From Streptomyces sp. WM4235 (GTDB lineage: Bacteria; Actinomycetota; Actinomycetes; Streptomycetales; Streptomycetaceae), in assembly GCF_001279725.1 (NCBI RefSeq), contig NZ_LGDE01000338.1, positions 1-59,783 of the forward strand: a stretch of 59,783 nt of DNA, in the 5' to 3' direction. Below, piece after piece: positions 1 to 59,783 of this stretch (its first letter is position 1; every line of letters begins with the position of its first letter). The position numbers and the translations under genes are program-made. The notes beneath the pieces were generated by a model, which was not told the DNA's origin, did no database searches, and saw only the letters and a list, made by a program, of their open reading frames with translations.

Positions 1-1
1 C

Positions 2-121
2 CCGCAGACCGGTCCCGCCGACTCCGCCCTCGCGCTCGGCACCCTCGGAGCCACCGTGCTGCTCTCCGGCGCCGCCGGCGTGCTCTGGCTGACCCGGCGC
101 GGCCGGCAGGCCCGGTCCTGA
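2..121 (+). CDS. C-terminal end of a probable sortase-anchored surface protein (partial)
   Basis: Only the last 39 codons are inside the window. They read PQTG, then a hydrophobic stretch (about residues 9-31 of the fragment) and a short basic tail RRGRQARS before TGA. This is the layout of a cell-wall sorting signal: LPXTG-type motif, membrane segment, positive tail. The residue before PQTG is cut off by the window edge, so LPQTG is likely but not seen. The next gene starts 17 bases downstream on the same strand and also encodes an exported protein, so this is probably the first visible member of a surface-protein operon. No sortase gene is visible here. The body of the protein lies outside the window. 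Confidence 0.7.
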   Translation, partial: PQTGPADSALALGTLGATVLLSGAAGVLWLTRRGRQARS

Positions 122-138
122 ACGGAGCGGCCCCGCCC

Positions 139-1170
139 ATGCCCGCACCCCCCACCCCCCGGCGCCTCGGCCCGGCCGTCCGGCGCCTCGATCCCAAGCT
201 CCGGCGCCTCGGCCCGGCGCTGCTCGCCGGGGCCGCGCTGCTCCTCGGCGCGCCCGCCGCCGTCGCCGACGAGCCCGGCTGGACCGCCGAACCCGCCGCC
301 GGACGGTCCGCCGGCGCCGTACGCCCGTACTTCTACCTCGCCGGCACCTCCGGCAGCGTGCTGGAGGACCGCCTCGCCCTGACCAACACCACCGACCGGG
401 AACGCACCCTCACCCTGCGCGGCGCCGACGCCTACAACACCGCCGACGGGGCCCTCGCGGTACGCCCCGCCCGCCGGTCCACCGACGCCGGTTCCTGGCT
501 CAGCTTCGGCGCGAGCGCGACCGTGAGGATCCCGGCCCGCACCCGCGCCGTGGTCCCCTTCACCGTCTCCGTGCCACCCGCGACCCCGCCCGGCGACCAC
601 CCCGCCGCCATCGTCGCCACCGAGGCCGGCCACGAGGTCGGCGTACGCATCCACCTGCGCGTCGGCGGGCCCACCCTGGCCGCCCTCACCGTCGAGAACG
701 TCTCCGTACGCGGCAAGGGCGCGGCGACCCGCGTCACCTACACCCTCGTCAACCGGGGCAACGTGACCCTCGCCCCCGAACTCGCCCTCCACGCGCGCGG
801 CCGCTTCGGCGAGGTCCCGGGGCGCGCCGCCCACCCCCTGCCCGTGGAACTGCTGCCCGGCCGGCGCGTCGAACTCACCGAACCCTGGCCCGGCGCACCG
901 GTGTTCGACAAGGTCCGACTGAACCTCACCGTCACCGCCCCGGGCGGCGCACGGGCCACGGCCGGTGCCTCCGAATGGTTCGTGCCCTGGGGTCTCGCCG
1001 GCTGGACGGGCCTCGGGCTGCTCGCCCTCGGCGCGACCACCACCGCCGCGCTGCTCCTCGTACGCACGCGACGGACGCCCCGTGAGGAACCGCCGGAGCC
1101 GGCCGGGCCCGTACCGGGACAGGGGCAACCGACTTCGAAGGAACACGAGTTGACGGGAGCACCCAGGTGA
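139..1170 (+). CDS. Exported membrane-anchored protein with a DUF916 (WxL-interacting, peptidoglycan-binding) like domain
   Basis: 343 residues. Signal-peptide-like segment at about 25-43 ending APAAVADE, an extracellular Ig-like region at 60-275, one membrane helix at about 284-308 and a cytoplasmic Pro-rich tail. The stretch YLAGTSGSVLEDRLALTNTT followed by a DAYNTADGAL motif resembles the first strands of DUF916 domains. Family role, if correct: an envelope protein that binds peptidoglycan or helps display partner proteins; the partner is inferred, not seen. The N-terminus has an odd repeat (RRLGPAVRRLDPKLRRLGPA) matched by repeated cggcgcctcg in the DNA, so the true start could be internal. 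It overlaps the next gene by 4 bases (GTGA), which indicates translational coupling. Confidence 0.75.
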   Translation: MPAPPTPRRLGPAVRRLDPKLRRLGPALLAGAALLLGAPAAVADEPGWTAEPAAGRSAGAVRPYFYLAGTSGSVLEDRLALTNTTDRERTLTLRGADAYNTADGALAVRPARRSTDAGSWLSFGASATVRIPARTRAVVPFTVSVPPATPPGDHPAAIVATEAGHEVGVRIHLRVGGPTLAALTVENVSVRGKGAATRVTYTLVNRGNVTLAPELALHARGRFGEVPGRAAHPLPVELLPGRRVELTEPWPGAPVFDKVRLNLTVTAPGGARATAGASEWFVPWGLAGWTGLGLLALGATTTAALLLVRTRRTPREEPPEPAGPVPGQGQPTSKEHELTGAPR

Positions 1171-2354
1171 GCACCCAGGTGAGCGCCAAGGTCGGCGGGA
1201 CGGGCGGGACCCCCGTCGCCTCGGGGTGGTCGGCGGTGTCGGCCCTCGTGGTCTCGGTCCTGGCCCTGGTGTCCCTGGCCCTGTTCCCGGCGGCCCCGGT
1301 CGCGGCCGCGGAGGCCAAGCCGACGGTGGCGCTCTCCCTCCAGGAGGTCGCCAAGGGCACCGGGATCACGGTCACCGGCGCCGGCTGGCGGGCCAAGACC
1401 ATGGTGATGCTGTTGGTCTGCGGGCAGAACATGATCGGCGGCACCAACAGTTGCGCGAACGCCGACGGCGTCGCCGTCGCGGTCGCCGACGACGGGCGGT
1501 TCACCGCCCAACTCCCCGTCGTGGAACCGCCCAAGCCCTGCCCCTGCGTGGTGAACGTGACGTCCGTCAACGGGGACCAGTCCACCGTCGCCGCACCGCT
1601 GAAGATCACCGACCATCCGGTGGCCGAACTGCCCACCGACTCCGGTACGGCCCGTCTCGCGGTGCTGACGGGGGTCCGACTGGAGGGCGACGACGGGGTC
1701 CTGACCTGGTTCGGCGCCCCGCCCACCCGGAAGTTCACCGTCATCGTCGGAAACCTGGGCTCCGCCCCCGTCACCGACCCGGTCTTCCAACTCGGGACCG
1801 CCCACGGGGTGTTCGCCCCGCTGTGGGAGGAGGCCCGGTGGAAGGGCACCGTCCCGCCCGGCGGCAAGGCGGAGATCCGCCTGGACACCACCCTGTCGGC
1901 GGGAGCCCACGGCGACTACACCGTCTCCCTCAAGTACGGGGACAAGGTCCTGGCCACGCAGCCGTGGGGCGTGGACCGCCCGTACGGGGTCCTGCTGTTC
2001 TGGGGCCTGCTCCTGCTGGTCGTGCCCGCCGCCGTCTTCCGCGTCGGCATGGCCGTCGTCGACCGGGTCCGACCGCGCGGGACCCCGACCGGCGGTCGCC
2101 ACCGGGGCGCCAAGGCCCTGGAGGCGGCGGCGTCGGCGGTGACGGCCCGACTGCCACGGATCCCGGCCGTACGCGGATCCCCGCCCGCGCCGCCCGCCGC
2201 CGACACCCCGGCGGCCTCCCCCCAGACGACCACGGCGGTCCTGCCGTGGTTCACCCCGGACAGCGCGCCGGGACCCGGAGCACCACCAGGCCCACCTGCC
2301 CCACAGGCGTCCGCACCGTCTGAGAACCGTCCGACAACGAAGGGACATTCGTGA
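1167..2354 (+). CDS. Secreted-domain membrane protein with a neocarzinostatin-like N-terminal domain
   Basis: 395 residues, GTG start overlapping the upstream stop. Signal/anchor helix at about 22-48, extracellular part 50-270, membrane helix 272-293, then a long Pro/Ala-rich cytoplasmic tail. Residues 51-148 (KPTVALSLQEVAKGTGITVT, then a MLLVCGQ segment) carry two close cysteine pairs (85/96 and 125/127), recalling the Ig fold with two disulfides of neocarzinostatin/macromomycin apoproteins. A second beta-rich domain (about 188-265) resembles CARDB/DUF11 repeats. I infer an envelope display protein, not an antibiotic carrier. It overlaps the next gene by 4 bases (GTGA at 2351), so 139, 1167 and 2351 form a coupled operon. 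Confidence 0.7.
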   Translation: MSTQVSAKVGGTGGTPVASGWSAVSALVVSVLALVSLALFPAAPVAAAEAKPTVALSLQEVAKGTGITVTGAGWRAKTMVMLLVCGQNMIGGTNSCANADGVAVAVADDGRFTAQLPVVEPPKPCPCVVNVTSVNGDQSTVAAPLKITDHPVAELPTDSGTARLAVLTGVRLEGDDGVLTWFGAPPTRKFTVIVGNLGSAPVTDPVFQLGTAHGVFAPLWEEARWKGTVPPGGKAEIRLDTTLSAGAHGDYTVSLKYGDKVLATQPWGVDRPYGVLLFWGLLLLVVPAAVFRVGMAVVDRVRPRGTPTGGRHRGAKALEAAASAVTARLPRIPAVRGSPPAPPAADTPAASPQTTTAVLPWFTPDSAPGPGAPPGPPAPQASAPSENRPTTKGHS

Positions 2355-3721
2355 AGACCCAACGGAGGGTGAGCGCGGCGGCTGTCGTGCTGCTGTTCGG
2401 CGGCGCGGGCATCCTGGCGGCGGTCGCCCCCGCCCAGGCGGCCGACGCCACGTTCAAGGTGAAGTGCGTACCGCCCGCCGGCGGCGGCGCCCCGGTGGAG
2501 GGAGAGACCACCGCTAAGATCAGCGCGCCCGCGACGGCCAAGGTCGGCGACGAGGTCGACGTGTCGTGGGAGACGGTCAAGCCCGCCTCCAACAACACGG
2601 ACCTGATGGTGATCCCCAAGGACTCCGTGGTGCCCACCGGCTGGTTCACGGTGAGCGGCGGCGGGGCCGAGCTGAAGGTCGTCGGGGAGAAGAAGAACCC
2701 GGAGATCCCGAAGAAGGCCCCGATGGTCATGTCGACCATGAAGGGCAAGCTCAAGCTCACCAAGGCGGGGAAGATCACCCTGACGCCCGGCCGGTACGAG
2801 GTCGCCGTCTCCTTCCCCTTCGGAACCTTCGTCACCAAGTGCGCCCCCGTGGGCACCGTGACGGGCGGGACCACCATCGACGTCTCCGCCGGCTCCACGG
2901 GCGGGACGACGGGAGGCGCGACCACCGGCGGCGCGACCACCGGCGGCGCGACGACGGGAGGTGCCACGACGGGAGGTGCCACGACCGGCGGGGCCACGAC
3001 CGGCGGGGCCACCACCGGCGGGGCGACGACCGGCGGGGCCACCACCGGCTCCACCACGGGCGGCGGCGGCGGTCAGACCGACTTCCCGGGCAAGGCCGTC
3101 GAGGTCGCCTTCGACTGCGGCCCGGTCGTCCCCGGCGGCATCAAGACCCCGGTCACCGTCAACGCAAAGAAGAACGGCGGCGCCTACGACCTGACGGTCA
3201 AGACCGCCAAGGGCGCGATGGCCGCGCCCATGGCCCTGCCCGCCGGCGCCCTCAAGCCCTCGATGAACGTCAAGCTCGGCGGCGCCGACACCGGCACGGT
3301 CAAGGTCTCCGGCCCGGCCAACGCCGAGCCGATCCCCGACAAGGCCCCCGTCAGCCTCAGCGACATGACCGGCACCTACAAGCCCGGCAAGACCGGGAAG
3401 GTGACGTTGACCCCCGACCAACTGACGATCGACGTCACCATGGCACCGGGCTCCACGCCCATCAACGTGCCCTGCAAGGCCACCAGCAGCGCCGTCTCGC
3501 TGGAACTGGACACCACCGCCCAGGCCGGCGGCTCCGGCTCACCGTCCTCCACCGGCAGCACGAGCGCGGGCACGCCCTCGGGTTCGGGCGGCCTCGCCGA
3601 GACCGGCGCGCAGGACGACGGCGGCATCAAGGCCCTGGCCCTGGTCGCCGGCACGGTGATCCTGCTCGGCGGGGCGGTCTTCACCTTCACCCCGTGGCGC
3701 CGCCTGCGCGGCACCCGGTAG
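2351..3721 (+). CDS. LAXTG-type (class E) sortase substrate with a GGATT repeat
   Basis: 456 residues. Signal peptide 1-30 (cleavage after AQAADA), beta-rich domain to about 180, a low-complexity (GGATT)9 linker at about residues 188-232, a second domain with the same logic (paired phrases VTVNAKKNGG, KVTLTP), a Gly/Ser linker, then LAETG at 415-419, a membrane helix and the tail RRLRGTR. LAXTG is the motif known for Streptomyces class E sortases, which anchor long chaplins, so this is a likely wall-anchored protein. The two halves look like diverged copies of one domain (CAPVGTV and CGPVVPGG, KITLTPGR and KVTLTPDQ). GTG start overlapping the previous gene; it ends the operon before a strong terminator. 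Confidence 0.8.
   Translation: MKTQRRVSAAAVVLLFGGAGILAAVAPAQAADATFKVKCVPPAGGGAPVEGETTAKISAPATAKVGDEVDVSWETVKPASNNTDLMVIPKDSVVPTGWFTVSGGGAELKVVGEKKNPEIPKKAPMVMSTMKGKLKLTKAGKITLTPGRYEVAVSFPFGTFVTKCAPVGTVTGGTTIDVSAGSTGGTTGGATTGGATTGGATTGGATTGGATTGGATTGGATTGGATTGGATTGSTTGGGGGQTDFPGKAVEVAFDCGPVVPGGIKTPVTVNAKKNGGAYDLTVKTAKGAMAAPMALPAGALKPSMNVKLGGADTGTVKVSGPANAEPIPDKAPVSLSDMTGTYKPGKTGKVTLTPDQLTIDVTMAPGSTPINVPCKATSSAVSLELDTTAQAGGSGSPSSTGSTSAGTPSGSGGLAETGAQDDGGIKALALVAGTVILLGGAVFTFTPWRRLRGTR
2912..3046 (+). repeat. Nine tandem 15-bp units encoding GGATT
   Basis: In-frame tandem repeat inside the surface protein; unit codons vary at third positions (for example ggaggcgcgaccacc and ggcggggccacgacc), while the peptide GGATT is kept nine times. 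Synonymous drift with a constant peptide indicates selection on the protein linker. Flanking units GGTT and GSTT are variants. Confidence 0.9.
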
Positions 3722-3734
3722 CAGCGGGAAAGCG

Positions 3735-3770
3735 AACGGCCCGGCACACCTCGCGGTGTGCCGGGCCGTT
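3735..3770. terminator. Bidirectional terminator between convergent genes
   Basis: Perfect 16-bp inverted repeat (3735-3750 and 3755-3770) around a tcgc loop; outer bases AACGGC/GCCGTT. It sits between the + strand surface operon and the - strand peptide transporter, so it can serve both. Confidence 0.85.
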
Positions 3771-3793
3771 CCACGTGCGGGGGTGGGGACGTG

Positions 3794-5320
3794 TCAGCGC
3801 ACGTCGCCCATGAGCGCCTTGACCTTCTTGCGGTACATGAAGACCGCGATGCCCGCCAAGGCGGCGAGGGTGGCCTCGATGGCCACGGCACCGGTGCCGT
3901 TGAGGTTCACGCCGAACACGGCCGGGTCGGACAGCAGACTGGTGATGGAGTCACCGGCGGTGACGGCCAGGAACCACACGCCCATCATCTGCGAGGCGTA
4001 CTTGGCCGGGGCCATCTTCGTGGTGACCGAGAGGCCGACCGGGGAGAGGCACAGCTCGCCCACCGTGTGGATCAGGTAGATGCCCACCAGCCACATCGGG
4101 CTCACGGACTGGCCGCTCGCGGCCATGCCGAGCGGAATCAGGAAGAAGAAGAACGAGACGGCGATGATGAACAGGGCCATCGCGAACTTGCCGACCGTGG
4201 ACGGCTCCTTGCCCTTGCGGTTCAGCCACATCCAGATCCAGGCCATGACCGGGGCCAGGCACATGATGAACAGCGGGTTCAGCGACTGGTACCAGGACGA
4301 CGGGAACTCGAAGCCGAGCAGTGAGCCGGAGGCCTTGGTCTCACCGAACGACTGGACCGTCGAGGCACCCTGGTCGTAGATCATCCAGAAGGCGGCGGCG
4401 GCCACGAAGAACCAGATGTAGCCGGTCATCTTCGACTGCTCGCCCGCGCTGAGGTCCTTGTCCCGCTTGATGCGCAGCAGGACGAAGGTCGGGACGATCA
4501 GACCGATCAGGGTGAGCGGGATGGTCGCCCAGGCCTTGGTGAACATGCCGGCGAGACCGACGGCGGTGTAGAAGACGCCCACGATCGCGACACAGAGGGC
4601 GACCTTGCGCAGCCACGAGGTCCGCTCCTCGGCCGACAGCGGCTTCGGGACGACGGAACTCACGGGGTTCAGGTTCTTGCTGCCCAGCAGGAAGACGACC
4701 AGGCCGATGCCCATGCCGACCGCGGCCATCGCGAAGCCGAGGTGCCAGTTGACCTTCTGGCCGACGGTGCCGATGGCCAGCGGGGCGAAGAACGCGCCCG
4801 CGTTGATGCCCATGTAGAAGATGGTGAAGCCACCGTCACGGCGCGGGTCCTTCGCGTCCGTGTACAGCTGCCCGACCATCGTCGAGATGTTGGCCTTCAG
4901 CAGGCCCGAGCCGATGGCCACCAGCGCCAGACCGGCGTAGAAGGTCGTGTGACCGGGGAGAGCCAGGATCACGTGGCCGGCCATGATGGTCACGGCCGCG
5001 ATGGTCACGGTCTTGCGGGGACCCCAGACGCGGTCGCCCAGCCAGCCGCCGGGCATGGCCAGCAGATAGACCATGGAGACGTAGATGGAGAAGATGGCGA
5101 TCGCCGTCTTCTCGTCCATCCCTATGCCGCCGCCCAGGCCGCCTTCCTTGGCATCCGGGCCACCCGAGAGCAGGTAGACGAGGAGCAGGGCCTTCATGCC
5201 GTAGAAGCTGAACCGCTCCCACATCTCGGTCATGAAGAGAGTGGCCAAGCCACGGGGGTGGCCGAAGAAGGTCTTCTCGGAGGACGTATCCGCCGAGTCC
5301 TTCGTCAGGCTGGAAGCCAT
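3794..5320 (-). CDS. Proton-dependent oligopeptide transporter (POT/PTR family)
   Basis: 508 residues. Import of di-/tripeptides across the membrane driven by protons (family knowledge). Visible POT marks: MTEMWERFSFYGMKALLLVY near the N-terminus (ExxERF), GGWLGDRVWGPRKT (loop 2-3) and FTIFYMGINAGAF (PTR2 signature), with 12 or more hydrophobic helices. I chose the ATG at 5320 because AAGGA lies 8 bases before it and the protein then starts MASSLTKD; the open frame runs 100 codons further upstream but that part is Arg/Pro-rich with no family similarity. Single-gene unit, divergent from the response regulator 500 bases away. Confidence 0.9.
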   Translation of the reverse strand: MASSLTKDSADTSSEKTFFGHPRGLATLFMTEMWERFSFYGMKALLLVYLLSGGPDAKEGGLGGGIGMDEKTAIAIFSIYVSMVYLLAMPGGWLGDRVWGPRKTVTIAAVTIMAGHVILALPGHTTFYAGLALVAIGSGLLKANISTMVGQLYTDAKDPRRDGGFTIFYMGINAGAFFAPLAIGTVGQKVNWHLGFAMAAVGMGIGLVVFLLGSKNLNPVSSVVPKPLSAEERTSWLRKVALCVAIVGVFYTAVGLAGMFTKAWATIPLTLIGLIVPTFVLLRIKRDKDLSAGEQSKMTGYIWFFVAAAAFWMIYDQGASTVQSFGETKASGSLLGFEFPSSWYQSLNPLFIMCLAPVMAWIWMWLNRKGKEPSTVGKFAMALFIIAVSFFFFLIPLGMAASGQSVSPMWLVGIYLIHTVGELCLSPVGLSVTTKMAPAKYASQMMGVWFLAVTAGDSITSLLSDPAVFGVNLNGTGAVAIEATLAALAGIAVFMYRKKVKALMGDVR

Positions 5321-5763
5321 GGTCGATCCTTGCTTGCTCGGGACGCGTGGCTTTGTGAGCTCATCGGCGCCCGGTGGGGGGTGGCCAGCACCGGCGACGG
5401 AAGTCCCACCCCACGCCCGGGGGTCTCGCCCCACGGGGTGGGGGGCGAAGGAACATCGGTCACCGGGATCCACGCCCTTCGCGCACGTTCGCGCGCAGGG
5501 CCCGGCCCACAGGTCATTCACGGTCATCCGGGTCGGACAGGACGGTCCGTCACACGAACGTGTGCGAGACCGCCGATCCGCCCGGAACAGAATCGAAGAC
5601 CCCTGGCCGCAATTCGGCACAAAGGTCCCCTGGGTAGTGCATCAGGCGTCTCGCCACCATACGACACGACACTGAGGGATATGGAAGGACTTGAGAGATG
5701 GATCACAGGTTTGTAGGGAACCGTTCGGCCATATTCGAAGGCCGTAAGTCCCTCGTATACCCA

Positions 5764-5781
5764 GATAGAGAGGGCTCTATC
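5764..5781. promoter_or_regulatory. Candidate operator dyad before the two-component genes
   Basis: Perfect 7-4-7 inverted repeat, GATAGAG / CTCTATC, 31 bases before the -10 box of the response regulator gene. Position fits an autoregulatory or repressor site; the bound protein is unknown. Confidence 0.35.
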
Positions 5782-5811
5782 GGCGTGCCACTCCTTTGAC
5801 CCCGTGCGGAC

Positions 5812-5817
5812 TACCAT
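5812..5817 (+). promoter_or_regulatory. -10 box (TACCAT) for a probably leaderless response regulator mRNA
   Basis: TACCAT ends 7 bases before the ATG at 5825 and there is no Shine-Dalgarno sequence between, so transcription would start at or next to the A of ATG. Confidence 0.45.
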
Positions 5818-5824
5818 CACCCAC

Positions 5825-6502
5825 ATGACGCGTGTACTGCTCGCCGAGGACGACGCATCCATCTCGGAACCCCTGGCCCGCGCCCTGCGCCGGGAGGGCT
5901 ACGAGGTCGAGGTCCGGGAGGACGGCCCCACCGCCCTGGACGCGGGACTGCAGGGCGGCGTCGACCTCGTCGTCCTGGACCTCGGGCTCCCCGGAATGGA
6001 CGGCCTGGAAGTGGCCCGGCGGCTGCGGGCCGAGGGACACGGGTTCCCGATCCTCGTGCTCACCGCCCGCGCCGACGAGGTCGACACGGTCGTCGGCCTG
6101 GACGCCGGCGCCGACGACTACGTGACCAAGCCGTTCCGGCTCGCCGAACTGCTGGCCCGGGTACGGGCCCTGCTGCGCCGCGGCGCCACGGAGGCCTCCC
6201 AGCCGCCCGCCACCCACGGCGTGCGGATCGACGTCGAGTCGCACCGCGCCTGGATGGGCGAGGAGGAGCTCCAGCTCACCGCGAAGGAGTTCGACCTCCT
6301 GCGCGTCCTCGTCCGGGACGCCGGTCGGGTCGTCACCCGCGACCAGTTGATGCGCGAGGTGTGGGACACCACCTGGTGGTCCTCCACCAAGACCCTCGAC
6401 ATGCACATCTCCTGGCTGCGCAAGAAGCTCGGCGACGACGCGGCCAACCCCCGTTACATCGCCACCGTCCGGGGCGTCGGCTTCCGCTTCGAGAAGAGCT
6501 AG
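5825..6502 (+). CDS. OmpR/PhoB-family response regulator
   Basis: 225 residues. Receiver domain 1-120: acidic pair D9/D10, phospho-acceptor D52 in VVLDLGLPGMDG, T80 and K102 (VTKPF). Winged-helix DNA-binding domain 130-222 with LTAKEFDLLRVL and the ending RYIATVRGVGFRFEKS. It is paired with the histidine kinase 13 bases downstream. A GTG at 5804 would add seven residues (MRTTITH), but MTRVLLAEDD is the usual family start and a TACCAT box lies just before it. Targets are unknown. Confidence 0.92.
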   Translation: MTRVLLAEDDASISEPLARALRREGYEVEVREDGPTALDAGLQGGVDLVVLDLGLPGMDGLEVARRLRAEGHGFPILVLTARADEVDTVVGLDAGADDYVTKPFRLAELLARVRALLRRGATEASQPPATHGVRIDVESHRAWMGEEELQLTAKEFDLLRVLVRDAGRVVTRDQLMREVWDTTWWSSTKTLDMHISWLRKKLGDDAANPRYIATVRGVGFRFEKS

Positions 6503-6515
6503 TACTTACTGAGTC

Positions 6516-7784
6516 ATGCGCCGCCGCCTGATCAACTCCACGCTCGCCGTGGTGCTCGTCGTGATCGCCGTGTTCGGGGTCTCCCTGGTCATCGTCGAGA
6601 CCCGGACCATCACCAGCAGCGCCCAGGACCGCATCGGGTCCGAGGCGCTGCGCCTGGTGGGCATCGTCGAGTCGAACGTCCTGGAGAACAAGCCGATCAA
6701 CCCCGCGGCGCTCGCCGAGCAACTGGACGTCGGCAAGTACGCCCGCATCACCGTCCCGGGGCAGGCGCCCGTCGAGGTCGGCGATCCCATCGACGAGAGC
6801 GTCATCCGGGGCACCGCCCACGGCGAGCAGGGCGAGGAAGTGGTCGTCGAGGCCACCCGCTCGACGGTCACCCGGGAGGTCGGCCGCACCCTGGCCGTGG
6901 TCGGCGCGGTGGCGCTGCTGGCGGTCGTGGCGGCCGTACTGCTCGCCGTACGCCAGGCCAACCGGCTGGCCTCCCCGCTCACCGACCTCGCGGAGACGGC
7001 GGAACGGCTGGGGTCCGGGGATCCGCGGCCCCGCCACAAGCGGTACGGGGTTCCCGAGCTCGACCGGGTCGCGGACGTGCTGGACTCCAGCGCGGAGCGG
7101 ATCGCACGGATGCTGACGGCGGAGCGGCGGCTCGCCGCGGACGCCTCGCACCAGTTGAGGACGCCGCTGACGGCCCTGTCGATGCGGCTGGAGGAGATCA
7201 CGGTCACCGACGACCTGGAGACCGTGCGGGACGAGGCGACGATCGCCCTCACCCAGGTGGAGCGGCTCACGGACGTGGTCGAGCGGCTGCTGACGAACTC
7301 GCGGGACCCGCGGACCGGCTCGGCGGTCCCGTTCGACCTGGACGAGGTCGTCAAACAACAGGTCGAGGAGTGGCGGCCGGCCTACCGCAGCGCCGGGCGG
7401 GCCATCGTGCGCTCGGGGAAGACGGGCATGCGGGCCGTGGGCACCCCCGGCGCGGTCTCGCAGGTGCTGGCCACCCTCGTGGAGAACGCGCTCATGCACG
7501 GCGGCGGCACGGTCGCCCTGCGTACCCGGGTGACCGGCAACCAGGCGGTGCTGGAGGTCACGGACGAGGGCCCCGGCGTCCCGCCGGACCTCGGCAACCG
7601 GATCTTCGAGCGGGCCATCAGTGGCCGGAACTCCACCGGTATCGGCCTGGCGGTCGCGCGCGACCTCGCGGAGGCCGACGGCGGACGCCTGGAGCTGCTG
7701 CAGACCCAGCCGCCGGTGTTCGCGCTGTTCCTCAGCCGCACCGCGCCGGAGCGCGCGGAAGACCCCGAGCCGATGGTGCGTTGA
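6516..7784 (+). CDS. Sensor histidine kinase partner of the response regulator
   Basis: 422 residues. Membrane helix about 7-27, extracytoplasmic sensor loop 30-123, second helix about 125-145, HAMP region, then HisKA with H212 in ADASHQLRTPLTALS, N box LVENALMHGG, G1 VTDEGPGVP and G2 STGIGLAVARDLAEADGG. All catalytic elements for autophosphorylation are present. The sensor loop is short (about 95 residues) and gives no clue to the signal. Co-transcribed with the regulator gene; no terminator lies between them. Confidence 0.92.
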   Translation: MRRRLINSTLAVVLVVIAVFGVSLVIVETRTITSSAQDRIGSEALRLVGIVESNVLENKPINPAALAEQLDVGKYARITVPGQAPVEVGDPIDESVIRGTAHGEQGEEVVVEATRSTVTREVGRTLAVVGAVALLAVVAAVLLAVRQANRLASPLTDLAETAERLGSGDPRPRHKRYGVPELDRVADVLDSSAERIARMLTAERRLAADASHQLRTPLTALSMRLEEITVTDDLETVRDEATIALTQVERLTDVVERLLTNSRDPRTGSAVPFDLDEVVKQQVEEWRPAYRSAGRAIVRSGKTGMRAVGTPGAVSQVLATLVENALMHGGGTVALRTRVTGNQAVLEVTDEGPGVPPDLGNRIFERAISGRNSTGIGLAVARDLAEADGGRLELLQTQPPVFALFLSRTAPERAEDPEPMVR

Positions 7785-7842
7785 GCCGACGGTGCGCCGA
7801 GCCGGGCCGCGGGACGAGGGTGGCCCGGATCGGGCGACCGGT

Positions 7843-8427
7843 CTACTGGGCGGCGGACTCGTGCGCCAGAGGGACGACCGGCGTGACCGGGACCACCGAG
7901 GCGGCCGGGGCTTCCGGCTCGGACGCGTGGCGTTCCCGCTGCTCGACGACGGCCCCGGCCGCCGGGGGCCGGCTCGCGGGCAGGGCCTTGAAGACCCAGG
8001 TGCGGTAGGACCAGAAGCGGAAGACGGTGGCGACGCCGATGCCGGCGAACTTGAAGACGTTCGTGGCCAGCCTGCCGTCCATGCCCAGGCCGTAGGTCCC
8101 CGCGTAGAGCACGCCGCTCTCGATGACCAGGCCGATCGCGCTGAAGAGGGCGAACAGGGGCAGCTCGCGGGTCGGGGGCCGGCTGCCGTCGCCGCCGGAC
8201 CGGTCCCGGTAGGTGAAGAAGCGGAAACCGATGTAGTTCGTGCCGATGGCCACCACGATGGCTATCACGCTCGCCCGGACCACCTGGAGGTCGGTGGTCG
8301 CCCGCAACAGGTTGAAGACACCCAGGTTGACCAGGACACCGACTCCGCCGACGGCCCCGAATCTGGCGGCCTCCCGTGCCAGGCCGCGCAGGCGTTCGAG
8401 GGCGGATCCGTTCTTCGGCGTGCTCAT
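7843..8427 (-). CDS. GtrA-family membrane protein
   Basis: 194 residues from the ATG at 8427. Four hydrophobic helices with the GtrA phrases REAARFGAVGGVGVLVNLGV, GTNYIGFRFFTYRDR, and FWSYRTWVF near the end; the cytoplasmic C-terminal tail is Ala/Pro/Glu-rich. GtrA proteins act in transfer of lipid-linked sugars across the membrane or in cell-wall polysaccharide modification. The frame stays open 35 codons upstream, but that part (GDGHGDGYGDGQHGHD) is translated low-complexity DNA, so the internal ATG is preferred. Divergent from purK. Confidence 0.85.
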   Translation of the reverse strand: MSTPKNGSALERLRGLAREAARFGAVGGVGVLVNLGVFNLLRATTDLQVVRASVIAIVVAIGTNYIGFRFFTYRDRSGGDGSRPPTRELPLFALFSAIGLVIESGVLYAGTYGLGMDGRLATNVFKFAGIGVATVFRFWSYRTWVFKALPASRPPAAGAVVEQRERHASEPEAPAASVVPVTPVVPLAHESAAQ

Positions 8428-8688
8428 GTGATCGGTCAGTCCCTGTTCGTCGTGTCCGCGGTATCCGTCGTGTCCGTGCTGTCCGTCGCCGTACCCGTCG
8501 CCATGTCCGTCGCCCCGGTGCGGGGGCGTCACCCGTTCTCGTCAACCCGTCCATGTTAAGTGTCGCCCCCGGAGCACGCCCGTGCCTTCGCGTGCCTCGC
8601 GCCCTTGCGGGGTCCGGCACACGGCGTCCGGCGGGTCCGCGCCAGGGCTGCGTCCGGATGGCGCAATACCGACGGATACCCTGGAGAG
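8428..8688. other. Divergent control region of gtrA-like gene and purK, with gtccgt-type repeats
   Basis: About 260 bases. 8452-8515 is a low-complexity run of short phased copies of gtccgt/gtccgtc. The -10 box for purK is at the right end (8677-8682). No gene seen. Confidence 0.5.
8677..8682 (+). promoter_or_regulatory. -10 box (TACCCT) for purK, probably leaderless
   Basis: TACCCT is followed by six bases (ggagag) and then the GTG start at 8689. The purine-rich ggagag is too close to the start to act as a ribosome binding site, which favours a leaderless transcript. Confidence 0.45.
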
Positions 8689-9828
8689 GTGACGTTCCCG
8701 GTAGTCGGCATGGTCGGCGGCGGACAGCTCGCCCGCATGACCCACGAGGCGGGCATCCCCCTCGGCATCAGATTCAAGATCCTCAGTGACACCCCACAGG
8801 ACTCGGCGGCCCAGGTAGTGAGCGATGTCGTCATCGGCGACCATCGCGACCTGGAGACGTTGCGCGCCTTCGCGCGCGGCTGTGACGTGATCACGTTCGA
8901 CCACGAGCACGTACCCATCGAACACCTGCGGGCCCTGGAAGCGGACGGCATCCCCGTCCGCCCGGGGCCCGACGCGTTGGTGCACGCCGCGGACAAGGGG
9001 GTGATGCGCGCCCGCCTCGACGAGATCGGCGCGCCCAGCCCCCGCCACCGGATCGTGGCCGATCCGGCGGACGTGGTGGCCTTCGCGGACGAGGTCGGCG
9101 GCTTCCCCGTCATCCTCAAGACGGTGCGCGGCGGGTACGACGGCAAGGGCGTGTGGTTCGTGCGCACCCCCGAGGACGCGGCGGCGCCCTTCCACGCGGG
9201 GGTTCCGGTGCTCGCCGAGGAGAAGGTGGACTTCGTCCGCGAGCTCGCGGCGAACATCGTCCGCTCCCCGCACGGCCAGGCGGTGGCCTACCCGGTGGTC
9301 GAGTCCATCCAGGTCGACGGGGTCTGCGACACCGTGATCGCCCCCGCGCCGAACCTCTCCGAGGAGCTCGCGGGCGAGGCCCAGTCCCTGGCCCTGCGCA
9401 TCGCCAAGGAACTCGGCGTGACCGGCCACCTGGCCGTGGAGCTGTTCGAGACCACCGACGGCCGGATCCTCGTCAACGAACTGGCCATGCGTCCGCACAA
9501 CAGCGGCCACTGGACCCAGGACGGCGCGATCACCTCCCAGTTCGCCAACCACGTACGGGCGGTCCTGGACCTCCCGCTCGGCGACCCGCGCCCGCGGGCC
9601 CGCTGGACGGTCATGGCGAACGTGCTCGGCGGGGACTACCCGGACATGTACGCGGCGTACCTGCACTGCATGGCCCACGACCCCCAGCTGAAGATCCACA
9701 TGTACGGCAAGGACGTGAAGCACGGCCGCAAGGTCGGCCACGTCAACACCTACGGCGACGACCTGGACGACGTGCTGGAGCGAGCACGTCACGCTGCCGG
9801 CTACCTCAGAGGGACGATCACCGCATGA
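8689..9828 (+). CDS. purK: N5-carboxyaminoimidazole ribonucleotide synthase
   Basis: 379 residues, ATP-grasp enzyme of purine synthesis: AIR + bicarbonate + ATP to N5-CAIR in the cytoplasm. N-terminal Rossmann-like motif [17 protein letters not shown], the signature [15 protein letters not shown]-grasp core [18 protein letters not shown], and metal-binding [20 protein letters not shown]. Start taken at GTG 8689, giving the family's usual [12 protein letters not shown]; the 43-codon upstream extension is not purK-like. It ends in ATGA with purE, so the pair is translationally coupled and the product passes to PurE. Confidence 0.95.
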
Positions 9829-10361
9829 GCACCTCTTCCGCAGGCCCCGTCATCGGCATCGTCATGGGCTCGGACTCCGACTGGTCGGTCATGGAGGCCG
9901 CGGCCCAGGCGCTGGACGAGTTCGAGATCCCGTACGAGGTCGACGTGGTCTCCGCCCACCGGATGCCGCGCGAGATGATCGCGTACGGCGAGCAGGCCGA
10001 CGGCCGCGGCCTGAAGGCGATCATCGCGGGCGCGGGCGGCGCCGCCCACCTGCCCGGCATGCTCGCGTCCGTCACCCCGCTGCCGGTCATCGGCGTACCG
10101 GTACCGCTGAAGTACCTCGACGGCATGGACTCGCTGCTGTCGATCGTCCAGATGCCCGCCGGGGTTCCCGTCGCGACCGTCTCCGTCGCCGGAGCGCGCA
10201 ACGCGGCCCTGCTGGCCGTCCGGATGCTCGCCGCCCACGACCCGGAGCTGCTGGCCCGCATGCGGGAGTTCCAGCAGGAACTGAACGAGCAGGCCACCGA
10301 GAAGGGCAAGCGACTGCGGGCCAAGGTCGCGGGCGCGGAGTCCTTCGGGTTCGGCAAGTGA
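9825..10361 (+). CDS. purE: N5-carboxyaminoimidazole ribonucleotide mutase (class I PurE)
   Basis: 178 residues, converts N5-CAIR to CAIR. Motifs [20 protein letters not shown], catalytic His in [25 protein letters not shown] and the loop [14 protein letters not shown] are intact. ATG overlaps the purK stop (ATGA), and its own stop overlaps the next GTG. Length is typical for bacterial class I PurE with a short C-terminal helix. Confidence 0.95.
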
Positions 10362-11542
10362 GCGCCGCGCAGCGCCTGGGCGAGGCGCGTGAGCTGCTGG
10401 CCGAGCATCCGGTCGTCGACGGCCACAACGACCTGCCGTGGGCGCTGCGCGAGCAGGTCCGTTACGACCTCGACCGGCGGGACATCGCCGCCGACCAGTC
10501 GGGCCACCTGCACACCGACCTGCCCCGGCTGCGCGCCGGCGGGGTCGGCGCACAGTTCTGGTCCGTGTACGTGCGCTCCGACTACGCGGGCGACGAGGCG
10601 GTCAGCGCCACCCTGGAGCAGATCGACCTCGTCGACCAGCTGATTGCCCGTTACCCCGCCGACCTGGTGCGGGCCCTGACGGCCGACGACATGGAGGCGG
10701 CCCGCGCCGAGGGGCGGATCGCCTCCCTGATGGGCGCCGAGGGCGGGCACTCCATCAACAACTCGCTCGCCACCCTGCGCGCCCTGCACCGGCTGGGCGT
10801 GCGGTACATGACGCTCACGCACAACGACACCATCGACTGGGCGGACTCGGCGACCGACGAACCCCGGCACGGCGGCCTGAGCGGCTTCGGCCGCGAGGTC
10901 GTCCGCGAGATGAACCGCGTCGGCATGCTCGTGGACCTCTCGCACGTGGCCGCGACCACGATGCGCGACGCCCTCGCGGTCTCGGCCGCGCCGGTGATCT
11001 TCTCGCACTCCTCGGCGCGGGCGATCTGCGACCACCCGCGCAACATCCCGGACGACGTGCTGGCGCTGCTGCCCGCCAACGGCGGCGTGGCCATGGCCAC
11101 CTTCGTGCCCAAGTTCATCCTCCCCGAGGCCGTCGCCTGGACCCTGGCCGCCGACGAGAACCTGCGGGCCCACGGGTTCCACCACCTCGACACCACCCCC
11201 GAGGCGATGGCCCTGCACCGGGCCTTCGAGACGCAGCGCCCGCGCCCGGTGGCCACCGCCGCGACCGTCGCCGACCACCTGGACCACATGCGCGAGGTGG
11301 CGGGCGTCGACCACATCGGCATCGGCGGCGACTACGACGGCACGGCCTTCACCCCGGCCGGGCTGGACGACGTCGCCGGCTACCCGAACCTGATCGCCGA
11401 GCTGCTGGCACGCGGCTGGTCGCGCGCCGACCTGACGAAGCTGACCTGGTCCAACGCCGTACGGGCGCTGCGCGACGCCGAAGCGGTGGCCCGCGAGCTC
11501 ACCGCGGCGCGGGGGCCGTCCAACGCGGTGCTCCAGCCGTAG
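10358..11542 (+). CDS. Membrane dipeptidase-type (M19, renal dipeptidase family) zinc peptidase
   Basis: 394 residues, TIM-barrel amidohydrolase fold. Metal ligands are visible in VDGHNDLPW (HxD), GAEGGHSI (bridging Glu), VDLSH and FSHSSARAI, and the Asp in GIGGDYDG. The family hydrolyses dipeptides, including D-amino-acid containing ones. No signal peptide, so probably cytoplasmic despite the family name. GTGA overlap with purE makes a purK-purE-dipeptidase operon; the metabolic reason for this pairing is unclear but the arrangement is, from memory, conserved in streptomycetes. Confidence 0.92.
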
Positions 11543-11572
11543 GAGCGCGGGAGCGCAGGTTGCGGGAGCGCG

Positions 11573-11602
11573 GGAGGGGACGGCGGGCCCGCCGTCCCCT
11601 CC
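11573..11602. terminator. Perfect 30-bp palindrome, terminator of the purKE operon
   Basis: Self-complementary sequence with 15-bp arms and no separate loop (centre between 11587 and 11588). It lies between two convergent genes and can end both transcripts. Confidence 0.75.
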
Positions 11603-11726
11603 GGGTTTCCCGGGCTGATCGCCGAGCTCCTGGACCGGCCGCGCGACGCGTGGTTCACCTCACGCGCCGCACGGGACCGCACGGCGCCGCAGGAACGCCC
11701 GGAGCGTCCGCGTCGGACCTTGTCGG

Positions 11727-13067
11727 TCAGGCCCGGGGGCGGCCCATGGCGCGGTAGGTCCAGCCGGCGGCGCGCCAGCGCTCGGGGTCCAGCGAGTTGC
11801 GGCCGTCCAGGACCAGCCGGTCGGAGACGACCTCGCCGAGCTCCGCCGGGTCGAGGTCGCGGAACTCGCGCCACTCGGTGAGGTGCAGCACGACCTCGGC
11901 GCCCCGGGCTGCCGCGAGCGCGGAGTCCGCGTAGCCCAGCGTGGGGAAGACGCGGCGGGCGTTGTCCATGCCCTTGGGGTCGTAGACGGTGACCTGGCCG
12001 CCCTGGAGGTGGATCTGCCCGGCCACGTTCAGCGCGGGCGAGTCGCGCACGTCGTCCGAGTCCGGCTTGAAGGTGGCACCCAGCACCGCGACCCGCTTGC
12101 CGAGGAACGAACCACCCACGGCGTCCCGGGCCAGTTCGACCATGTGGCCGCGCCGGCGCATGTTGATGGAGTCGACCTCCCGCAGGAAGGTCAGCGCCTG
12201 GTCCGCGCCCAGCTCGCCCGCCCGCGCCATGAAGGCCCGGATGTCCTTGGGCAGGCAGCCACCGCCGAAGCCGATGCCCGCGCGCAGGAACTTCGAGCCG
12301 ATCCGCTCGTCGTGACCGATGGCCTCGGCCAGCTTGGCCACGTCACCGCCGGCCGCCTCGCACACCTCGGCCATCGCGTTGATGAAGGAGATCTTCGTCG
12401 CGAGGAAGGAGTTCGCGGCCGTCTTGACCAGCTCGGCCGTCGGGAAGTCGGTCACCACCAGCGGGGTGCCCTCCGCCATGGGTGTCGCGTACACCTCGCG
12501 CAGCAGCTTCTCCGCGCGTTCACCCTGCACGCCGATGACGATGCGGTCCGGGTGCAGGGTGTCCCCGACGGCGAAGCCCTCGCGCAGGAACTCGGGGTTC
12601 CAGGCCAGCTCGACCTCCTCGCCCGCCGGGGCGAGGTCCGCGAGCCGGGCCGCGAGCCGCTCGGCCGAGCCGACCGGGACGGTGGACTTGCCGACCACCA
12701 GCGCCGGCCGGGTCAGGTGCGGGGCCAGGGAATCCATCGCGGAGTCCACGTAGCTCATGTCGCAGGCGTACTCGCCGTGCTTCTGCGGGGTGTTCACACA
12801 CACGAAGTGGACGTCGCCGAACGCGCCGACCTCCTCCCACGAGGTGGTGAAACGCAGCCGCCCCGTCGAGCCCGGCATCCCCTCCACGTGCGAGGCCAGC
12901 AGCTCCTCCAGCCCCGGTTCGTACATGGGGACGCGGCCCGAGGCGAGCATCTCGATCTTCTCCGGGACGACGTCCAGCCCCAGTACCTCGAAGCCCAGCT
13001 CGGCCATGGCGGCGGCATGCGTGGCACCGAGGTAGCCGGTGCCGATCACAGTGATCTTGAGGGGCAT
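11727..13067 (-). CDS. UDP-glucose 6-dehydrogenase
   Basis: 446 residues. Oxidises UDP-glucose to UDP-glucuronate with NAD+, for envelope or exopolysaccharide synthesis. NAD-binding ITVIGTGYLGATHAAAMAEL at the N-terminus, catalytic cysteine in GIGFGGGCLPKDIRAF, and the C-terminal UDP-sugar region KRVAVLGATFKPDSDDVRDS. ATG at 13067 is preceded by TGGAG seven bases upstream; a longer frame to 13235 lacks family similarity. It is divergent from fadE across a 240-bp control region. Confidence 0.93.
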   Translation of the reverse strand: MPLKITVIGTGYLGATHAAAMAELGFEVLGLDVVPEKIEMLASGRVPMYEPGLEELLASHVEGMPGSTGRLRFTTSWEEVGAFGDVHFVCVNTPQKHGEYACDMSYVDSAMDSLAPHLTRPALVVGKSTVPVGSAERLAARLADLAPAGEEVELAWNPEFLREGFAVGDTLHPDRIVIGVQGERAEKLLREVYATPMAEGTPLVVTDFPTAELVKTAANSFLATKISFINAMAEVCEAAGGDVAKLAEAIGHDERIGSKFLRAGIGFGGGCLPKDIRAFMARAGELGADQALTFLREVDSINMRRRGHMVELARDAVGGSFLGKRVAVLGATFKPDSDDVRDSPALNVAGQIHLQGGQVTVYDPKGMDNARRVFPTLGYADSALAAARGAEVVLHLTEWREFRDLDPAELGEVVSDRLVLDGRNSLDPERWRAAGWTYRAMGRPRA

Positions 13068-13251
13068 GCGTTGCTCCAGGTGTGGCGGGCCTTTGCGGCC
13101 ACCGAGCATAGGCCGGCCCGCGCACGGGGAGGTTCCCGGGGAGTCGCGGCCCCTGCGGCGGGCGGCGGGCGGCCACCGGCGCGCTGTCACGCAGCTCACG
13201 TACGTGTTACATATCGCTGCCGGGACCCCGGACACTAAGATTTGGGTTACT

Positions 13252-13263
13252 TAACGGTAGTTA
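13252..13263. promoter_or_regulatory. Short dyad TAAC-GGTA-GTTA upstream of fadE
   Basis: A 4-4-4 inverted repeat 43 bases before the fadE start in the A/T-rich promoter segment. It may overlap the -10 region; weak by itself. Confidence 0.3.
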
Positions 13264-13270
13264 GCATCAC

Positions 13271-13287
13271 TGATGCGTCACGCATCA
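13271..13287. promoter_or_regulatory. Candidate operator TGATGCGT-c-ACGCATCA in the fadE leader
   Basis: Perfect 8-1-8 palindrome between the promoter region and the ribosome binding site of fadE. Position fits a repressor site for a fatty-acid catabolism regulator; such a regulator is not visible in the window. Confidence 0.5.
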
Positions 13288-13306
13288 CCTTGGGGAGTGA
13301 GAGATC

Positions 13307-14479
13307 TTGGCGGGTTCTGCCGACTTCGACCTGTACCGCCCGGCCGAGGAGCACGACATGCTCCGCGAGTCGGTCCGCTCGCTCGCCGAGGCGAAGATCC
13401 TGCCGTTCGCGGCGGCGGTCGACGAGGAGTCCCGCTTCCCGCAGGAGGCCCTCGACGCCCTGGTCGCCAGCGACCTGCACGCCGTCCACGTACCCGAGAC
13501 CTACGGCGGCGCCGGCGCGGACGCGCTCGCCACCGTGATCGTGATCGAGGAAGTGGCCCGCGTCTGCGCGTCCTCCTCCCTCATCCCGGCCGTGAACAAG
13601 CTCGGCTCGCTCCCGGTGATCCTCTCCGGTTCCGAGGAGCTCAAGGCCAAGTACCTCGGCCCGCTGGCCAAGGGCGACGCGATGTTCTCGTACGCCCTCT
13701 CCGAGCCCGACGCGGGCTCCGACGCCGCCGGCATGAAGACCCGCGCCGTGCGCGACGGCGACTTCTGGGTGCTCAACGGCGTGAAGCGCTGGATCACCAA
13801 TGCCGGCGTCTCCGAGTACTACACGGTCATGGCCGTCACCGACCCGGAGAAGCGCTCCAAGGGCATCAGCGCCTTCGTCGTCGAGAAGGGCGACGAGGGA
13901 GTCTCCTTCGGCGCCCCGGAGAAGAAGCTCGGCATCAAGGGCTCCCCGACGCGCGAGGTCTACCTCGACAACGTCCGCATCCCCGCCGACCGCATGATCG
14001 GCGCCGAGGGCACCGGATTCGCCACCGCGATGAAGACCCTCGACCACACCCGCATCACGATCGCCGCCCAGGCGCTCGGCATCGCGCAGGGCGCCCTGGA
14101 CTACGCCAAGGGCTACGTCCAGGAGCGCAAGCAGTTCGGCAAGCCGATCGGCGACTTCCAGGGCGTGCAGTTCATGCTCGCGGACATGGCCATGAAGATC
14201 GAGGCCGCCCGCCAGCTGACGTACTCGGCGGCCGCCCGCTCGGAGCGCGTCTCCGGCGGAGGCCCTCACGAGGACCTGACGTTCTTCGGCGCCGCGGCCA
14301 AGTGCTTCGCCTCCGACGTGGCCATGGAGGTCACGACCGACGCCGTCCAGCTCCTCGGCGGTTACGGCTACACCCGTGACTACCCGGTGGAGCGCATGAT
14401 GCGCGACGCGAAGATCACGCAGATCTATGAAGGCACGAACCAGGTCCAGCGGATCGTCATGGCCCGCAACCTGCCGTAG
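13307..14479 (+). CDS. fadE: Acyl-CoA dehydrogenase
   Basis: 390 residues, FAD flavoprotein that oxidises acyl-CoA to trans-2-enoyl-CoA in beta-oxidation or branched-chain acid breakdown. Motifs: YALSEPDAGSDAAGMKTRA, WITNAGVSEYYTVMA, RKQFGKPIGDFQGVQFMLAD, LLGGYGYTRDYPVERMMRDA, and catalytic Glu in IYEGTNQVQR. TTG start at 13307 with GGGGAG nine bases before it. The last codons (QRIVMARNLP) lie in a 34-bp sequence repeated at 17987-18020 and, decayed, at 20958-20991, so this gene end appears to have been used as an insertion site that keeps the gene intact. Confidence 0.93.
   Translation: MAGSADFDLYRPAEEHDMLRESVRSLAEAKILPFAAAVDEESRFPQEALDALVASDLHAVHVPETYGGAGADALATVIVIEEVARVCASSSLIPAVNKLGSLPVILSGSEELKAKYLGPLAKGDAMFSYALSEPDAGSDAAGMKTRAVRDGDFWVLNGVKRWITNAGVSEYYTVMAVTDPEKRSKGISAFVVEKGDEGVSFGAPEKKLGIKGSPTREVYLDNVRIPADRMIGAEGTGFATAMKTLDHTRITIAAQALGIAQGALDYAKGYVQERKQFGKPIGDFQGVQFMLADMAMKIEAARQLTYSAAARSERVSGGGPHEDLTFFGAAAKCFASDVAMEVTTDAVQLLGGYGYTRDYPVERMMRDAKITQIYEGTNQVQRIVMARNLP
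14445..14478 (+). repeat. Left copy of the 34-bp direct repeat (attL-like)
   Basis: Bases tccagcggatcgtcatggcc and the following 14 are identical to 17987-18020. This copy is the end of fadE, stopping one base short of the complete TAG codon. Confidence 0.9.
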
Positions 14480-14580
14480 CAGGTTTTTCGCAGGTCATCC
14501 GCTGTCTCGGGTGATCGGGGAGCGGCTGTCGGCTTCCGGTCCGCTCGGGTCCGTTCCGGGCCGTCCTCGGGCGTCATGCC

Positions 14581-14593
14581 GGGGGAATCCTGG
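14581..14593 (+). repeat. 13-bp repeat gggggaatcctgg, left copy
   Basis: Exact match to 17909-17921, in direct orientation, inside the left end of the putative element. Possible arm-type recombinase site; could also be chance. Confidence 0.4.
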
Positions 14594-14625
14594 CCGGACA
14601 CCGGGCTGGAAACCGGCTGCAAGTG

Positions 14626-14660
14626 AAGTCCCCCGTACCCGACAAGGGTGCGGGGGACTT
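14626..14660. terminator. Terminator downstream of fadE / leftmost element gene
   Basis: Stem AAGTCCCCCgtACCC (14626-14640) and GGGTgcGGGGGACTT (14646-14660) with loop gacaa; two mismatched internal bases. It separates fadE from the convergent gene at 14687-15115. Confidence 0.75.
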
Positions 14661-14686
14661 CTGTATTTCCGCCCATGGGGTCTCGG

Positions 14687-15115
14687 CTAGGCGTTGTAGA
14701 GCGTAGGACGTTCCGCCACCTGGTTCGGTGTCAGCCCTTCGACAGTCAGGTTCCCCGTCCAGAGCTGGTCACGGTTGGCGTACGTCGAATCGAAGCGGAC
14801 GCGCTTACCGCCCGGCTCCAACTTCCACCTCTGTTCTTGGAATTGCGCGATACGGTCGCTGCCGCACACGAATGCCCGGGTTGCCTGAGTGAGCACCCAT
14901 TGAGCCGGCTCGGTCTCGCCGGCCGTGGGCCGCCCGCAGTTGCGGGCCATCTGCCACAGGCGCGGCCACTCGACCCCGGGAGTCAGCGGGCCGATGACGG
15001 CCACGTCTCCGATCCGCCGTTCGTCGAGGTGGTGCGTGGCGTACCCGAAGACCACGCCGAACATGGCGAAGACGGTGACCCTGCCGCTCCCGGTCAGACC
15101 CTCATCAGATGGCAT
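14687..15115 (-). CDS. Hypothetical protein of the putative element (142 aa)
   Basis: Not recognised. 142 residues from an ATG preceded by AAAGG 8 bases upstream. The N-terminal part has one moderately hydrophobic stretch (VTVFAMFGVVFGYA, about 13-26); the rest is soluble with many Trp and Arg. A terminator-like hairpin (15135-15173) lies between it and the upstream trio, so it probably has its own promoter. It is the last gene before the left repeat. Confidence 0.55.
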   Translation of the reverse strand: MPSDEGLTGSGRVTVFAMFGVVFGYATHHLDERRIGDVAVIGPLTPGVEWPRLWQMARNCGRPTAGETEPAQWVLTQATRAFVCGSDRIAQFQEQRWKLEPGGKRVRFDSTYANRDQLWTGNLTVEGLTPNQVAERPTLYNA

Positions 15116-15134
15116 GGGCGGTACCTTTGCTCAG

Positions 15135-15173
15135 AGTGGGACCCGGGCACCTGTGACGTGTCCGGGTCCCACT
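15135..15173. terminator. Hairpin after the small-protein trio
   Basis: Stem agtgggacccgg (15135-15146) with ccgggtcccact (15162-15173), 15-base loop. On the - strand it lies after the 146-aa gene and before the 142-aa gene. Confidence 0.65.
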
Positions 15174-15231
15174 TCGTACGAGCGGATCACGCCGTGATCC
15201 GTGTGTTGGGGCGAGTCAGCGGGTCAGCGAG

Positions 15232-15672
15232 TCAGCAGCCGTCGCCGTCGCCGCAGCAGGCCGGCTGGTTGCACTCGGCGGTGGTACCCCACAGCCGGGC
15301 GTCGACCTCGAACCCGGCGGCCGCGACGCGGTCGGCCACCGACACCATCAGCGGGCGCGTTCGAACCCTGGCGTTCGGAGAGTGGTGGACGAAGTAGCCG
15401 AACTGCTCCTGACACCAGGCGGCGTACTCCTGCGTGTGGAGCATGAACGAGTGCCAACCGGGGTCCACCCGCTCACTGGGCGCCATGTCGTACGCCTTCT
15501 GGCTGCCCAGGACATACACGAAGGCGATGGCCTGATCCATCACGCGATCGGCCACGACTCGCTCAAGGCCGTACTCGTCCGCGCAGAACGCGGCCAGCCG
15601 CTCGAACAGCTCGGGGCTGACAAGGTCCCGCCCGTGCCGTAAGGCGACGGGGCTTTCCACCACGGTCGTCAT
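15232..15672 (-). CDS. Conserved hypothetical protein with a Cys-rich C-terminus
   Basis: 146 residues. Motifs PGWHSFMLHTQEYAAWCQEQ and FGYFVHHSPN resemble a small actinobacterial family related to glycine-rich-domain (GRDP-like) proteins that share WHxFxLxTxxY and a HHxP pair. The last residues ECNQPACCGDGDGC hold four cysteines in 14 positions, suggesting metal binding. Function unknown. ATG overlaps the stop of the upstream 99-aa gene (ATGA), so the trio 16153-15232 is translationally coupled. Recurrence of this family in Streptomyces accessory regions is from memory and uncertain. Confidence 0.6.
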   Translation of the reverse strand: MTTVVESPVALRHGRDLVSPELFERLAAFCADEYGLERVVADRVMDQAIAFVYVLGSQKAYDMAPSERVDPGWHSFMLHTQEYAAWCQEQFGYFVHHSPNARVRTRPLMVSVADRVAAAGFEVDARLWGTTAECNQPACCGDGDGC

Positions 15673-15968
15673 CGTGCGACTCCTTCTGTCGATGGGTCTC
15701 GCTGCCCGCCCTGGCGGGGCGGGGGGCTATGCCAGGGCGCCTCGACCCGATGAACAAGGGCGACGTCCTCGAACCCTCGGAGGAAGCGGCCGTGACCGGC
15801 GTTCAGGCCCGTGTGCGTCATGCACTGTCGATCCACCTCGGCCACATCGGGGCCGGGAACGGCAGCCCAGCCGCACTCCGCGTAGAGGCAGCTCGCGACC
15901 GTGGTGGGCGTGCACTCGGGGTCTCTGAGGATCCGGTGCTCGGCGTATCGGATGACGGAGCGCGTCAT
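15669..15968 (-). CDS. Small DUF7848-like protein (99 aa)
   Basis: 99 residues, MTRSVIRYAEHRILRDPE at the start and GHGRFLRGFEDVALVHRVE later, a layout I associate with DUF7848 proteins of Streptomyces phages and islands (central cysteines, then a HTxxxGHxRFxR element). Start at 15968 was chosen because this ATG overlaps the upstream stop (ATGA); a start at 15995 would add nine unrelated residues. Function unknown. Confidence 0.6.
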   Translation of the reverse strand: MTRSVIRYAEHRILRDPECTPTTVASCLYAECGWAAVPGPDVAEVDRQCMTHTGLNAGHGRFLRGFEDVALVHRVEAPWHSPPPRQGGQRDPSTEGVAR

Positions 15969-16153
15969 CGGCGCGACCCGTCCGCGTTGACGCAACGGGT
16001 GTGCCAGTACGCGACCTTCGGCGGCCCGTCCTCACCCGCGAGCGTCCCCCGCCGGGCGAGTTGGTGAAGGGGGATGGGCATGTTGCACGACGGGCACGTC
16101 TCGTGCTTTTCCGTGTAGGTCGCGTACTCGAACGTGTCCGTCTTGGTCGCCAT
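15965..16153 (-). CDS. Small zinc-ribbon-like protein (62 aa)
   Basis: 62 residues, MATKTDTFEYATYTEKHE start. A CPSCNMPIPLHQL element and a later WHTRC give a CxxC...HxxC arrangement, likely one zinc site. ATG at 16153 follows AAGGGG at 8 bases. First gene of the coupled trio; role unknown. Confidence 0.6.
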   Translation of the reverse strand: MATKTDTFEYATYTEKHETCPSCNMPIPLHQLARRGTLAGEDGPPKVAYWHTRCVNADGSRR

Positions 16154-16220
16154 TGCGCACCCCTTCGCCGCTGTCTCCGGGAATCGACAGCCAATGGTGG
16201 CCGGGGGGCGGGGGCAGGTT

Positions 16221-17051
16221 CTAGCCGGTTTCCTGCTCGCGCAAAAGCTCGTCTCGGATGGCTTCGAGCATGGCCCGCATGACGTCACCGGATACTGCCA
16301 TCGCGGCGAACCCTTCGAACTTGGCTACGTACAGGGCGACGTCCCTAGGGTCGGTAACCACCGTCTCCGCGTGGACCGTCTCAATGGTTACCGTGCGTTC
16401 GTCCCTGATGGAGAACGAGTGGCCAGGAAAGTCCACCTGTGGGGTCGACAGGGCGACGACTCGGATATCCACGTTGGGCAGCCGAGAGGCAGAGATCAAT
16501 CGGTCGAGCTGCCCCACCATCATCAAGGGCGGGATGATGCGCCACCGCAGGACCGATTCCGTGATGATGAAACGGAAGGCCTTCCCTTCCGAGTACAGAA
16601 CACTTTGACGTGCCAGCCTCGCACCGACGGTGCGCTCCAGCTGTTCATCTGTCAGGTTCCTTCGGGCAAAAACCGCCCGCACATATTCGGGTGTCTGAAG
16701 CAGGCCGGGAACGAGTGAGGGCTGAAATAGACGCAGTAGGGCTGTTTGCGATTCAAGGGCCTGTACCTGTTGTTGTTTACGGCTGTAGCCCAATCGGCGA
16801 ATAAGTCGCCACGCTGTGACTTCCGTGGCCGCCTCTCTGGCAGCAGCCATGTACTCGGCCTTTACCCCATCCGATACGCCTATGGCCGTGAGGATGCAGT
16901 CGACGTCTGTGACGCTGGGCGCTGTGTTCCCGTTCTCAATCTTGGATAGCTTGGAACAAGACATGGCAGCGCCACGGGCAACCGCCTTCGCTTCCTTCCC
17001 GGAAGACTCACGCAGTTCCCGCAGCGCTGACCCAAGGCTAGACTTATTCAC
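16221..17051 (-). CDS. XRE-family regulator with DUF5753 domain (WhiJ/Scr1-like)
   Basis: 276 residues. Helix-turn-helix at about 5-62 (SALRELRESSGKEAKAVARG, then SKLSKIENGNTAPSVTDVDC); DUF5753 ligand-like domain from about 85 (FQPSLVPGLLQTPEYVRAVF) to the end. GTG at 17051 overlaps the upstream stop as GTGA; an ATG at 17072 would extend it by seven residues. Such regulators are multi-copy in Streptomyces and usually sit beside small partner proteins. Here the partner-like genes are the two upstream genes in the same coupled cassette. The target is probably its own promoter. Confidence 0.85.
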   Translation of the reverse strand: MNKSSLGSALRELRESSGKEAKAVARGAAMSCSKLSKIENGNTAPSVTDVDCILTAIGVSDGVKAEYMAAAREAATEVTAWRLIRRLGYSRKQQQVQALESQTALLRLFQPSLVPGLLQTPEYVRAVFARRNLTDEQLERTVGARLARQSVLYSEGKAFRFIITESVLRWRIIPPLMMVGQLDRLISASRLPNVDIRVVALSTPQVDFPGHSFSIRDERTVTIETVHAETVVTDPRDVALYVAKFEGFAAMAVSGDVMRAMLEAIRDELLREQETG

Positions 17052-17575
17052 TCGCCGTACTTCGCCCACCATTCAGCGAAGGGCACGGCTTGAGCCATAG
17101 CCGTGTCCCTGTACGCCAGGAACCTGGACAGCTGATCTTCTCCGAGGAAATCGGCACCCAGGTACTTACCCTCCGCGTCGTAGTTCATGGCTCCGATGAC
17201 TCGCTCATCGAAGAGCCAGAAATCCGGTGCATCCGCGATCGGGTTTTCCTGGTTGGTCGTGTCCAGGATGAAGAATTCTTCCCCGGCGGCCATGTTGCGA
17301 CGGTAACCCCAGGAAAGTTCGAAGCGCAGGTAATTCGTCAGTGGACGGGCGAGGATGTGCACGCGGTAGATTCGCCTTCCCGACTGGACCGCGTCCCCGA
17401 CCGTCGTCATCCATCCTGCGGTCTTGTAATCCTCTGGCTGTGGATCACCGGCAAGGAATGCTTGGTAGGCGTCAACGCCACCCGATTTGCTGTAATCATC
17501 CAGAGTCTCCAGTCGGAACGCCTCCCGACTGAAGTTGTTGAACCAATCCCCCAGCGTCTTAGATGAGGTTGTCAC
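17048..17575 (-). CDS. DUF6879-like protein
   Basis: 175 residues. LGDWFNNFSREAFRLETLDDY at the start (first Trp/Phe-rich helix), YRVHILARPLTNYLRFEL in the middle, FWLFDERVIGAMNYDAEGKYLGA later; this matches my memory of DUF6879, a family found next to XRE regulators in actinobacteria. GTG at 17575 has AAAGG 8 bases upstream; the longer frame to 17695 is unlikely because it would overlap the 63-aa gene completely. It overlaps that gene by 17 bases and the regulator by 4. Biochemical function unknown. Confidence 0.75.
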   Translation of the reverse strand: MTTSSKTLGDWFNNFSREAFRLETLDDYSKSGGVDAYQAFLAGDPQPEDYKTAGWMTTVGDAVQSGRRIYRVHILARPLTNYLRFELSWGYRRNMAAGEEFFILDTTNQENPIADAPDFWLFDERVIGAMNYDAEGKYLGADFLGEDQLSRFLAYRDTAMAQAVPFAEWWAKYGE

Positions 17576-17750
17576 GAATGGCCTTTCGGATGAGCTCGAT
17601 AGGGATTTCCACCATGGTTTCGTGAGCTGGAATCTCCTGCCCGTGGTCCGCCACGCGGGCCCCCTGTACGACCAGCGTGCCTCGATCGGTCGCAAAGATG
17701 GTGGGACACTCGCCCTCGTCGCACTGGCCTACCAGTCGTGTCAGCTTCAC
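17559..17750 (-). CDS. 63-aa conserved small protein leading the regulator cassette
   Basis: 63 residues, GTG start with GAGGGGG about 8 bases upstream. CDEGECPTIFATDRGTLVVQ is a two-Cys beta hairpin followed by an acidic/amphipathic helix (VEIPIELIRKAIRDNLI). Small proteins like this often precede DUF6879 genes; I infer it is part of the same unit. Could be a DUF397-type companion in function, but the sequence is not DUF397. Confidence 0.65.
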   Translation of the reverse strand: MKLTRLVGQCDEGECPTIFATDRGTLVVQGARVADHGQEIPAHETMVEIPIELIRKAIRDNLI

Positions 17751-17821
17751 GGCCTGCCCCCTCGTCGTCGGGTGTCGCGTCCGATGCTCGCGGCTCCCAA
17801 CCCGAGGAACAAGGGGTTCGA

Positions 17822-17839
17822 GTTTCCGTTACTGGAAAC
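17822..17839. promoter_or_regulatory. Candidate operator GTTTCC-N6-GGAAAC
   Basis: Perfect 6-6-6 inverted repeat, 72 bases upstream of the 63-aa gene that starts the XRE cassette. Spacing of the half sites (12 bases centre to centre) suits an XRE dimer on one DNA face. Confidence 0.5.
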
Positions 17840-17908
17840 CGGGCCAGTCCCCTAGTCTCGGCCGAGGATCAGCAGGGGCCCGGGCTGGACGCCGAAGCTT
17901 GTGATCAT

Positions 17909-17921
17909 GGGGGAATCCTGG
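17909..17921 (+). repeat. 13-bp repeat gggggaatcctgg, right copy
   Basis: Exact direct match to 14581-14593, lying inside the right end of the putative element. Confidence 0.4.
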
Positions 17922-17986
17922 GGACGTCCCACGTCAGAGGGCGTCTGTGCAGGTGGAGACCGTATGAGCTGTAGAGCGCGCAGATC

Positions 17987-18020
17987 TCCAGCGGATCGTC
18001 ATGGCCCGCAACCTGCCGTA
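17987..18020 (+). repeat. Right copy of the 34-bp direct repeat (attR-like)
   Basis: Identical to 14445-14478 over all 34 bases. The nine bases cgcagatct just before it (17979-17987) also match 14418-14426 in fadE, as if 19 bases of the gene end were missing here. After the repeat comes a TAA and a terminator, which look like the original tail of fadE. Confidence 0.9.
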
Positions 18021-18065
18021 ACGACCCACTCGACGTCCCACGGGCGACGTTCCACGACGACGTCC

Positions 18066-18104
18066 CACGACGGCCCCGGCACGACGCGCGCCGGGGCCGT
18101 CGTG
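18066..18104. terminator. Strong hairpin, probable original fadE terminator
   Basis: 15-bp perfect stem (18066-18080 with 18090-18104; CACGACGGCCCCGGC) and a 9-base loop, 46 bases after the right 34-bp repeat. It also faces the end of the - strand gene at 18119. Confidence 0.8.
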
Positions 18105-18118
18105 ACGCCCGCCCGGGC

Positions 18119-18322
18119 TCAGAGCAGGTGGTCGGCCTTGCCTGCCTTGATGTCCCGGATCAGCTGCCGGAGAGCGTCGCCGCTGTCGCTGAGGTAGGTG
18201 TTCTCCTGGCCGGCGACGGCGATGTAGCTGTTCCCGTCCGCGTCGGTGCCGATGCGGTAGCAGTTGTTGCCCTCTCCACAGAAGGCGTCTTCCCAGTCGA
18301 TGTCGTGCACGACGTTCCTCAC
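18119..18322 (-). CDS. Small DUF397-like partner of the XRE regulator (67 aa)
   Basis: 67 residues, MRNVVHDIDWEDAFCGEGNN start. The size, the opening FCGEGNNCYRIG element and the position directly after an XRE/DUF5753 gene fit the DUF397-type small proteins of WhiJ-like clusters, although the match to the family core is loose. GTG at 18322 overlaps the regulator stop (GTGA). In known XRE-DUF397 pairs the small protein modulates its regulator; here this is inference. Confidence 0.65.
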   Translation of the reverse strand: MRNVVHDIDWEDAFCGEGNNCYRIGTDADGNSYIAVAGQENTYLSDSGDALRQLIRDIKAGKADHLL

Positions 18323-19170
18323 AGGTCCGTGGCGATCGTGTGGATGAACTCGCGGGACCCTTGAGGGGACAGCGCCGCCTTGTTCATCCACTCCAGATGA
18401 CTCCAGTATTTGGCCAACTGGGCTTCTGCGTGCATGAAGACAGGGCCGTGCGCGGTATCGAGTTGAGTCGTATCGAGGGCCTTGACGGGGCCTTCGGCGT
18501 AGAGCACGGCGTTGCCGGCGCCCGGAAAGATCCCCAACTCGACCGGCAGCACTCGGAGCGTGATGTGTTCCCGTTCGCCCTGATCGTTCAGAAACTGAAG
18601 CTGGCGCCGCGTGGCTGCTCGACCACCGAACTGCATGCGTAGGGCTGCTTCATGGACGTAGCCGACGTACGGGGTCAATTTGCCGCCTTCAAGGACCTGT
18701 TGCCGAGCATTGCGCTGGGCAACTCGCAACTCCACGTCCAGACGGCGAAGTTCCGGCAGCACCGCACCGAAGATGGCGCGCGCGTAGTCCTCGGTCTGGA
18801 GCAGGCCGGGAATGTGTACGGTCTGGGCCGTGTGTAGTCGAGTGGCGTGCCACTCCAGTTCGGCGATGTCGAGAAGACCTGGTGGCACCTTCCCTCGATA
18901 CTCGTCCCACCAGCCACGCGAGCGGGGCTGCGCGATGTCCACCAGCGCGTCGACGTAAGCCGCGTCCGTGCACGAACAGTTGTCGGCCAGGGTGCGCAGC
19001 CGGTCTGCGCTGAGCGTCCGGACGCCGGACTCGATGTTGGAGATCTTCCCCCGGTCCAGGCCCAGGAGCGCCGCGGCGGCGTCGGCCGTCATTCCGGCCG
19101 CCATCCGCATCCGTCGCAGTTCGGCACCCAGCCTCGTCTGTCGGTACGTCGGTGTCGTTCTCGGTGGCAT
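18319..19170 (-). CDS. XRE-family regulator with DUF5753 domain (WhiJ-like)
   Basis: 283 residues. HTH at about 10-65 (GAELRRMRMAAGMTADAAAA, DRGKISNIESGVRTLSAD), linker with RSRGWWDEYRGKVPPGLLD, DUF5753 core from QTVHIPGLLQTEDYARAIF to the end. Start at ATG 19170 (MPPRTTPTYRQTRLG) rather than TTG 19197. It is divergent from the ATPase-like gene at 19367, and the three genes (small partner, regulator, anti-sigma-like) form the set known from whiJ/abaA-type clusters of S. coelicolor. Confidence 0.85.
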   Translation of the reverse strand: MPPRTTPTYRQTRLGAELRRMRMAAGMTADAAAALLGLDRGKISNIESGVRTLSADRLRTLADNCSCTDAAYVDALVDIAQPRSRGWWDEYRGKVPPGLLDIAELEWHATRLHTAQTVHIPGLLQTEDYARAIFGAVLPELRRLDVELRVAQRNARQQVLEGGKLTPYVGYVHEAALRMQFGGRAATRRQLQFLNDQGEREHITLRVLPVELGIFPGAGNAVLYAEGPVKALDTTQLDTAHGPVFMHAEAQLAKYWSHLEWMNKAALSPQGSREFIHTIATDL

Positions 19171-19228
19171 ACCCGCAGTCTGCCGTGACGCCTCCAAAGA
19201 ACCAAGGTGATCAGAGTGTCACTGAAGT

Positions 19229-19246
19229 GGTGGTGTATTAACCACC
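19229..19246. promoter_or_regulatory. Candidate operator GGTGGT-N6-ACCACC
   Basis: Perfect 6-6-6 inverted repeat in the divergent region between the XRE gene and the ATPase-like gene. The centre is A/T-rich (gtatta) in otherwise G+C-rich DNA. Same geometry as the dyad at 17822 but different half sites. Confidence 0.5.
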
Positions 19247-19366
19247 CCATGTCCTACGCTTTGTGATGCAGCGCTCACGCAAGGGAGTTGAAGCGCACCG
19301 GTTCGCCCTGCCCACCGACAGAACGAACCGACAGGCCACGCCTCCCGCTCACCCAAGGAGTCAGCG

Positions 19367-19843
19367 ATGTCCGCAACCGTCACCGCCTGCCACGCAGAGC
19401 CCGCCCCCACCTCGTACGCGCCACCCTCCCCTTCCGCCCTCAGCTACAGCCTCACCCTCCCCGGTGAGCCTTACAGCGCGGCCCTCGCGCGCAGGACCGT
19501 CGCGTCGGTGCTCCGGACGCACCGCCTGGACGCACTCGTGGCGGTCGCCGCCCAGGTGACGGGCGAACTCATGGCCGCCGGCTGGCACAGCAGCCCGGGA
19601 GACGGCCTGTACCTCTCCGTCCGCTACCGGGACGACTCGCTCCGCCTGATCGTCTACGACGCCCACGCGGCGCACCCGCACCCCCGCCTCGCCGCGCTCT
19701 GCGAGGCTCGCCGGCGAGGGCATCTGAGGGTCCTCGCCGCATTGGTACGTGACTGCGAGGGGGAATGGGGTTTCGGCCCGGCCCGGGAACCCGGCGGCGG
19801 CACCCGGACCTGGGCCACGCTGCCGTACCGCGCAGCCGCCTAG
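19367..19843 (+). CDS. Degenerate HATPase (anti-sigma-factor-like) protein
   Basis: 158 residues with an AAGGAG ribosome binding site six bases before ATG. The part from LSYSLTLPGEPYSAALARRT to the C-terminus follows the SpoIIAB-like layout found in abaA-type clusters: helix, N-box helix, beta strands YLSVRYRDDSLRLIVYDAHA. The N box reads VTGELMAAGW and lacks the usual ELVxNAxRH, so ATP binding is doubtful. It is divergent from the WhiJ-like regulator and probably under the same operator. Confidence 0.6.
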   Translation: MSATVTACHAEPAPTSYAPPSPSALSYSLTLPGEPYSAALARRTVASVLRTHRLDALVAVAAQVTGELMAAGWHSSPGDGLYLSVRYRDDSLRLIVYDAHAAHPHPRLAALCEARRRGHLRVLAALVRDCEGEWGFGPAREPGGGTRTWATLPYRAAA

Positions 19844-19931
19844 CCGCCTAGCCGCGCAGCCGCACAGCCGCACAGCCGCGTCAACGCGGAAAGCCCCCGC
19901 CGCAGCGGGGGCCTCGTCCCAAGGTTCACAG

Positions 19932-20271
19932 TCACAGACGGCCGACGGCGCCGGCGGGGTCGTCCAGCCAGACCCGCCGGCCGTCGCCGTCGCCATCGAC
20001 ATCGACATCGACCGACAGGCCGAAGCGGGACCGCTCCGGCTTCCCCAGGTCGTGCCAGCGCAGGAACGCCTCGCGCACCTCGTCCCACAGCGCCCGGGGG
20101 CCGTACTGCTCCACCTCGTACGTCCGCGCGTCCGGGACGTACTCCACGGTCGCCCACGACCTGCCGTCATCGGCGAAGAACCACAAGGTGGCCTCGCCGC
20201 TGTCGTCATCCGCGTCGCACCACCTGAACCACGCGTCGGTGACGCCGATGTTGCACGGGCTTGCATGAGAA
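19932..20271 (-). pseudogene. C-terminal fragment of a SAM-dependent (isoaspartate-type) methyltransferase
   Basis: The frame reads CNIGVTDAWFRWCDADDD then a WFFADDGRSWATVEY phrase, EQYGPRALWDEV and DRFGL-like RSRFGLSVDVDVDGDG, ending VWLDDPAGAVGRL. This is like the C-terminal extension of Streptomyces protein-L-isoaspartate-type (including FxLD-system) methyltransferases, from memory. No catalytic SAM domain and no good start precede it; the frame begins right after the stop of the DUF5753 remnant. I read it as a leftover of a larger gene. Confidence 0.55.
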
Positions 20272-20829
20272 CTATCCGAGAGCGGTGATCGCTTCCGAGA
20301 TCAAAGCGCGGGCGGGACCACCGTGAACGGCGATCTTGGACAGTTCGGAGAAGGCTTTCGCGTAGGTGGCGACCTCGCTCGGCGCCGAGACGTTCACGGC
20401 GGCCGTCAGTAGTTCGACGCTCGCCTGCCGGCTGTCGAACAGGTAGAAGGCCTCCAACGGCCAGACAAGCCTCTGAGCCGTGAAGGGGATCACTCCCAGG
20501 CTGACATTGGGCAGGGCCATGAGCGCCAGCAGGTAGCCGAGTTGGCCGGCCATCGTGGCGTCGTCGCCGATGCGGTAGCGGAGCACCGTTTCCTCCAAGA
20601 GCAGGCCGAACCGGTGGTCGCCCTCATGGAGGACGCGTGAACGCTCAACCCGGGACGCGGCTGCTGCTTCCGAGTCGTCCGGAGTTCCCTGGAAGGCGGC
20701 GATGGTGGACAGCAGAGCTGCCGCGTACCCCTCCGTCTGGAGCATCCCCGGGACGACGTTGGAGCAGTACACACGGAAATGACGGGTTCCCTCATACAGG
20801 GGAACGACTTCCTCTTGCGCCCTGCGCAT
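20272..20829 (-). pseudogene. Truncated XRE regulator: DUF5753 part only
   Basis: From MRRAQEEVVPLYEGTRHF, through NVVPGMLQTEGYAAALL and LLEETVLRYRIGDDATMAGQ, to ISEAITALG this is a normal DUF5753 domain, but the helix-turn-helix is missing. Upstream of 20829 the frame continues without similarity and soon runs antisense through the fadE 3' scar (20936-20992). An ATG at 20829 exists but has no ribosome binding site. Likely the stump of a third XRE gene cut by a deletion at the insertion site. Confidence 0.65.
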
Positions 20830-20935
20830 CCCGTGGACCGGAGGGGCAGGCAGGCGATGAAGAAGGAAACCCGGACAAGCTCCTCCGCGAGGGTGCCCGC
20901 GCGGCCCGGAGTGAGGTGTGCCGTAAAGCACTCCG

Positions 20936-20992
20936 ATCCACGAGGAAACCACCCAGGTCCAGCGCATCGTCTGGGCTCGCGACCCGCCCTGA
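20936..20992 (+). pseudogene. Decayed copy of the fadE 3' end
   Basis: Reads IHEETTQVQRIVWARDPP and stop, aligned with IYEGTNQVQRIVMARNLP of fadE. Over the 34-bp repeat region (20958-20991) 26 of 34 bases match. A two-base gap just upstream destroys the frame. It is a scar of an earlier state of the fadE end, 6.5 kb from the living gene. Confidence 0.75.
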
Positions 20993-21100
20993 GGACGACA
21001 TTGAGCCGCAGGCGGTCCCACCTGCCGTCTCCGGCCTTCGTCAGGCCCCCGATGGGCTAAATTTGTGCCCTCGTACGCCCGAATCGGTTGGGGAGACACA

Positions 21101-22271
<1,171 letters not shown>

Positions 22272-23090
22272 GTGACGGCCGAGCAGCAGACTTCCCGCGC
22301 GGCCGACGCCGCGGACGACGCCGCGTCCACGCGGCTCCCCGACGCATGGGCGCGGACCCCGCTCACCGTGGTGATGCCCACCTACAACGAGGCGGGCAAC
22401 CTGCCGGGCATGGTCGAGCTGCTGATGGGCCTCGACCAGCCGGGCCTGCGCCTGCTGGTCGTCGACGACTCGTCGCCCGACGGCACGGGCAGGATCGCCG
22501 ACGAGCTGACGGAGGGCTTCCTCACCGAGGACGGCAAACCGCGCATGTCGGTCCTGCACCGCACCGCGAAGGACGGCCTCGGCCGCGCCTACGCCGCCGG
22601 CATGACCCGGGCCGTCGAGGAGGGCGCCGCGTACGTGCTCCAGATGGACGCCGACGGCTCCCACCCGGCCGCCAAGATCGCCGAGTTGCTCGGCGTGGCC
22701 CGCTCCACCGGCGCCGGCCTGGTCGTCGGCAGTCGGTACGTTCCCGGTGGCAGCCTCTCCGACGCCTGGGGCGCGCACCGCAAGCTGCTGTCCCGCTGGG
22801 CCAACGCCTACGCGAGCACCATCCTCGGCACCCGCGTCCGCGACATCACGGGCGGCTTCAACCTGTGGAGCGCCGACGCGCTGAAGGCGATCGACCTCGC
22901 GTCGATCGGCAGCGCCGGCTACAGCTTCCAGGTCGAGATGAAGTACCTCGCCCTGCGCCGCGGGTTCCAGGTGGTGGAGGTTCCGATCCACTTCGAGGAC
23001 CGCACCATCGGCGAGTCCAAGATGAACCTCGCCGTCCAACTGGAATCCATCGCCATGCCGTGGATGCTCCGCGCCCGCTCCGGCGAGTAG
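22272..23090 (+). CDS. Polyprenyl-phosphate mannose synthase-like glycosyltransferase (GT2)
   Basis: 272 residues. VVMPTYNEAGNLPGMVELL, VVDDSSPDGTG, the DxD-like QMDADGSHPA, GSRYVPGGSLSDAWG, and ITGGFNLWSADALKAIDL, closing with FEDRTIGESKMN; this is the Dpm1/Ppm1 pattern. It would move mannose from GDP-mannose to a polyprenyl phosphate at the inner membrane face, donor for protein O-mannosylation or lipoglycans. No membrane domain of its own. GTG start directly after the 14-base repeats; likely co-transcribed with 21101. Confidence 0.88.
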   Translation: MTAEQQTSRAADAADDAASTRLPDAWARTPLTVVMPTYNEAGNLPGMVELLMGLDQPGLRLLVVDDSSPDGTGRIADELTEGFLTEDGKPRMSVLHRTAKDGLGRAYAAGMTRAVEEGAAYVLQMDADGSHPAAKIAELLGVARSTGAGLVVGSRYVPGGSLSDAWGAHRKLLSRWANAYASTILGTRVRDITGGFNLWSADALKAIDLASIGSAGYSFQVEMKYLALRRGFQVVEVPIHFEDRTIGESKMNLAVQLESIAMPWMLRARSGE

Positions 23091-23144
23091 CGAGTAGCGA
23101 TTGGCGATTGGCGACTCCGCCCGTCCGCCCAGCCGTTGACCGGC

Positions 23145-23188
23145 GGAGCGGACGAGGAGTCGATGTGGAGCGGACGAGGAGTCGACGT
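23145..23188 (+). repeat. 22-bp tandem duplication with partial third copy
   Basis: 23145-23166 and 23167-23188 differ at one base; a truncated third unit follows at 23189. It is in the short space between two convergent genes and no clear terminator stem is present there. Confidence 0.8.
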
Positions 23189-23229
23189 GGAGCGGGAGCG
23201 AGCCTGGAGCGCCCCCGGAATCGTCCCGC

Positions 23230-24579
23230 CTAGCGCGACTGGACGGTGACCTTCTCGTCCTTCTGGATCTGCTGGACGAGCTGCTTCACCTTGGCCTTGT
23301 CCCAGACCAGGTTGCCGCCGCGCTGTCCGGAGATCGGCATGTTCATCGACACGCCCTCGCCGCCGCTGACGCCCTTCATCGCGAAGAACATCTGGCCCAT
23401 GTCCCACAGGGACATGTCCTCGTCCACGATCAGCGTCTCCAGACCGGCGCCCATCACCGGGTACAGCTGGAAGGGGTTGAGGACCGTGCTCGGAGTGGCG
23501 GCCTGACTCGCCAGCGAGGAGAGGAACTTCTGCTGGTTCTTCGTCCGCTGGAGGTCCGACTCGGCGAACGCGTACCGGGTGCGGACGAAGGCCAGAGACT
23601 GCTCTCCGTTGAGGGTCTGCTTGCCCGCCTTGAAGTCGGCCCCGGACTTCTCGTCCTTGAAGCCCTTCTCGATGTCGAGTTCCACGCCGCCCAGCGCGTC
23701 GACGATGTTCGCGAATCCGGCGAAGCCGATCTCGGCGTAGTGGTCGATGCGCAGACCGGTGTTGTACTCCACCGTCCGCACGAGCAGTTCCGGTCCGTCC
23801 TCGGCGTAGGCGGCGTTGAGCTTGACCCGCCGGCCCTGCCCCTTGAACGTCTTGCCGGACTGCGAGCCGACGAAGGAGGGGATCTCCACGTCCGAGTCGC
23901 GCGGCAGGGAGACCATGGTGTTCCCGCTGGAGCACTTCGCGAGGATCATCATGGAGTCCGTGCGCTTGCCCTCGGCGGAGCCGGTGTGGAGCTTCTTCTT
24001 CTCCTCGGCGGACATGCCCTCACGGCTGTCGGACCCCACGATGAGGTACGTCGTGCAGTCGCCCTCCTTCGGCCGCTCGATGACCTTGGACAGGTCGACC
24101 TCGCGGCGCACCTTGGAGTCGGCCCAGAAGTAGGTGCCGATGCCGGTGGCCAGCAGCGCGGAGACCAGGACGATCGCGCCGATCTTGATCTGTCGGGCGC
24201 GGTTCGGCGCCGGGCCGGGGGAGCGGCCCGGCCTGCCGGGGCCGGCCGGGGGCCGGCCGTCGCCGCCGCCGGGACCACCGGGGGCTTCCGCGGGTGCCCC
24301 GTAGACCTGGCCGGTGTTGTAGCCGCTGTCGTAGCCGTACCCGTCCGGGTTCTGTGCCTGCGGGGGCACCCCGTACGCGGGGGACTGCGCCGGCGGAGGG
24401 GGCGTGCCGGGGCGCCGCGTGGGCGGCGGCACCTGGGGCCGAGCGGGCTGCTGCCGCTGGATGTGCCGCATCCGCTGCGGACCCTCCGGTTGCGCCTGAG
24501 CGCTGCCGCGTCCGTACCCGTCGTCCCGGCGACCGCGGTCGTCGCGGTCTCCGGTCCACCCTTCTGGCCAGTCATTCAT
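23230..24579 (-). CDS. LCP (LytR-CpsA-Psr) family protein 1
   Basis: 449 residues. Long Pro/Gly/Gln cytoplasmic N-terminus, single helix about 132-152, then extracellular LCP domain: YLIVGSDSREGMSA, TDSMMILA, MVSLPRDSDVEIP, KLNAAYAEDGPELLVRTVE, RIDHYAEIGFAGF, and SLAFVRTRYAF. LCP enzymes transfer lipid-linked glycopolymers to peptidoglycan; the conserved Arg/Asp of GSDSR and PRDS are present. No LytR_C domain follows. ATG at 24579; unlike the other four it stands convergent to the mannosyl transferase. Confidence 0.9.
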   Translation of the reverse strand: MNDWPEGWTGDRDDRGRRDDGYGRGSAQAQPEGPQRMRHIQRQQPARPQVPPPTRRPGTPPPPAQSPAYGVPPQAQNPDGYGYDSGYNTGQVYGAPAEAPGGPGGGDGRPPAGPGRPGRSPGPAPNRARQIKIGAIVLVSALLATGIGTYFWADSKVRREVDLSKVIERPKEGDCTTYLIVGSDSREGMSAEEKKKLHTGSAEGKRTDSMMILAKCSSGNTMVSLPRDSDVEIPSFVGSQSGKTFKGQGRRVKLNAAYAEDGPELLVRTVEYNTGLRIDHYAEIGFAGFANIVDALGGVELDIEKGFKDEKSGADFKAGKQTLNGEQSLAFVRTRYAFAESDLQRTKNQQKFLSSLASQAATPSTVLNPFQLYPVMGAGLETLIVDEDMSLWDMGQMFFAMKGVSGGEGVSMNMPISGQRGGNLVWDKAKVKQLVQQIQKDEKVTVQSR

Positions 24580-24685
24580 GCGGACAAGAATGCACGCCCC
24601 GGCGTGTCGCCCGACAGTCCGGGGCGCACTTCGTTCCGGTGCTGTTGCAGAGCTGATGCTTCCGATACCGCTTTAAGGTGTCCAT

Positions 24686-25258
24686 ATGACAGACACAGCG
24701 GGCGATACGGCGGGCGATAAGGCGGGCGAGCCTGCGGGCGAGCCTGAGGGAAAGCCCACATCAGCCTCCCGGACGACCCTCAGCCACATCATGACCGCGA
24801 ACGACACCAACCTGCTCGGCACGGTGCACGGTGGCGTGATCATGAAACTGGTCGACGACGCCGCCGGCGCCGTGGCCGGCCGGCACTCGGGCGGTCCCGC
24901 CGTGACCGCCTCCATGGACGAGATGGCCTTCCTCGCGCCGGTCCGCGTCGGGGACCTGGTCCACGTCCGCGCCCAGTGCAACTGGACCGGCCGCTCCTCC
25001 ATGGAGATCGGCGTACGGGTCCTCGCGGAGCGGTGGAACGAGTCCACGCCCGCCACCCAGGTCGGCAGCGCCTACCTGGTGTTCGCGGCCGTCGACGCCG
25101 AGGGCAAGCCCCGCACCGTCCCGCCGGTCCTCCCGGAGACGGAACAGGACGAGCGCCGCTACCAGGAGGCGCAGATCCGGCGCACCCACCGGCTGGCCCG
25201 GCGGCAGGCCATCACGGAGCTGCGCGCGCGCCGCTCCGCCGAGGGCCTCGACGAGTGA
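24686..25258 (+). CDS. Acyl-CoA thioesterase (hotdog fold, YciA/BACH type)
   Basis: 190 residues. Hotdog domain about 25-150 with LSHIMTANDTNLLGTVHGGV, the catalytic Asp in KLVDDAAG, and VTASMDEMAFLAPVRVGDLV. Hydrolyses acyl-CoA to free acid and CoA in the cytoplasm. The start MTDTAGDTAGDKAGEPAGEP is an acidic tandem repeat that mirrors repeated gcgggcga in the DNA. AAGGTG lies five bases before ATG. It is a lone gene between two LCP genes on the other strand. Confidence 0.88.
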   Translation: MTDTAGDTAGDKAGEPAGEPEGKPTSASRTTLSHIMTANDTNLLGTVHGGVIMKLVDDAAGAVAGRHSGGPAVTASMDEMAFLAPVRVGDLVHVRAQCNWTGRSSMEIGVRVLAERWNESTPATQVGSAYLVFAAVDAEGKPRTVPPVLPETEQDERRYQEAQIRRTHRLARRQAITELRARRSAEGLDE

Positions 25259-25330
25259 CGTCCGCCACCACCCGGGCGCCGTCCCGGGTGGAGCCCGGGG
25301 CGCGGCGGCCACGGCGGCCCGGCCCCGGCG

Positions 25331-26833
25331 CTACTGCCCCGGCTTCGCGCACACCACCTGGTCACCGGTGACCACCGCCGTCGCTCCGCCCTGGTACGGG
25401 TCCTCCGCCCGGACCGGCACCACCTTCTTGTAGTCCGCGCCCGCGATCACCAGCACCGTCCGTCCCTGCCCGGCGACCGCCCGCAGTTCGCTCCCGGGCA
25501 GTGCGGTCGACACGGTGCGGGCCGAGCGGTCCCAGCGGGGGTCGTACGACACGACCGTGCGCTTGACCTCCCGGCTGGCGCCGTTGCCCGGGGCCCGGGT
25601 GGTGTCGAAGCCGGTGGCCCGCAGGCCCTCGTCGACGCGCCCGCCGAGCCCGTCGATCCGGGTGCCGTTCTCCACCTGGACCCGGATCTGCGCCGGAGGC
25701 ACGTCCACCGCCACCGCGGGCTGTCGGGCGGGGCGACCGGGGCGGACGGGCTGGAGCGGCTGGTCCCGGCGCACCGAGTCGAAGAGCTTCGCCGCCTTCG
25801 CCTGGTCCCACTTCACGGTCGAGCCGATGCCCTTGACGCTGTACGAGGGGTCGCCGATCGGCACCGAGGCGAACTCCGAGGACGAGGGCGTGAACTCGCG
25901 CATCGCCTGTCCCAGGGCCAGCATCTGTTCCGAGCCGAAGCCCTCGTCGGCCCGGACCGAGCCCAGCAGGGTCGAGCTGACCTCCTTGAACTTCACCGGG
26001 TTCAGCAGCACCCCGCCGCCGGTGGCCTGCTTGATCAGCGCGGCCACGAACCGCTGCTGGCGCTGCATCCGGCCCAGGTCGGAGGCGCCGTCCACATGGC
26101 GCGAGCGCACGTACTGCAGGGCCTGCCCGCCGGTCAGCCGGTGTGTGCCGGGCAGCAGGTCCAGGCCGGTGTTGGCGTCGCGCATGGCCTTCGCCGTGCA
26201 GATGTCCACGCCGCCCATCGCGTCGACGGTCCTCATGAAGCTGGTGAAGTCGACCTCCAGGTAGTGGTCGATCTTCACCCGGGTCATGTTCTCGACGGTG
26301 CGGACGGTCAGGTTGGGGCCGCCTTCCGCGTAGGCCGCGTTGAGCTTCACCCCGTGCGCCTTGTGGTCCTTGCCGGTGGTCAGGTCCCGGTGGGCGGGGA
26401 CCTCGGCGTAGCTGTCCCGGGGGAGGCTGATCACGCTGGCCCGTTCCCGGTCGGCGGACAGGTGCACCAGCATGATCGTGTCGGTGCAGTGGCAGGGGGC
26501 GCCGCCGAGGCGGTACTCCCGCTTCTCCTCCGGGGTGATCTTCTCCCGGCCGTCCGTGCCGACCAGCAGGAAGTTCACCCCGTGCCCGGCCTGGGGGCGG
26601 TTCTTCATGTCCTTGAACGGGTCGACCCGTTCGATCCCCGTGTCCAAGCCCGTCATCACGGCGTGTCCGACCGCCCCGGAGCCGAGCACCACGATCGACA
26701 CCCCGGCCGCGAGCCGCACACCCCACCGGGGCTTGTCCCTCCGCCGGCGCGCCGGACCACCGCCACCGCGACGCGACGTGCGCTGCGACTGCTGTGGCCT
26801 GGCGGGACGGGTGGGGCGGTGCGGCTGGGGCAC
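25331..26833 (-). CDS. LCP family protein 2 with LytR_C domain
   Basis: 500 residues from a GTG at 26833 that has GGAGG seven bases upstream; longer frames reach 27352 but run into the divergent gene. Basic N-terminus, helix about 40-58, LCP domain (FLLVGTDGREKITPEEKREY, TIMLVHLSADRERASVISLP, KLNAAYAEGGPNLTVRTVEN, IDHYLEVDF, LQYVRSRHVDG), and a C-terminal LytR_C domain (IRVQVENGTRIDGLGGRVDE to LVIAGADYKK). Same reaction class as the others. Divergent from the ExoA-like gene at 27045. Confidence 0.9.
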   Translation of the reverse strand: MPQPHRPTRPARPQQSQRTSRRGGGGPARRRRDKPRWGVRLAAGVSIVVLGSGAVGHAVMTGLDTGIERVDPFKDMKNRPQAGHGVNFLLVGTDGREKITPEEKREYRLGGAPCHCTDTIMLVHLSADRERASVISLPRDSYAEVPAHRDLTTGKDHKAHGVKLNAAYAEGGPNLTVRTVENMTRVKIDHYLEVDFTSFMRTVDAMGGVDICTAKAMRDANTGLDLLPGTHRLTGGQALQYVRSRHVDGASDLGRMQRQQRFVAALIKQATGGGVLLNPVKFKEVSSTLLGSVRADEGFGSEQMLALGQAMREFTPSSSEFASVPIGDPSYSVKGIGSTVKWDQAKAAKLFDSVRRDQPLQPVRPGRPARQPAVAVDVPPAQIRVQVENGTRIDGLGGRVDEGLRATGFDTTRAPGNGASREVKRTVVSYDPRWDRSARTVSTALPGSELRAVAGQGRTVLVIAGADYKKVVPVRAEDPYQGGATAVVTGDQVVCAKPGQ

Positions 26834-27044
26834 GGGGGACACCTCCGCGGGGACGACCGGAACGGCTGGGGCTGCCGGGGCTTCTGTGGTGAAAAGTCGG
26901 CTAAGTGGGGATGGCGACCGATTTGGCAGATCGTCAGAACAGTAGGCCCATACGATCAGCATCTGTCCGTACCGCCCGTTCGCCGCGCACCCGGTTCCCC
27001 CGTACGCGGTAACGTGACACCGATACCCGACCTTGAAGGACCAC

Positions 27045-28085
27045 ATGCCCGCCCAGCAGCCCGCAGTCTCGGTGATCATGCCGGTGCTCAACGAGGAGCG
27101 CCATCTGCGCGACTCCGTCCGCCACATCCTCGGACAGGAGTACGCGGGCGAGATGGAGGTGGTGATCGCGCTCGGGCCGTCCGAGGACCGCACCGACGAG
27201 ATCGCCGCCGAGCTCGTACGCGAGACCGCCTCCCATCCCCGGGCGCGCGTACACACCGTCCCGAACCCCACCGGCCGCACCCCCGCCGCCCTCAACGCCG
27301 CCATCAAGGCCTCGCGCCACCCCATCGTGGTGCGCGTCGACGGCCACGGCATGCTCTCCCCGAACTACATCGCCACCGCGGTACGCCTCCTGGAGGAGAC
27401 CGGCGCGCAGAACGTCGGCGGCATCATGCACGCCGAGGGCGAGAACGCCTGGGAGGACGCCGTCGCCGCGGCGATGACCTCGAAGATCGGCGTCGGGAAC
27501 GCGGCGTTCCACACCGGCGGCGAGGCCGGCCCGGCCGAGACCGTCTACCTGGGCGTCTTCCGCCGGGAGGCCCTGGAACAGCAGGGCGGGTACAACGAGG
27601 AGTTCATCCGCGCCCAGGACTGGGAGCTGAACTTCCGCATCCGCGAGGCCGGCGGGCTCATCTGGTTCTCGCCCGAGCTGAAGGTCCAGTACCGCCCGAG
27701 GCCCTCCGTGCGGGCCCTCGCCAAGCAGTACAAGGACTACGGGCGCTGGCGCCACGTCGTGGCCCGCTACCACTCGGGCTCCATCAACCTGCGCTACCTC
27801 GCCCCTCCGACCGCCGTCTGCGCCATCGCGGCCGGCGTGGTCGCCGGCGTGGCCGTCACGCCCTGGGCCCTCGTGGTCCCGGCGGGCTACCTCGCGGCGA
27901 TCGTCGCGGGCTCCCTGCCGGCCGGCAAGGGGCTCTCGCTCAAGGCCCGGGCGCAGATCCCCGTCGCCCTCGCCACCATGCACATGTGCTGGGGCTTCGG
28001 CTTCCTGACCAGCCCGCGGGCGCTCGCGAACAAGGTCATCGCGAGCCGCCGCCCGTCGGTGCGCCGGGACACCGCGGAAGTCTGA
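27045..28085 (+). CDS. ExoA-like glycosyltransferase family 2 membrane protein
   Basis: 346 residues. Catalytic part VSVIMPVLNEERHLRDSVRH, VVIALGPSEDRT, VVRVDGHGMLSPNYI (DGH in place of the usual DxD), then EEFIRAQDWELNFRIREAGG (acceptor-site QDWE). Two or three helices at about 250-330. Resembles succinoglycan-type ExoA transferases. Start ATG 27045 with GAAGGA five bases before it. Probably adds sugars to a lipid-linked envelope polymer that LCP proteins later attach; that link is inference. Confidence 0.87.
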   Translation: MPAQQPAVSVIMPVLNEERHLRDSVRHILGQEYAGEMEVVIALGPSEDRTDEIAAELVRETASHPRARVHTVPNPTGRTPAALNAAIKASRHPIVVRVDGHGMLSPNYIATAVRLLEETGAQNVGGIMHAEGENAWEDAVAAAMTSKIGVGNAAFHTGGEAGPAETVYLGVFRREALEQQGGYNEEFIRAQDWELNFRIREAGGLIWFSPELKVQYRPRPSVRALAKQYKDYGRWRHVVARYHSGSINLRYLAPPTAVCAIAAGVVAGVAVTPWALVVPAGYLAAIVAGSLPAGKGLSLKARAQIPVALATMHMCWGFGFLTSPRALANKVIASRRPSVRRDTAEV

Positions 28086-28110
28086 GCCCGAACCGGCCCA
28101 CGGAAACCCG

Positions 28111-28151
28111 AAAGGGGTGACCCGGTCCCTCGCGGACCGGGTCACCCCTTT
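28111..28151. terminator. Strong terminator after the ExoA-like gene
   Basis: 18-bp perfect stem (28111-28128 with 28134-28151; AAAGGGGTGACCCGGTCC) and ctcgc loop, followed by tt. Confidence 0.9.
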
Positions 28152-28152
28152 T

Positions 28153-28190
28153 CCGTGCCGCCGCCCCGCTCGCGCGGGGCGGCGGCACGG
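28153..28190. terminator. Second terminator, after LCP 3
   Basis: 17-bp perfect stem (28153-28169 with 28174-28190) and tcgc loop, one base after the first hairpin and one base before the stop of the - strand LCP gene. The pair insulates the convergent genes. Confidence 0.85.
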
Positions 28191-28191
28191 T

Positions 28192-29871
28192 TCACCAGCG
28201 GTACGGCTTGTACACGTCCATGCAGGCGTCGCTGTCCGAGCCGTTGATCGCCTCGGCCGATTCCGGGACCGCCCCGGCCTCCGGCGGCGCCTGCCGCGGG
28301 TAGGCGGCGCCCTCGCGCCAGTCGGCGCCCACGATCACGGTGATCCGCGACACCTCGGCCGACAGCTGTACCGACGTGTCCGGGACGCCCAGCGCGGCCG
28401 CGACGCTCCGCGCCTCGTCCGCCAGGTCCGCACTCGGGTAGCGGATCACGGTGGTCTTCTCCGGGGTGAGCCCGGACGCCGCCTTGGCGGCGGTGAAACC
28501 CTTGCCCACGAGTGCCTGCGCGACGGCGCCGGCCCGCCCGTTGACCAGCGGCATGCCGGCGCCCGTGCCGTTGACCACGGACACGTTGACCTTGTCGGGC
28601 GCGGTCACCGGAGCCTTCGAGGGCTCCGGGCCCGGCGAGGCCGGAGGCGACGCCGGGCCGGACGGCTTCGCGCCCTCGGGGGCCTGCGGGGCGCCGTTCT
28701 TGTCGAAGGGCACGTCCTTGCGGACCATCGTCCACAGCTTGTCGGCGTCCGTCGGGTTCACGACCAGCCGGTCGACGTCCAGCGGGTCCTGGAGCGTGGG
28801 CATCGTGGTCATCGTGATGCGGTTGGTCGGCACGTTCTTGAGCTGCATCGCCAGGGAGCCCAGCTTCTTGACCGAGCCGATCTCCTCGGACACCTCCAGC
28901 GCCTTGGTCGCCGCCTCGGCCAGCGCCGTGATCCGACCGACGTCGGTGAACGCGTTCTGCCCCTTCAACTCGCGCATCATCGAGTTCATGTACATGTGCT
29001 GGGCCTGCGCCCGGCCGAGGTCGCTGCTGAAGGCGTGCCGGGTGCGCAGCCACTGGAGCGCCTGCTCGCCCTTGACCTTCGTCTTGCCGGCCTTGAGCTT
29101 GAGGCCCGAACCGCCGCCGGCGGTGGGCAGGGGCCGGTCCCAGACGTTGTTCTTCACACAGACCTCGACGCCGCCGATCGCGTCGGCCATCTGCACCACA
29201 CCGGAGAAGTCGATCGTCATCCAGTGGTCGATGTAGATGTTGGTCAGCTTCTCCCAGGTGGCGAGGGTGCAGCCGGGACCCCCGCGCCCGAGGGTCTCGT
29301 TGATCATCGCGTTGGTCTTCTTGAACTTCTCGCCGGTCTTCGGATCCGTGCACTCCGGTATGTCCACCCGGGTGTCGCGCGGGACGCTGACCACCGAGGC
29401 GTTCTGCCGGTCGGCGGACACGTGCAGGAGCATCTGCACGTCGGCGAGCGGGGGAGAGCCGACACTGTCGCGGTGACCGCCGAGTTCGAGGTTCTCCGGC
29501 TTGTTCCGGCTGTCGGAACCGAGGAGCAGGATGTTCAGCGGGCGCTGCCCGTCGGCGTTGGCCTCGGATCTCTCCACGCCGCTCTCGCCGCTCAGCCGCT
29601 GGCCACTGCGGATGTTGCCGTCGAGGTGGCGGTAGTACAGGTAGCCGGCCGCGGCGGTCGCGAGGATCAGGAACGCCAGGACCGCGGCCACCCAGAACAG
29701 CACGCGCCGTCTGCGGCGCCTGACGGGGGCCGCCCGGTGACCCGAGCCCCGGGAACCACCCGAGCCGGACCGGGGCGGGGGCACGCTGCCGCCCGAGGCC
29801 CCCGCACCGTCGGGTATGCCACCGACGGCCTGGTCGGGCGCCCCCTCCCCACGCACGCTGCTGTGCCCCAC
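28192..29871 (-). CDS. LCP family protein 3 with LytR_C domain
   Basis: 559 residues. Gly/Ser-rich cytoplasmic N-terminus, Arg cluster, helix about 57-79, LCP domain (NILLLGSDSRNKPENLELGG, VQMLLHVSADRQNASVVSVP, IDHWMTIDFSGVVQMADAIG, LQWLRTRHAF), Pro/Ser linker, and LytR_C (VNVSVVNGTGAGMPLVNGRA to ITVIVGADWR). Ends in a short Asp/Tyr/Trp tail (ACMDVYKPYRW). GTG start preceded by a G-run. Same strand as LCP 4 and LCP 5 upstream, but terminators and 140-220 bp gaps separate them, so they are probably expressed independently. Confidence 0.9.
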   Translation of the reverse strand: MGHSSVRGEGAPDQAVGGIPDGAGASGGSVPPPRSGSGGSRGSGHRAAPVRRRRRRVLFWVAAVLAFLILATAAAGYLYYRHLDGNIRSGQRLSGESGVERSEANADGQRPLNILLLGSDSRNKPENLELGGHRDSVGSPPLADVQMLLHVSADRQNASVVSVPRDTRVDIPECTDPKTGEKFKKTNAMINETLGRGGPGCTLATWEKLTNIYIDHWMTIDFSGVVQMADAIGGVEVCVKNNVWDRPLPTAGGGSGLKLKAGKTKVKGEQALQWLRTRHAFSSDLGRAQAQHMYMNSMMRELKGQNAFTDVGRITALAEAATKALEVSEEIGSVKKLGSLAMQLKNVPTNRITMTTMPTLQDPLDVDRLVVNPTDADKLWTMVRKDVPFDKNGAPQAPEGAKPSGPASPPASPGPEPSKAPVTAPDKVNVSVVNGTGAGMPLVNGRAGAVAQALVGKGFTAAKAASGLTPEKTTVIRYPSADLADEARSVAAALGVPDTSVQLSAEVSRITVIVGADWREGAAYPRQAPPEAGAVPESAEAINGSDSDACMDVYKPYRW

Positions 29872-29962
29872 GTGTACCCCCCCTAAAGATCACTGCTGGT
29901 CGGTGTGCTGCCGGTCCCACCGGCCGCCACCGCCCGTGGTGCGGCGGTGGTGGCCGGTGTGT

Positions 29963-29997
29963 CGGCGAACGGCCGCCGGTGTGGCGGCCGTTCGCCG
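29963..29997. terminator. Terminator after LCP 4
   Basis: 15-bp perfect stem CGGCGAACGGCCGCC (29963-29977) with 29983-29997, loop ggtgt, 16 bases beyond the stop of the - strand LCP 4 gene. Confidence 0.85.
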
Positions 29998-30012
29998 GAG
30001 CGTGCGCGTGCC

Positions 30013-31752
30013 CTACTTGGCGCAGACGGCCTTGTCCGCCTCCACCCGCTGGAGACCCTCGGGCGCCTTCTGGGGGGCGGCCGCGGTCAACGGGCTCCCC
30101 GCTTCCTTGAAGTCCGAACCGAGCGTGAGCTTCATCGGCGTCTTGCCCCCGGAGTCCGCCGTGCCCACCTTCAGCGCCGAGGCCGACAGCCCCATCATGT
30201 CCGCCAACGCCCGCGCCTGGTCGGCCTGGTCGGGGGCGTACTCCAGCTGCGTGGTGGCCACCTTCGACGGCGCGTTGCCCCGGTTGGCGGCCTTGTTCAC
30301 GCCCTTGCTGTTCTGCAGCCAGTTCAGCGTGGTCTGCGCCGAACCGGAGGGGCCACCGCCGTTGAAGACGTCCACCCGGACGTCCCCGGCGGGTGAGCGG
30401 GCGCCCTGGAGCTGGGCGTCCTCCTTGGTCTTGGCCTCCTTGTCGGCCGCGGCCTTCGCCGCCTTGACCTCCGTGAGGGAGACGTCGCCCCGGATCATCT
30501 CCAACAGCGGCTTGGCCAGCGTGTTGTTGAGGACGACCGTCGCCTTGCGGTTCGCCGGCTCGGCCGGGTTGTCGAGCACCGGCAAGGTGGTGAAGGTGAT
30601 GTTCTGCAGATCGATGCCCTTCAACTCGCCCGCAAGTGAGGTGAGTTGCTTGATGCCACCGATGCCCTGGTCCACGCTCAGCGACTTGGTGGCCGCCTCC
30701 GCGAGGGAGAAGAACTTCTTCGGGCTGGTCAGCGTCTCCTTGGACTTCATCTCGCGCATCATCGAGCCGAGGAACTGCTGCTGCGTCTGGATGCGGTCCA
30801 GGTCGCTCTCGTTGCCGAAGGCGTGCCGGGTCCGTACGAACGCCAGCGCCTGCTCGCCCTGCAACCGGTGTTCGCCCGCCTTGAGGTTGAGCTTGGAGTC
30901 CTTGTCGTTGACGTCCTTCTCCACGCACACCGGAACGCCGCCGACGGCCGTGCTCAGGTTCTTCACGGCGTTGAAGTCGACCATCATGAAGTGGTCGACC
31001 GGGACGCCGGTCAGGTTCTTGACCGTGCTCATCGTGCAGCCCGGGTCCCGGCCCGACTGCCCCAGGCTGGTGTTGAAGCGGGTGCCCTTCTCGGCGGGCA
31101 CCTGCTTGACCGAACCGTCCGGCTGCTGCGAACTGCACGCCGGGATGTCGGTGATCAGGTCACGCGGGATGGACAGCGCCGTCGCGTTGGAACGGTCCTT
31201 CGACACGTGGAAGAGGATCGTGGTGTCGGCGTGCCCGACACTCCCCGAGTCCCCGTAGCCCTCGTTGCCCGCGCCACTGCGCTTGTCGGTGCCGATCACC
31301 AGGATGTTGATCGCGCGGCCCTTGCTGAAGGTGCCCGAACTCGCGCCGGGGGTGTTGATGACGTTGATGTTGCCGTTCAGGTGCTGGTAGTAGAGGTACC
31401 CCGCCAGCGAGCCGCCGAGCAGCAGGAACGCCAGCGTGCCGCCGGTGATCGCGAGCCGCTTCTTGCGCTTGCTCGGGCCCCTGCCGCCGGCCTTGCGGGA
31501 ACGCCCGCCGCGTCGACCGCCGGGCGGCCCGTCGCCGCGGCGCGGCTTCGGGACTCCGGGTGTCGCGGGGGTGCCTGTTCCCGGGGGAGCGGGACGGGTC
31601 GTACGGGATCTGCGGGGGGTGGCGACGGAAGGCTTCTGTTGCTGCGCAACGGAATCGCCCAGTCGCAGTTCGTAGTTGCCGGTGCGAGGGTTGAGAACCC
31701 ACTGGTCTGCGGGGTCGATCTCGTCTGCCCGCCCACGGCTTTGCGCATCCAC
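30013..31752 (-). CDS. LCP family protein 4 with LytR_C domain
   Basis: 579 residues from GTG 31752 (GGAGGA about 11 bases upstream). The N-terminus MDAQSRGRADEIDPADQWVL, then NPRTGNYELRLGDS, is a conserved streptomycete leader for this paralogue. Arg-rich linker, helix about 101-122, LCP domain (INILVIGTDKRSGAGNEGYG, TILFHVSKDRSNATALSIPR, VDHFMMVDFNAVKNLSTAVG, LAFVRTRHAFGNESDLDRIQ) and LytR_C (VRVDVFNGGGPSGSAQTTLN onward). The frame extends upstream to 31830 but starts there are not supported. Confidence 0.9.
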   Translation of the reverse strand: MDAQSRGRADEIDPADQWVLNPRTGNYELRLGDSVAQQQKPSVATPRRSRTTRPAPPGTGTPATPGVPKPRRGDGPPGGRRGGRSRKAGGRGPSKRKKRLAITGGTLAFLLLGGSLAGYLYYQHLNGNINVINTPGASSGTFSKGRAINILVIGTDKRSGAGNEGYGDSGSVGHADTTILFHVSKDRSNATALSIPRDLITDIPACSSQQPDGSVKQVPAEKGTRFNTSLGQSGRDPGCTMSTVKNLTGVPVDHFMMVDFNAVKNLSTAVGGVPVCVEKDVNDKDSKLNLKAGEHRLQGEQALAFVRTRHAFGNESDLDRIQTQQQFLGSMMREMKSKETLTSPKKFFSLAEAATKSLSVDQGIGGIKQLTSLAGELKGIDLQNITFTTLPVLDNPAEPANRKATVVLNNTLAKPLLEMIRGDVSLTEVKAAKAAADKEAKTKEDAQLQGARSPAGDVRVDVFNGGGPSGSAQTTLNWLQNSKGVNKAANRGNAPSKVATTQLEYAPDQADQARALADMMGLSASALKVGTADSGGKTPMKLTLGSDFKEAGSPLTAAAPQKAPEGLQRVEADKAVCAK

Positions 31753-31974
31753 GGTTGCTCGAATCCTCCGTCGGTGCCTCGCGATGCGCCTCCCCCAAGG
31801 CGCACGGTCAACGTCCGGCTGCTGGTGCAAGGCCTCTTTGCTGGCCGGTGCACCGGATCGCTCACCCTATCCGGCCAGGTCAACCGCAAACCATGCTGGT
31901 GACAAATTCCACTCCCCTTATAACGCCCCAAATCGCCCAACCGGCCTGGTTCGGCACCGGCCTTTTGGATTGCT

Positions 31975-33189
31975 TTACCGGCAGTTCGCGGCGTCCGCGG
32001 TGGTTCCCGTGAAGGTGGGGACGGGTGAGGGGCCCGTGCCGGTTCCGCTGGGACGGGGTTCGGGGGACGACGTTCGGGTGTGCGAGGTGCGCTCGTTGCG
32101 CTCCCGCTCCTCCATCGGCGACGGGGGAGTCACCTTCAGGGGCTTGTCCGCGCGCAGTTGTCCGAACAGTCGACCGGCCTCGGGTTGTACCAGTTCGTCG
32201 CGGTTCGGATTGGAAGGATATGGTCGGCGAGGAACCGTGAGGAACGTTATGTGTTCGGTCGGTATGTTCCTTACGCCCCGCACGAGTTCGTACAGCCCCC
32301 GCAGTGACGCGAGCCCCGGGTCCGTGGTCACCGAGGACGTCGCCGCGTTCAGCACCGGGTAGAGCCGCGTCGGATTCAGCAGCACCCCGTTGCTCTGCAC
32401 CTTGTTCACGAGCGAACCGAGGAACTGCTGCTGCCGCTCCATCCGGTCGGTGTCGCTGCCGTTGCCCAGGCTGTGGCGGGCCCGCACGAAACCGAGGGCC
32501 TGCTCGCCCCGGAGCAGGTTCCGGCCGGCCGGCAGCCTCAGCTTGGCCTCCGTGTCGTTCACCGGCCGCCCGAGGCAGACCTCCACCCCGCCGACGGCGT
32601 CCACCATCTGCTTGAAGCCGCTGAAGTCCACCACCATGTGGTGGTCGATCCGGATCCCGGTGAGCTTCTCGACCGTACGGATCGTGCAGGCGGCGCCGCC
32701 CCACTCGAAGGCCCAGTTGAACTGCGCGAGCTGTTCGCGGGTGCGCTGCCCGTCACCCTTGAGGCAACTCGGCACGTCCGTCATCAGGTCCCGGGGGATC
32801 GAGACCGCCGCGGCGCTCTTCCGGTCGGCCGGCAGGTGCAGCAGGATCACGGTGTCCGAGCGCTGGGTGCCGCGATCCGGCCCGTACTTCGCGTTGCCCT
32901 TGCCGGAGCGCGAGTCCGAGCCGATCAGCAGGATGTTCTGGGAGCCGTTCGCGAGGTGCGTCGGGCGCTCCCGCTCGTACCGCTCCAGCTCGGCGGCCGC
33001 GGAGCTGTCCTCGGTGATGTTCCCGTCGAGCTTGTGGTAGGCCCACCAGCCGCCGGCCGCCCCCGCGAGCACCAGCACGGCCACCCCCAGCCCGGCCCGG
33101 CGCAGCAGTCGGCGCCTGCGGCCGTGCGGGGTCTTCCGGGGCCCCCCGGCCGCGTCGGTGCCGCCCGGTATGCCTGCGCTGTCCGTCAC
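31975..33189 (-). CDS. LCP family protein 5
   Basis: 404 residues, GTG start. Basic N-terminus, helix about 32-51, LCP domain (NILLIGSDSRSGKGNAKYGP, TVILLHLPADRKSAAAVSIP, CTIRTVEKLTGIRIDHHMVV, LGFVRARHSLGNGSDTDRME). It ends in a Ser/Thr/Pro-rich tail and has no LytR_C domain, like LCP 1. Contains a Cys in SIPRDLMTDVPSCLKG and CTIRTVEKL that are also present in LCP 3 and LCP 4 at equivalent points, suggesting a shared disulfide in this subgroup. Confidence 0.9.
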   Translation of the reverse strand: MTDSAGIPGGTDAAGGPRKTPHGRRRRLLRRAGLGVAVLVLAGAAGGWWAYHKLDGNITEDSSAAAELERYERERPTHLANGSQNILLIGSDSRSGKGNAKYGPDRGTQRSDTVILLHLPADRKSAAAVSIPRDLMTDVPSCLKGDGQRTREQLAQFNWAFEWGGAACTIRTVEKLTGIRIDHHMVVDFSGFKQMVDAVGGVEVCLGRPVNDTEAKLRLPAGRNLLRGEQALGFVRARHSLGNGSDTDRMERQQQFLGSLVNKVQSNGVLLNPTRLYPVLNAATSSVTTDPGLASLRGLYELVRGVRNIPTEHITFLTVPRRPYPSNPNRDELVQPEAGRLFGQLRADKPLKVTPPSPMEERERNERTSHTRTSSPEPRPSGTGTGPSPVPTFTGTTADAANCR

Positions 33190-33408
33190 TGGCGTTCCGT
33201 CCCCTCGCCGTACCGGGAGGCCGCACGGGTGGATGTGGCCTGAGCCGATCCTGCCCCCGAGTCGCCGAGGCGGCCCGGGGGCGACCCCTTGTAAAGGGCC
33301 GAACGGGTGACAAATCGCTCGATGTGGGCGCGGTGCGGCGCGGGTGAGGGGGCCGGACCACGCCGAGGGGTCCGGAAGGGGCGACGGAACCCGGGCGGCG
33401 CGGGAGAC

Positions 33409-34158
33409 TCAGACGGTGTGGGTGACCCGCTCGCTCTCCACCCGCTGCGCCCGCCCGCCCTCGGAGAGCCGGTCCAGGTTCCGGCACAGCACCACGGACC
33501 CGCCCGAGGCCAGCGGCGCGAAGAGACCGGCCGACAACCCCTCCCAGGTGTCGTACCCCAGACCGGACAGCACCCGGGAACCCTCGCCGAGGCCGAGCTT
33601 GGCCGCGTCCTCGCGGGCGCGCGCGACCAGGTCCGCGTACGAGAGCTCCTCGCCGCCCACCACCAGCCCCGGACCGTCGGCGTCCACCGGCTGGAACGGG
33701 GCGAACCGGTCGCCCTGCCCCGGAACCTCCACCGCGTAGTCCGCGAACCCGGCGGGCGGCTGCGGGAACCTGCCGCCCAGCGGACGCAGGGCGAGCGCGA
33801 CCCGCTCCCCACCACACGCGGAGGCCTCCTCCAGCGTGTCGGGACCGGTCACGACGAGGTCCGCGGCGGCCGGATCCCCGCCCACCTCCGCGACCACCCC
33901 GACGGAGGCGCAGGCGAGCAGCCACACGGCGCCCTGCCAGTGCGCGGGAAGCAGCAGCGCGAGCCGGTCGCCGGGCTCCGCGCCCAGGTCGCCCTGGAGC
34001 AGATTGGCGGTCTTGGCCACCCAATTGGCGAAGGTGGCGACGGACAATTCGACGCGCTCGCCCGTGGCGTCGTCGTAGAAGGTGACGAGCGGGCGGCCCG
34101 GATCGGCGGCGAGCGCGGATCGCAGCAGGTCGGCAGGGGTGCGGTCAGTGGCGTTCAC
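33409..34158 (-). CDS. TIGR03089-family protein (truncated AMP-binding-like fold)
   Basis: 249 residues from GTG 34158. DLLRSALAADPGRPLVTFYD, ELSVATFANWVAKTANLLQG and GDRLALLLPAHWQGAVWLLA resemble the N-terminal part of acyl-adenylate-forming enzymes, but the ATP/AMP motifs and C-terminal lid are absent. This is the TIGR03089 family, of unknown role, frequent beside LCP genes in actinobacteria. A TACCCT box lies seven bases before the start. Confidence 0.85.
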   Translation of the reverse strand: MNATDRTPADLLRSALAADPGRPLVTFYDDATGERVELSVATFANWVAKTANLLQGDLGAEPGDRLALLLPAHWQGAVWLLACASVGVVAEVGGDPAAADLVVTGPDTLEEASACGGERVALALRPLGGRFPQPPAGFADYAVEVPGQGDRFAPFQPVDADGPGLVVGGEELSYADLVARAREDAAKLGLGEGSRVLSGLGYDTWEGLSAGLFAPLASGGSVVLCRNLDRLSEGGRAQRVESERVTHTV

Positions 34159-34165
34159 CCGCCAC

Positions 34166-34171
34166 AGGGTA
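34166..34171 (-). promoter_or_regulatory. -10 box (TACCCT) of the TIGR03089 gene, probably leaderless
   Basis: On the - strand TACCCT is followed by seven bases (gtggcgg) and the GTG start at 34158. Confidence 0.45.
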
Positions 34172-34296
34172 CGCGGCGCCCTCCTCCGTACGGCGGCCCC
34201 GGACTCCCCCGTACGGGGGAGGGGTATCGACGTCGTACCGGACGGGGCGTCAGTTCTCCGATGGCGCGCGCCGGTGAGCGTGCCGAGCATCTTTTC

Positions 34297-35721
34297 ATGC
34301 GTGCATTCCTTGCTTCCTCGATCGGCGTCGCGACGGCCGCCGCGCTGGCCATGCCGCTCGCGCTCCCCACTCCCGCCCTGGCCACCCCCTCCGCGGGGGC
34401 GGTCGCCCCCGCGGACCCCGCGGGGTCCACCCAGTCACTGCGGCTCGTCCCGCTCGGCCCGACGGCGGACCGCGCCACCGCCACCCCCGGCACGAGCACC
34501 TCGCCGCGCCTCCCCGAGGCGCGGGGCCTGACCGCTCGGGAGGTCAAGACGTTCTCGCTGGTCGGCGTCGTCTGGGACGACGCGAGCACCCAACTCCTCG
34601 GCCGGGTCCAGGTCCGCACCCGCTCCGTGAAGACGTCCACCTGGTCCGGCTGGCAGGACGTCGAGACCCACAACAGCGAACACGCCGCCGACCCCGACGC
34701 GGTGGAACGCGGATCCGGCCGCGTGCGCGGCAGCACCGCCCCCCTGTGGGTCGGCGAGTCCGACGGCGTCGAGGTCCGCGTCCAGGCCGAGACGGGCGCC
34801 ACCACCACCCGCGCCCCGTCCCGCCTCCCGTCCGGGATGCGGATCGAACTCGTCGACCCGGGCGCGCAGACGCCGCCGATCACCATCGACGGAAAGAACG
34901 CCGGTCCGAAGGACGACCCGGACGAGGACCCCGAGGGCGACGACAAGGGCGAACCCGTCCTCCTCCCCGGCATGACGATGGAGATGGCCGAGTCCTCCTC
35001 CGCCAACGTCCCGCTCGCCCCGATCGGCGCCGACGAGATCACCGAACTCAACAAGGCCGACTCCACCGCGGACGCCGTCCTGGCCGACGAGTCCCTCGCC
35101 GCCGCGGGGCGCCCGTACATCGGGCCGCGCCCCCGCATCGTCACCCGAAAGGGCTGGGGCGCGGACGAGGGCCTGCGCGAGAAGGGCTTCGTCTACACCA
35201 AGACCGTCAAGGCCGCCTTCGTCCACCACACCGCCTCCGGCAACAACTACGCCTGCAAGGACGCCCCCGCGGTCCTGCGCAGCCTGTACCGCTACCACGT
35301 GGTCAGCAGTGGATGGCGCGACATCGGCTACAACTTCGCCGTCGACAAGTGCGGCACCGTCTACGAGGGCCGGGCGGGCGGCGTCGCCAAGCCGGTGCTC
35401 GGGGCCCACACCATGGGCTTCAACACCGACAGCATGGGCATCGCGGTGATCGGCTCGTACACCTCCACGACCCCACCGGCCGCCTCGGTCAACGCGGTCG
35501 CCCGCCTCACGGCCTGGAAGCTGGGCCTCTTCGGGGCGGACCCGCGGGCGAAGGCCACCCTGAAGTCGGGCGGCGGCAACCTGTACGCCAAGGGCCGCAA
35601 CGTGAAGCTCAACGTCATCTCGGGCCACCGCGACGGCTTCGCCACGGAATGCCCGGGCCGCCTCCTCTACGGCAAACTCCCCCCGGCCCGAACCTCAGCG
35701 GCCAAACTCCAGGGCCGCTGA
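34297..35721 (+). CDS. Secreted peptidoglycan-recognition/N-acetylmuramoyl-L-alanine amidase
   Basis: 474 residues. Signal peptide 1-32 (MRAFLASSIGVATAAALAMP... ends PALATP), beta-rich N-terminal region, acidic linker (KDDPDEDPEGDD), then amidase_2/PGRP domain from about 270: TRKGWGADEGLREKGF, zinc ligand His in FVHHTASGNNY, YRYHVVSSGWRDIGYNFAVD, GAHTMGFNTDSMGIA and the late ligands of GHRDGFATECPG. Cleaves the lactyl-L-Ala bond of peptidoglycan outside the cell. Start ATG 34297 because a signal peptide begins there; the frame upstream is not coding. Confidence 0.9.
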   Translation: MRAFLASSIGVATAAALAMPLALPTPALATPSAGAVAPADPAGSTQSLRLVPLGPTADRATATPGTSTSPRLPEARGLTAREVKTFSLVGVVWDDASTQLLGRVQVRTRSVKTSTWSGWQDVETHNSEHAADPDAVERGSGRVRGSTAPLWVGESDGVEVRVQAETGATTTRAPSRLPSGMRIELVDPGAQTPPITIDGKNAGPKDDPDEDPEGDDKGEPVLLPGMTMEMAESSSANVPLAPIGADEITELNKADSTADAVLADESLAAAGRPYIGPRPRIVTRKGWGADEGLREKGFVYTKTVKAAFVHHTASGNNYACKDAPAVLRSLYRYHVVSSGWRDIGYNFAVDKCGTVYEGRAGGVAKPVLGAHTMGFNTDSMGIAVIGSYTSTTPPAASVNAVARLTAWKLGLFGADPRAKATLKSGGGNLYAKGRNVKLNVISGHRDGFATECPGRLLYGKLPPARTSAAKLQGR

Positions 35722-35728
35722 CCCACCC

Positions 35729-35850
35729 GGGCCGGGCCGATCCAGCCTCGCGGGTGGTCCGGCCGCCAGGGTTCGGACGCACCGGGGCCGGGCCGATCCA
35801 GCCTCGCCGGCGTTTGAGGCGCGGGGTCCGGGGCGGAGCCCCGAAAGCCC
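35729..35850 (+). repeat. Dispersed Streptomyces intergenic repeat, 23-bp head present twice
   Basis: gggccgggccgatccagcct plus cgc occurs at 35729-35751 and 35785-35807; only the second copy continues into ccggcgtttgaggcgcgggg and the cggggcggagccccg stem. I know this sequence as a very common intergenic repeat in many Streptomyces genomes. Confidence 0.8.
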
Positions 35851-36002
35851 GGCGCAGCCGGGGCCGCTCCGCGCCACGGCGCCGCACGGCCCCGGCCGAC
35901 CGCCGCCCGCCGCCCGGGGCCGGGGCCGGGGCCGGGGTGTCGGCCCTCCCACAGGGCCGGGGGCCCGCAAACGGCCCGGCCCCGCCCCACCCCCCACCCG
36001 GC

Positions 36003-36008
36003 TACGCT
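36003..36008 (+). promoter_or_regulatory. -10 box (TACGCT) of the DNA glycosylase gene, probably leaderless
   Basis: TACGCT, seven bases (caaaggc), then ATG at 36016. The aagg inside the spacer is too close to the ATG for normal initiation. Confidence 0.4.
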
Positions 36009-36015
36009 CAAAGGC

Positions 36016-37017
36016 ATGGCCGGCCGCTTCGACCCCCTCACCCGCACCGCGATCCGCGGCGGCCGCACCGACGTGCCCGCGGGCCGGGGCCACCCGGCGG
36101 GGGAGGCGACCGACGCCCGGAGCCGGGTATGGGTCCCCGAGGGACCCGTCGACCTGGGTCTCACCCTCGGCCCCCTCAGGCGCGGCCCCGCCGACCCCAC
36201 CTTCCGCACCAGCCCCGACGGCTCGGTGTGGAAGACCAGCCGGACCCCCGACGGGCCCGCCACCCTCCGTGTCGCCGGCGCCGACGGCAACGTCGGCGCC
36301 GAGGCCTGGGGGCCGGGCGCCGACTGGATCCTGGACCGGCTGCCCGAACTCCTCGGCGCCGCCGACGACCCCGCCGCCTTCGTGCCCCGGCACCGGCTCG
36401 TGCACGCCAGCCACCGCCGCCGTCCCGGACTGCGCCTGACCCGGACCGGGCTGGTCCTGGAGTCGCTGATCCCGACCGTCCTGGAGCAGAAGGTCACCAC
36501 CGACGAGGCCTACCGCGCCTGGCGCCGGCTGGTCCGCCGCCACGGCGAGCCCGCACCGGGCCCGCGCCCGGACCTGTACGTGATGCCGACGGCCCGAGTC
36601 TGGGCCATGATCCCGTCCTGGGACTGGCACACGGCCGGCGTCGACTCGAAGCGTTCCGCCACCATCGTCCGCGCCGCCCGGGTCGCGAACCGGCTGGAGG
36701 AGGCCGTCGCCATGGACCTCGCCACGGCGACCCGGCGGCTGGAGGCCGTACCCGGCATCGGCCCGTGGACCTCCGCCGAGACCCTCCAGCGCAGCAACGG
36801 CGCCGCCGACGCGGTCACCACCGGGGACCTCCACCTGCCGGGCATCGTCGGCTACGCCCTCGCCGGGGACCGGGACGCGGACGACGCGGCCATGCTGGAA
36901 CTCCTCGCCCCGTACGAGGGCCAGCGCCACCGCGCGGCCCGCCTCATCCTGCTGGCCGGCCGCGTCCCGCCCCGCCGCACGCCGAAGATGCCGCGCACGG
37001 ACATCGGCCGCCTCTGA
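36016..37017 (+). CDS. DNA-3-methyladenine glycosylase II-like (HhH-GPD superfamily)
   Basis: 333 residues. HhH-GPD core with LVLESLIPTVLEQKVTTDEA, hairpin AVPGIGPWTSAETLQRSNG and catalytic Asp in AVTTGDLHLPGIVGYALAG. Removes alkylated bases in base-excision repair. The N-terminal 100 residues follow an AlkA-like beta layer (TLRVAGADGNVGAEAWGPGA). No iron-sulfur Cys cluster is present, which argues against MutY/Nth. Single gene unit. Confidence 0.85.
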   Translation: MAGRFDPLTRTAIRGGRTDVPAGRGHPAGEATDARSRVWVPEGPVDLGLTLGPLRRGPADPTFRTSPDGSVWKTSRTPDGPATLRVAGADGNVGAEAWGPGADWILDRLPELLGAADDPAAFVPRHRLVHASHRRRPGLRLTRTGLVLESLIPTVLEQKVTTDEAYRAWRRLVRRHGEPAPGPRPDLYVMPTARVWAMIPSWDWHTAGVDSKRSATIVRAARVANRLEEAVAMDLATATRRLEAVPGIGPWTSAETLQRSNGAADAVTTGDLHLPGIVGYALAGDRDADDAAMLELLAPYEGQRHRAARLILLAGRVPPRRTPKMPRTDIGRL

Positions 37018-37076
37018 CCCCCACCCCGGCGCCGACCCCCCACCCCGGTGCGCGCCGCACCCCGGGTACGAGGAAA

Positions 37077-37101
37077 GGGGCCGCGGTCTCCCCGCGACCC
37101 C
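37077..37101. terminator. Hairpin between the glycosylase gene and fbiB
   Basis: 10-bp stem with one mismatch (ggggccgcgg and ccgcgacccc) and a tctcc loop, followed on the + strand by a C/T-rich stretch. Convergent genes. Confidence 0.5.
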
Positions 37102-37127
37102 TCCCCCTTCCAGGCACCGGCGCGGCC

Positions 37128-38423
37128 TCAGCGCACCTCGACGAACGCGGAGGCCGACCGCGCGGGCCGCTCCGCCGCGGCCGCGGCGGCGTGGCCCACG
37201 GCCACCGCCCCCATCGGGTCCCAGTCCTCCGGGAGCGCCAGCACCTTGCGCACCACGTCCCGGCAGAACATCGTCGAGGACACCCACGCGGAGCCCAGCC
37301 GTTCGCCGGCCAGCGCGACCAGGAAGTTCTGGACGCCCGCGCCCATCGCGACCACGAACATCTCCCGCTCCGCCGCGTCCCGGCGCGCGTGCCCGTAGTC
37401 GTGCGCCCCGTCCATGACCAGGCACGGCACGACCAGGTACGGGGCGTTGCGGAGCACGTCGCCGCGCCGCACCCGTTTCGCGACGGACTCCTCGGACTTG
37501 CCGTCCCGCCGCAGGTCGTCGATCCACGCGTCCCGCATCGCGTCCAGGAGTTCCAGCCGTGCCGCGGCGGACTCCAGCAGGACGAACCGCCACGGCGTCG
37601 TGTGGTGCGGGGCCGGGGCCGTCACGGCCGCCGCCACCGCCCGGCGGACCGCGCCCGGGTCCACCGGCTCGTCCGTGAAGGCCCGTACGGTGCGCCGCTG
37701 CGTCACGGCTTCCCGTACCGCCTCGGAGGTCCCCAGCCGGAACATGTCGTCGACGGACGGGCGGACCAGGTCGGCCGCCGAGGATCCCTCGCCGAGCAGG
37801 TGCGACAGCCCGCGCACGAGGGCCACGGGAAGGCCCGAGGCCTTGCCCTTGACCAGGTCGCCGGCCGCGGCCAGTTCGTCCGCCGTGGCCACTATCGTCG
37901 CGCTGAGCGGGTTCCCGTGAGCGTCCACGCCACCGCGCAGGTCGTCCAGCACCCGTACGCCGGCCGAGCCGATCGCCACGTCGGTGAGCCCGGAGCGCCA
38001 GGGGCGCCCGAAGGTGTCCGTCACGATCACGCCGACGTCCACCGAGAGCGCGGCCCGCAGCCCCTCGCGGATCGCGGCCGCCGAGGCGTCCGGGTCCTCG
38101 GGGAGCAGCAGCACCGTGCCAGGGGCGGTGTTCGAGGCGTCCACGCCGGCCGCCGCCATCACCAGTCCGCGGCGGTCCTCGACGATCCGCAGGGCGCCCC
38201 GGCGGGCGACCACGCGCACGGTCTCCGCGTCGATGGCGTCCTCGCGGGAATCGGCCCGGACGATCCGGCCCTCCGCCTTGGACACGATCTTCGAGGTGAC
38301 CAGCAGGACGTCCCCGTCGCGCAGCCCCGGTTCGGCCGCCGCGATCAGCGCGGCCAGGTCGTCGCCCGGGGCGACCTCGGGGATCCCGGGGACGGCCCGC
38401 ACCTCGTAGGAGGGAACGGTCAC
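37128..38423 (-). CDS. fbiB: Coenzyme F420-0:L-glutamate ligase / dehydro-F420 reductase
   Basis: 431 residues, two-domain FbiB. N-terminal gamma-glutamyl ligase (about 1-245): [61 protein letters not shown]-terminal nitroreductase-like FMN domain (about 255-431): [52 protein letters not shown]. Adds the glutamate tail to F420 and reduces the dehydro precursor. GTG at 38423 overlaps the fbiA stop (GTGA), so fbiA-fbiB is a coupled operon. Confidence 0.95.
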
Positions 38424-39379
38424 CGGGAGGCCTCCGCCAGCTCCAACGCCGCCCGGGCCATCGCCGCGGTGGCGTCGAGGTCGGTCATCATCAGCGGCAC
38501 CGCACGGCAGGTGATCCCGGCGGCCTCGACCTCCGCGACGGCCGCCGCGTCGGCGGTGTCCACCAGCCAGCCGTCGAGCAGGCCGGTGCCGTAGTGCAGG
38601 GCGACGGCCGCGGCGGTGGACTCGACGCCCACGGCGGCCAGCACCTTGTCGGCCATCCCGCGCACGGGGGCGCCCCCGACGATGGGGGAGAGGCCCACGA
38701 CGGGGGCCGAGGCGGCGGCCACCGCCTCCCGGATGCCGGGCACGGCGAGGATGGTCCCGACGGAGACCACCGGGTTGGACGGCGGGAAGACGATGACGTC
38801 GGCGGCGGCGATGGCCTCCAGCACGCCGGGCGCGGGCTTGGCCTGCTCGGCGCCCACGGGTACGACGGCCTCCGCGTCCACCGCGGCGCGCATCTTGACC
38901 CAGTACTCCTGGAAGTGGATGACGCGCCGCTCGCCGGAGCCGGGCTCGGTGATGGCGACGTGGGTCTCGACCCGGTCGTCGGACATGGGCAGCAGCCGGA
39001 CCCCGGGCTGCCAGCGGTCGCAGAGGGCCTCGGTGACGGCGCTGAGCGGGTAGCCCGCGCCGATCATCTGGGTACGGACGATGTGGGTCGCGAAGTCGCG
39101 GTCGCCGAGGCCGAACCAGGTGGGTCCGACCCCGTACGCCGCGAGTTCCTCCTTGACGGTGAAGGACTCGTCGGTGCGTCCCCAACCCTGGTCCTCGTTG
39201 ATGCCACCGCCGAGGGTGTACATCACGGTGTCCAGGTCGGGGCACACCTTCAGCCCGAACAGGTGAATGTCGTCACCGGTGTTGCCGATGACCGTGATCT
39301 CCGCCTCGGGAACCGCCGACTTGAGTCCGCGGAGGAAACGGGCGCCGCCGATACCGCCGGCCAGAACAACAATGCGCAT
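38420..39379 (-). CDS. fbiA: Phospho-lactate (phosphoenolpyruvyl) transferase of F420 synthesis
   Basis: 319 residues, CofD/FbiA family. [20 protein letters not shown] at the N-terminus, [55 protein letters not shown] and [19 protein letters not shown]. Joins the PEP/lactate moiety to Fo to make (dehydro-)F420-0, which FbiB then extends. ATG start. No fbiC or fbiD is in the window, as usual for scattered F420 genes. Confidence 0.95.
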
Positions 39380-39459
39380 GCGGACAGTCTGTCAGCCGCG
39401 GGCCGCCCGTCGAGGGGCGGTGGTCGGGTGACGGGCGGAGCGGGTCGGGCGTCCGTCGA

Positions 39460-40017
39460 TCAGACGGAGAGGGCCTCCGGCCTGGCCGGGGAGCAGCTGT
39501 GCATCGGCATCTCGGTGAGGCCGGGGAAGTAGACGTGCAGGCTGACCGCCCCGTCGAGGGTGTCGTTGACGACCTCGTGGGCGTAGCCGGGGGCGAAGAC
39601 GCGCTGGGACCCGGCGCGCAGGGTCAGCGGGCCGCGCGGGGCGTGCTCGGTGAGTTCGCCGTCCAGGACGGTCAGGACGCCGGAGGAGCCGCCGTGGTCG
39701 TGCCGGCCGCTGCCCTGTCCGGGGACCCAGCTGAGCAGCCACACCTCGTAGCCGGGGCCGGTGCGCAGTCGGTGGTACCAGCGGGTGGTGGCGTCGTACT
39801 GGACCAGGTGTTCCCACTCGGCGCGGTTCGCGGCGATGGAACGGGCGAGGCCCACGAACTCGGCGACGGTGGTCGGGTGTTCGCGGGCCGGCTGGAGGAG
39901 GTGCTGTACGGAGAGGATGTCGCCGGCGATCTGGAGGTCGCTCTCGACCATGGGCGTCGCGAAGGAGGGAACGGCGGGGGCCGCGGCGGTGGGGTGCGGG
40001 GCGGTGGTGCTGTTCAT
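39460..40017 (-). CDS. Cysteine dioxygenase type I
   Basis: 185 residues, cupin fold. Iron ligands by family comparison: H106 and H108 in GQGSGRHDHGGSSG and H147 in FAPGYAHEVVND. Oxidises L-cysteine to cysteine sulfinate. The central RWYHRLRTGPGYEVWLLSW region supplies substrate contacts. GAGGA lies just upstream of ATG 40017. It is divergent from whiB over a 650-bp region. Confidence 0.88.
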   Translation of the reverse strand: MNSTTAPHPTAAAPAVPSFATPMVESDLQIAGDILSVQHLLQPAREHPTTVAEFVGLARSIAANRAEWEHLVQYDATTRWYHRLRTGPGYEVWLLSWVPGQGSGRHDHGGSSGVLTVLDGELTEHAPRGPLTLRAGSQRVFAPGYAHEVVNDTLDGAVSLHVYFPGLTEMPMHSCSPARPEALSV

Positions 40018-40669
40018 CGGGGGAGTCCTCGACGGATGTCAGTCGTGCTGGCGGTTGCTGTGGGGAGCCGGTGCTCAGGGGAGCCGTGGCTCCGGTGGCA
40101 TCAACAGCTGCAACAGCAACAGCGAACCTGGGCAGCGCGCAGGAACCCACGAATGGGGGTCCAGGTGGCGACTGCGGGCGCTGACATGCGTACAAGGAGA
40201 ACCGGCGATGGGTCGGACTGTCAACCCAATGTCCGGTTTGAGGCAAAAGTTTCACCTCATCCGGTTACTGCGTCCGGAGAAAGGTTTGTGCAGTGGGGAC
40301 CGGGGCATGTGCCGCCCCGAGAGTCGTGTCAATCGGAATTCAAACCAACTGACGCCACTCGTGACCTGACTGTGATCCGCGCCGCATCTCGGGACGGATC
40401 GCAACCACGTCACTCGGTGTCACGTCGGCTACGGGTGAGGGCGGGGTGCCGTTTCGGGCGCTGCTTTCAGGCCAGTGGCATGTGTCACGATTTTTGGCGA
40501 TATGAACACTTACTGCATACGCTTGGTTCCGCAGAGTGAATAAGGGGCCCAATAGCAGATCTCGGCTTGACTGCGCTGGAGCCCCCCACTTGTAATTTCA
40601 CTCGTGTCGTTACGTAGCGATCAGTGACGGCAACACCACGGGGACGCACAGACAGAGCGAGGGGCGCAC
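40018..40669. promoter_or_regulatory. Long regulatory region upstream of whiB
   Basis: About 650 bases without a credible gene. It is unusually A/T-rich for this genome between 40190 and 40620. It contains one good vegetative-type promoter (40567-40596), the start of the divergent cysteine dioxygenase transcript, and several GTGTCAC/TCAC-containing words (for example around 40418 and 40483). whiB in S. coelicolor is known to be under developmental control with BldD and BldM involved; exact sites cannot be fixed by eye here. Confidence 0.6.
40567..40596 (+). promoter_or_regulatory. whiB promoter, TTGACT-N18-TGTAAT
   Basis: -35 TTGACT at 40567-40572 and -10 TGTAAT at 40591-40596, 18-base spacer. 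It predicts a transcript start near 40603 and an mRNA leader of about 67 bases before the whiB ATG. Confidence 0.65.
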
Positions 40670-40933
40670 ATGACCGAGCTGTTTCAGGAACTGCTGGTCG
40701 AGGAGGCGGACGAGGAGCTCGGATGGCAGGAGCGCGCACTCTGCGCCCAGACCGACCCCGAGTCCTTCTTTCCCGAGAAGGGCGGCTCCACCCGCGAAGC
40801 CAAGAAGGTCTGCCTCGCCTGCGAGGTCCGCTCCGAATGCCTCGAATACGCCCTCGCGAACGACGAACGCTTCGGTATCTGGGGCGGTTTGTCCGAGCGT
40901 GAGCGCCGTCGCCTGAAGAAGGCGGCGGTCTGA
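40670..40933 (+). CDS. whiB: Sporulation regulator WhiB (Wbl protein)
   Basis: 87 residues, nearly the known Streptomyces WhiB. Four cysteines C25, C48, C51 and C57 (LCAQTDPESFFPEKGGSTRE, CLACEVRSEC) bind a [4Fe-4S] cluster; GIWGG turn then basic helix SERERRRLKKAAV contacts DNA. WhiB acts with WhiA to switch aerial hyphae from growth to septation. Start ATG 40670; gagg ends about six bases before it. Free-standing gene followed by a hairpin terminator. Confidence 0.97.
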   Translation: MTELFQELLVEEADEELGWQERALCAQTDPESFFPEKGGSTREAKKVCLACEVRSECLEYALANDERFGIWGGLSERERRRLKKAAV

Positions 40934-41224
40934 GGCGCACCGCGCGCCGGCTGCCCGGCGCCGACGGCACCACGCACCTCATATCCGCCGGCACACCGGC
41001 CGCCGACCCTCCCGAAGACCGGCCCGCAGTACGATCCACCCGCGGATCCGCCCCGTCCGGAACCGCGCGCCGAACCGCAGGACGAACAGAGCAAACGGTC
41101 CGCCTCCCGCACCTTCCCCGCAGGAGGCGGACCGCTGTGTTCCGAGCCGTTAGTGTGGGGCGCTGTCCAGCAGCCTCCGAGGGCACACCACCCCCGGACC
41201 CCCGGCCGGAGGGCCCGTACCGCG
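40934..41224. other. Region between whiB and the giant glycosyltransferase
   Basis: About 290 bases. Holds the whiB terminator (41096-41134) and a -10-like TAGTGT at 41151-41156 for the next gene; no coding signal seen. Confidence 0.5.
41096..41134. terminator. Terminator downstream of whiB
   Basis: 12-bp perfect stem cggtccgcctcc (41096-41107) and ggaggcggaccg (41123-41134), 15-base loop. Confidence 0.7.
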
Positions 41225-44200
41225 ATGTCCCTGCACAGCAACTCGTCGGCCTCCCACCAGGGCGCCGCCACCCCCGAGTTCCCCCGGCACGTCGTCACCG
41301 CGGTCCTCGTCGCCCATGACGGCGCGCGCTGGCTCCCCCGCGCCCTCGCCGGACTCCTCGGCCAGGAACGCCCCGCGCAGAACCACGTCGCCGCCGACAC
41401 CGGCAGCGCCGACGAGTCCGCGCGACTGCTGACCGAGGCCCTCGGCGCCGACCGGGTCCTGCACCTGGCCCGCCGCACCGGATTCGGCACCGCCGTCGAC
41501 GAGGCCGTCCGCACCGCCGGCGTACCGACCACCGACGACCTTCCCTACCTCAAGCGCCCCAGCGGCTGGGACCCCGTCAGCCGCACCTGGCGGGACGACG
41601 CGTACGACCTCCCCGAACTCCCCCACGGCGAACCGGTGCAGTGGCTCTGGCTGCTCCACGACGACTGCGCCCCCGAACCCGACGCCCTCGCCGAACTGCT
41701 GCGCGTCGCCGAGGAGAACCCCGACGCCGCCGTCATCGGCCCCAAACTGCGCGGCTGGTACGACAAGAAGCAGCTCCTCGAAGCCGGCGTCACCATCGCC
41801 CGCAGCGGCCGCCGCTGGACCGGACTCGACCGCCGCGAACAGGACCAGGGCCAGCACGACCAGATCCGCCCCGTCCTGTCCGTCTCCACCGCGGGCATGC
41901 TGGTGCGCCGCGACGTCTACGACGCCCTCGGCGGCTTCGACCGCAGGCTCCCGCTCATGCGCGACGACGTCGACCTGTGCTGGCGCGTACAGAGCGCCGG
42001 CCACACCGTCCTCGTCGCCCCCGACGCCGTCATGCGGCACGCCGAGGCCGCCGCCCGCGAACGCCGCACCGTCGACTGCGCCGGCCGCTCCGCCGTCGGG
42101 GCCCACCGCGTCGACAAGGCCGGCGCCGTCTACACCGTGCTCACCAACAGCTCCGGCCGCGCCCTGCCGTACGTCCTGCTGCGGCTGCTCCTCGGCACCC
42201 TGCTGCGCACCCTCGGCTACCTCGTCGGCAAGGCCCCCGGCCAAGCCGTCGACGAGTTCACCGGCCTCCTCGCCACCCTGCTCCGCCCCGGCCGGCTCCT
42301 CGCCGCCCGCAAGGCTCGCCGCGGCGCCGTCGTCCCGGCCAAGGAACTGCGCCCGCTCTTCCCGCCGCCCGGCGCCACCCTGCGCGCCAACGTCGAACAA
42401 CTCGCCGGGTACTTCGGCGCCGACCGCGACAGCGACTCCGCCGGCGTCAGCAGACACGGCGGAGCCATCGAATCCGGCCCCGGCGGCGACGACGCCGACT
42501 ACCTGGAGATCGAACAGTTCGCCCGGCTCAAGCGGATCGCCCGCAACCCGGCCCCCGTCCTCTTCGCCCTGCTCCTGCTCGTCTCCCTCGTCGCCTGCCG
42601 CTCCCTGCTCTTCGGCGGCTCCCTCATGGGCGGCGCCCTGCTCCCCGCCCCCGACCGGGGCCTCGACCTCTGGCGCGCCTACACCACCGACTGGCAGCCC
42701 GTCGGCCTCGGCACCACCACCGGGGCCCCGCCCTACCTCGCCGTGCTCGGCGCCGTCGCCGGCCTGCTGTACGGCTCCACCCAGGCCGCCCTGACCCTGC
42801 TGCTCGTCTGCTCGGTCCCGCTCGCCGGCCTCACCGCCTACTTCGCGTCCCGGCCCCTCCTCGAATCCCGGCTGCTGCGCGCCTGGGCCGCCGTCGCCTA
42901 CGCCTTCCTCCCCGCCGTCACCGGCGCCCTGGCCGGCGGCCTCCTCGGCACCGCCGTCCTCGCCGTCCTGCTCCCGCTCATCGCCCGCGCCGCCGTCACC
43001 GCCTTCGGCTTGGGCGGACCCGAGGCCGAAGGCAGCTGGCGGGCACTGTGGACGTACACCCTGCTGCTGACCCTGGCCACCGCCTTCACCCCCGTCGTGT
43101 GGCCGCTCGCCCTCGTCCTCGGCACCGCCGCGCTCATCACCCGCCGCGCGCGCTGGAAGACGTACGGACCCCGCCTCCTCGCCAACCTCGGCGTACCCCT
43201 CCTCGTACTCGCCCCCTGGTCCCTGGGCCTGCTCACCCACCCGACCCGCTTCCTGCGCGAGGCCGGACTGCCCTACGGGGCCCGCGCCGGCGCCCTCGAC
43301 CTGCTCGGCATCAGCCCCGGCGGCCCCGGCGCCGGCGGCGGACTCCTCCTGATCGGCGTCCTGCTCGCCGCGCTCGCCGCCCTGCTGCGCGCCGACCGCC
43401 GCTTCGCCGTCCGCGTCGCCTGGGCCACGGCCCTGACCGGGCTGCTCCTCGCCGTCCTCCTCAACCGCGACACCTGGGCGGGCCCCGCCACCCTCGTCTA
43501 CGGCATCGGCCTCCTCGCGGCCGCCCTGCTCGGCGCCGACGGCGCCAAGCACCGGGTCGCCGCCAGCAGCTTCGGCTGGCGCCAACCCCTCGCCGCGCTC
43601 GTCGGACTCGCCGCGGCCGTCGGCCCGCTGCTCGCCGCCGCCGGCTGGATGTTCTCCGGCGCCGAGGGCCCGCTGACCCGCCGCGACCCCGCCCAGGTAC
43701 CGGCCGCCGCCGCCTACCTCAGCGGCGACACCAACCAGACCCGCACCCTCGTCCTGACCGGCGACTCGCCCGCCACCGTCTCCTACAGCCTGGTCCGCGG
43801 CTCCGGCGCCCGCCTCGGCGACGCCGAACTCCTCGCCGGCGCCGGCTCCGAACCCCGCCTCACCAAGGTCGTCTCCAGCCTGGTCTCGGGCTCCGGCGCC
43901 GACCAGTCCGACCAGCTCGACGACTTCGCCGTCCGCTACGTCGTCCTCCAGCCCGGCGCGCCCGCCCACTTCCGCCAGGTACTCGACGCCACCCCCGGCC
44001 TCAAGGCCGTCCAGGACGACGACGTCGCCTCCTGGGAGGTCGAACGGGCCCCGGCCCGCGCCGTCATCGTCCCCGGCCGCCAGGGCCAGGCCCCCGTCGC
44101 CATCGAAGCCGGACCCGTCGAGGTCCACACCACCATCCCGGCCGGCGAGGAGGGCCGCGTCCTGCGCATCGCCGACCGGGCCGACCCGGGCTGGCGGGCC

Positions 44201-44782
44201 ACCGTCGACGGCGAGCCGCTCAAGGCCAAGACGGTCGACGGCTGGGCGCAGGGCTTCGAACTGCCCGCCGGCGAAGGCCGCCTGGACCTCGTCCACGAGG
44301 ACGCCGCCGGCCGCGACGCCTGGCACTGGGCCCAGGGCCTCCTCGCGCTGGTGCTGCTCGTGATGGCCCTGCCGGGCCGCCGCGCACGCCTCGACGACGA
44401 CCTCCCCGAGGAGGACGCCGCCATCCCCGCCCAGGCCGACGCCGCCGGGGAAGGCCGGCGCGCCCGCCGCCTGCGCGCGGAGGCCGAGGCCGAACAGCGG
44501 CCCGCGACCCCGACGGCCGCCGTCGCCGACCCGTACGCGCAGATCCCCGCGCAGCAGGCCTACGGCGAGGAGGGGTACGCGTACCAGGACTACCCGTACG
44601 AGCAGCGGCAGGCCCCGCAGGAGCCCACCCGGGAGCAGTACGCCGAGCCGTACCCGTACCCGCCCCAGGACCCCTACCAGCAACAGCAGCAACAGCAACA
44701 GCAGTACCCGTACCAGTACGAGCCGTACGAGAACACCTACGGACAGCACGAACCGCGTCCGGACGGGAGCCCCCAGCAGTGA
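41225..44782 (+). CDS. Giant membrane glycosyltransferase (GT2 domain plus many TM helices)
   Basis: 1185 residues. N-terminal GT2 domain (about 20-300): AVLVAHDGARWLPRALAGLL, WLLHDDCAPEPDALAEL (DD metal site), LRGWYDKKQLLEAGVTIARS, SVSTAGMLVRRDVYDALGGF, RDDVDLCWRVQ. Then about 12 membrane helices, a large extracytoplasmic beta domain near residues 830-1030 and a cytoplasmic tail rich in Tyr/Gln/Pro with a ten-Gln run. The layout fits a polymer-assembling or mannosyl/arabinosyl-like transferase of the envelope. ATG 41225 has GGAGGG 11 bases upstream. GTGA overlap couples it to the DUF5719 gene. Confidence 0.88.
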   Translation: MSLHSNSSASHQGAATPEFPRHVVTAVLVAHDGARWLPRALAGLLGQERPAQNHVAADTGSADESARLLTEALGADRVLHLARRTGFGTAVDEAVRTAGVPTTDDLPYLKRPSGWDPVSRTWRDDAYDLPELPHGEPVQWLWLLHDDCAPEPDALAELLRVAEENPDAAVIGPKLRGWYDKKQLLEAGVTIARSGRRWTGLDRREQDQGQHDQIRPVLSVSTAGMLVRRDVYDALGGFDRRLPLMRDDVDLCWRVQSAGHTVLVAPDAVMRHAEAAARERRTVDCAGRSAVGAHRVDKAGAVYTVLTNSSGRALPYVLLRLLLGTLLRTLGYLVGKAPGQAVDEFTGLLATLLRPGRLLAARKARRGAVVPAKELRPLFPPPGATLRANVEQLAGYFGADRDSDSAGVSRHGGAIESGPGGDDADYLEIEQFARLKRIARNPAPVLFALLLLVSLVACRSLLFGGSLMGGALLPAPDRGLDLWRAYTTDWQPVGLGTTTGAPPYLAVLGAVAGLLYGSTQAALTLLLVCSVPLAGLTAYFASRPLLESRLLRAWAAVAYAFLPAVTGALAGGLLGTAVLAVLLPLIARAAVTAFGLGGPEAEGSWRALWTYTLLLTLATAFTPVVWPLALVLGTAALITRRARWKTYGPRLLANLGVPLLVLAPWSLGLLTHPTRFLREAGLPYGARAGALDLLGISPGGPGAGGGLLLIGVLLAALAALLRADRRFAVRVAWATALTGLLLAVLLNRDTWAGPATLVYGIGLLAAALLGADGAKHRVAASSFGWRQPLAALVGLAAAVGPLLAAAGWMFSGAEGPLTRRDPAQVPAAAAYLSGDTNQTRTLVLTGDSPATVSYSLVRGSGARLGDAELLAGAGSEPRLTKVVSSLVSGSGADQSDQLDDFAVRYVVLQPGAPAHFRQVLDATPGLKAVQDDDVASWEVERAPARAVIVPGRQGQAPVAIEAGPVEVHTTIPAGEEGRVLRIADRADPGWRATVDGEPLKAKTVDGWAQGFELPAGEGRLDLVHEDAAGRDAWHWAQGLLALVLLVMALPGRRARLDDDLPEEDAAIPAQADAAGEGRRARRLRAEAEAEQRPATPTAAVADPYAQIPAQQAYGEEGYAYQDYPYEQRQAPQEPTREQYAEPYPYPPQDPYQQQQQQQQQYPYQYEPYENTYGQHEPRPDGSPQQ

Positions 44783-46257
44783 AGCAGCGCGCACCCCTGA
44801 CGCTCGCGGCGGTGGCCGCCGCGCTGGCCGCCGTCACCGGCATCGCCTCACTGACCGCCCCCGCCGCCCCGGCCGCCGAGGGCGCCGCGGGCGCCTCCCG
44901 GATGCCCGTGGAACGGTCCGTGCTGACGTGCCCCGCACCCAGCACCTCGGACATCGCGGAGACCACGTACACCTCGATCACCCCCGGCAAACCGGGCGCC
45001 CGCGGCACGGCCCGGCTCCTCACCAGGGACGGCAAGCCCGTCGTGCAACCCAAGGAGCCGGGCAAGCCCGCCGGAGCCGCCGCCTCGGGCGCCGAGGCGC
45101 CCCCGCTGACCGGCTTCGCCGACGGGGCCATGGCCCCCGGCTGGACCGCCCAACAGACCACCAAGGTCGCGGTGGGCCAGTCCCGCGGCCTCCTCGGCGT
45201 CGCCTGCACACCGCCCGGCACCGACTTCTGGTTCCCCGCCCTCAGCAGCGCCAAGGGCCGCCTCGACTCCATCCACCTGACCAACCCGGACGACACCGAG
45301 GCCACCGTCCAGGTGAAGCTGTACGGACCGGACGGCCTGCTCAAGGACAAGCCCGGCAGCCCCGAACGGCTCCCCTACAAGGTCGACCCCCGCGCCAGCG
45401 CCAAGGTGATGCTGTCCGACTTCCTCCCGGGCACCCAGCTCACCGACCTCACCGCCCGCGTCACCGTCGTCACCGGCCGGGTCGGCGCCACCGCGCAGAT
45501 CGCCGAGGAGGGAGTCGGCGTCGACTGGCTGCCGGCGTCCACCGGACCCACGGGCAGCCTCGTCCTACCCGGCATCCCGGCGGACGCCACCTCCGTCCGG
45601 CTCGTCGCCTTCGCCCCCGGCGAGGACGACGCCGACCTCAACCTGCGACTGGCCGGCCCCGGCGGCTCCATCAGCCCGGCCGGCAACGAACAACTGCACG
45701 TCAAGGCCGGCATGACGGCGAGCGTGGACCTCAAGGACCTCACCCGCGGCGAGGTGGGCTCCCTCCACCTGACCCCCGCGGACCCGAAGAAGGCCACCCC
45801 GATCGTCGCGGCCGTCCGCGTGGTCCGCGGCACCGGAGCCAAGCAGGAGCTGGGCTTCCTCCCGGCCACCGCCCCCGTGGGCGCACGGGCCACCGTCGCG
45901 GACAACCGGCTCGACGACAAGGCGACCCTGCTCGCCCTCACCGCCGCGGGCGGCAAGGACGCGAAGGTCCGCGTCACGGCCTCACCGGGCACCGACGGCG
46001 GCGAACCCACCGTCAAGGAAGTCACCGTCAAGGCGGGAACCACCCTGGCCGTGTCCCCGCCGCCAGTCCCCACCGGCGCGAAGGGCGCCTACGCCCTGAC
46101 GCTGGAAACCCTGTCCGGGGGCCCCGTGTACGCCTCCCGCACGCTGACCCTGCCGCACGAGGGCATCCCCATGTTCACCATCCAGCCCTTCGCCGACGAC
46201 CTCTCCACGGTCTCGGTCCCCAAGGCCGTCGAGGACCTCTCGATCCTGACCAGGTGA
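44779..46257 (+). CDS. Secreted DUF5719 protein
   Basis: 492 residues, GTG start inside the previous stop. Signal peptide about 1-34 (LTLAAVAAALAAVTGIASLT then APAAPAAEG), followed by repeated beta domains (DSIHLTNPDDTEATVQVKLY, TSVRLVAFAPGEDDADLNLR). DUF5719 proteins accompany this glycosyltransferase in actinobacteria. The tight coupling suggests that the secreted protein works with the membrane enzyme outside the cell; exact role unknown. Confidence 0.85.
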   Translation: MKQRAPLTLAAVAAALAAVTGIASLTAPAAPAAEGAAGASRMPVERSVLTCPAPSTSDIAETTYTSITPGKPGARGTARLLTRDGKPVVQPKEPGKPAGAAASGAEAPPLTGFADGAMAPGWTAQQTTKVAVGQSRGLLGVACTPPGTDFWFPALSSAKGRLDSIHLTNPDDTEATVQVKLYGPDGLLKDKPGSPERLPYKVDPRASAKVMLSDFLPGTQLTDLTARVTVVTGRVGATAQIAEEGVGVDWLPASTGPTGSLVLPGIPADATSVRLVAFAPGEDDADLNLRLAGPGGSISPAGNEQLHVKAGMTASVDLKDLTRGEVGSLHLTPADPKKATPIVAAVRVVRGTGAKQELGFLPATAPVGARATVADNRLDDKATLLALTAAGGKDAKVRVTASPGTDGGEPTVKEVTVKAGTTLAVSPPPVPTGAKGAYALTLETLSGGPVYASRTLTLPHEGIPMFTIQPFADDLSTVSVPKAVEDLSILTR

Positions 46258-46262
46258 ACCGC

Positions 46263-46297
46263 CGCGGGGCTCCGCCGGCACCCGGCGAAGCCCCGCG
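46263..46297. terminator. Hairpin after the glycosyltransferase-DUF5719 operon
   Basis: Outer stem CGCGGGGCT with AGCCCCGCG and inner stem CGCCGG with CCGGCG; small internal bulge. Convergent genes on both sides. Confidence 0.75.
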
Positions 46298-46318
46298 CCG
46301 CACGCGCCGGCGGGGCCG

Positions 46319-46801
46319 TCAGTCCTGCTGCCCGTAGCGCGGATCCACGATCTCCGGCGAGAGCCCCAACAGCTCCGCCACCTGTTCCACCACGATCTCG
46401 TGCACCAGCACGGCCTTCTCGTCGCGCCCCTTCGCCCGGATCTCCACCGGCCGCCGGAACACCACGATCCGCGCCGGTCGCCCGTCCCGGGCCTCCACCA
46501 GCCCGCCGAGCGGCACCGCCTCGTCGTTCCAACCACCGTCCGCGCCACCCGGCGGCCCCGGCACGTCCGCGACCACGAACTCCACCTCGGCGAGCTGCGT
46601 CCAGCGCCGCTCCAACCGCTCCACGGAATCCCGTACGAGATCACCGAACAGCTCCGCCCGGCTCGCCGACAGCGGCACCTGAGGTGGCGCCACCGGCCCC
46701 CGCATCCCCCGCCCGTGGCGGTCGCGCCGCCGGGGCCTCGGCTCGTGGGGGGTCCCTTCGGGACTCGTGGGAATCGGGGGCTTCAGCGGGCTGTCCGTCA
46801 C
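46319..46801 (-). CDS. Zincin-like metallopeptidase family protein, degenerate active site
   Basis: 160 residues from GTG 46801. Pro/Arg-rich start, then RAELFGDLVRDSVERLERRW, WTQLAEVEFVVADVP and a C-terminal VLVHEIVVEQVAELLGLSPE. The overall order matches the small PF06262-type metallopeptidase family, whose motif is HExxHxxG. Here it is HEIVVEQ, so the second zinc His is replaced and activity may be lost. The form is, as far as I recall, usual in streptomycetes. A TACCCT box sits six bases before the start. Confidence 0.75.
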   Translation of the reverse strand: MTDSPLKPPIPTSPEGTPHEPRPRRRDRHGRGMRGPVAPPQVPLSASRAELFGDLVRDSVERLERRWTQLAEVEFVVADVPGPPGGADGGWNDEAVPLGGLVEARDGRPARIVVFRRPVEIRAKGRDEKAVLVHEIVVEQVAELLGLSPEIVDPRYGQQD

Positions 46802-46807
46802 CCTCGC

Positions 46808-46813
46808 AGGGTA
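46808..46813 (-). promoter_or_regulatory. -10 box (TACCCT) of the metallopeptidase-like gene, probably leaderless
   Basis: On the - strand TACCCT, six bases (gcgagg), then GTG at 46801: the same spacing as at purK. Confidence 0.45.
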
Positions 46814-46959
46814 GCCGTCACCCTGCCCCCCGGCAGGGCCTCCCGGCGGGCACGGCCCCATGTCGTACCGCGAGCAATCCGGCCGGGGTCGGGGCCCGTT
46901 CAGGGCGACACGGGGGCGTACCCGGTGGGGGAGTCGTCGCGGCCCGGTCAAGAGTGCGG

Positions 46960-46965
46960 TACCGT
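46960..46965 (+). promoter_or_regulatory. -10 box (TACCGT) of the DUF3499 gene
   Basis: TACCGT followed by eight bases and the GTG start at 46974; no ribosome binding site between, so probably leaderless. Confidence 0.4.
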
Positions 46966-46973
46966 CCAACGTC

Positions 46974-47348
46974 GTGAGCCTTGTACGTCGCTGTTCGCGC
47001 ACCGCGTGCGGCCGCCCTGCCGTCGCCACACTGACGTACGTCTACGCCGACTCGACCGCAGTTCTCGGCCCGCTCGCCACCTACGCCGAACCCCACTGTT
47101 ACGACCTGTGCGCCGAGCACTCCGAGCGCCTGACCGCCCCCCGGGGCTGGGACGTGGTGCGCCTGACCGACGGTTCGGCCCCCTCCCGCCCCAGCGGCGA
47201 CGACCTCGAAGCCCTGGCCAACGCCGTGCGCGAGGCGGCCCGCCCGCACGACCGCGCGGCCCAGGCGGGCGGCTCCGGACCCGGCGCCCCCACCCCCGGC
47301 GAGACCCGAAGAGGACACCTGCGCGTCCTGCGCTCACCCGACTCCTGA
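46974..47348 (+). CDS. DUF3499 protein
   Basis: 124 residues. SLVRRCSRTACGRPAVATLT, then VYADSTAVLGPLATYAEPHC and YDLCAEHSERLTAPRGWDVV. Conserved pairs CxxxxC, then HCYDLCxxHxxR, look like a small zinc-binding fold; the function of DUF3499 is unknown. It is widely conserved in actinobacteria next to phosphomannomutase. GTG 46974 was chosen because the family starts SLVRRCSR; the open frame upstream is unlike it. Confidence 0.85.
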   Translation: MSLVRRCSRTACGRPAVATLTYVYADSTAVLGPLATYAEPHCYDLCAEHSERLTAPRGWDVVRLTDGSAPSRPSGDDLEALANAVREAARPHDRAAQAGGSGPGAPTPGETRRGHLRVLRSPDS

Positions 47349-47439
47349 CCCCGCCCGCCGCCCCTCGGCTCCTCCGAAAGGGCGATCCGGGCACAGGGTA
47401 GGTTTGCCCCACCGCACGGATCCTTCAGGGGGGCAGGCA

Positions 47440-48801
47440 GTGGCCGCAGATCTTTCGAACATCGTCAAGGCGTACGACGTGCGCGGCGTCGTGCCCGACG
47501 AGTGGGACGAATCGCTGGCCGAACTGTTCGGCGCCGCCTTCGTCGAGGTCACCGGCGCCACCGCCATCGTGGTCGGCCACGACATGCGCCCCTCCTCGCC
47601 CGCCCTCTCCGGCGCCTTCGCCCGCGGCGCGGCCGCCCGCGGCGTGGACGTCACCCTGATCGGACTGTGCTCCACCGACCAGCTGTACTACGCCTCCGGC
47701 ACGCTGGACCTGCCCGGCGCGATGTTCACCGCCTCGCACAACCCGGCCCGGTACAACGGCATCAAGCTCTGCCGCGCCGGCGCCGCCCCCGTGGGCCAGG
47801 ACACCGGCCTCGCCACCATCCGCGAACTCGCCGAGAAGTGGACCGACGAGGGCGCCCCCGCCGGCACCGTCCCGGGCACCATCACCGAGCAGGACACCCT
47901 CACCGGGTACGCCGACCACCTCAAGGCCCTGGTCGACCTCACGGCCGTCCGCCCCCTCAAGGTCGTCGTCGACGCGGGCAACGGCATGGGCGGACACACC
48001 GTCCCCACCGTCTTCGAGGGCCTCCCGCTGGACCTCGTCCCCATGTACTTCGAACTCGACGGGACCTTCCCCAACCACGAGGCGAACCCCCTCGACCCGA
48101 AGAACCTCGTCGACCTCCAGGCCCGCGTGCTCGCCGAGGGCGCCGACCTCGGACTCGCCTTCGACGGCGACGCCGACCGCTGCTTCGTCGTCGACGAGCG
48201 CGGCCAGGGCGTCTCCCCCTCCGCCATCACCGCCCTGGTCGCCGCCCGCGAACTGGCCCGCAACGGCGGCACCGGCGTCGTCATCCACAACCTGATCACC
48301 TCCTGGTCCGTCCCCGAGGTCGTCAAGGAACACGGCGGCACCCCCGTCCGCACCCGCGTCGGACACTCCTTCATCAAGCAGGAGATGGCCACCTCCGGCG
48401 CCATCTTCGGCGGCGAGCACTCCGCGCACTACTACTTCAAGGACTTCTGGAACGCGGACACCGGCATGCTCGCCGCGCTCCACGTCCTCGCGGCCCTCGG
48501 CGGCCAGCCCGGCCCCCTCTCCGACCTGGTCTCCTCCTACGACCGCTACGTCGGCTCCGGCGAGATCAACTCGACCGTCGCCGACCAGGCCGGCCGCACC
48601 GCCCTCGTCCGCAAGACCTACGGCACCCGGGACGACGCCACCGTCGACGAACTCGACGGCCTGACCGTGACCACCGCCGACTGGTGGTTCAACCTGCGCC
48701 CGTCCAACACGGAACCGCTGCTGCGCCTGAACGTCGAGGCCCGCGACACCGCGACCCTCGAAAAGATCCGCGACGAGGTCCTCGCGCTCGTCCGCGCGTA
48801 G
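47440..48801 (+). CDS. manB: Phosphomannomutase/phosphoglucomutase
   Basis: 453 residues, alpha-D-phosphohexomutase. Active-site Ser loop TASHNPARYNGIKL, metal loop AFDGDADRCFVVDE, sugar loop GGEHSAHYYFKDF, and phosphate loop LRPSNTEPLLRLN; all four are intact. Converts mannose-6-P to mannose-1-P for GDP-mannose. GTG at 47440 follows AGGGGGG at 7 bases and gives VAADLSNIVKAYDVRG, the usual start. It leads a run of same-strand genes up to manA. Confidence 0.93.
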   Translation: MAADLSNIVKAYDVRGVVPDEWDESLAELFGAAFVEVTGATAIVVGHDMRPSSPALSGAFARGAAARGVDVTLIGLCSTDQLYYASGTLDLPGAMFTASHNPARYNGIKLCRAGAAPVGQDTGLATIRELAEKWTDEGAPAGTVPGTITEQDTLTGYADHLKALVDLTAVRPLKVVVDAGNGMGGHTVPTVFEGLPLDLVPMYFELDGTFPNHEANPLDPKNLVDLQARVLAEGADLGLAFDGDADRCFVVDERGQGVSPSAITALVAARELARNGGTGVVIHNLITSWSVPEVVKEHGGTPVRTRVGHSFIKQEMATSGAIFGGEHSAHYYFKDFWNADTGMLAALHVLAALGGQPGPLSDLVSSYDRYVGSGEINSTVADQAGRTALVRKTYGTRDDATVDELDGLTVTTADWWFNLRPSNTEPLLRLNVEARDTATLEKIRDEVLALVRA

Positions 48802-48912
48802 CCACCCCGCCCCACAACAAGCCGCCGGCAGCACACCGGGCCGGGCCGCGTCACACGCGGCCCGGCGGTACGCTGACCTCGCCCAATCCGCATGTTCGAA
48901 GGGAAGCGCCCC

Positions 48913-49098
48913 ATGCCGCTCGAAGCCGGCCTCCTGCAGATCCTCGCCTGTCCCGCCTGCCACTCGCCCCTCGACGACAAGTCGGCCGACGAGACCACCC
49001 CCGAGCTGATCTGCACCGGCCAGGACTGCGGCCTCGCGTACCCCGTCCGTGACGGCATCCCGGTCCTCCTCGTGGACGAGGCCCGCCGCCCCGCCTGA
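48913..49098 (+). CDS. Trm112-family small zinc protein
   Basis: 61 residues. ILACPACHSPLDD, LICTGQDCGLAYPVRDGIPV: CxxC and CxxxxC supply one zinc site, and the ending YPVRDGIPVLLVDEA is the Trm112/UPF0434 signature. Eukaryotic Trm112 activates methyltransferases; the bacterial role is not settled. ATG 48913 with AGGGAAG upstream. Conserved between phosphomannomutase and the SIS gene. Confidence 0.9.
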   Translation: MPLEAGLLQILACPACHSPLDDKSADETTPELICTGQDCGLAYPVRDGIPVLLVDEARRPA

Positions 49099-49180
49099 CC
49101 CGCCCGCGCAGACGCTGAGACCGGTTCCGTCCCCCGGGGCCCTCGCCCCCGGGTCCGTCCACACACAGCCGGAGGCCGCC

Positions 49181-50314
49181 ATGCTCGACGAGTCACTCCT
49201 CGACGACCCGGACGCCCTGGTCCGCGCCGACCGCCGGGGCCTGCTCCGCGGCGCCGCCGACGCCGGAGCCAGGGTCCGCACCGCCGCCCGGCACGCCGCC
49301 GAGGCCGGCCTGGCCGACCTGCGGCCCGACGGCCGCCCCCGCGCCGTGCTCATCGCCGGCTCCGGCACCGCCGCAACCGGCGTCGCCGACCTGCTCGGCG
49401 CCCTCGCCGGCGCGTCCGCGCCCGTCGTCCGCCTGGACCCCACCGGCGTCGCCCACGCCTCCGGCGCCCTGCGCTGGACGCTGCCCGGCTGGGCCGGACC
49501 GGTCGACCTGCTGCTCATCGCCACCACCGACGGAACCGAGCCCGGACTGGGCCTCCTCGCCGAACAGGCCTACCGCCGCGGCTGCACCGTCGTCGCCGTC
49601 GCCCCCGAACGCTCCCCGCTGACCGAGTCCGTCGACGGCGCCCACGGAGTGCTCGTACCGATGGCCCGGGCCCCGTACCAGGAGTACGACGAATCCGCCG
49701 CGGCCGGCCCCGGCGCCCTGTGGGCCCTGCTCACCCCGCTGCTGGTCCTCCTCGACAAGGTCGGACTCGTCACCGCGGCCCCCGCCACCCTCCAGCTCGT
49801 CGCCGACCGGCTCGACCGCACCGCGGAGCGCTGCGGACCGGCCATCGTCACCTACTCCAACCCGGCCAAGACCCTCGCCTCCGAACTCGCCGAATCCCTC
49901 CCGCTCATCTGGAGCGAAGGCCTCGGAGCCGGCCCGGCCGGACGCCGGTTCGCCGCGACCCTCGCCGAACTCGCCGGCCGGCCCGCCCTCGCCGCCGAAC
50001 TCCCCGAGGCACTGCCCGCACACGGCGTGCTCCTCGCCGGGGCCCTCGCCGCCGGCGCCGACCCCGACGACTTCTTCCGCGACCGCGTCGACGAACCCCA
50101 GGCCCTGCGCGCCCGCGTCGTCCTGCTGCGCGACCGACCCACCGGCGGCCTCAGCGCCGCACCCGCCGCCCGCGAGCTCGCCCTCGGCCACGACACGGCC
50201 ATCAGCGAACTCGAACCGGAGGAGGGAACCGAGTTGGAACAGCTCGCCGAACTCCTCGCCATCACCGACTTCGCCACCGCCTACCTGGCGTTGGCGTCAG
50301 GGGGACACCGCTGA
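49181..50314 (+). CDS. SIS-domain protein, bifunctional phosphoglucose/phosphomannose isomerase type
   Basis: 377 residues with GGAGG five bases before ATG. Two SIS halves: AVLIAGSGTAATGVADLLGA and DLLLIATTDGTEPGL in the first; the second has AIVTYSNPAKTLASELAES and LIWSEGLG. The same gene order (phosphomannomutase, Trm112, SIS, manA) suggests hexose-6-phosphate isomerisation for mannose supply. Some catalytic residues of known PGI/PMI enzymes (the Thr-Glu pairs) look altered, so the activity is not certain. Confidence 0.82.
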   Translation: MLDESLLDDPDALVRADRRGLLRGAADAGARVRTAARHAAEAGLADLRPDGRPRAVLIAGSGTAATGVADLLGALAGASAPVVRLDPTGVAHASGALRWTLPGWAGPVDLLLIATTDGTEPGLGLLAEQAYRRGCTVVAVAPERSPLTESVDGAHGVLVPMARAPYQEYDESAAAGPGALWALLTPLLVLLDKVGLVTAAPATLQLVADRLDRTAERCGPAIVTYSNPAKTLASELAESLPLIWSEGLGAGPAGRRFAATLAELAGRPALAAELPEALPAHGVLLAGALAAGADPDDFFRDRVDEPQALRARVVLLRDRPTGGLSAAPAARELALGHDTAISELEPEEGTELEQLAELLAITDFATAYLALASGGHR

Positions 50315-50367
50315 GGCACACCCGTGCCCGCCTGCCCAGCCCCACATCAAGACCCAGGAAGACGACG

Positions 50368-51525
50368 ATGGACCGTCTGACGAACACCATCCGCCCCTAC
50401 GCCTGGGGATCGACCACCGCGATCCCCGCCCTCCTCGGGGTCGAGCCCACCGGTGAACCCCAGGCCGAGATGTGGATGGGCGCCCACCCCGGCGCCCCGT
50501 CCCGCCTCGATCGCGGAGCCGGCGAGGTCAGCCTCTCGGACGTCATCGCCGCCGACCCCGAGCGCGAGCTCGGCGCCGCCACCGTCGCCAGGTTCGGCCC
50601 CCGACTGCCCTTCCTCCTCAAGCTCCTCGCCGCCGGCGCCCCGCTCTCCCTCCAGGTCCACCCCGACCTGGAACAGGCCAGGGCCGGCTTCGCGGACGAG
50701 GAGCGCCGCGGCGTCCCGATCGACGCGGGCCAGCGCAACTACAAGGACGCCAACCACAAGCCCGAGATGATCTGCGCCCTCACCCCCTTCGACGGCCTGT
50801 GCGGCTTCCGCGCCCCGCTGGAGACCGCGGAACTCCTCGCCGGCCTGGAGGTCGACTCCCTCAAGCCGTACGTCGACCTGCTGCACGCCCACCCCGAAGA
50901 GGCCGCGCTGCGCGAGGTCCTCACCGCCGTCCTCACCGCCGACCGCACGGAGATGGCCCGCACCGTCACCGAGGCCGCGGCCGCCGCCGCGCGCCTCGGC
51001 GGCCGCTACGCCCCGTACGCGGCACTCGTCCACGACTACCCGGGGGACCCCGGCGTCATCGCGGCCATGCTGCTCAACCACGTACGGCTCCAGCCCGGCG
51101 AGGCCATGTTCCTCGGCGCCGGCGTCCCACACGCCTACATCGACGGACTCGGCGTCGAGCTGCTCGCCAACTCCGACAACGTGCTGCGCGCGGGCCTCAC
51201 CCCCAAGCACGTCGACGTTCCCGAGCTGCTGAAGATCGTCGGCTTCGAGTCCGGCGACCCCGCGGTGCAGCGCCCCGAAGGCGGCGCCGAGGAGGTCTAC
51301 GAGACCCCCATCGACGAGTTCCGGCTCTCCCGCTTCCTCCTCGCCCCCGGCGGCGCCCCCCGGTCCCTCCCCGACACGGCCCCGCAGATCCTGCTCTGCA
51401 CCGCCGGCGCCCCGCAGGCCGGCGAACTGACCCTGGCCCCAGGCGAGTCCGTCTTCGTACCGGCCGGCGAAATGGTCGAACTGTCCGGTAGCGGTACCGT
51501 CTTCCGCGCCACCGTCGTGGTCTGA
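50368..51525 (+). CDS. manA: Mannose-6-phosphate isomerase, class I
   Basis: 385 residues, cupin zinc enzyme. RLTNTIRPYAWGSTTAIPAL start; zinc ligands in SLQVHPDLEQARAG (Q, H) and NHKPEMICAL (E), and the late His of GAGVPHAYIDGLGVELLANS; substrate Arg in DNVLRAGLTPKHVD. Interconverts fructose-6-P and mannose-6-P, first step to GDP-mannose. AGGAAG lies six bases before ATG. Last gene of the mannose run. Confidence 0.94.
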   Translation: MDRLTNTIRPYAWGSTTAIPALLGVEPTGEPQAEMWMGAHPGAPSRLDRGAGEVSLSDVIAADPERELGAATVARFGPRLPFLLKLLAAGAPLSLQVHPDLEQARAGFADEERRGVPIDAGQRNYKDANHKPEMICALTPFDGLCGFRAPLETAELLAGLEVDSLKPYVDLLHAHPEEAALREVLTAVLTADRTEMARTVTEAAAAAARLGGRYAPYAALVHDYPGDPGVIAAMLLNHVRLQPGEAMFLGAGVPHAYIDGLGVELLANSDNVLRAGLTPKHVDVPELLKIVGFESGDPAVQRPEGGAEEVYETPIDEFRLSRFLLAPGGAPRSLPDTAPQILLCTAGAPQAGELTLAPGESVFVPAGEMVELSGSGTVFRATVVV

Positions 51526-51619
51526 CGTACCGTCCCTACCGGCGGCTGCGACAATATGCGGCCGTAGCGCGGCTCCCCGGCCCAGGGGCGCCGCATCGAG
51601 GAAGGGACACCCAGCACCC

Positions 51620-52588
51620 ATGAGCGCGTCGGGCGGTACCAGGGCGATCGTGGCGGCACTCGCCGCCAACCTCGCCATCGCCGTAGCCAAGTTCGTGGCC
51701 TACGTCTTCAGCGGCTCGTCGTCGATGCTCGCGGAGAGCGTTCACTCGCTCGCGGACTCCGGCAACCAGGGGCTGCTGCTCCTCGGCGGCAAGAAGGCCA
51801 AGCGCGAGGCCACCCCCCAACACCCCTTCGGGTACGGGCGCGAGCGCTACATCTACGCCTTCCTGGTGTCCATCGTGCTGTTCACCGTCGGTGGCATGTT
51901 CGCCATCTACGAGGGCATCGAGAAGATCAACCACCCGCACCCGATCGAGCAGTGGTACTGGCCGATCGGCGTCCTCGTCTTCGCGATCATCGCGGAGTCC
52001 TTCTCCTTCCGCACCGCCATCAAGGAGTCGAACGAGATCCGCGGCTCGCTCACCTGGGCCCAGTTCGTCAAGCGCGCCAAGGCCCCCGAGCTTCCCGTCG
52101 TCCTCCTCGAAGACCTCGGGGCGCTCATCGGCCTGGTCCTCGCCCTCGGCGGCGTCGGTCTGGCCCTGGCCACCGGCGACGGCGTGTGGGACGGCATCGG
52201 CACCCTCTGCATCGGCGTCCTGCTGATCATCATCGCCATCGTGCTCGCCGCCGAGACCAAGTCGCTGCTGCTGGGCGAGGCCGCCGGCACCGAGGACGTC
52301 GACAAGATCACGGCCGCCCTGGTCGACGGTGACGTGGTCACCGGCGTCATCCACATGCGCACCCTGCACCTCGGCCCCGAGGAACTGCTCGTCGCCGCGA
52401 AGATCGCCGTCCGGCACGACGACACCGCGACCGAGGTGGCCAACGCCATCAACGAGGCCGAGGCCCGCATCCGCGCCGCGGTCCCGATCGCCCGGGTGAT
52501 CTACCTGGAGCCGGACATCTACAACGCCGAGGCCGCCGCGGCCGGCGCCAACCCCGCGGCCACCCCCGGCGGCGATCCCGCCCACTGA
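51620..52588 (+). CDS. Cation diffusion facilitator (CDF) efflux protein
   Basis: 322 residues. Four to six helices; the metal-site phrases LAESVHSLADSGNQGLLLLG (HxxxD) and EDLGALIGLVLAL, then a cytoplasmic domain with VDKITAALVDGDVVTGVIHM. Exports Zn2+, Co2+ or Fe2+ in exchange for protons. HPFGYGRERYIY is typical of the CDF subgroup. The conserved position next to manA has no known meaning; it is followed by a strong terminator. Confidence 0.9.
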   Translation: MSASGGTRAIVAALAANLAIAVAKFVAYVFSGSSSMLAESVHSLADSGNQGLLLLGGKKAKREATPQHPFGYGRERYIYAFLVSIVLFTVGGMFAIYEGIEKINHPHPIEQWYWPIGVLVFAIIAESFSFRTAIKESNEIRGSLTWAQFVKRAKAPELPVVLLEDLGALIGLVLALGGVGLALATGDGVWDGIGTLCIGVLLIIIAIVLAAETKSLLLGEAAGTEDVDKITAALVDGDVVTGVIHMRTLHLGPEELLVAAKIAVRHDDTATEVANAINEAEARIRAAVPIARVIYLEPDIYNAEAAAAGANPAATPGGDPAH

Positions 52589-52600
52589 CACACCCCGAGA

Positions 52601-52648
52601 ACGTGCGAAGGCCCCCGCCGCCCACCGGCCGCGGGGGCCTTCGCACGT
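52601..52648. terminator. Strong terminator between CDF and PTS genes
   Basis: 18-bp perfect stem ACGTGCGAAGGCCCCCGC (52601-52618) with 52631-52648 and a 12-base loop; convergent genes share it. Confidence 0.9.
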
Positions 52649-52658
52649 CCCGGCCCGG

Positions 52659-54767
52659 CTACGCGATCTCGCGCAGCACCGCGAGGACGGCCCGCTCGTC
52701 CGGTGCGGACCGCAGCCGGGCCCGGAAGTCGACGTCCATCAACTTGCGCGACAACAGGGCCAGGATCCGCAGGTGTTCGTCACCGGCGGCCGCCTCCGGC
52801 ACCGAGATCATGAAGACCAGGTGGGCCTTCGTGCCGTCCGGCGCACCCCACTCGACGCCCTCGTCGGACCGGGCGAAGCCGACCGTGGGACTCGTCACCG
52901 CGTCCGTCTTGGCGTGCGGGATCGCGATCGACTCGCCGAGCCCCGTCGTCCCCCGCGCCTCCCGGGCGAGGGCGACCCGTACCAGCTCCTCCACGTCACG
53001 GACGTTGCCGGTGGCCGCGAGCATCTCCGCCATCTCGCGGATCGCCGCCTCCTTGGTGTCCGCGACCAGCTCCGTCCTCACGGTCCGCGCGGTCAGGTAC
53101 CCGGAGAGCACCTCGGCCCCACCGTCTTCCGCGCCGTCGTCCGTGCCGGCCGAAGGCCCCGCCACGACCGTCGTGTTCGCGGTCGCCTTCGCGCCGCCGG
53201 CACCGGCACCGGCACCGGCGGCCCGCGGGGCCGGGACCGACCCCTCGGTCGCGCCCGCCGCACCCGCGCCCACCCCGACGAGCACCGGCTCGGGCACCGC
53301 GCCCGGTACCGGCACGGAGGAACGGCTCCGCCGCTCCTTGATCCCGATCAGCGCGTTGGTCGTCAGCGCGGTGACCGCGACACCCGCGGCGATGGCGACG
53401 AAGAACATCGCGAGACCGCTCACCGCGCCGAACAGCGCGACGATCGGACCGCCGTGCGGCACCGAGTTCTCGACCCCGGCCATGCCCGCGACGGCGCCGG
53501 CCACCGCCCCGCCGAGCATGTTCGCCGGGATCACCTGCGCCGGTCGCGCCGCGGCGAACGGGATGGCGCCCTCGGATATGCCGAAGAAGCCCATGAAGAG
53601 AGCGGCGATGCCCGTCTCCCGTTCCTGATCGCCGTAGAGCTTGCGCCGCAGCAGTGTGGCCAGGCCCTGGCCGAGCGGCATGACCGGGATGGCGGCGGCG
53701 GCCATGCCCATGACGGCATTGTTCGTGCCGATGAGACCCACGGCGACGAGGAAGGCCGTCTTGTTGACCGGACCGCCCATGTCGAAGGCGATCATCAGAC
53801 CGATGAGGGCGCCGAGCACGATCGCGCTGGAGCCGGTCATCCCGTTCAGCCAGTCGGTCAGGTGCGTGAACACCCAGGAGATCGGCCGCCCGATCACGTA
53901 GATGTAGAGCAGACCGAGGGCCAGCGTCGAGACGATCGGGATCACGATGATCGGCATGATCGGCTGGACGAACCTCGGGACCTTGACCTTCTTGATCCAG
54001 ATCACCAGGTAGCCGGCGAGGAAGCCCGTCGCGATGGCGCCCAGGAACCCCGCGTTCGCCTCCGCCCCGTAGACGGTCGTGGCCTCCGCGGCCAGGAAAC
54101 CGCCGAGCATGCCCGGCACCAGCGCGGGCCGGTCACCCAACGCGAAGGCGATGTACCCGGAGAAGATCGGCAGCATCAGCTTGAAGCCGAGGCCGCCGAG
54201 GGCGTTCACGTAGAACCAGAACGACCCCTCGTCGAAGGTGATGCCCTTCGCGGACGAGTGGCCGCCGAGCGCGATCGAGACGGCGAGCAGCAGACCGCCC
54301 ACCACCACGAACGGGATCATGTGCGAGACGCCGTTCATCAGCGCCTTGTACGCGGCGCTGCGCTCGTTGCCGCCGCCCCCGGAGTTCTCCGACGACGTCG
54401 CCCCCGACTGCACCGGCGCGCTCCGCACCCGCTCGATCAGCTCCTCGGGCCGGTGGATCCCGTCCGCGACCCCCGTCGACAGGACCCGCTTGCCCGCGAA
54501 CCGCGTGCGATCGACCTCCTTGTCGGCGGCGATGATGATCCCGTCCGCCTCATTGACATCGTTGTCATCGAGTACGTTCTCGGCCCCTATGGACCCCTGG
54601 GTCTCCACCTTGATGTCGACGCCGAGCCGCTCCGCGGCCTGCTGGAGCTTCTCCGCCGCCATGTAGGTGTGCGCGATCCCCGTGGGGCACGCGGTCACGG
54701 CGAGCAGCTTCAGGCGCTTGCCCACGCTCGCGCCCCCGCCACCGGGAGGGCCTGCCGGACTGGTCAC
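52659..54767 (-). CDS. Fructose-type PTS permease, EIIB-EIIC-EIIA fusion
   Basis: 702 residues from GTG 54767 (GAAGGAG six bases upstream). EIIB at the N-terminus: phospho-Cys in AVTACPTGIAHTYMAAEKL. EIIC in the middle: GFLAGYLVIWIKKVKVPRFV, FDMGGPVNKTAFL and FGISEGAIPFAAARP. An Ala/Pro/Gly linker, then EIIA with phospho-His in GESIAIPHAKTDAV. Imports fructose and makes fructose-1-phosphate at the membrane. No fruK or fruR neighbour is present, so the downstream kinase must be elsewhere. Confidence 0.9.
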   Translation of the reverse strand: MTSPAGPPGGGGASVGKRLKLLAVTACPTGIAHTYMAAEKLQQAAERLGVDIKVETQGSIGAENVLDDNDVNEADGIIIAADKEVDRTRFAGKRVLSTGVADGIHRPEELIERVRSAPVQSGATSSENSGGGGNERSAAYKALMNGVSHMIPFVVVGGLLLAVSIALGGHSSAKGITFDEGSFWFYVNALGGLGFKLMLPIFSGYIAFALGDRPALVPGMLGGFLAAEATTVYGAEANAGFLGAIATGFLAGYLVIWIKKVKVPRFVQPIMPIIVIPIVSTLALGLLYIYVIGRPISWVFTHLTDWLNGMTGSSAIVLGALIGLMIAFDMGGPVNKTAFLVAVGLIGTNNAVMGMAAAAIPVMPLGQGLATLLRRKLYGDQERETGIAALFMGFFGISEGAIPFAAARPAQVIPANMLGGAVAGAVAGMAGVENSVPHGGPIVALFGAVSGLAMFFVAIAAGVAVTALTTNALIGIKERRSRSSVPVPGAVPEPVLVGVGAGAAGATEGSVPAPRAAGAGAGAGGAKATANTTVVAGPSAGTDDGAEDGGAEVLSGYLTARTVRTELVADTKEAAIREMAEMLAATGNVRDVEELVRVALAREARGTTGLGESIAIPHAKTDAVTSPTVGFARSDEGVEWGAPDGTKAHLVFMISVPEAAAGDEHLRILALLSRKLMDVDFRARLRSAPDERAVLAVLREIA

Positions 54768-55109
54768 TGAGATCTCCTTCGTGCCGTAGGTCCTGCGGGA
54801 TCGCACTCACGACCCGATCCACCGCATCCTTCTACACGCGAGGGGCCGACCAAAAGACCGAAAGGCCCTGAACCCCTGCGCCGGACGGCCCGAGTCCGCT
54901 TGGCACTTCTTCTCCGGCCCGCTGGGGCTCACCGGGCCGGTCGGTGTAGATTCGTCACCAGTGTCAGGCGTCGCTGCTGATGGCGGTCGGGCGGTCCTCG
55001 TGACCGGCCGAGGGGAGAGAGGGCCCCCGACGGACTGTGCTCGGTGCACGGGTCCGCCCATGCACGGCTCAGCCGTACCCACCCTCTCGAACCATGAGGA
55101 GCAGCACCC
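54768..55109. promoter_or_regulatory. Divergent control region of the PTS gene and ahcY
   Basis: About 340 bases. A -10-like TAGATT at 54947-54952 would start the ahcY transcript near 54959, giving a 150-base leader. I looked for an SAH riboswitch and did not find its core sequence. The left part carries the PTS promoter; I could not fix its boxes. Confidence 0.5.
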
Positions 55110-56546
<1,437 letters not shown>

Positions 56547-56576
56547 TCCCCGACGGATCCGCGGCACGGCACCACA

Positions 56577-56609
56577 GGCAGGCCCCCGGCACCACGCCGG
56601 GGGCCTGCC
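56577..56609. terminator. Terminator after ahcY
   Basis: 14-bp perfect stem ggcaggcccccggc (56577-56590) with 56596-56609, loop accac. Confidence 0.85.
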
Positions 56610-56672
56610 CCGTCCCCGCCCCCAGGCCCCCGACCACCCAGGCCCCTGCGGCCATCCGAGAATTGGGACCCG

Positions 56673-57299
56673 ATGCCCCGCGGCCGCTACTCGCTCCACG
56701 ACCCGCACGACCACACGCCCCTCGGCGAGGAACACTTCCACTGCGCGCCCGGCCCCTCCGGATGGCGCTACGTCGCCCAACGCACCACCCCGAACGGCGA
56801 TCACGCCGGCTCGGTGGACCTGGCCGTCGACGAGATCGGCCGCCCCATCCGGCTGGAGGTCAACGCCTCCGGCTGGCAGGTCCGCGGCGCCGCCATCGAC
56901 GGCGTCACCTGGGTCCGCACCGACCCCGCCGGCGCGGAGGCCACCGAGGGCAACGTCCGGGCGCCCGGATTCACCGGCACCTCGCCGGCCTTCCTCATCG
57001 CGACGACCCGCCTGCTGCGCCTGACCCCGGGCGATCCCGCCACCCGCGTGCGGCTCCTGGCCCTGACCGACCCGGTCCTCGCCGCCCGCACGGTCGACCA
57101 GGCCTGGGAGCTCACCGGCCGCGAGGAACACCCCACCGACAGCGGCCCGCTCGCCGTGGACGCGTACCGCGTCACGGCCCTGGACACCGGCGAGGTGCAC
57201 ACCGTGCACATCGCCGGCGACGTCGTCCTCTCCGCCCCCGGCATCGAACTCGAACACCTGGAGACCCCGCCCTCGACGTTCGAGGACCCGGCCCCGTAG
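56673..57299 (+). CDS. Conserved hypothetical protein (208 aa)
   Basis: Not recognised beyond being conserved in actinobacteria, from memory. 208 residues, no signal peptide or helix; beta-rich: GRYSLHDPHDHTPLGEEHFH, SGWRYVAQRTTPNGDHAGSV, DLAVDEIGRPIRLEVNASGW. The pattern of W-R-Y strands and a regular Asp/Gly spacing suggests a lipocalin- or barrel-like fold, which is a guess. It follows the ahcY terminator and overlaps nothing; convergent with the RDD gene 18 bases away. Confidence 0.7.
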   Translation: MPRGRYSLHDPHDHTPLGEEHFHCAPGPSGWRYVAQRTTPNGDHAGSVDLAVDEIGRPIRLEVNASGWQVRGAAIDGVTWVRTDPAGAEATEGNVRAPGFTGTSPAFLIATTRLLRLTPGDPATRVRLLALTDPVLAARTVDQAWELTGREEHPTDSGPLAVDAYRVTALDTGEVHTVHIAGDVVLSAPGIELEHLETPPSTFEDPAP

Positions 57300-57317
57300 T
57301 CCCTCGCGGTCACCGCC

Positions 57318-58259
57318 TCACGCGGGCGGCGCGAACCCGGTCCCGCCGCGCGGCGGCTCGACGGGGGAGCCCTGCGCCGGAGCGACCACCGCGGGGTGGA
57401 CGACCGGCGCGACCACCGGCGCCGTCACCACCGGCGCGGGCACCGCGGGCATCGCTCCGTACGGGACGGGAGCCGCTGCGGCCTGCGCTCCGTACGCGGC
57501 CGGCCGCGGAGCCGCCCGGAAGGCCCGCGCCGCGTCGCGCGACTGCCGCTCGTGCACGACGGCCATCAGGAACGCGGCGGCCGGCACCCCCGCAGGCGGC
57601 GGGGTCCCGGTACGCGCCACGACCTCGTCCGCGAGCTTCGCCGCCATCGCGGCGCCCGTGTGCGGGTCCAACTGGTTCATACGCGTCAGGTACTGCCTGA
57701 TCGTCAGCCACAGTCCGTCCGGTACGGCCGACAGGTCCAGTCCCGTGAACCGCCCCGCCAGCCACGGCGGCGGCGGAGGAACCGGCATGACCCGCGCTCC
57801 GGGCACCCGCTCCCGGACCACGAGCGTCCCCGCGAACACGTCGCCGAGCCGTCGCCCGCGCGACGACACCAGCGAGGCGATGCACGCCACGCTCCCGAAG
57901 GTGATCAGCAACTCCACGACGCCCATCGCCCCGCGCACCAGCGCGTGCCGGAACCGGATGGGTCCGCCGTCCTCCCGCACCACGCGCAGCCCCAGCGCCA
58001 ACTTCCCGAGCGAGCGTCCGTGGGTGAGCGTCTCCACGGCGATCGGGACACCGACCAGCACCAGCAGGAACATGCCCACCGACACGGCGGCCTGGGCCGC
58101 GTCGTCCAGCGAGGCCGTCGCGAACACGATGCCGATCGAGACGAGCAGGTACCCGGCGCCGTAGACGAGCGCGTCCAGACAGATCGCAAGCGCCCGGCTC
58201 GGCAGTCTCGCAGGCCTCAACCCCAGGACGACCGCGTCCCCCGTCACCAGATCGCTCAC
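57318..58259 (-). CDS. RDD-family membrane protein
   Basis: 313 residues from GTG 58259. RDD domain about 20-165: PSRALAICLDALVYGAGYLL, THGRSLGKLALGLRVV, and RGRRLGDVFAGTLVVRER; three to four helices. The C-terminal half is cytoplasmic and ends in a long Pro/Val/Ala repeat region (PVVTAPVVAPVVHPAVVAP). RDD proteins are linked to transport of ions or compatible solutes, without a firm general role. Divergent from the SpoIIM-like gene, a pairing common in actinobacteria. Confidence 0.88.
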   Translation of the reverse strand: MSDLVTGDAVVLGLRPARLPSRALAICLDALVYGAGYLLVSIGIVFATASLDDAAQAAVSVGMFLLVLVGVPIAVETLTHGRSLGKLALGLRVVREDGGPIRFRHALVRGAMGVVELLITFGSVACIASLVSSRGRRLGDVFAGTLVVRERVPGARVMPVPPPPPWLAGRFTGLDLSAVPDGLWLTIRQYLTRMNQLDPHTGAAMAAKLADEVVARTGTPPPAGVPAAAFLMAVVHERQSRDAARAFRAAPRPAAYGAQAAAAPVPYGAMPAVPAPVVTAPVVAPVVHPAVVAPAQGSPVEPPRGGTGFAPPA

Positions 58260-58373
58260 TGACGCGCACCCTTCATCCGCCCTGACCCGCCCCTGTTTCC
58301 CCCAGTCTGCCAAGCTGACCACAGGAGAAGTAAGCCGTAACGGCTGGGCTGGGGCAGGGGAGCGGTAAACGGA

Positions 58374-59381
58374 ATGGATGTCGACGTCTTCGTGGCGGCC
58401 CACCAGGCGCAGTGGGCGCGTCTGGAACAGCTCCTCGGCCGGGGCCGTCGGCTCACGGGCGAGGAGGCGGACGAACTCGTCTCGCTCTACCAGCGCACCT
58501 CCACCCACCTGTCCCTGATCCAGTCGAGCGCCCCGGACCCGATGCTCATCGGCCGTCTCACGCAGCTCGTCGCGCGCGCCCGCGCCACCGTCACCGGCGC
58601 CCGCCGCGCCGGCTGGCGCGACGCCGCCCGCTTCTTCACGGCCGGTTTCCCGGCCGCCGTCTACCGCAGCCGCCGCTGGTGGATCCCCACGGCCGTGCTC
58701 TCGATAGCCGTCGGCGTCCTGCTCGGCTGGTGGATAGCCACCAACCCCGAGGTACAGAGCGTCATCGCCGCACCGGACGACCTGAGGCGACTCACCAAGC
58801 CGGGTGGCGAGTACGAGACGTACTACTCCAGCCATCCCGCGGCCTCCTTCGCCGCCAAGGTCTGGACGAACAACGCGCAGGCGGCCGCGATGTGCCTGGT
58901 CCTGGGCGCGTTCCTGGGGCTGCCGGTTCTCTGGATCCTGTTCCTGAACATGGCCAACCTCGGCGTCGGCATCGGTCTGATGGCTTCGGCCGGTCGCCTC
59001 GACGTCTTCCTGGGCCTGATCCTTCCGCACGGCCTGCTCGAACTGACCGCGGTCTTCGTCGCCGCCGGCATGGGCCTGCGCCTGGGGTGGACGGTCATCG
59101 ACCCCGGGCCCCGCACCCGCCGCGCCGCCCTCGCCGAACAGGGCAGAGCCGCCCTCGGCATGGCCATCGGCCTCGCCTTCATCCTCTTCATCTCCGGCCT
59201 CATCGAGGGCTTCGTCACCCCGTCCGGCCTCCCCACCTGGGCCCGCATCACCATCGGCGTCGCCGCCGAGGCCGCCTTCCTGGTCTACGTCTACGTCCTG
59301 GGCGGCCGCGCCGCCCGAGCCGGCGACGTGGGCGACGTAGAGGAAGCCGACCAGACGGCGACGCTCCCCACCGCGGCCTGA
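58374..59381 (+). CDS. Stage II sporulation protein M-like (DUF95) membrane protein
   Basis: 335 residues. MDVDVFVAAHQAQWARLEQL at the start, about five helices, with DAARFFTAGFPAAVYRSRRW, AAMCLVLGAFLGLPVLWILF and LPHGLLELTAVFVAAGMGLR. This is the SpoIIM/DUF95 pattern. In Bacillus SpoIIM works with SpoIID/SpoIIP in engulfment; in Streptomyces, which does not engulf, the role is unknown. Divergent from the RDD gene over 114 bases. It is the last gene before the rRNA leader. Confidence 0.87.
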   Translation: MDVDVFVAAHQAQWARLEQLLGRGRRLTGEEADELVSLYQRTSTHLSLIQSSAPDPMLIGRLTQLVARARATVTGARRAGWRDAARFFTAGFPAAVYRSRRWWIPTAVLSIAVGVLLGWWIATNPEVQSVIAAPDDLRRLTKPGGEYETYYSSHPAASFAAKVWTNNAQAAAMCLVLGAFLGLPVLWILFLNMANLGVGIGLMASAGRLDVFLGLILPHGLLELTAVFVAAGMGLRLGWTVIDPGPRTRRAALAEQGRAALGMAIGLAFILFISGLIEGFVTPSGLPTWARITIGVAAEAAFLVYVYVLGGRAARAGDVGDVEEADQTATLPTAA

Positions 59382-59434
59382 TGTGCGGACGAGCCGGCCG
59401 AGCTGCTAGTCTCCTCGTCGTCCCGCAAACACCG

Positions 59435-59463
59435 TTGACACGGTCGCAGCGGGGAGGTAGATT
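59435..59463 (+). promoter_or_regulatory. rrn promoter TTGACA-N17-TAGATT
   Basis: Consensus -35 (59435-59440), 17-base spacer and -10 TAGATT (59458-59463). Predicted start near 59470. Confidence 0.8.
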
Positions 59464-59599
59464 CGAACGGTTGCCTCGAACTGGACAAGTTCGGCAGTGA
59501 TGGTTTAACGTCTCTCTCGCCCCCAGGAATTGAATTCCGAGTGGGCACAATCGACTCTTCTTCCAGAAAGTCTGAAGCCGGGAAATTCGGTGGAAAACC

Positions 59600-59706
59600 T
59601 CTGATAGAGTCGGACTCGCCGGAAAGGGAAACGCGAAAGCGAAGAACTGGAAAGCGAAACCCGCTTCGACCGGGAATCGGACAAGAAAGAGTCTGATAGA
59701 GTCGGA
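59600..59706 (+). repeat. Repeated extended -10 words in the rrn leader
   Basis: The 15-base word tctgatagagtcgga occurs at 59600-59614 and 59692-59706, 92 bases apart, in direct orientation. Each includes TGaTAGAGT, an extended -10 (TGN-TAGAGT), but neither has a good -35 box at 17-18 bases. Confidence 0.65.
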
Positions 59707-59783
59707 AACGAAGGAAGCGCCCGGAGGGCCTGGAAACAGGAACGAAGGAAGCGTCCGTTCCTTGAGAACTCAACAGCGTGCCA

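What the first reader, a model, noticed from the sequence alone, without database searches (positions are those of the whole stretch)
14445..20992. The fadE 3' end is a repeatedly used insertion site: three generations of the same gene end
The last 34 bases of the acyl-CoA dehydrogenase gene recur exactly at 17987-18020 and, with 26 of 34 bases kept and the peptide QVQRIVWARDPP plus stop, at 20936-20992. Between the copies lie regulators, small unknown genes and gene stumps; outside them is core chromosome. The arrangement fits site-specific integration into a protein-coding 3' end that restores the gene each time, with an older event now decayed. I know of several Streptomyces attB sites, but not of one in the end of an acyl-CoA dehydrogenase gene.
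Basis: partly seen in the sequence, partly recalled or inferred. Interest (0 to 1): 0.85.

Follow-up and report, generated by a model that had tools for sequence, protein, structure and literature searches.

The report
Gene end reused by integrating elements
The tail end of a fat-burning enzyme gene in Streptomyces is a landing site for a family of phage-like mobile DNA elements, and this window holds the broken remains of what look like two such landings side by side, with the gene kept whole.

Summary
Observation confirmed, interpretation supported. The three fadE ends are best read as scars of two integrations. The exact 34-mer is the only one repeated on the window's + strand. Both flanks of the young insert (14480-14599, 17851-17986) match the two ends of an integrase-bearing element at the same site in another Streptomyces. 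All 48 loci found with that tyrosine integrase have it 60-310 bp behind fadE, facing it. In an even draw, at least 51 of 392 Streptomyces genomes have the element's left arm directly behind fadE; 14 have a full-length integrase there, 12 pieces, 25 (the window included) none. The closest relative joins fadE directly to the side behind copy 2; three others join it to the side behind copy 3. One genome holds a tandem of two elements. Exchange is inferred at CAC(G/C)CAGAT, so the element supplies fadE's last ~18 codons. The largest elements carry a capsid gene and look satellite-like. No fadE attB was found in the open-access papers searched. Unresolved: the old element's left border and any present mobility.

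The parts
13307..14479 (+). fadE, acyl-CoA dehydrogenase (390 aa), target gene; its last ~18 codons are probably element-derived
   Evidence: Pfam PF00441, PF02770, PF02771; left/right copy comparison
14416..14424 (+). CACGCAGAT, inferred strand-exchange (overlap) region
   Evidence: Inference from other loci: most often identical 8-mer between left and right copies, 31 of 43 pairs (the window's own pair was not used there)
14425..14479 (+). fadE 3' end copy 1 (attL side)
14480..14613 (+). left arm (attL) of the young element, CAGGTTTTTCGCAGGTCA...
   Evidence: About 71-85% identical to the same position behind fadE in other elements (L158 85% over 14480-14599, L157 81% over 14480-14593); arm score 15/17
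14687..15115 (-). 142-aa protein of unknown family, young cargo
   Evidence: No Pfam match; homologues in elements L115, L155, L157
15232..15672 (-). 146-aa protein of unknown family, young cargo
   Evidence: No Pfam match; relatives in 194 of 392 genomes, four of the closest within 6 kb behind fadE
15669..15995 (-). DUF7848 protein
   Evidence: PF25232, 33.6 bits
16221..17072 (-). HTH_31 + DUF5753 regulator, young cargo
   Evidence: PF19054, PF13560
17048..17575 (-). DUF6879 protein, predicted PLD-like fold
17559..17750 (-). 63-aa protein, first gene of the right-end cargo operon
   Evidence: ORF; similar ORF end beside the right fadE copy in L082
17851..17986 (+). right arm (attR) of the young element
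   Evidence: 81% to L158, and 79% to L157 over 17903-17986, directly beside their right fadE copies; 33 of 44 to the G326 arm
17979..18020 (+). fadE 3' end copy 2 (attR, native end) with a 19-nt internal deletion
18066..18104 (+). fadE-terminator-like hairpin, now behind copy 2
   Evidence: Inverted repeat I9; similar hairpin directly behind fadE in G167
18119..18391 (-). small protein beside the XRE gene, DUF397-like by position only
   Evidence: No Pfam match
18319..19197 (-). HTH_31 + DUF5753 regulator, old block
   Evidence: PF19054, PF13560; 81% DNA match in L042
19367..19843 (+). 158-aa protein, old block
   Evidence: ORF; matches in L042 and L036
19932..20245 (-). truncated relative of a gene that lies behind fadE in L071 and L143
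   Evidence: 81% and 85% DNA identity over ~240 nt
20251..20847 (-). truncated HTH-DUF5753 gene of the old element
   Evidence: DUF5753 111.4 bits; 80-82% DNA identity to L115, L155, L159, all elements bracketed by fadE ends
20916..20937 (+). decayed right arm and overlap of the old element (GTGTGCCGTAAAGCACTCCGAT)
   Evidence: GTAAAGCAC shared with many other right arms
20929..20992 (+). fadE 3' end copy 3 (oldest attR)
   Evidence: Profile score 37.2 against a reverse-strand maximum of -5.4; aligns with fadE ends of L035/L045/L067 and on towards the NTP-transferase gene
21101..22183 (+). NTP_transferase gene, conserved chromosome beyond the site
   Evidence: PF00483 (on the longer ORF); fadE neighbour in the clade

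Best explanation
The last ~60 bp of fadE are the attB of a family of Streptomyces integrative elements with their own tyrosine integrase. Exchange occurs at or near CAC(G/C)CAGAT. The element's attP carries the last ~18 codons of fadE plus stop, so fadE stays complete (other codons, nearly the same protein), while the native end and its terminator are pushed to the far side. The integrase gene lies just inside the left arm, facing fadE; a regulator pair (XRE-DUF5753 + DUF6879) is common, usually towards the right end. Elements decay by internal deletion and the site stays usable, so new elements add on the fadE side. In the window an old element lost its attL and most genes but keeps a truncated regulator and attR (copy 3); a younger one, also without integrase, lies at 14480-17986 between fadE and copy 2. 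Shown here: recurrence, arms, integrase coupling, empty sites, a tandem elsewhere. Inferred: the exact overlap, that this integrase acts on this site, transfer by phage.
For: 48 of 48 integrase loci (33 about full length, 15 partial) lie 60-310 bp behind fadE, 43 of them 204-222 bp. At least 51 of 392 genomes have the attL arm at fadE, all 51 re-read from fetched DNA; the reversed control pattern matched in none of the 392 rows. 49 of 85 arm-bearing loci have the second fadE end inside the held DNA. Window arms match integrase-bearing L158 and L157 on both sides. Empty sites: G167 for the young insertion, L035/L045/L067 for both. Left and right copies differ mainly at third codon positions right of CACSCAGAT. 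Tandem in G326: copies at +13139 (followed by an attL arm, 16/17) and +18646. The old regulator remnant is 80-82% identical to those of three fadE-bracketed elements. The integrase is PF00589 / PHROG integrase.
Against: The window's assembly (478 contigs) shows no integrase of this family, so nothing shows mobility today. Behind copy 2 stands a native-type terminator, not the old element's attL arm, which simple stacking does not predict. The old block 18113-19838 matched only L042 and, in part, L036, neither with a second fadE end; L042 has the blocks in the other order. L116-L118 have the young cargo behind fadE without arm or copy. 36 of 85 arm-bearing loci show no second fadE end in the DNA held (often only ~11 kb); L162 has a copy without a recognisable arm. 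12 of 43 pairs are not identical over the best 8-mer, some third positions elsewhere (-28, -22, -16, -7) are just as constant as -55, and the window's pair was not among the 43, so the overlap is not proven.
Confidence: 0.93

Rival explanations
1. Homologous or illegitimate recombination: foreign DNA carrying a fadE end and its downstream genes was joined by one homologous crossover in fadE, leaving the old end behind; no site-specific enzyme.
For: No integrase in the window's genome; L116-L118 show the same cargo behind fadE without arms.
Against: Shared arms on both sides in many species, a nearly constant start of the right copy at CACSCAGAT, and an integrase found only next to the site are not expected.
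Confidence: 0.04
2. Only the young segment is an integration; copy 3 is a fadE remnant unrelated to the elements.
For: Copy 3 is diverged (26 of 34), the old element's attL was not found, and the old block 18113-19838 was seen in no fadE-bracketed element.
Against: Copy 3 has GTAAAGCAC in front and the ancestral NTP-transferase leader behind, and the neighbouring truncated gene belongs to fadE-bracketed elements elsewhere.
Confidence: 0.1
3. The short integrase-less elements are not decayed but are non-autonomous islands moved in trans by an integrase of a co-resident element.
For: 25 of 51 occupied sites show no integrase near fadE, several with near-perfect repeats (L115 39/39, L082 38/39); the G326 tandem pairs an integrase-bearing element with one where no integrase was matched.
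Against: L065 keeps pieces of a DUF3987 gene and the cargo of full-size L058, L157 a fused ORF that lacks the capsid region: these look like deletion products. The window's attR has lost 19 nt of the repeat.
Confidence: 0.25

Closest known systems
Actinomycete integrative and conjugative elements (AICEs) and their accretion in Streptomyces (PMC9513070; passages read)
   Same: Site-specific insertion, direct-repeat scars, several elements stacked at one site, decayed remnants, protein-coding genes among the sites
   Different: The accretion case read is at a tRNA-Arg gene; no TraB/FtsK was recognised in the 7 of 16 ORFs of full-size element L058 that were scanned
PAISt of S. turgidiscabies, inserted at the 3' end of bacA (PMC4057263; start of abstract in a search listing)
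   Same: Site-specific insertion at the 3' end of a protein gene in Streptomyces
   Different: 8-bp palindrome target, large island with virulence genes, other gene
Capsid-forming PICIs and the Mulch/Flayer satellites of Streptomyces (PMC10690885; passages read)
   Same: Small element with capsid gene; MulchRoom also has a tyrosine integrase, an HTH and an Lsr2-like protein
   Different: No terminase or portal recognised in the L058 ORFs scanned; no helper known; 'attB' and 'attP' do not occur in that paper's main text
XRE-DUF397 regulator pairs of Streptomyces (PMC10364602; passages read)
   Same: The cargo XRE genes have the same HTH + DUF5753 architecture
   Different: Here the frequent partner is DUF6879

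Membership tests
Site-specific integrative element (tyrosine recombinase type) | Direct repeats of the target at both ends | tested here: met
   Window 14425-14479 and 17979-18020; 49 of 85 arm-bearing loci
Site-specific integrative element (tyrosine recombinase type) | Own integrase next to the attachment site | tested here: not met
   Not met for the window, so it is filed as a relic; met in 14 of 51 occupied genomes, and all 48 integrase loci lie at the site
Site-specific integrative element (tyrosine recombinase type) | Relatives with an unoccupied site | tested here: met
   G167, L035, L045, L067
Site-specific integrative element (tyrosine recombinase type) | Excision or integration activity | not testable with these tools
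   Needs an experiment
AICE | TraB/FtsK translocase and AICE replication protein | tested here: inconclusive
   None recognised in 7 of 16 listed L058 ORFs (Pfam and/or PHROGs); the other 9 (all 104 aa or less, or the regulator and DUF6879 genes) and other elements were not fully scanned
Capsid-forming PICI (cf-PICI) | Integrase | tested here: met
   L058; not the window
Capsid-forming PICI (cf-PICI) | Major capsid protein | tested here: met
   L058 PF25209/phrog_267, L154 PF11651/phrog_283; L058-type capsid gene in 4 of 49 complete elements; not the window
Capsid-forming PICI (cf-PICI) | Portal, terminase, head protease, connectors | tested here: inconclusive
   None recognised in the 7 of 16 L058 ORFs scanned; a scaffold protein weakly recognised; other elements not fully scanned
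XRE-DUF397 pair | DUF397 partner above Pfam cut-off | tested here: not met
   Window 18119-18391 no match; an L154 protein 18.3 bits, cut-off 24

The most novel reading that the evidence does not exclude
The fadE elements are an undescribed, genus-wide family of Streptomyces phage satellites that encode their own capsid and replication protein but borrow packaging and tails, use attP-borne codons to keep fadE intact, and leave behind XRE + dead-PLD-fold regulator cassettes that become lasting host genes in tandem layers.
Probability: 0.45. Interest if true: 0.75.

Novelty: new member of a known kind. Interest (0 to 1): 0.6.

Why it matters
It adds an attachment site occupied in about one in eight of the Streptomyces species sampled, with an integrase found only there, hence a candidate for a new integration vector. 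It links XRE-DUF5753/DUF6879 regulator clusters to mobile-element remnants (relatives of such XRE genes affect antibiotic production, PMC10364602), and it offers a readable series from intact element to relic.

Tried and rejected
Chance repeat: rejected. Gene duplication or homologous recombination: unlikely (arms, integrase). tRNA target: none found in the window. Origin of the young insert: one partial plasmid hit (NZ_CP108097.1, 28% covered, 73.7%), no phage hit. Integrase and capsid have only <60% relatives in the phage collection, the top rows 32% and 34%; scans of viral contigs gave 1 and 2 loci. Defence: PADLOC gave only weak HTH-type matches for two of ten window proteins. DUF6879 profile against PDB sequences: best E 0.084. 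Published fadE attB: the listings name none; of their papers I opened only PMC7890619 (passage: a phiC31 pseudo-attB in an S. rimosus acyl-CoA dehydrogenase gene). 'acyl' does not occur in the main text of PMC9513070 or PMC3218068; PMC9513070 lists 14 protein-coding insertion sites in a supplement that I did not see, so fadE could be among them. The copy scan used a threshold spoilt by a real inverted copy in L219 and was redone. L054 is a weak hit inside another gene and was dropped (41 became 40 of 134).

Bias: L031-L090 and L131-L150 were picked by fadE similarity, L111-L130 by cargo homology or fadE, L151-L198 by integrase, L207-L246 by attL arm or integrase. Only the 51 of 392 is an even draw, and it is a floor (arms with more than 3 mismatches are missed, such as G085). 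I set 10 of the 61 matching genomes aside by eye because the matched letters do not resemble a fadE end. The 12 'pieces' include two loci cut by contig ends (L222, L242), and G290's piece, 4 kb off, counts as none. Named and unnamed collections overlap (L151 and L243 are one contig by length), so 48 and 51 are not independent.
Full report
1. Observation. The last 34 bases of fadE (14445-14478) recur exactly at 17987-18020, and a diverged copy with stop lies at 20936-20992. It is the only 34-mer found twice on the window's + strand. Between the copies lie three HTH-DUF5753 or DUF5753 regulators (one truncated), a DUF6879 protein, a DUF7848 protein and small unknown genes. No integrase was recognised there and none of this family in the genome.

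2. Empty sites. The protein search found fadE in 381 of 392 Streptomyces genomes. I fetched fadE with up to 18.5 kb behind it for 60 of them. In 21 relatives and the window, fadE is followed, same strand, by the same NTP-transferase gene at 117 to 6,625 bp, the window being the longest. None of the 22 relatives scanned has an extra fadE end within 8.5 kb. The closest, G167 (L031, fadE protein 100%), joins fadE directly to the sequence and hairpin that stand behind copy 2 in the window. L035 and L067 align through copy 3 into the NTP-transferase gene in one piece (84% and 81%); L045 does so in the alignment. So copy 2 is best read as the native end displaced by the young insertion, and copy 3 as an older displaced end.

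3. The site recurs across the genus. Of 86 fadE loci (85 fetched and the window), 10 including the window have a second fadE end downstream at 32-39 of 39; the other 76 reach at most 27. With a profile and more loci it is 40 of 134. Left arms (TAGCAGGGTTTTCGCAGGTCAG) and right arms (TATGRCCTGTAAAGCAC) are shared. The window has both: 14480-14599 is 85% and 17851-17986 81% identical to the ends of the integrase-bearing element L158. Copy 2 has a 19-nt deletion inside the repeat, so its attR is probably crippled (inference).

4. The integrase. L058 (11.6 kb element) has an open tyrosine recombinase just inside the left arm, facing fadE. A scan of one genome per species (GTDB 220) with this protein returned 48 loci, all titled Streptomyces, 33 about full length and 15 partial. 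In 48 of 48 the integrase lies 60-310 bp behind fadE, 43 of them at 204-222 bp. In the 392-genome draw, relatives at 82% identity or more occur in 22 genomes, and the next hits are at 37%. Against the coordinates, 20 of these 22 are within about 310 bp of an attL match; G085 has an altered arm, G290's piece is 4 kb off.

5. Rate. The attL pattern matched in 61 of 392 genomes, its reversed control in none. I set aside 10 whose letters do not resemble a fadE end. The remaining 51 were all read from fetched DNA (the window among them), and all 51 have the arm (13/17 or better) directly behind fadE (and the loci). Of these, 14 have a full-length integrase within 2.5 kb, 12 pieces, 25 none.

6. Exchange point. 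Among 50 loci with a copy, 43 pairs with at least 44 of 57 matching bases were used (7 dropped, the window among them). Left and right copies differ mainly at third codon positions from -52 onward, little at -58 (0.86) and -55 (0.93); the 8-mer most often identical is ACGCAGAT (31 of 43). Third positions -28, -22, -16 and -7 are as constant, so -55 (a CAG codon) says little; the weight rests on -58 and on the abrupt loss of similarity left of -63. I infer exchange at CACSCAGAT, so that the fadE end to its right is element-derived. In 4 of 43 left copies fadE ends CAG TAG, an extra glutamine; the right copies of L058, L059, L065 and L151 lack it, which fits, although L168 has CAG in its right copy.

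8. The old element. The truncated regulator 20251-20847 is 80-82% identical to those of L115, L155 and L159, which are bracketed by fadE ends. Copy 3 keeps GTAAAGCAC. Its left border is unresolved: a native-type terminator, not an attL arm, follows copy 2, and the block 18113-19838 was seen in no bracketed element. A tandem exists in G326: fadE end, element with integrase (13.1 kb), fadE end followed by an attL arm, second element (5.5 kb, no integrase matched), fadE end. Only the window and G326, of 160 unique loci, have two downstream copies.

9. Literature. Accretion and decay at one site are known for Streptomyces AICEs (PMC9513070, passages), so the principle is not new. A fadE attB was not named in the listings, within an open-access library only.

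Noticed in passing
L219 (G023), about 4.1 kb behind fadE: A fadE end copy in inverted orientation, 52.4 on the profile, suggesting an inversion inside an occupied site.
   Followed up: partly
L244, L218, L234, L190: Second fadE ends only 216-614 bp behind fadE: micro-relics with almost nothing between the scars.
   Followed up: no
L042 (G173), 2.2-5.7 kb behind fadE: The window's old cargo blocks occur in the opposite order, behind a membrane-protein-like gene and without a detectable second fadE end.
   Followed up: partly
L116, L117, L118 (G335, G116, G155): The 142/146-aa + XRE + DUF6879 block lies behind fadE in three other species without arm or repeat.
   Followed up: partly
NZ_CP108097.1 209804-210743: A stretch 73.7% identical to the window's 142/146-aa gene region on a 304-kb Streptomyces plasmid.
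   Followed up: no
L154 versus L058: Different capsid protein families (PF11651 versus PF25209) in elements whose integrases are 94% identical: possible swapping of the capsid module.
   Followed up: partly
window 16221-17750 and elements L082, L089, L115, L058: DUF6879 next to XRE-DUF5753 is a recurrent pair; DUF6879 is predicted as a PLD-like fold with no invariant histidine or lysine.
   Followed up: partly
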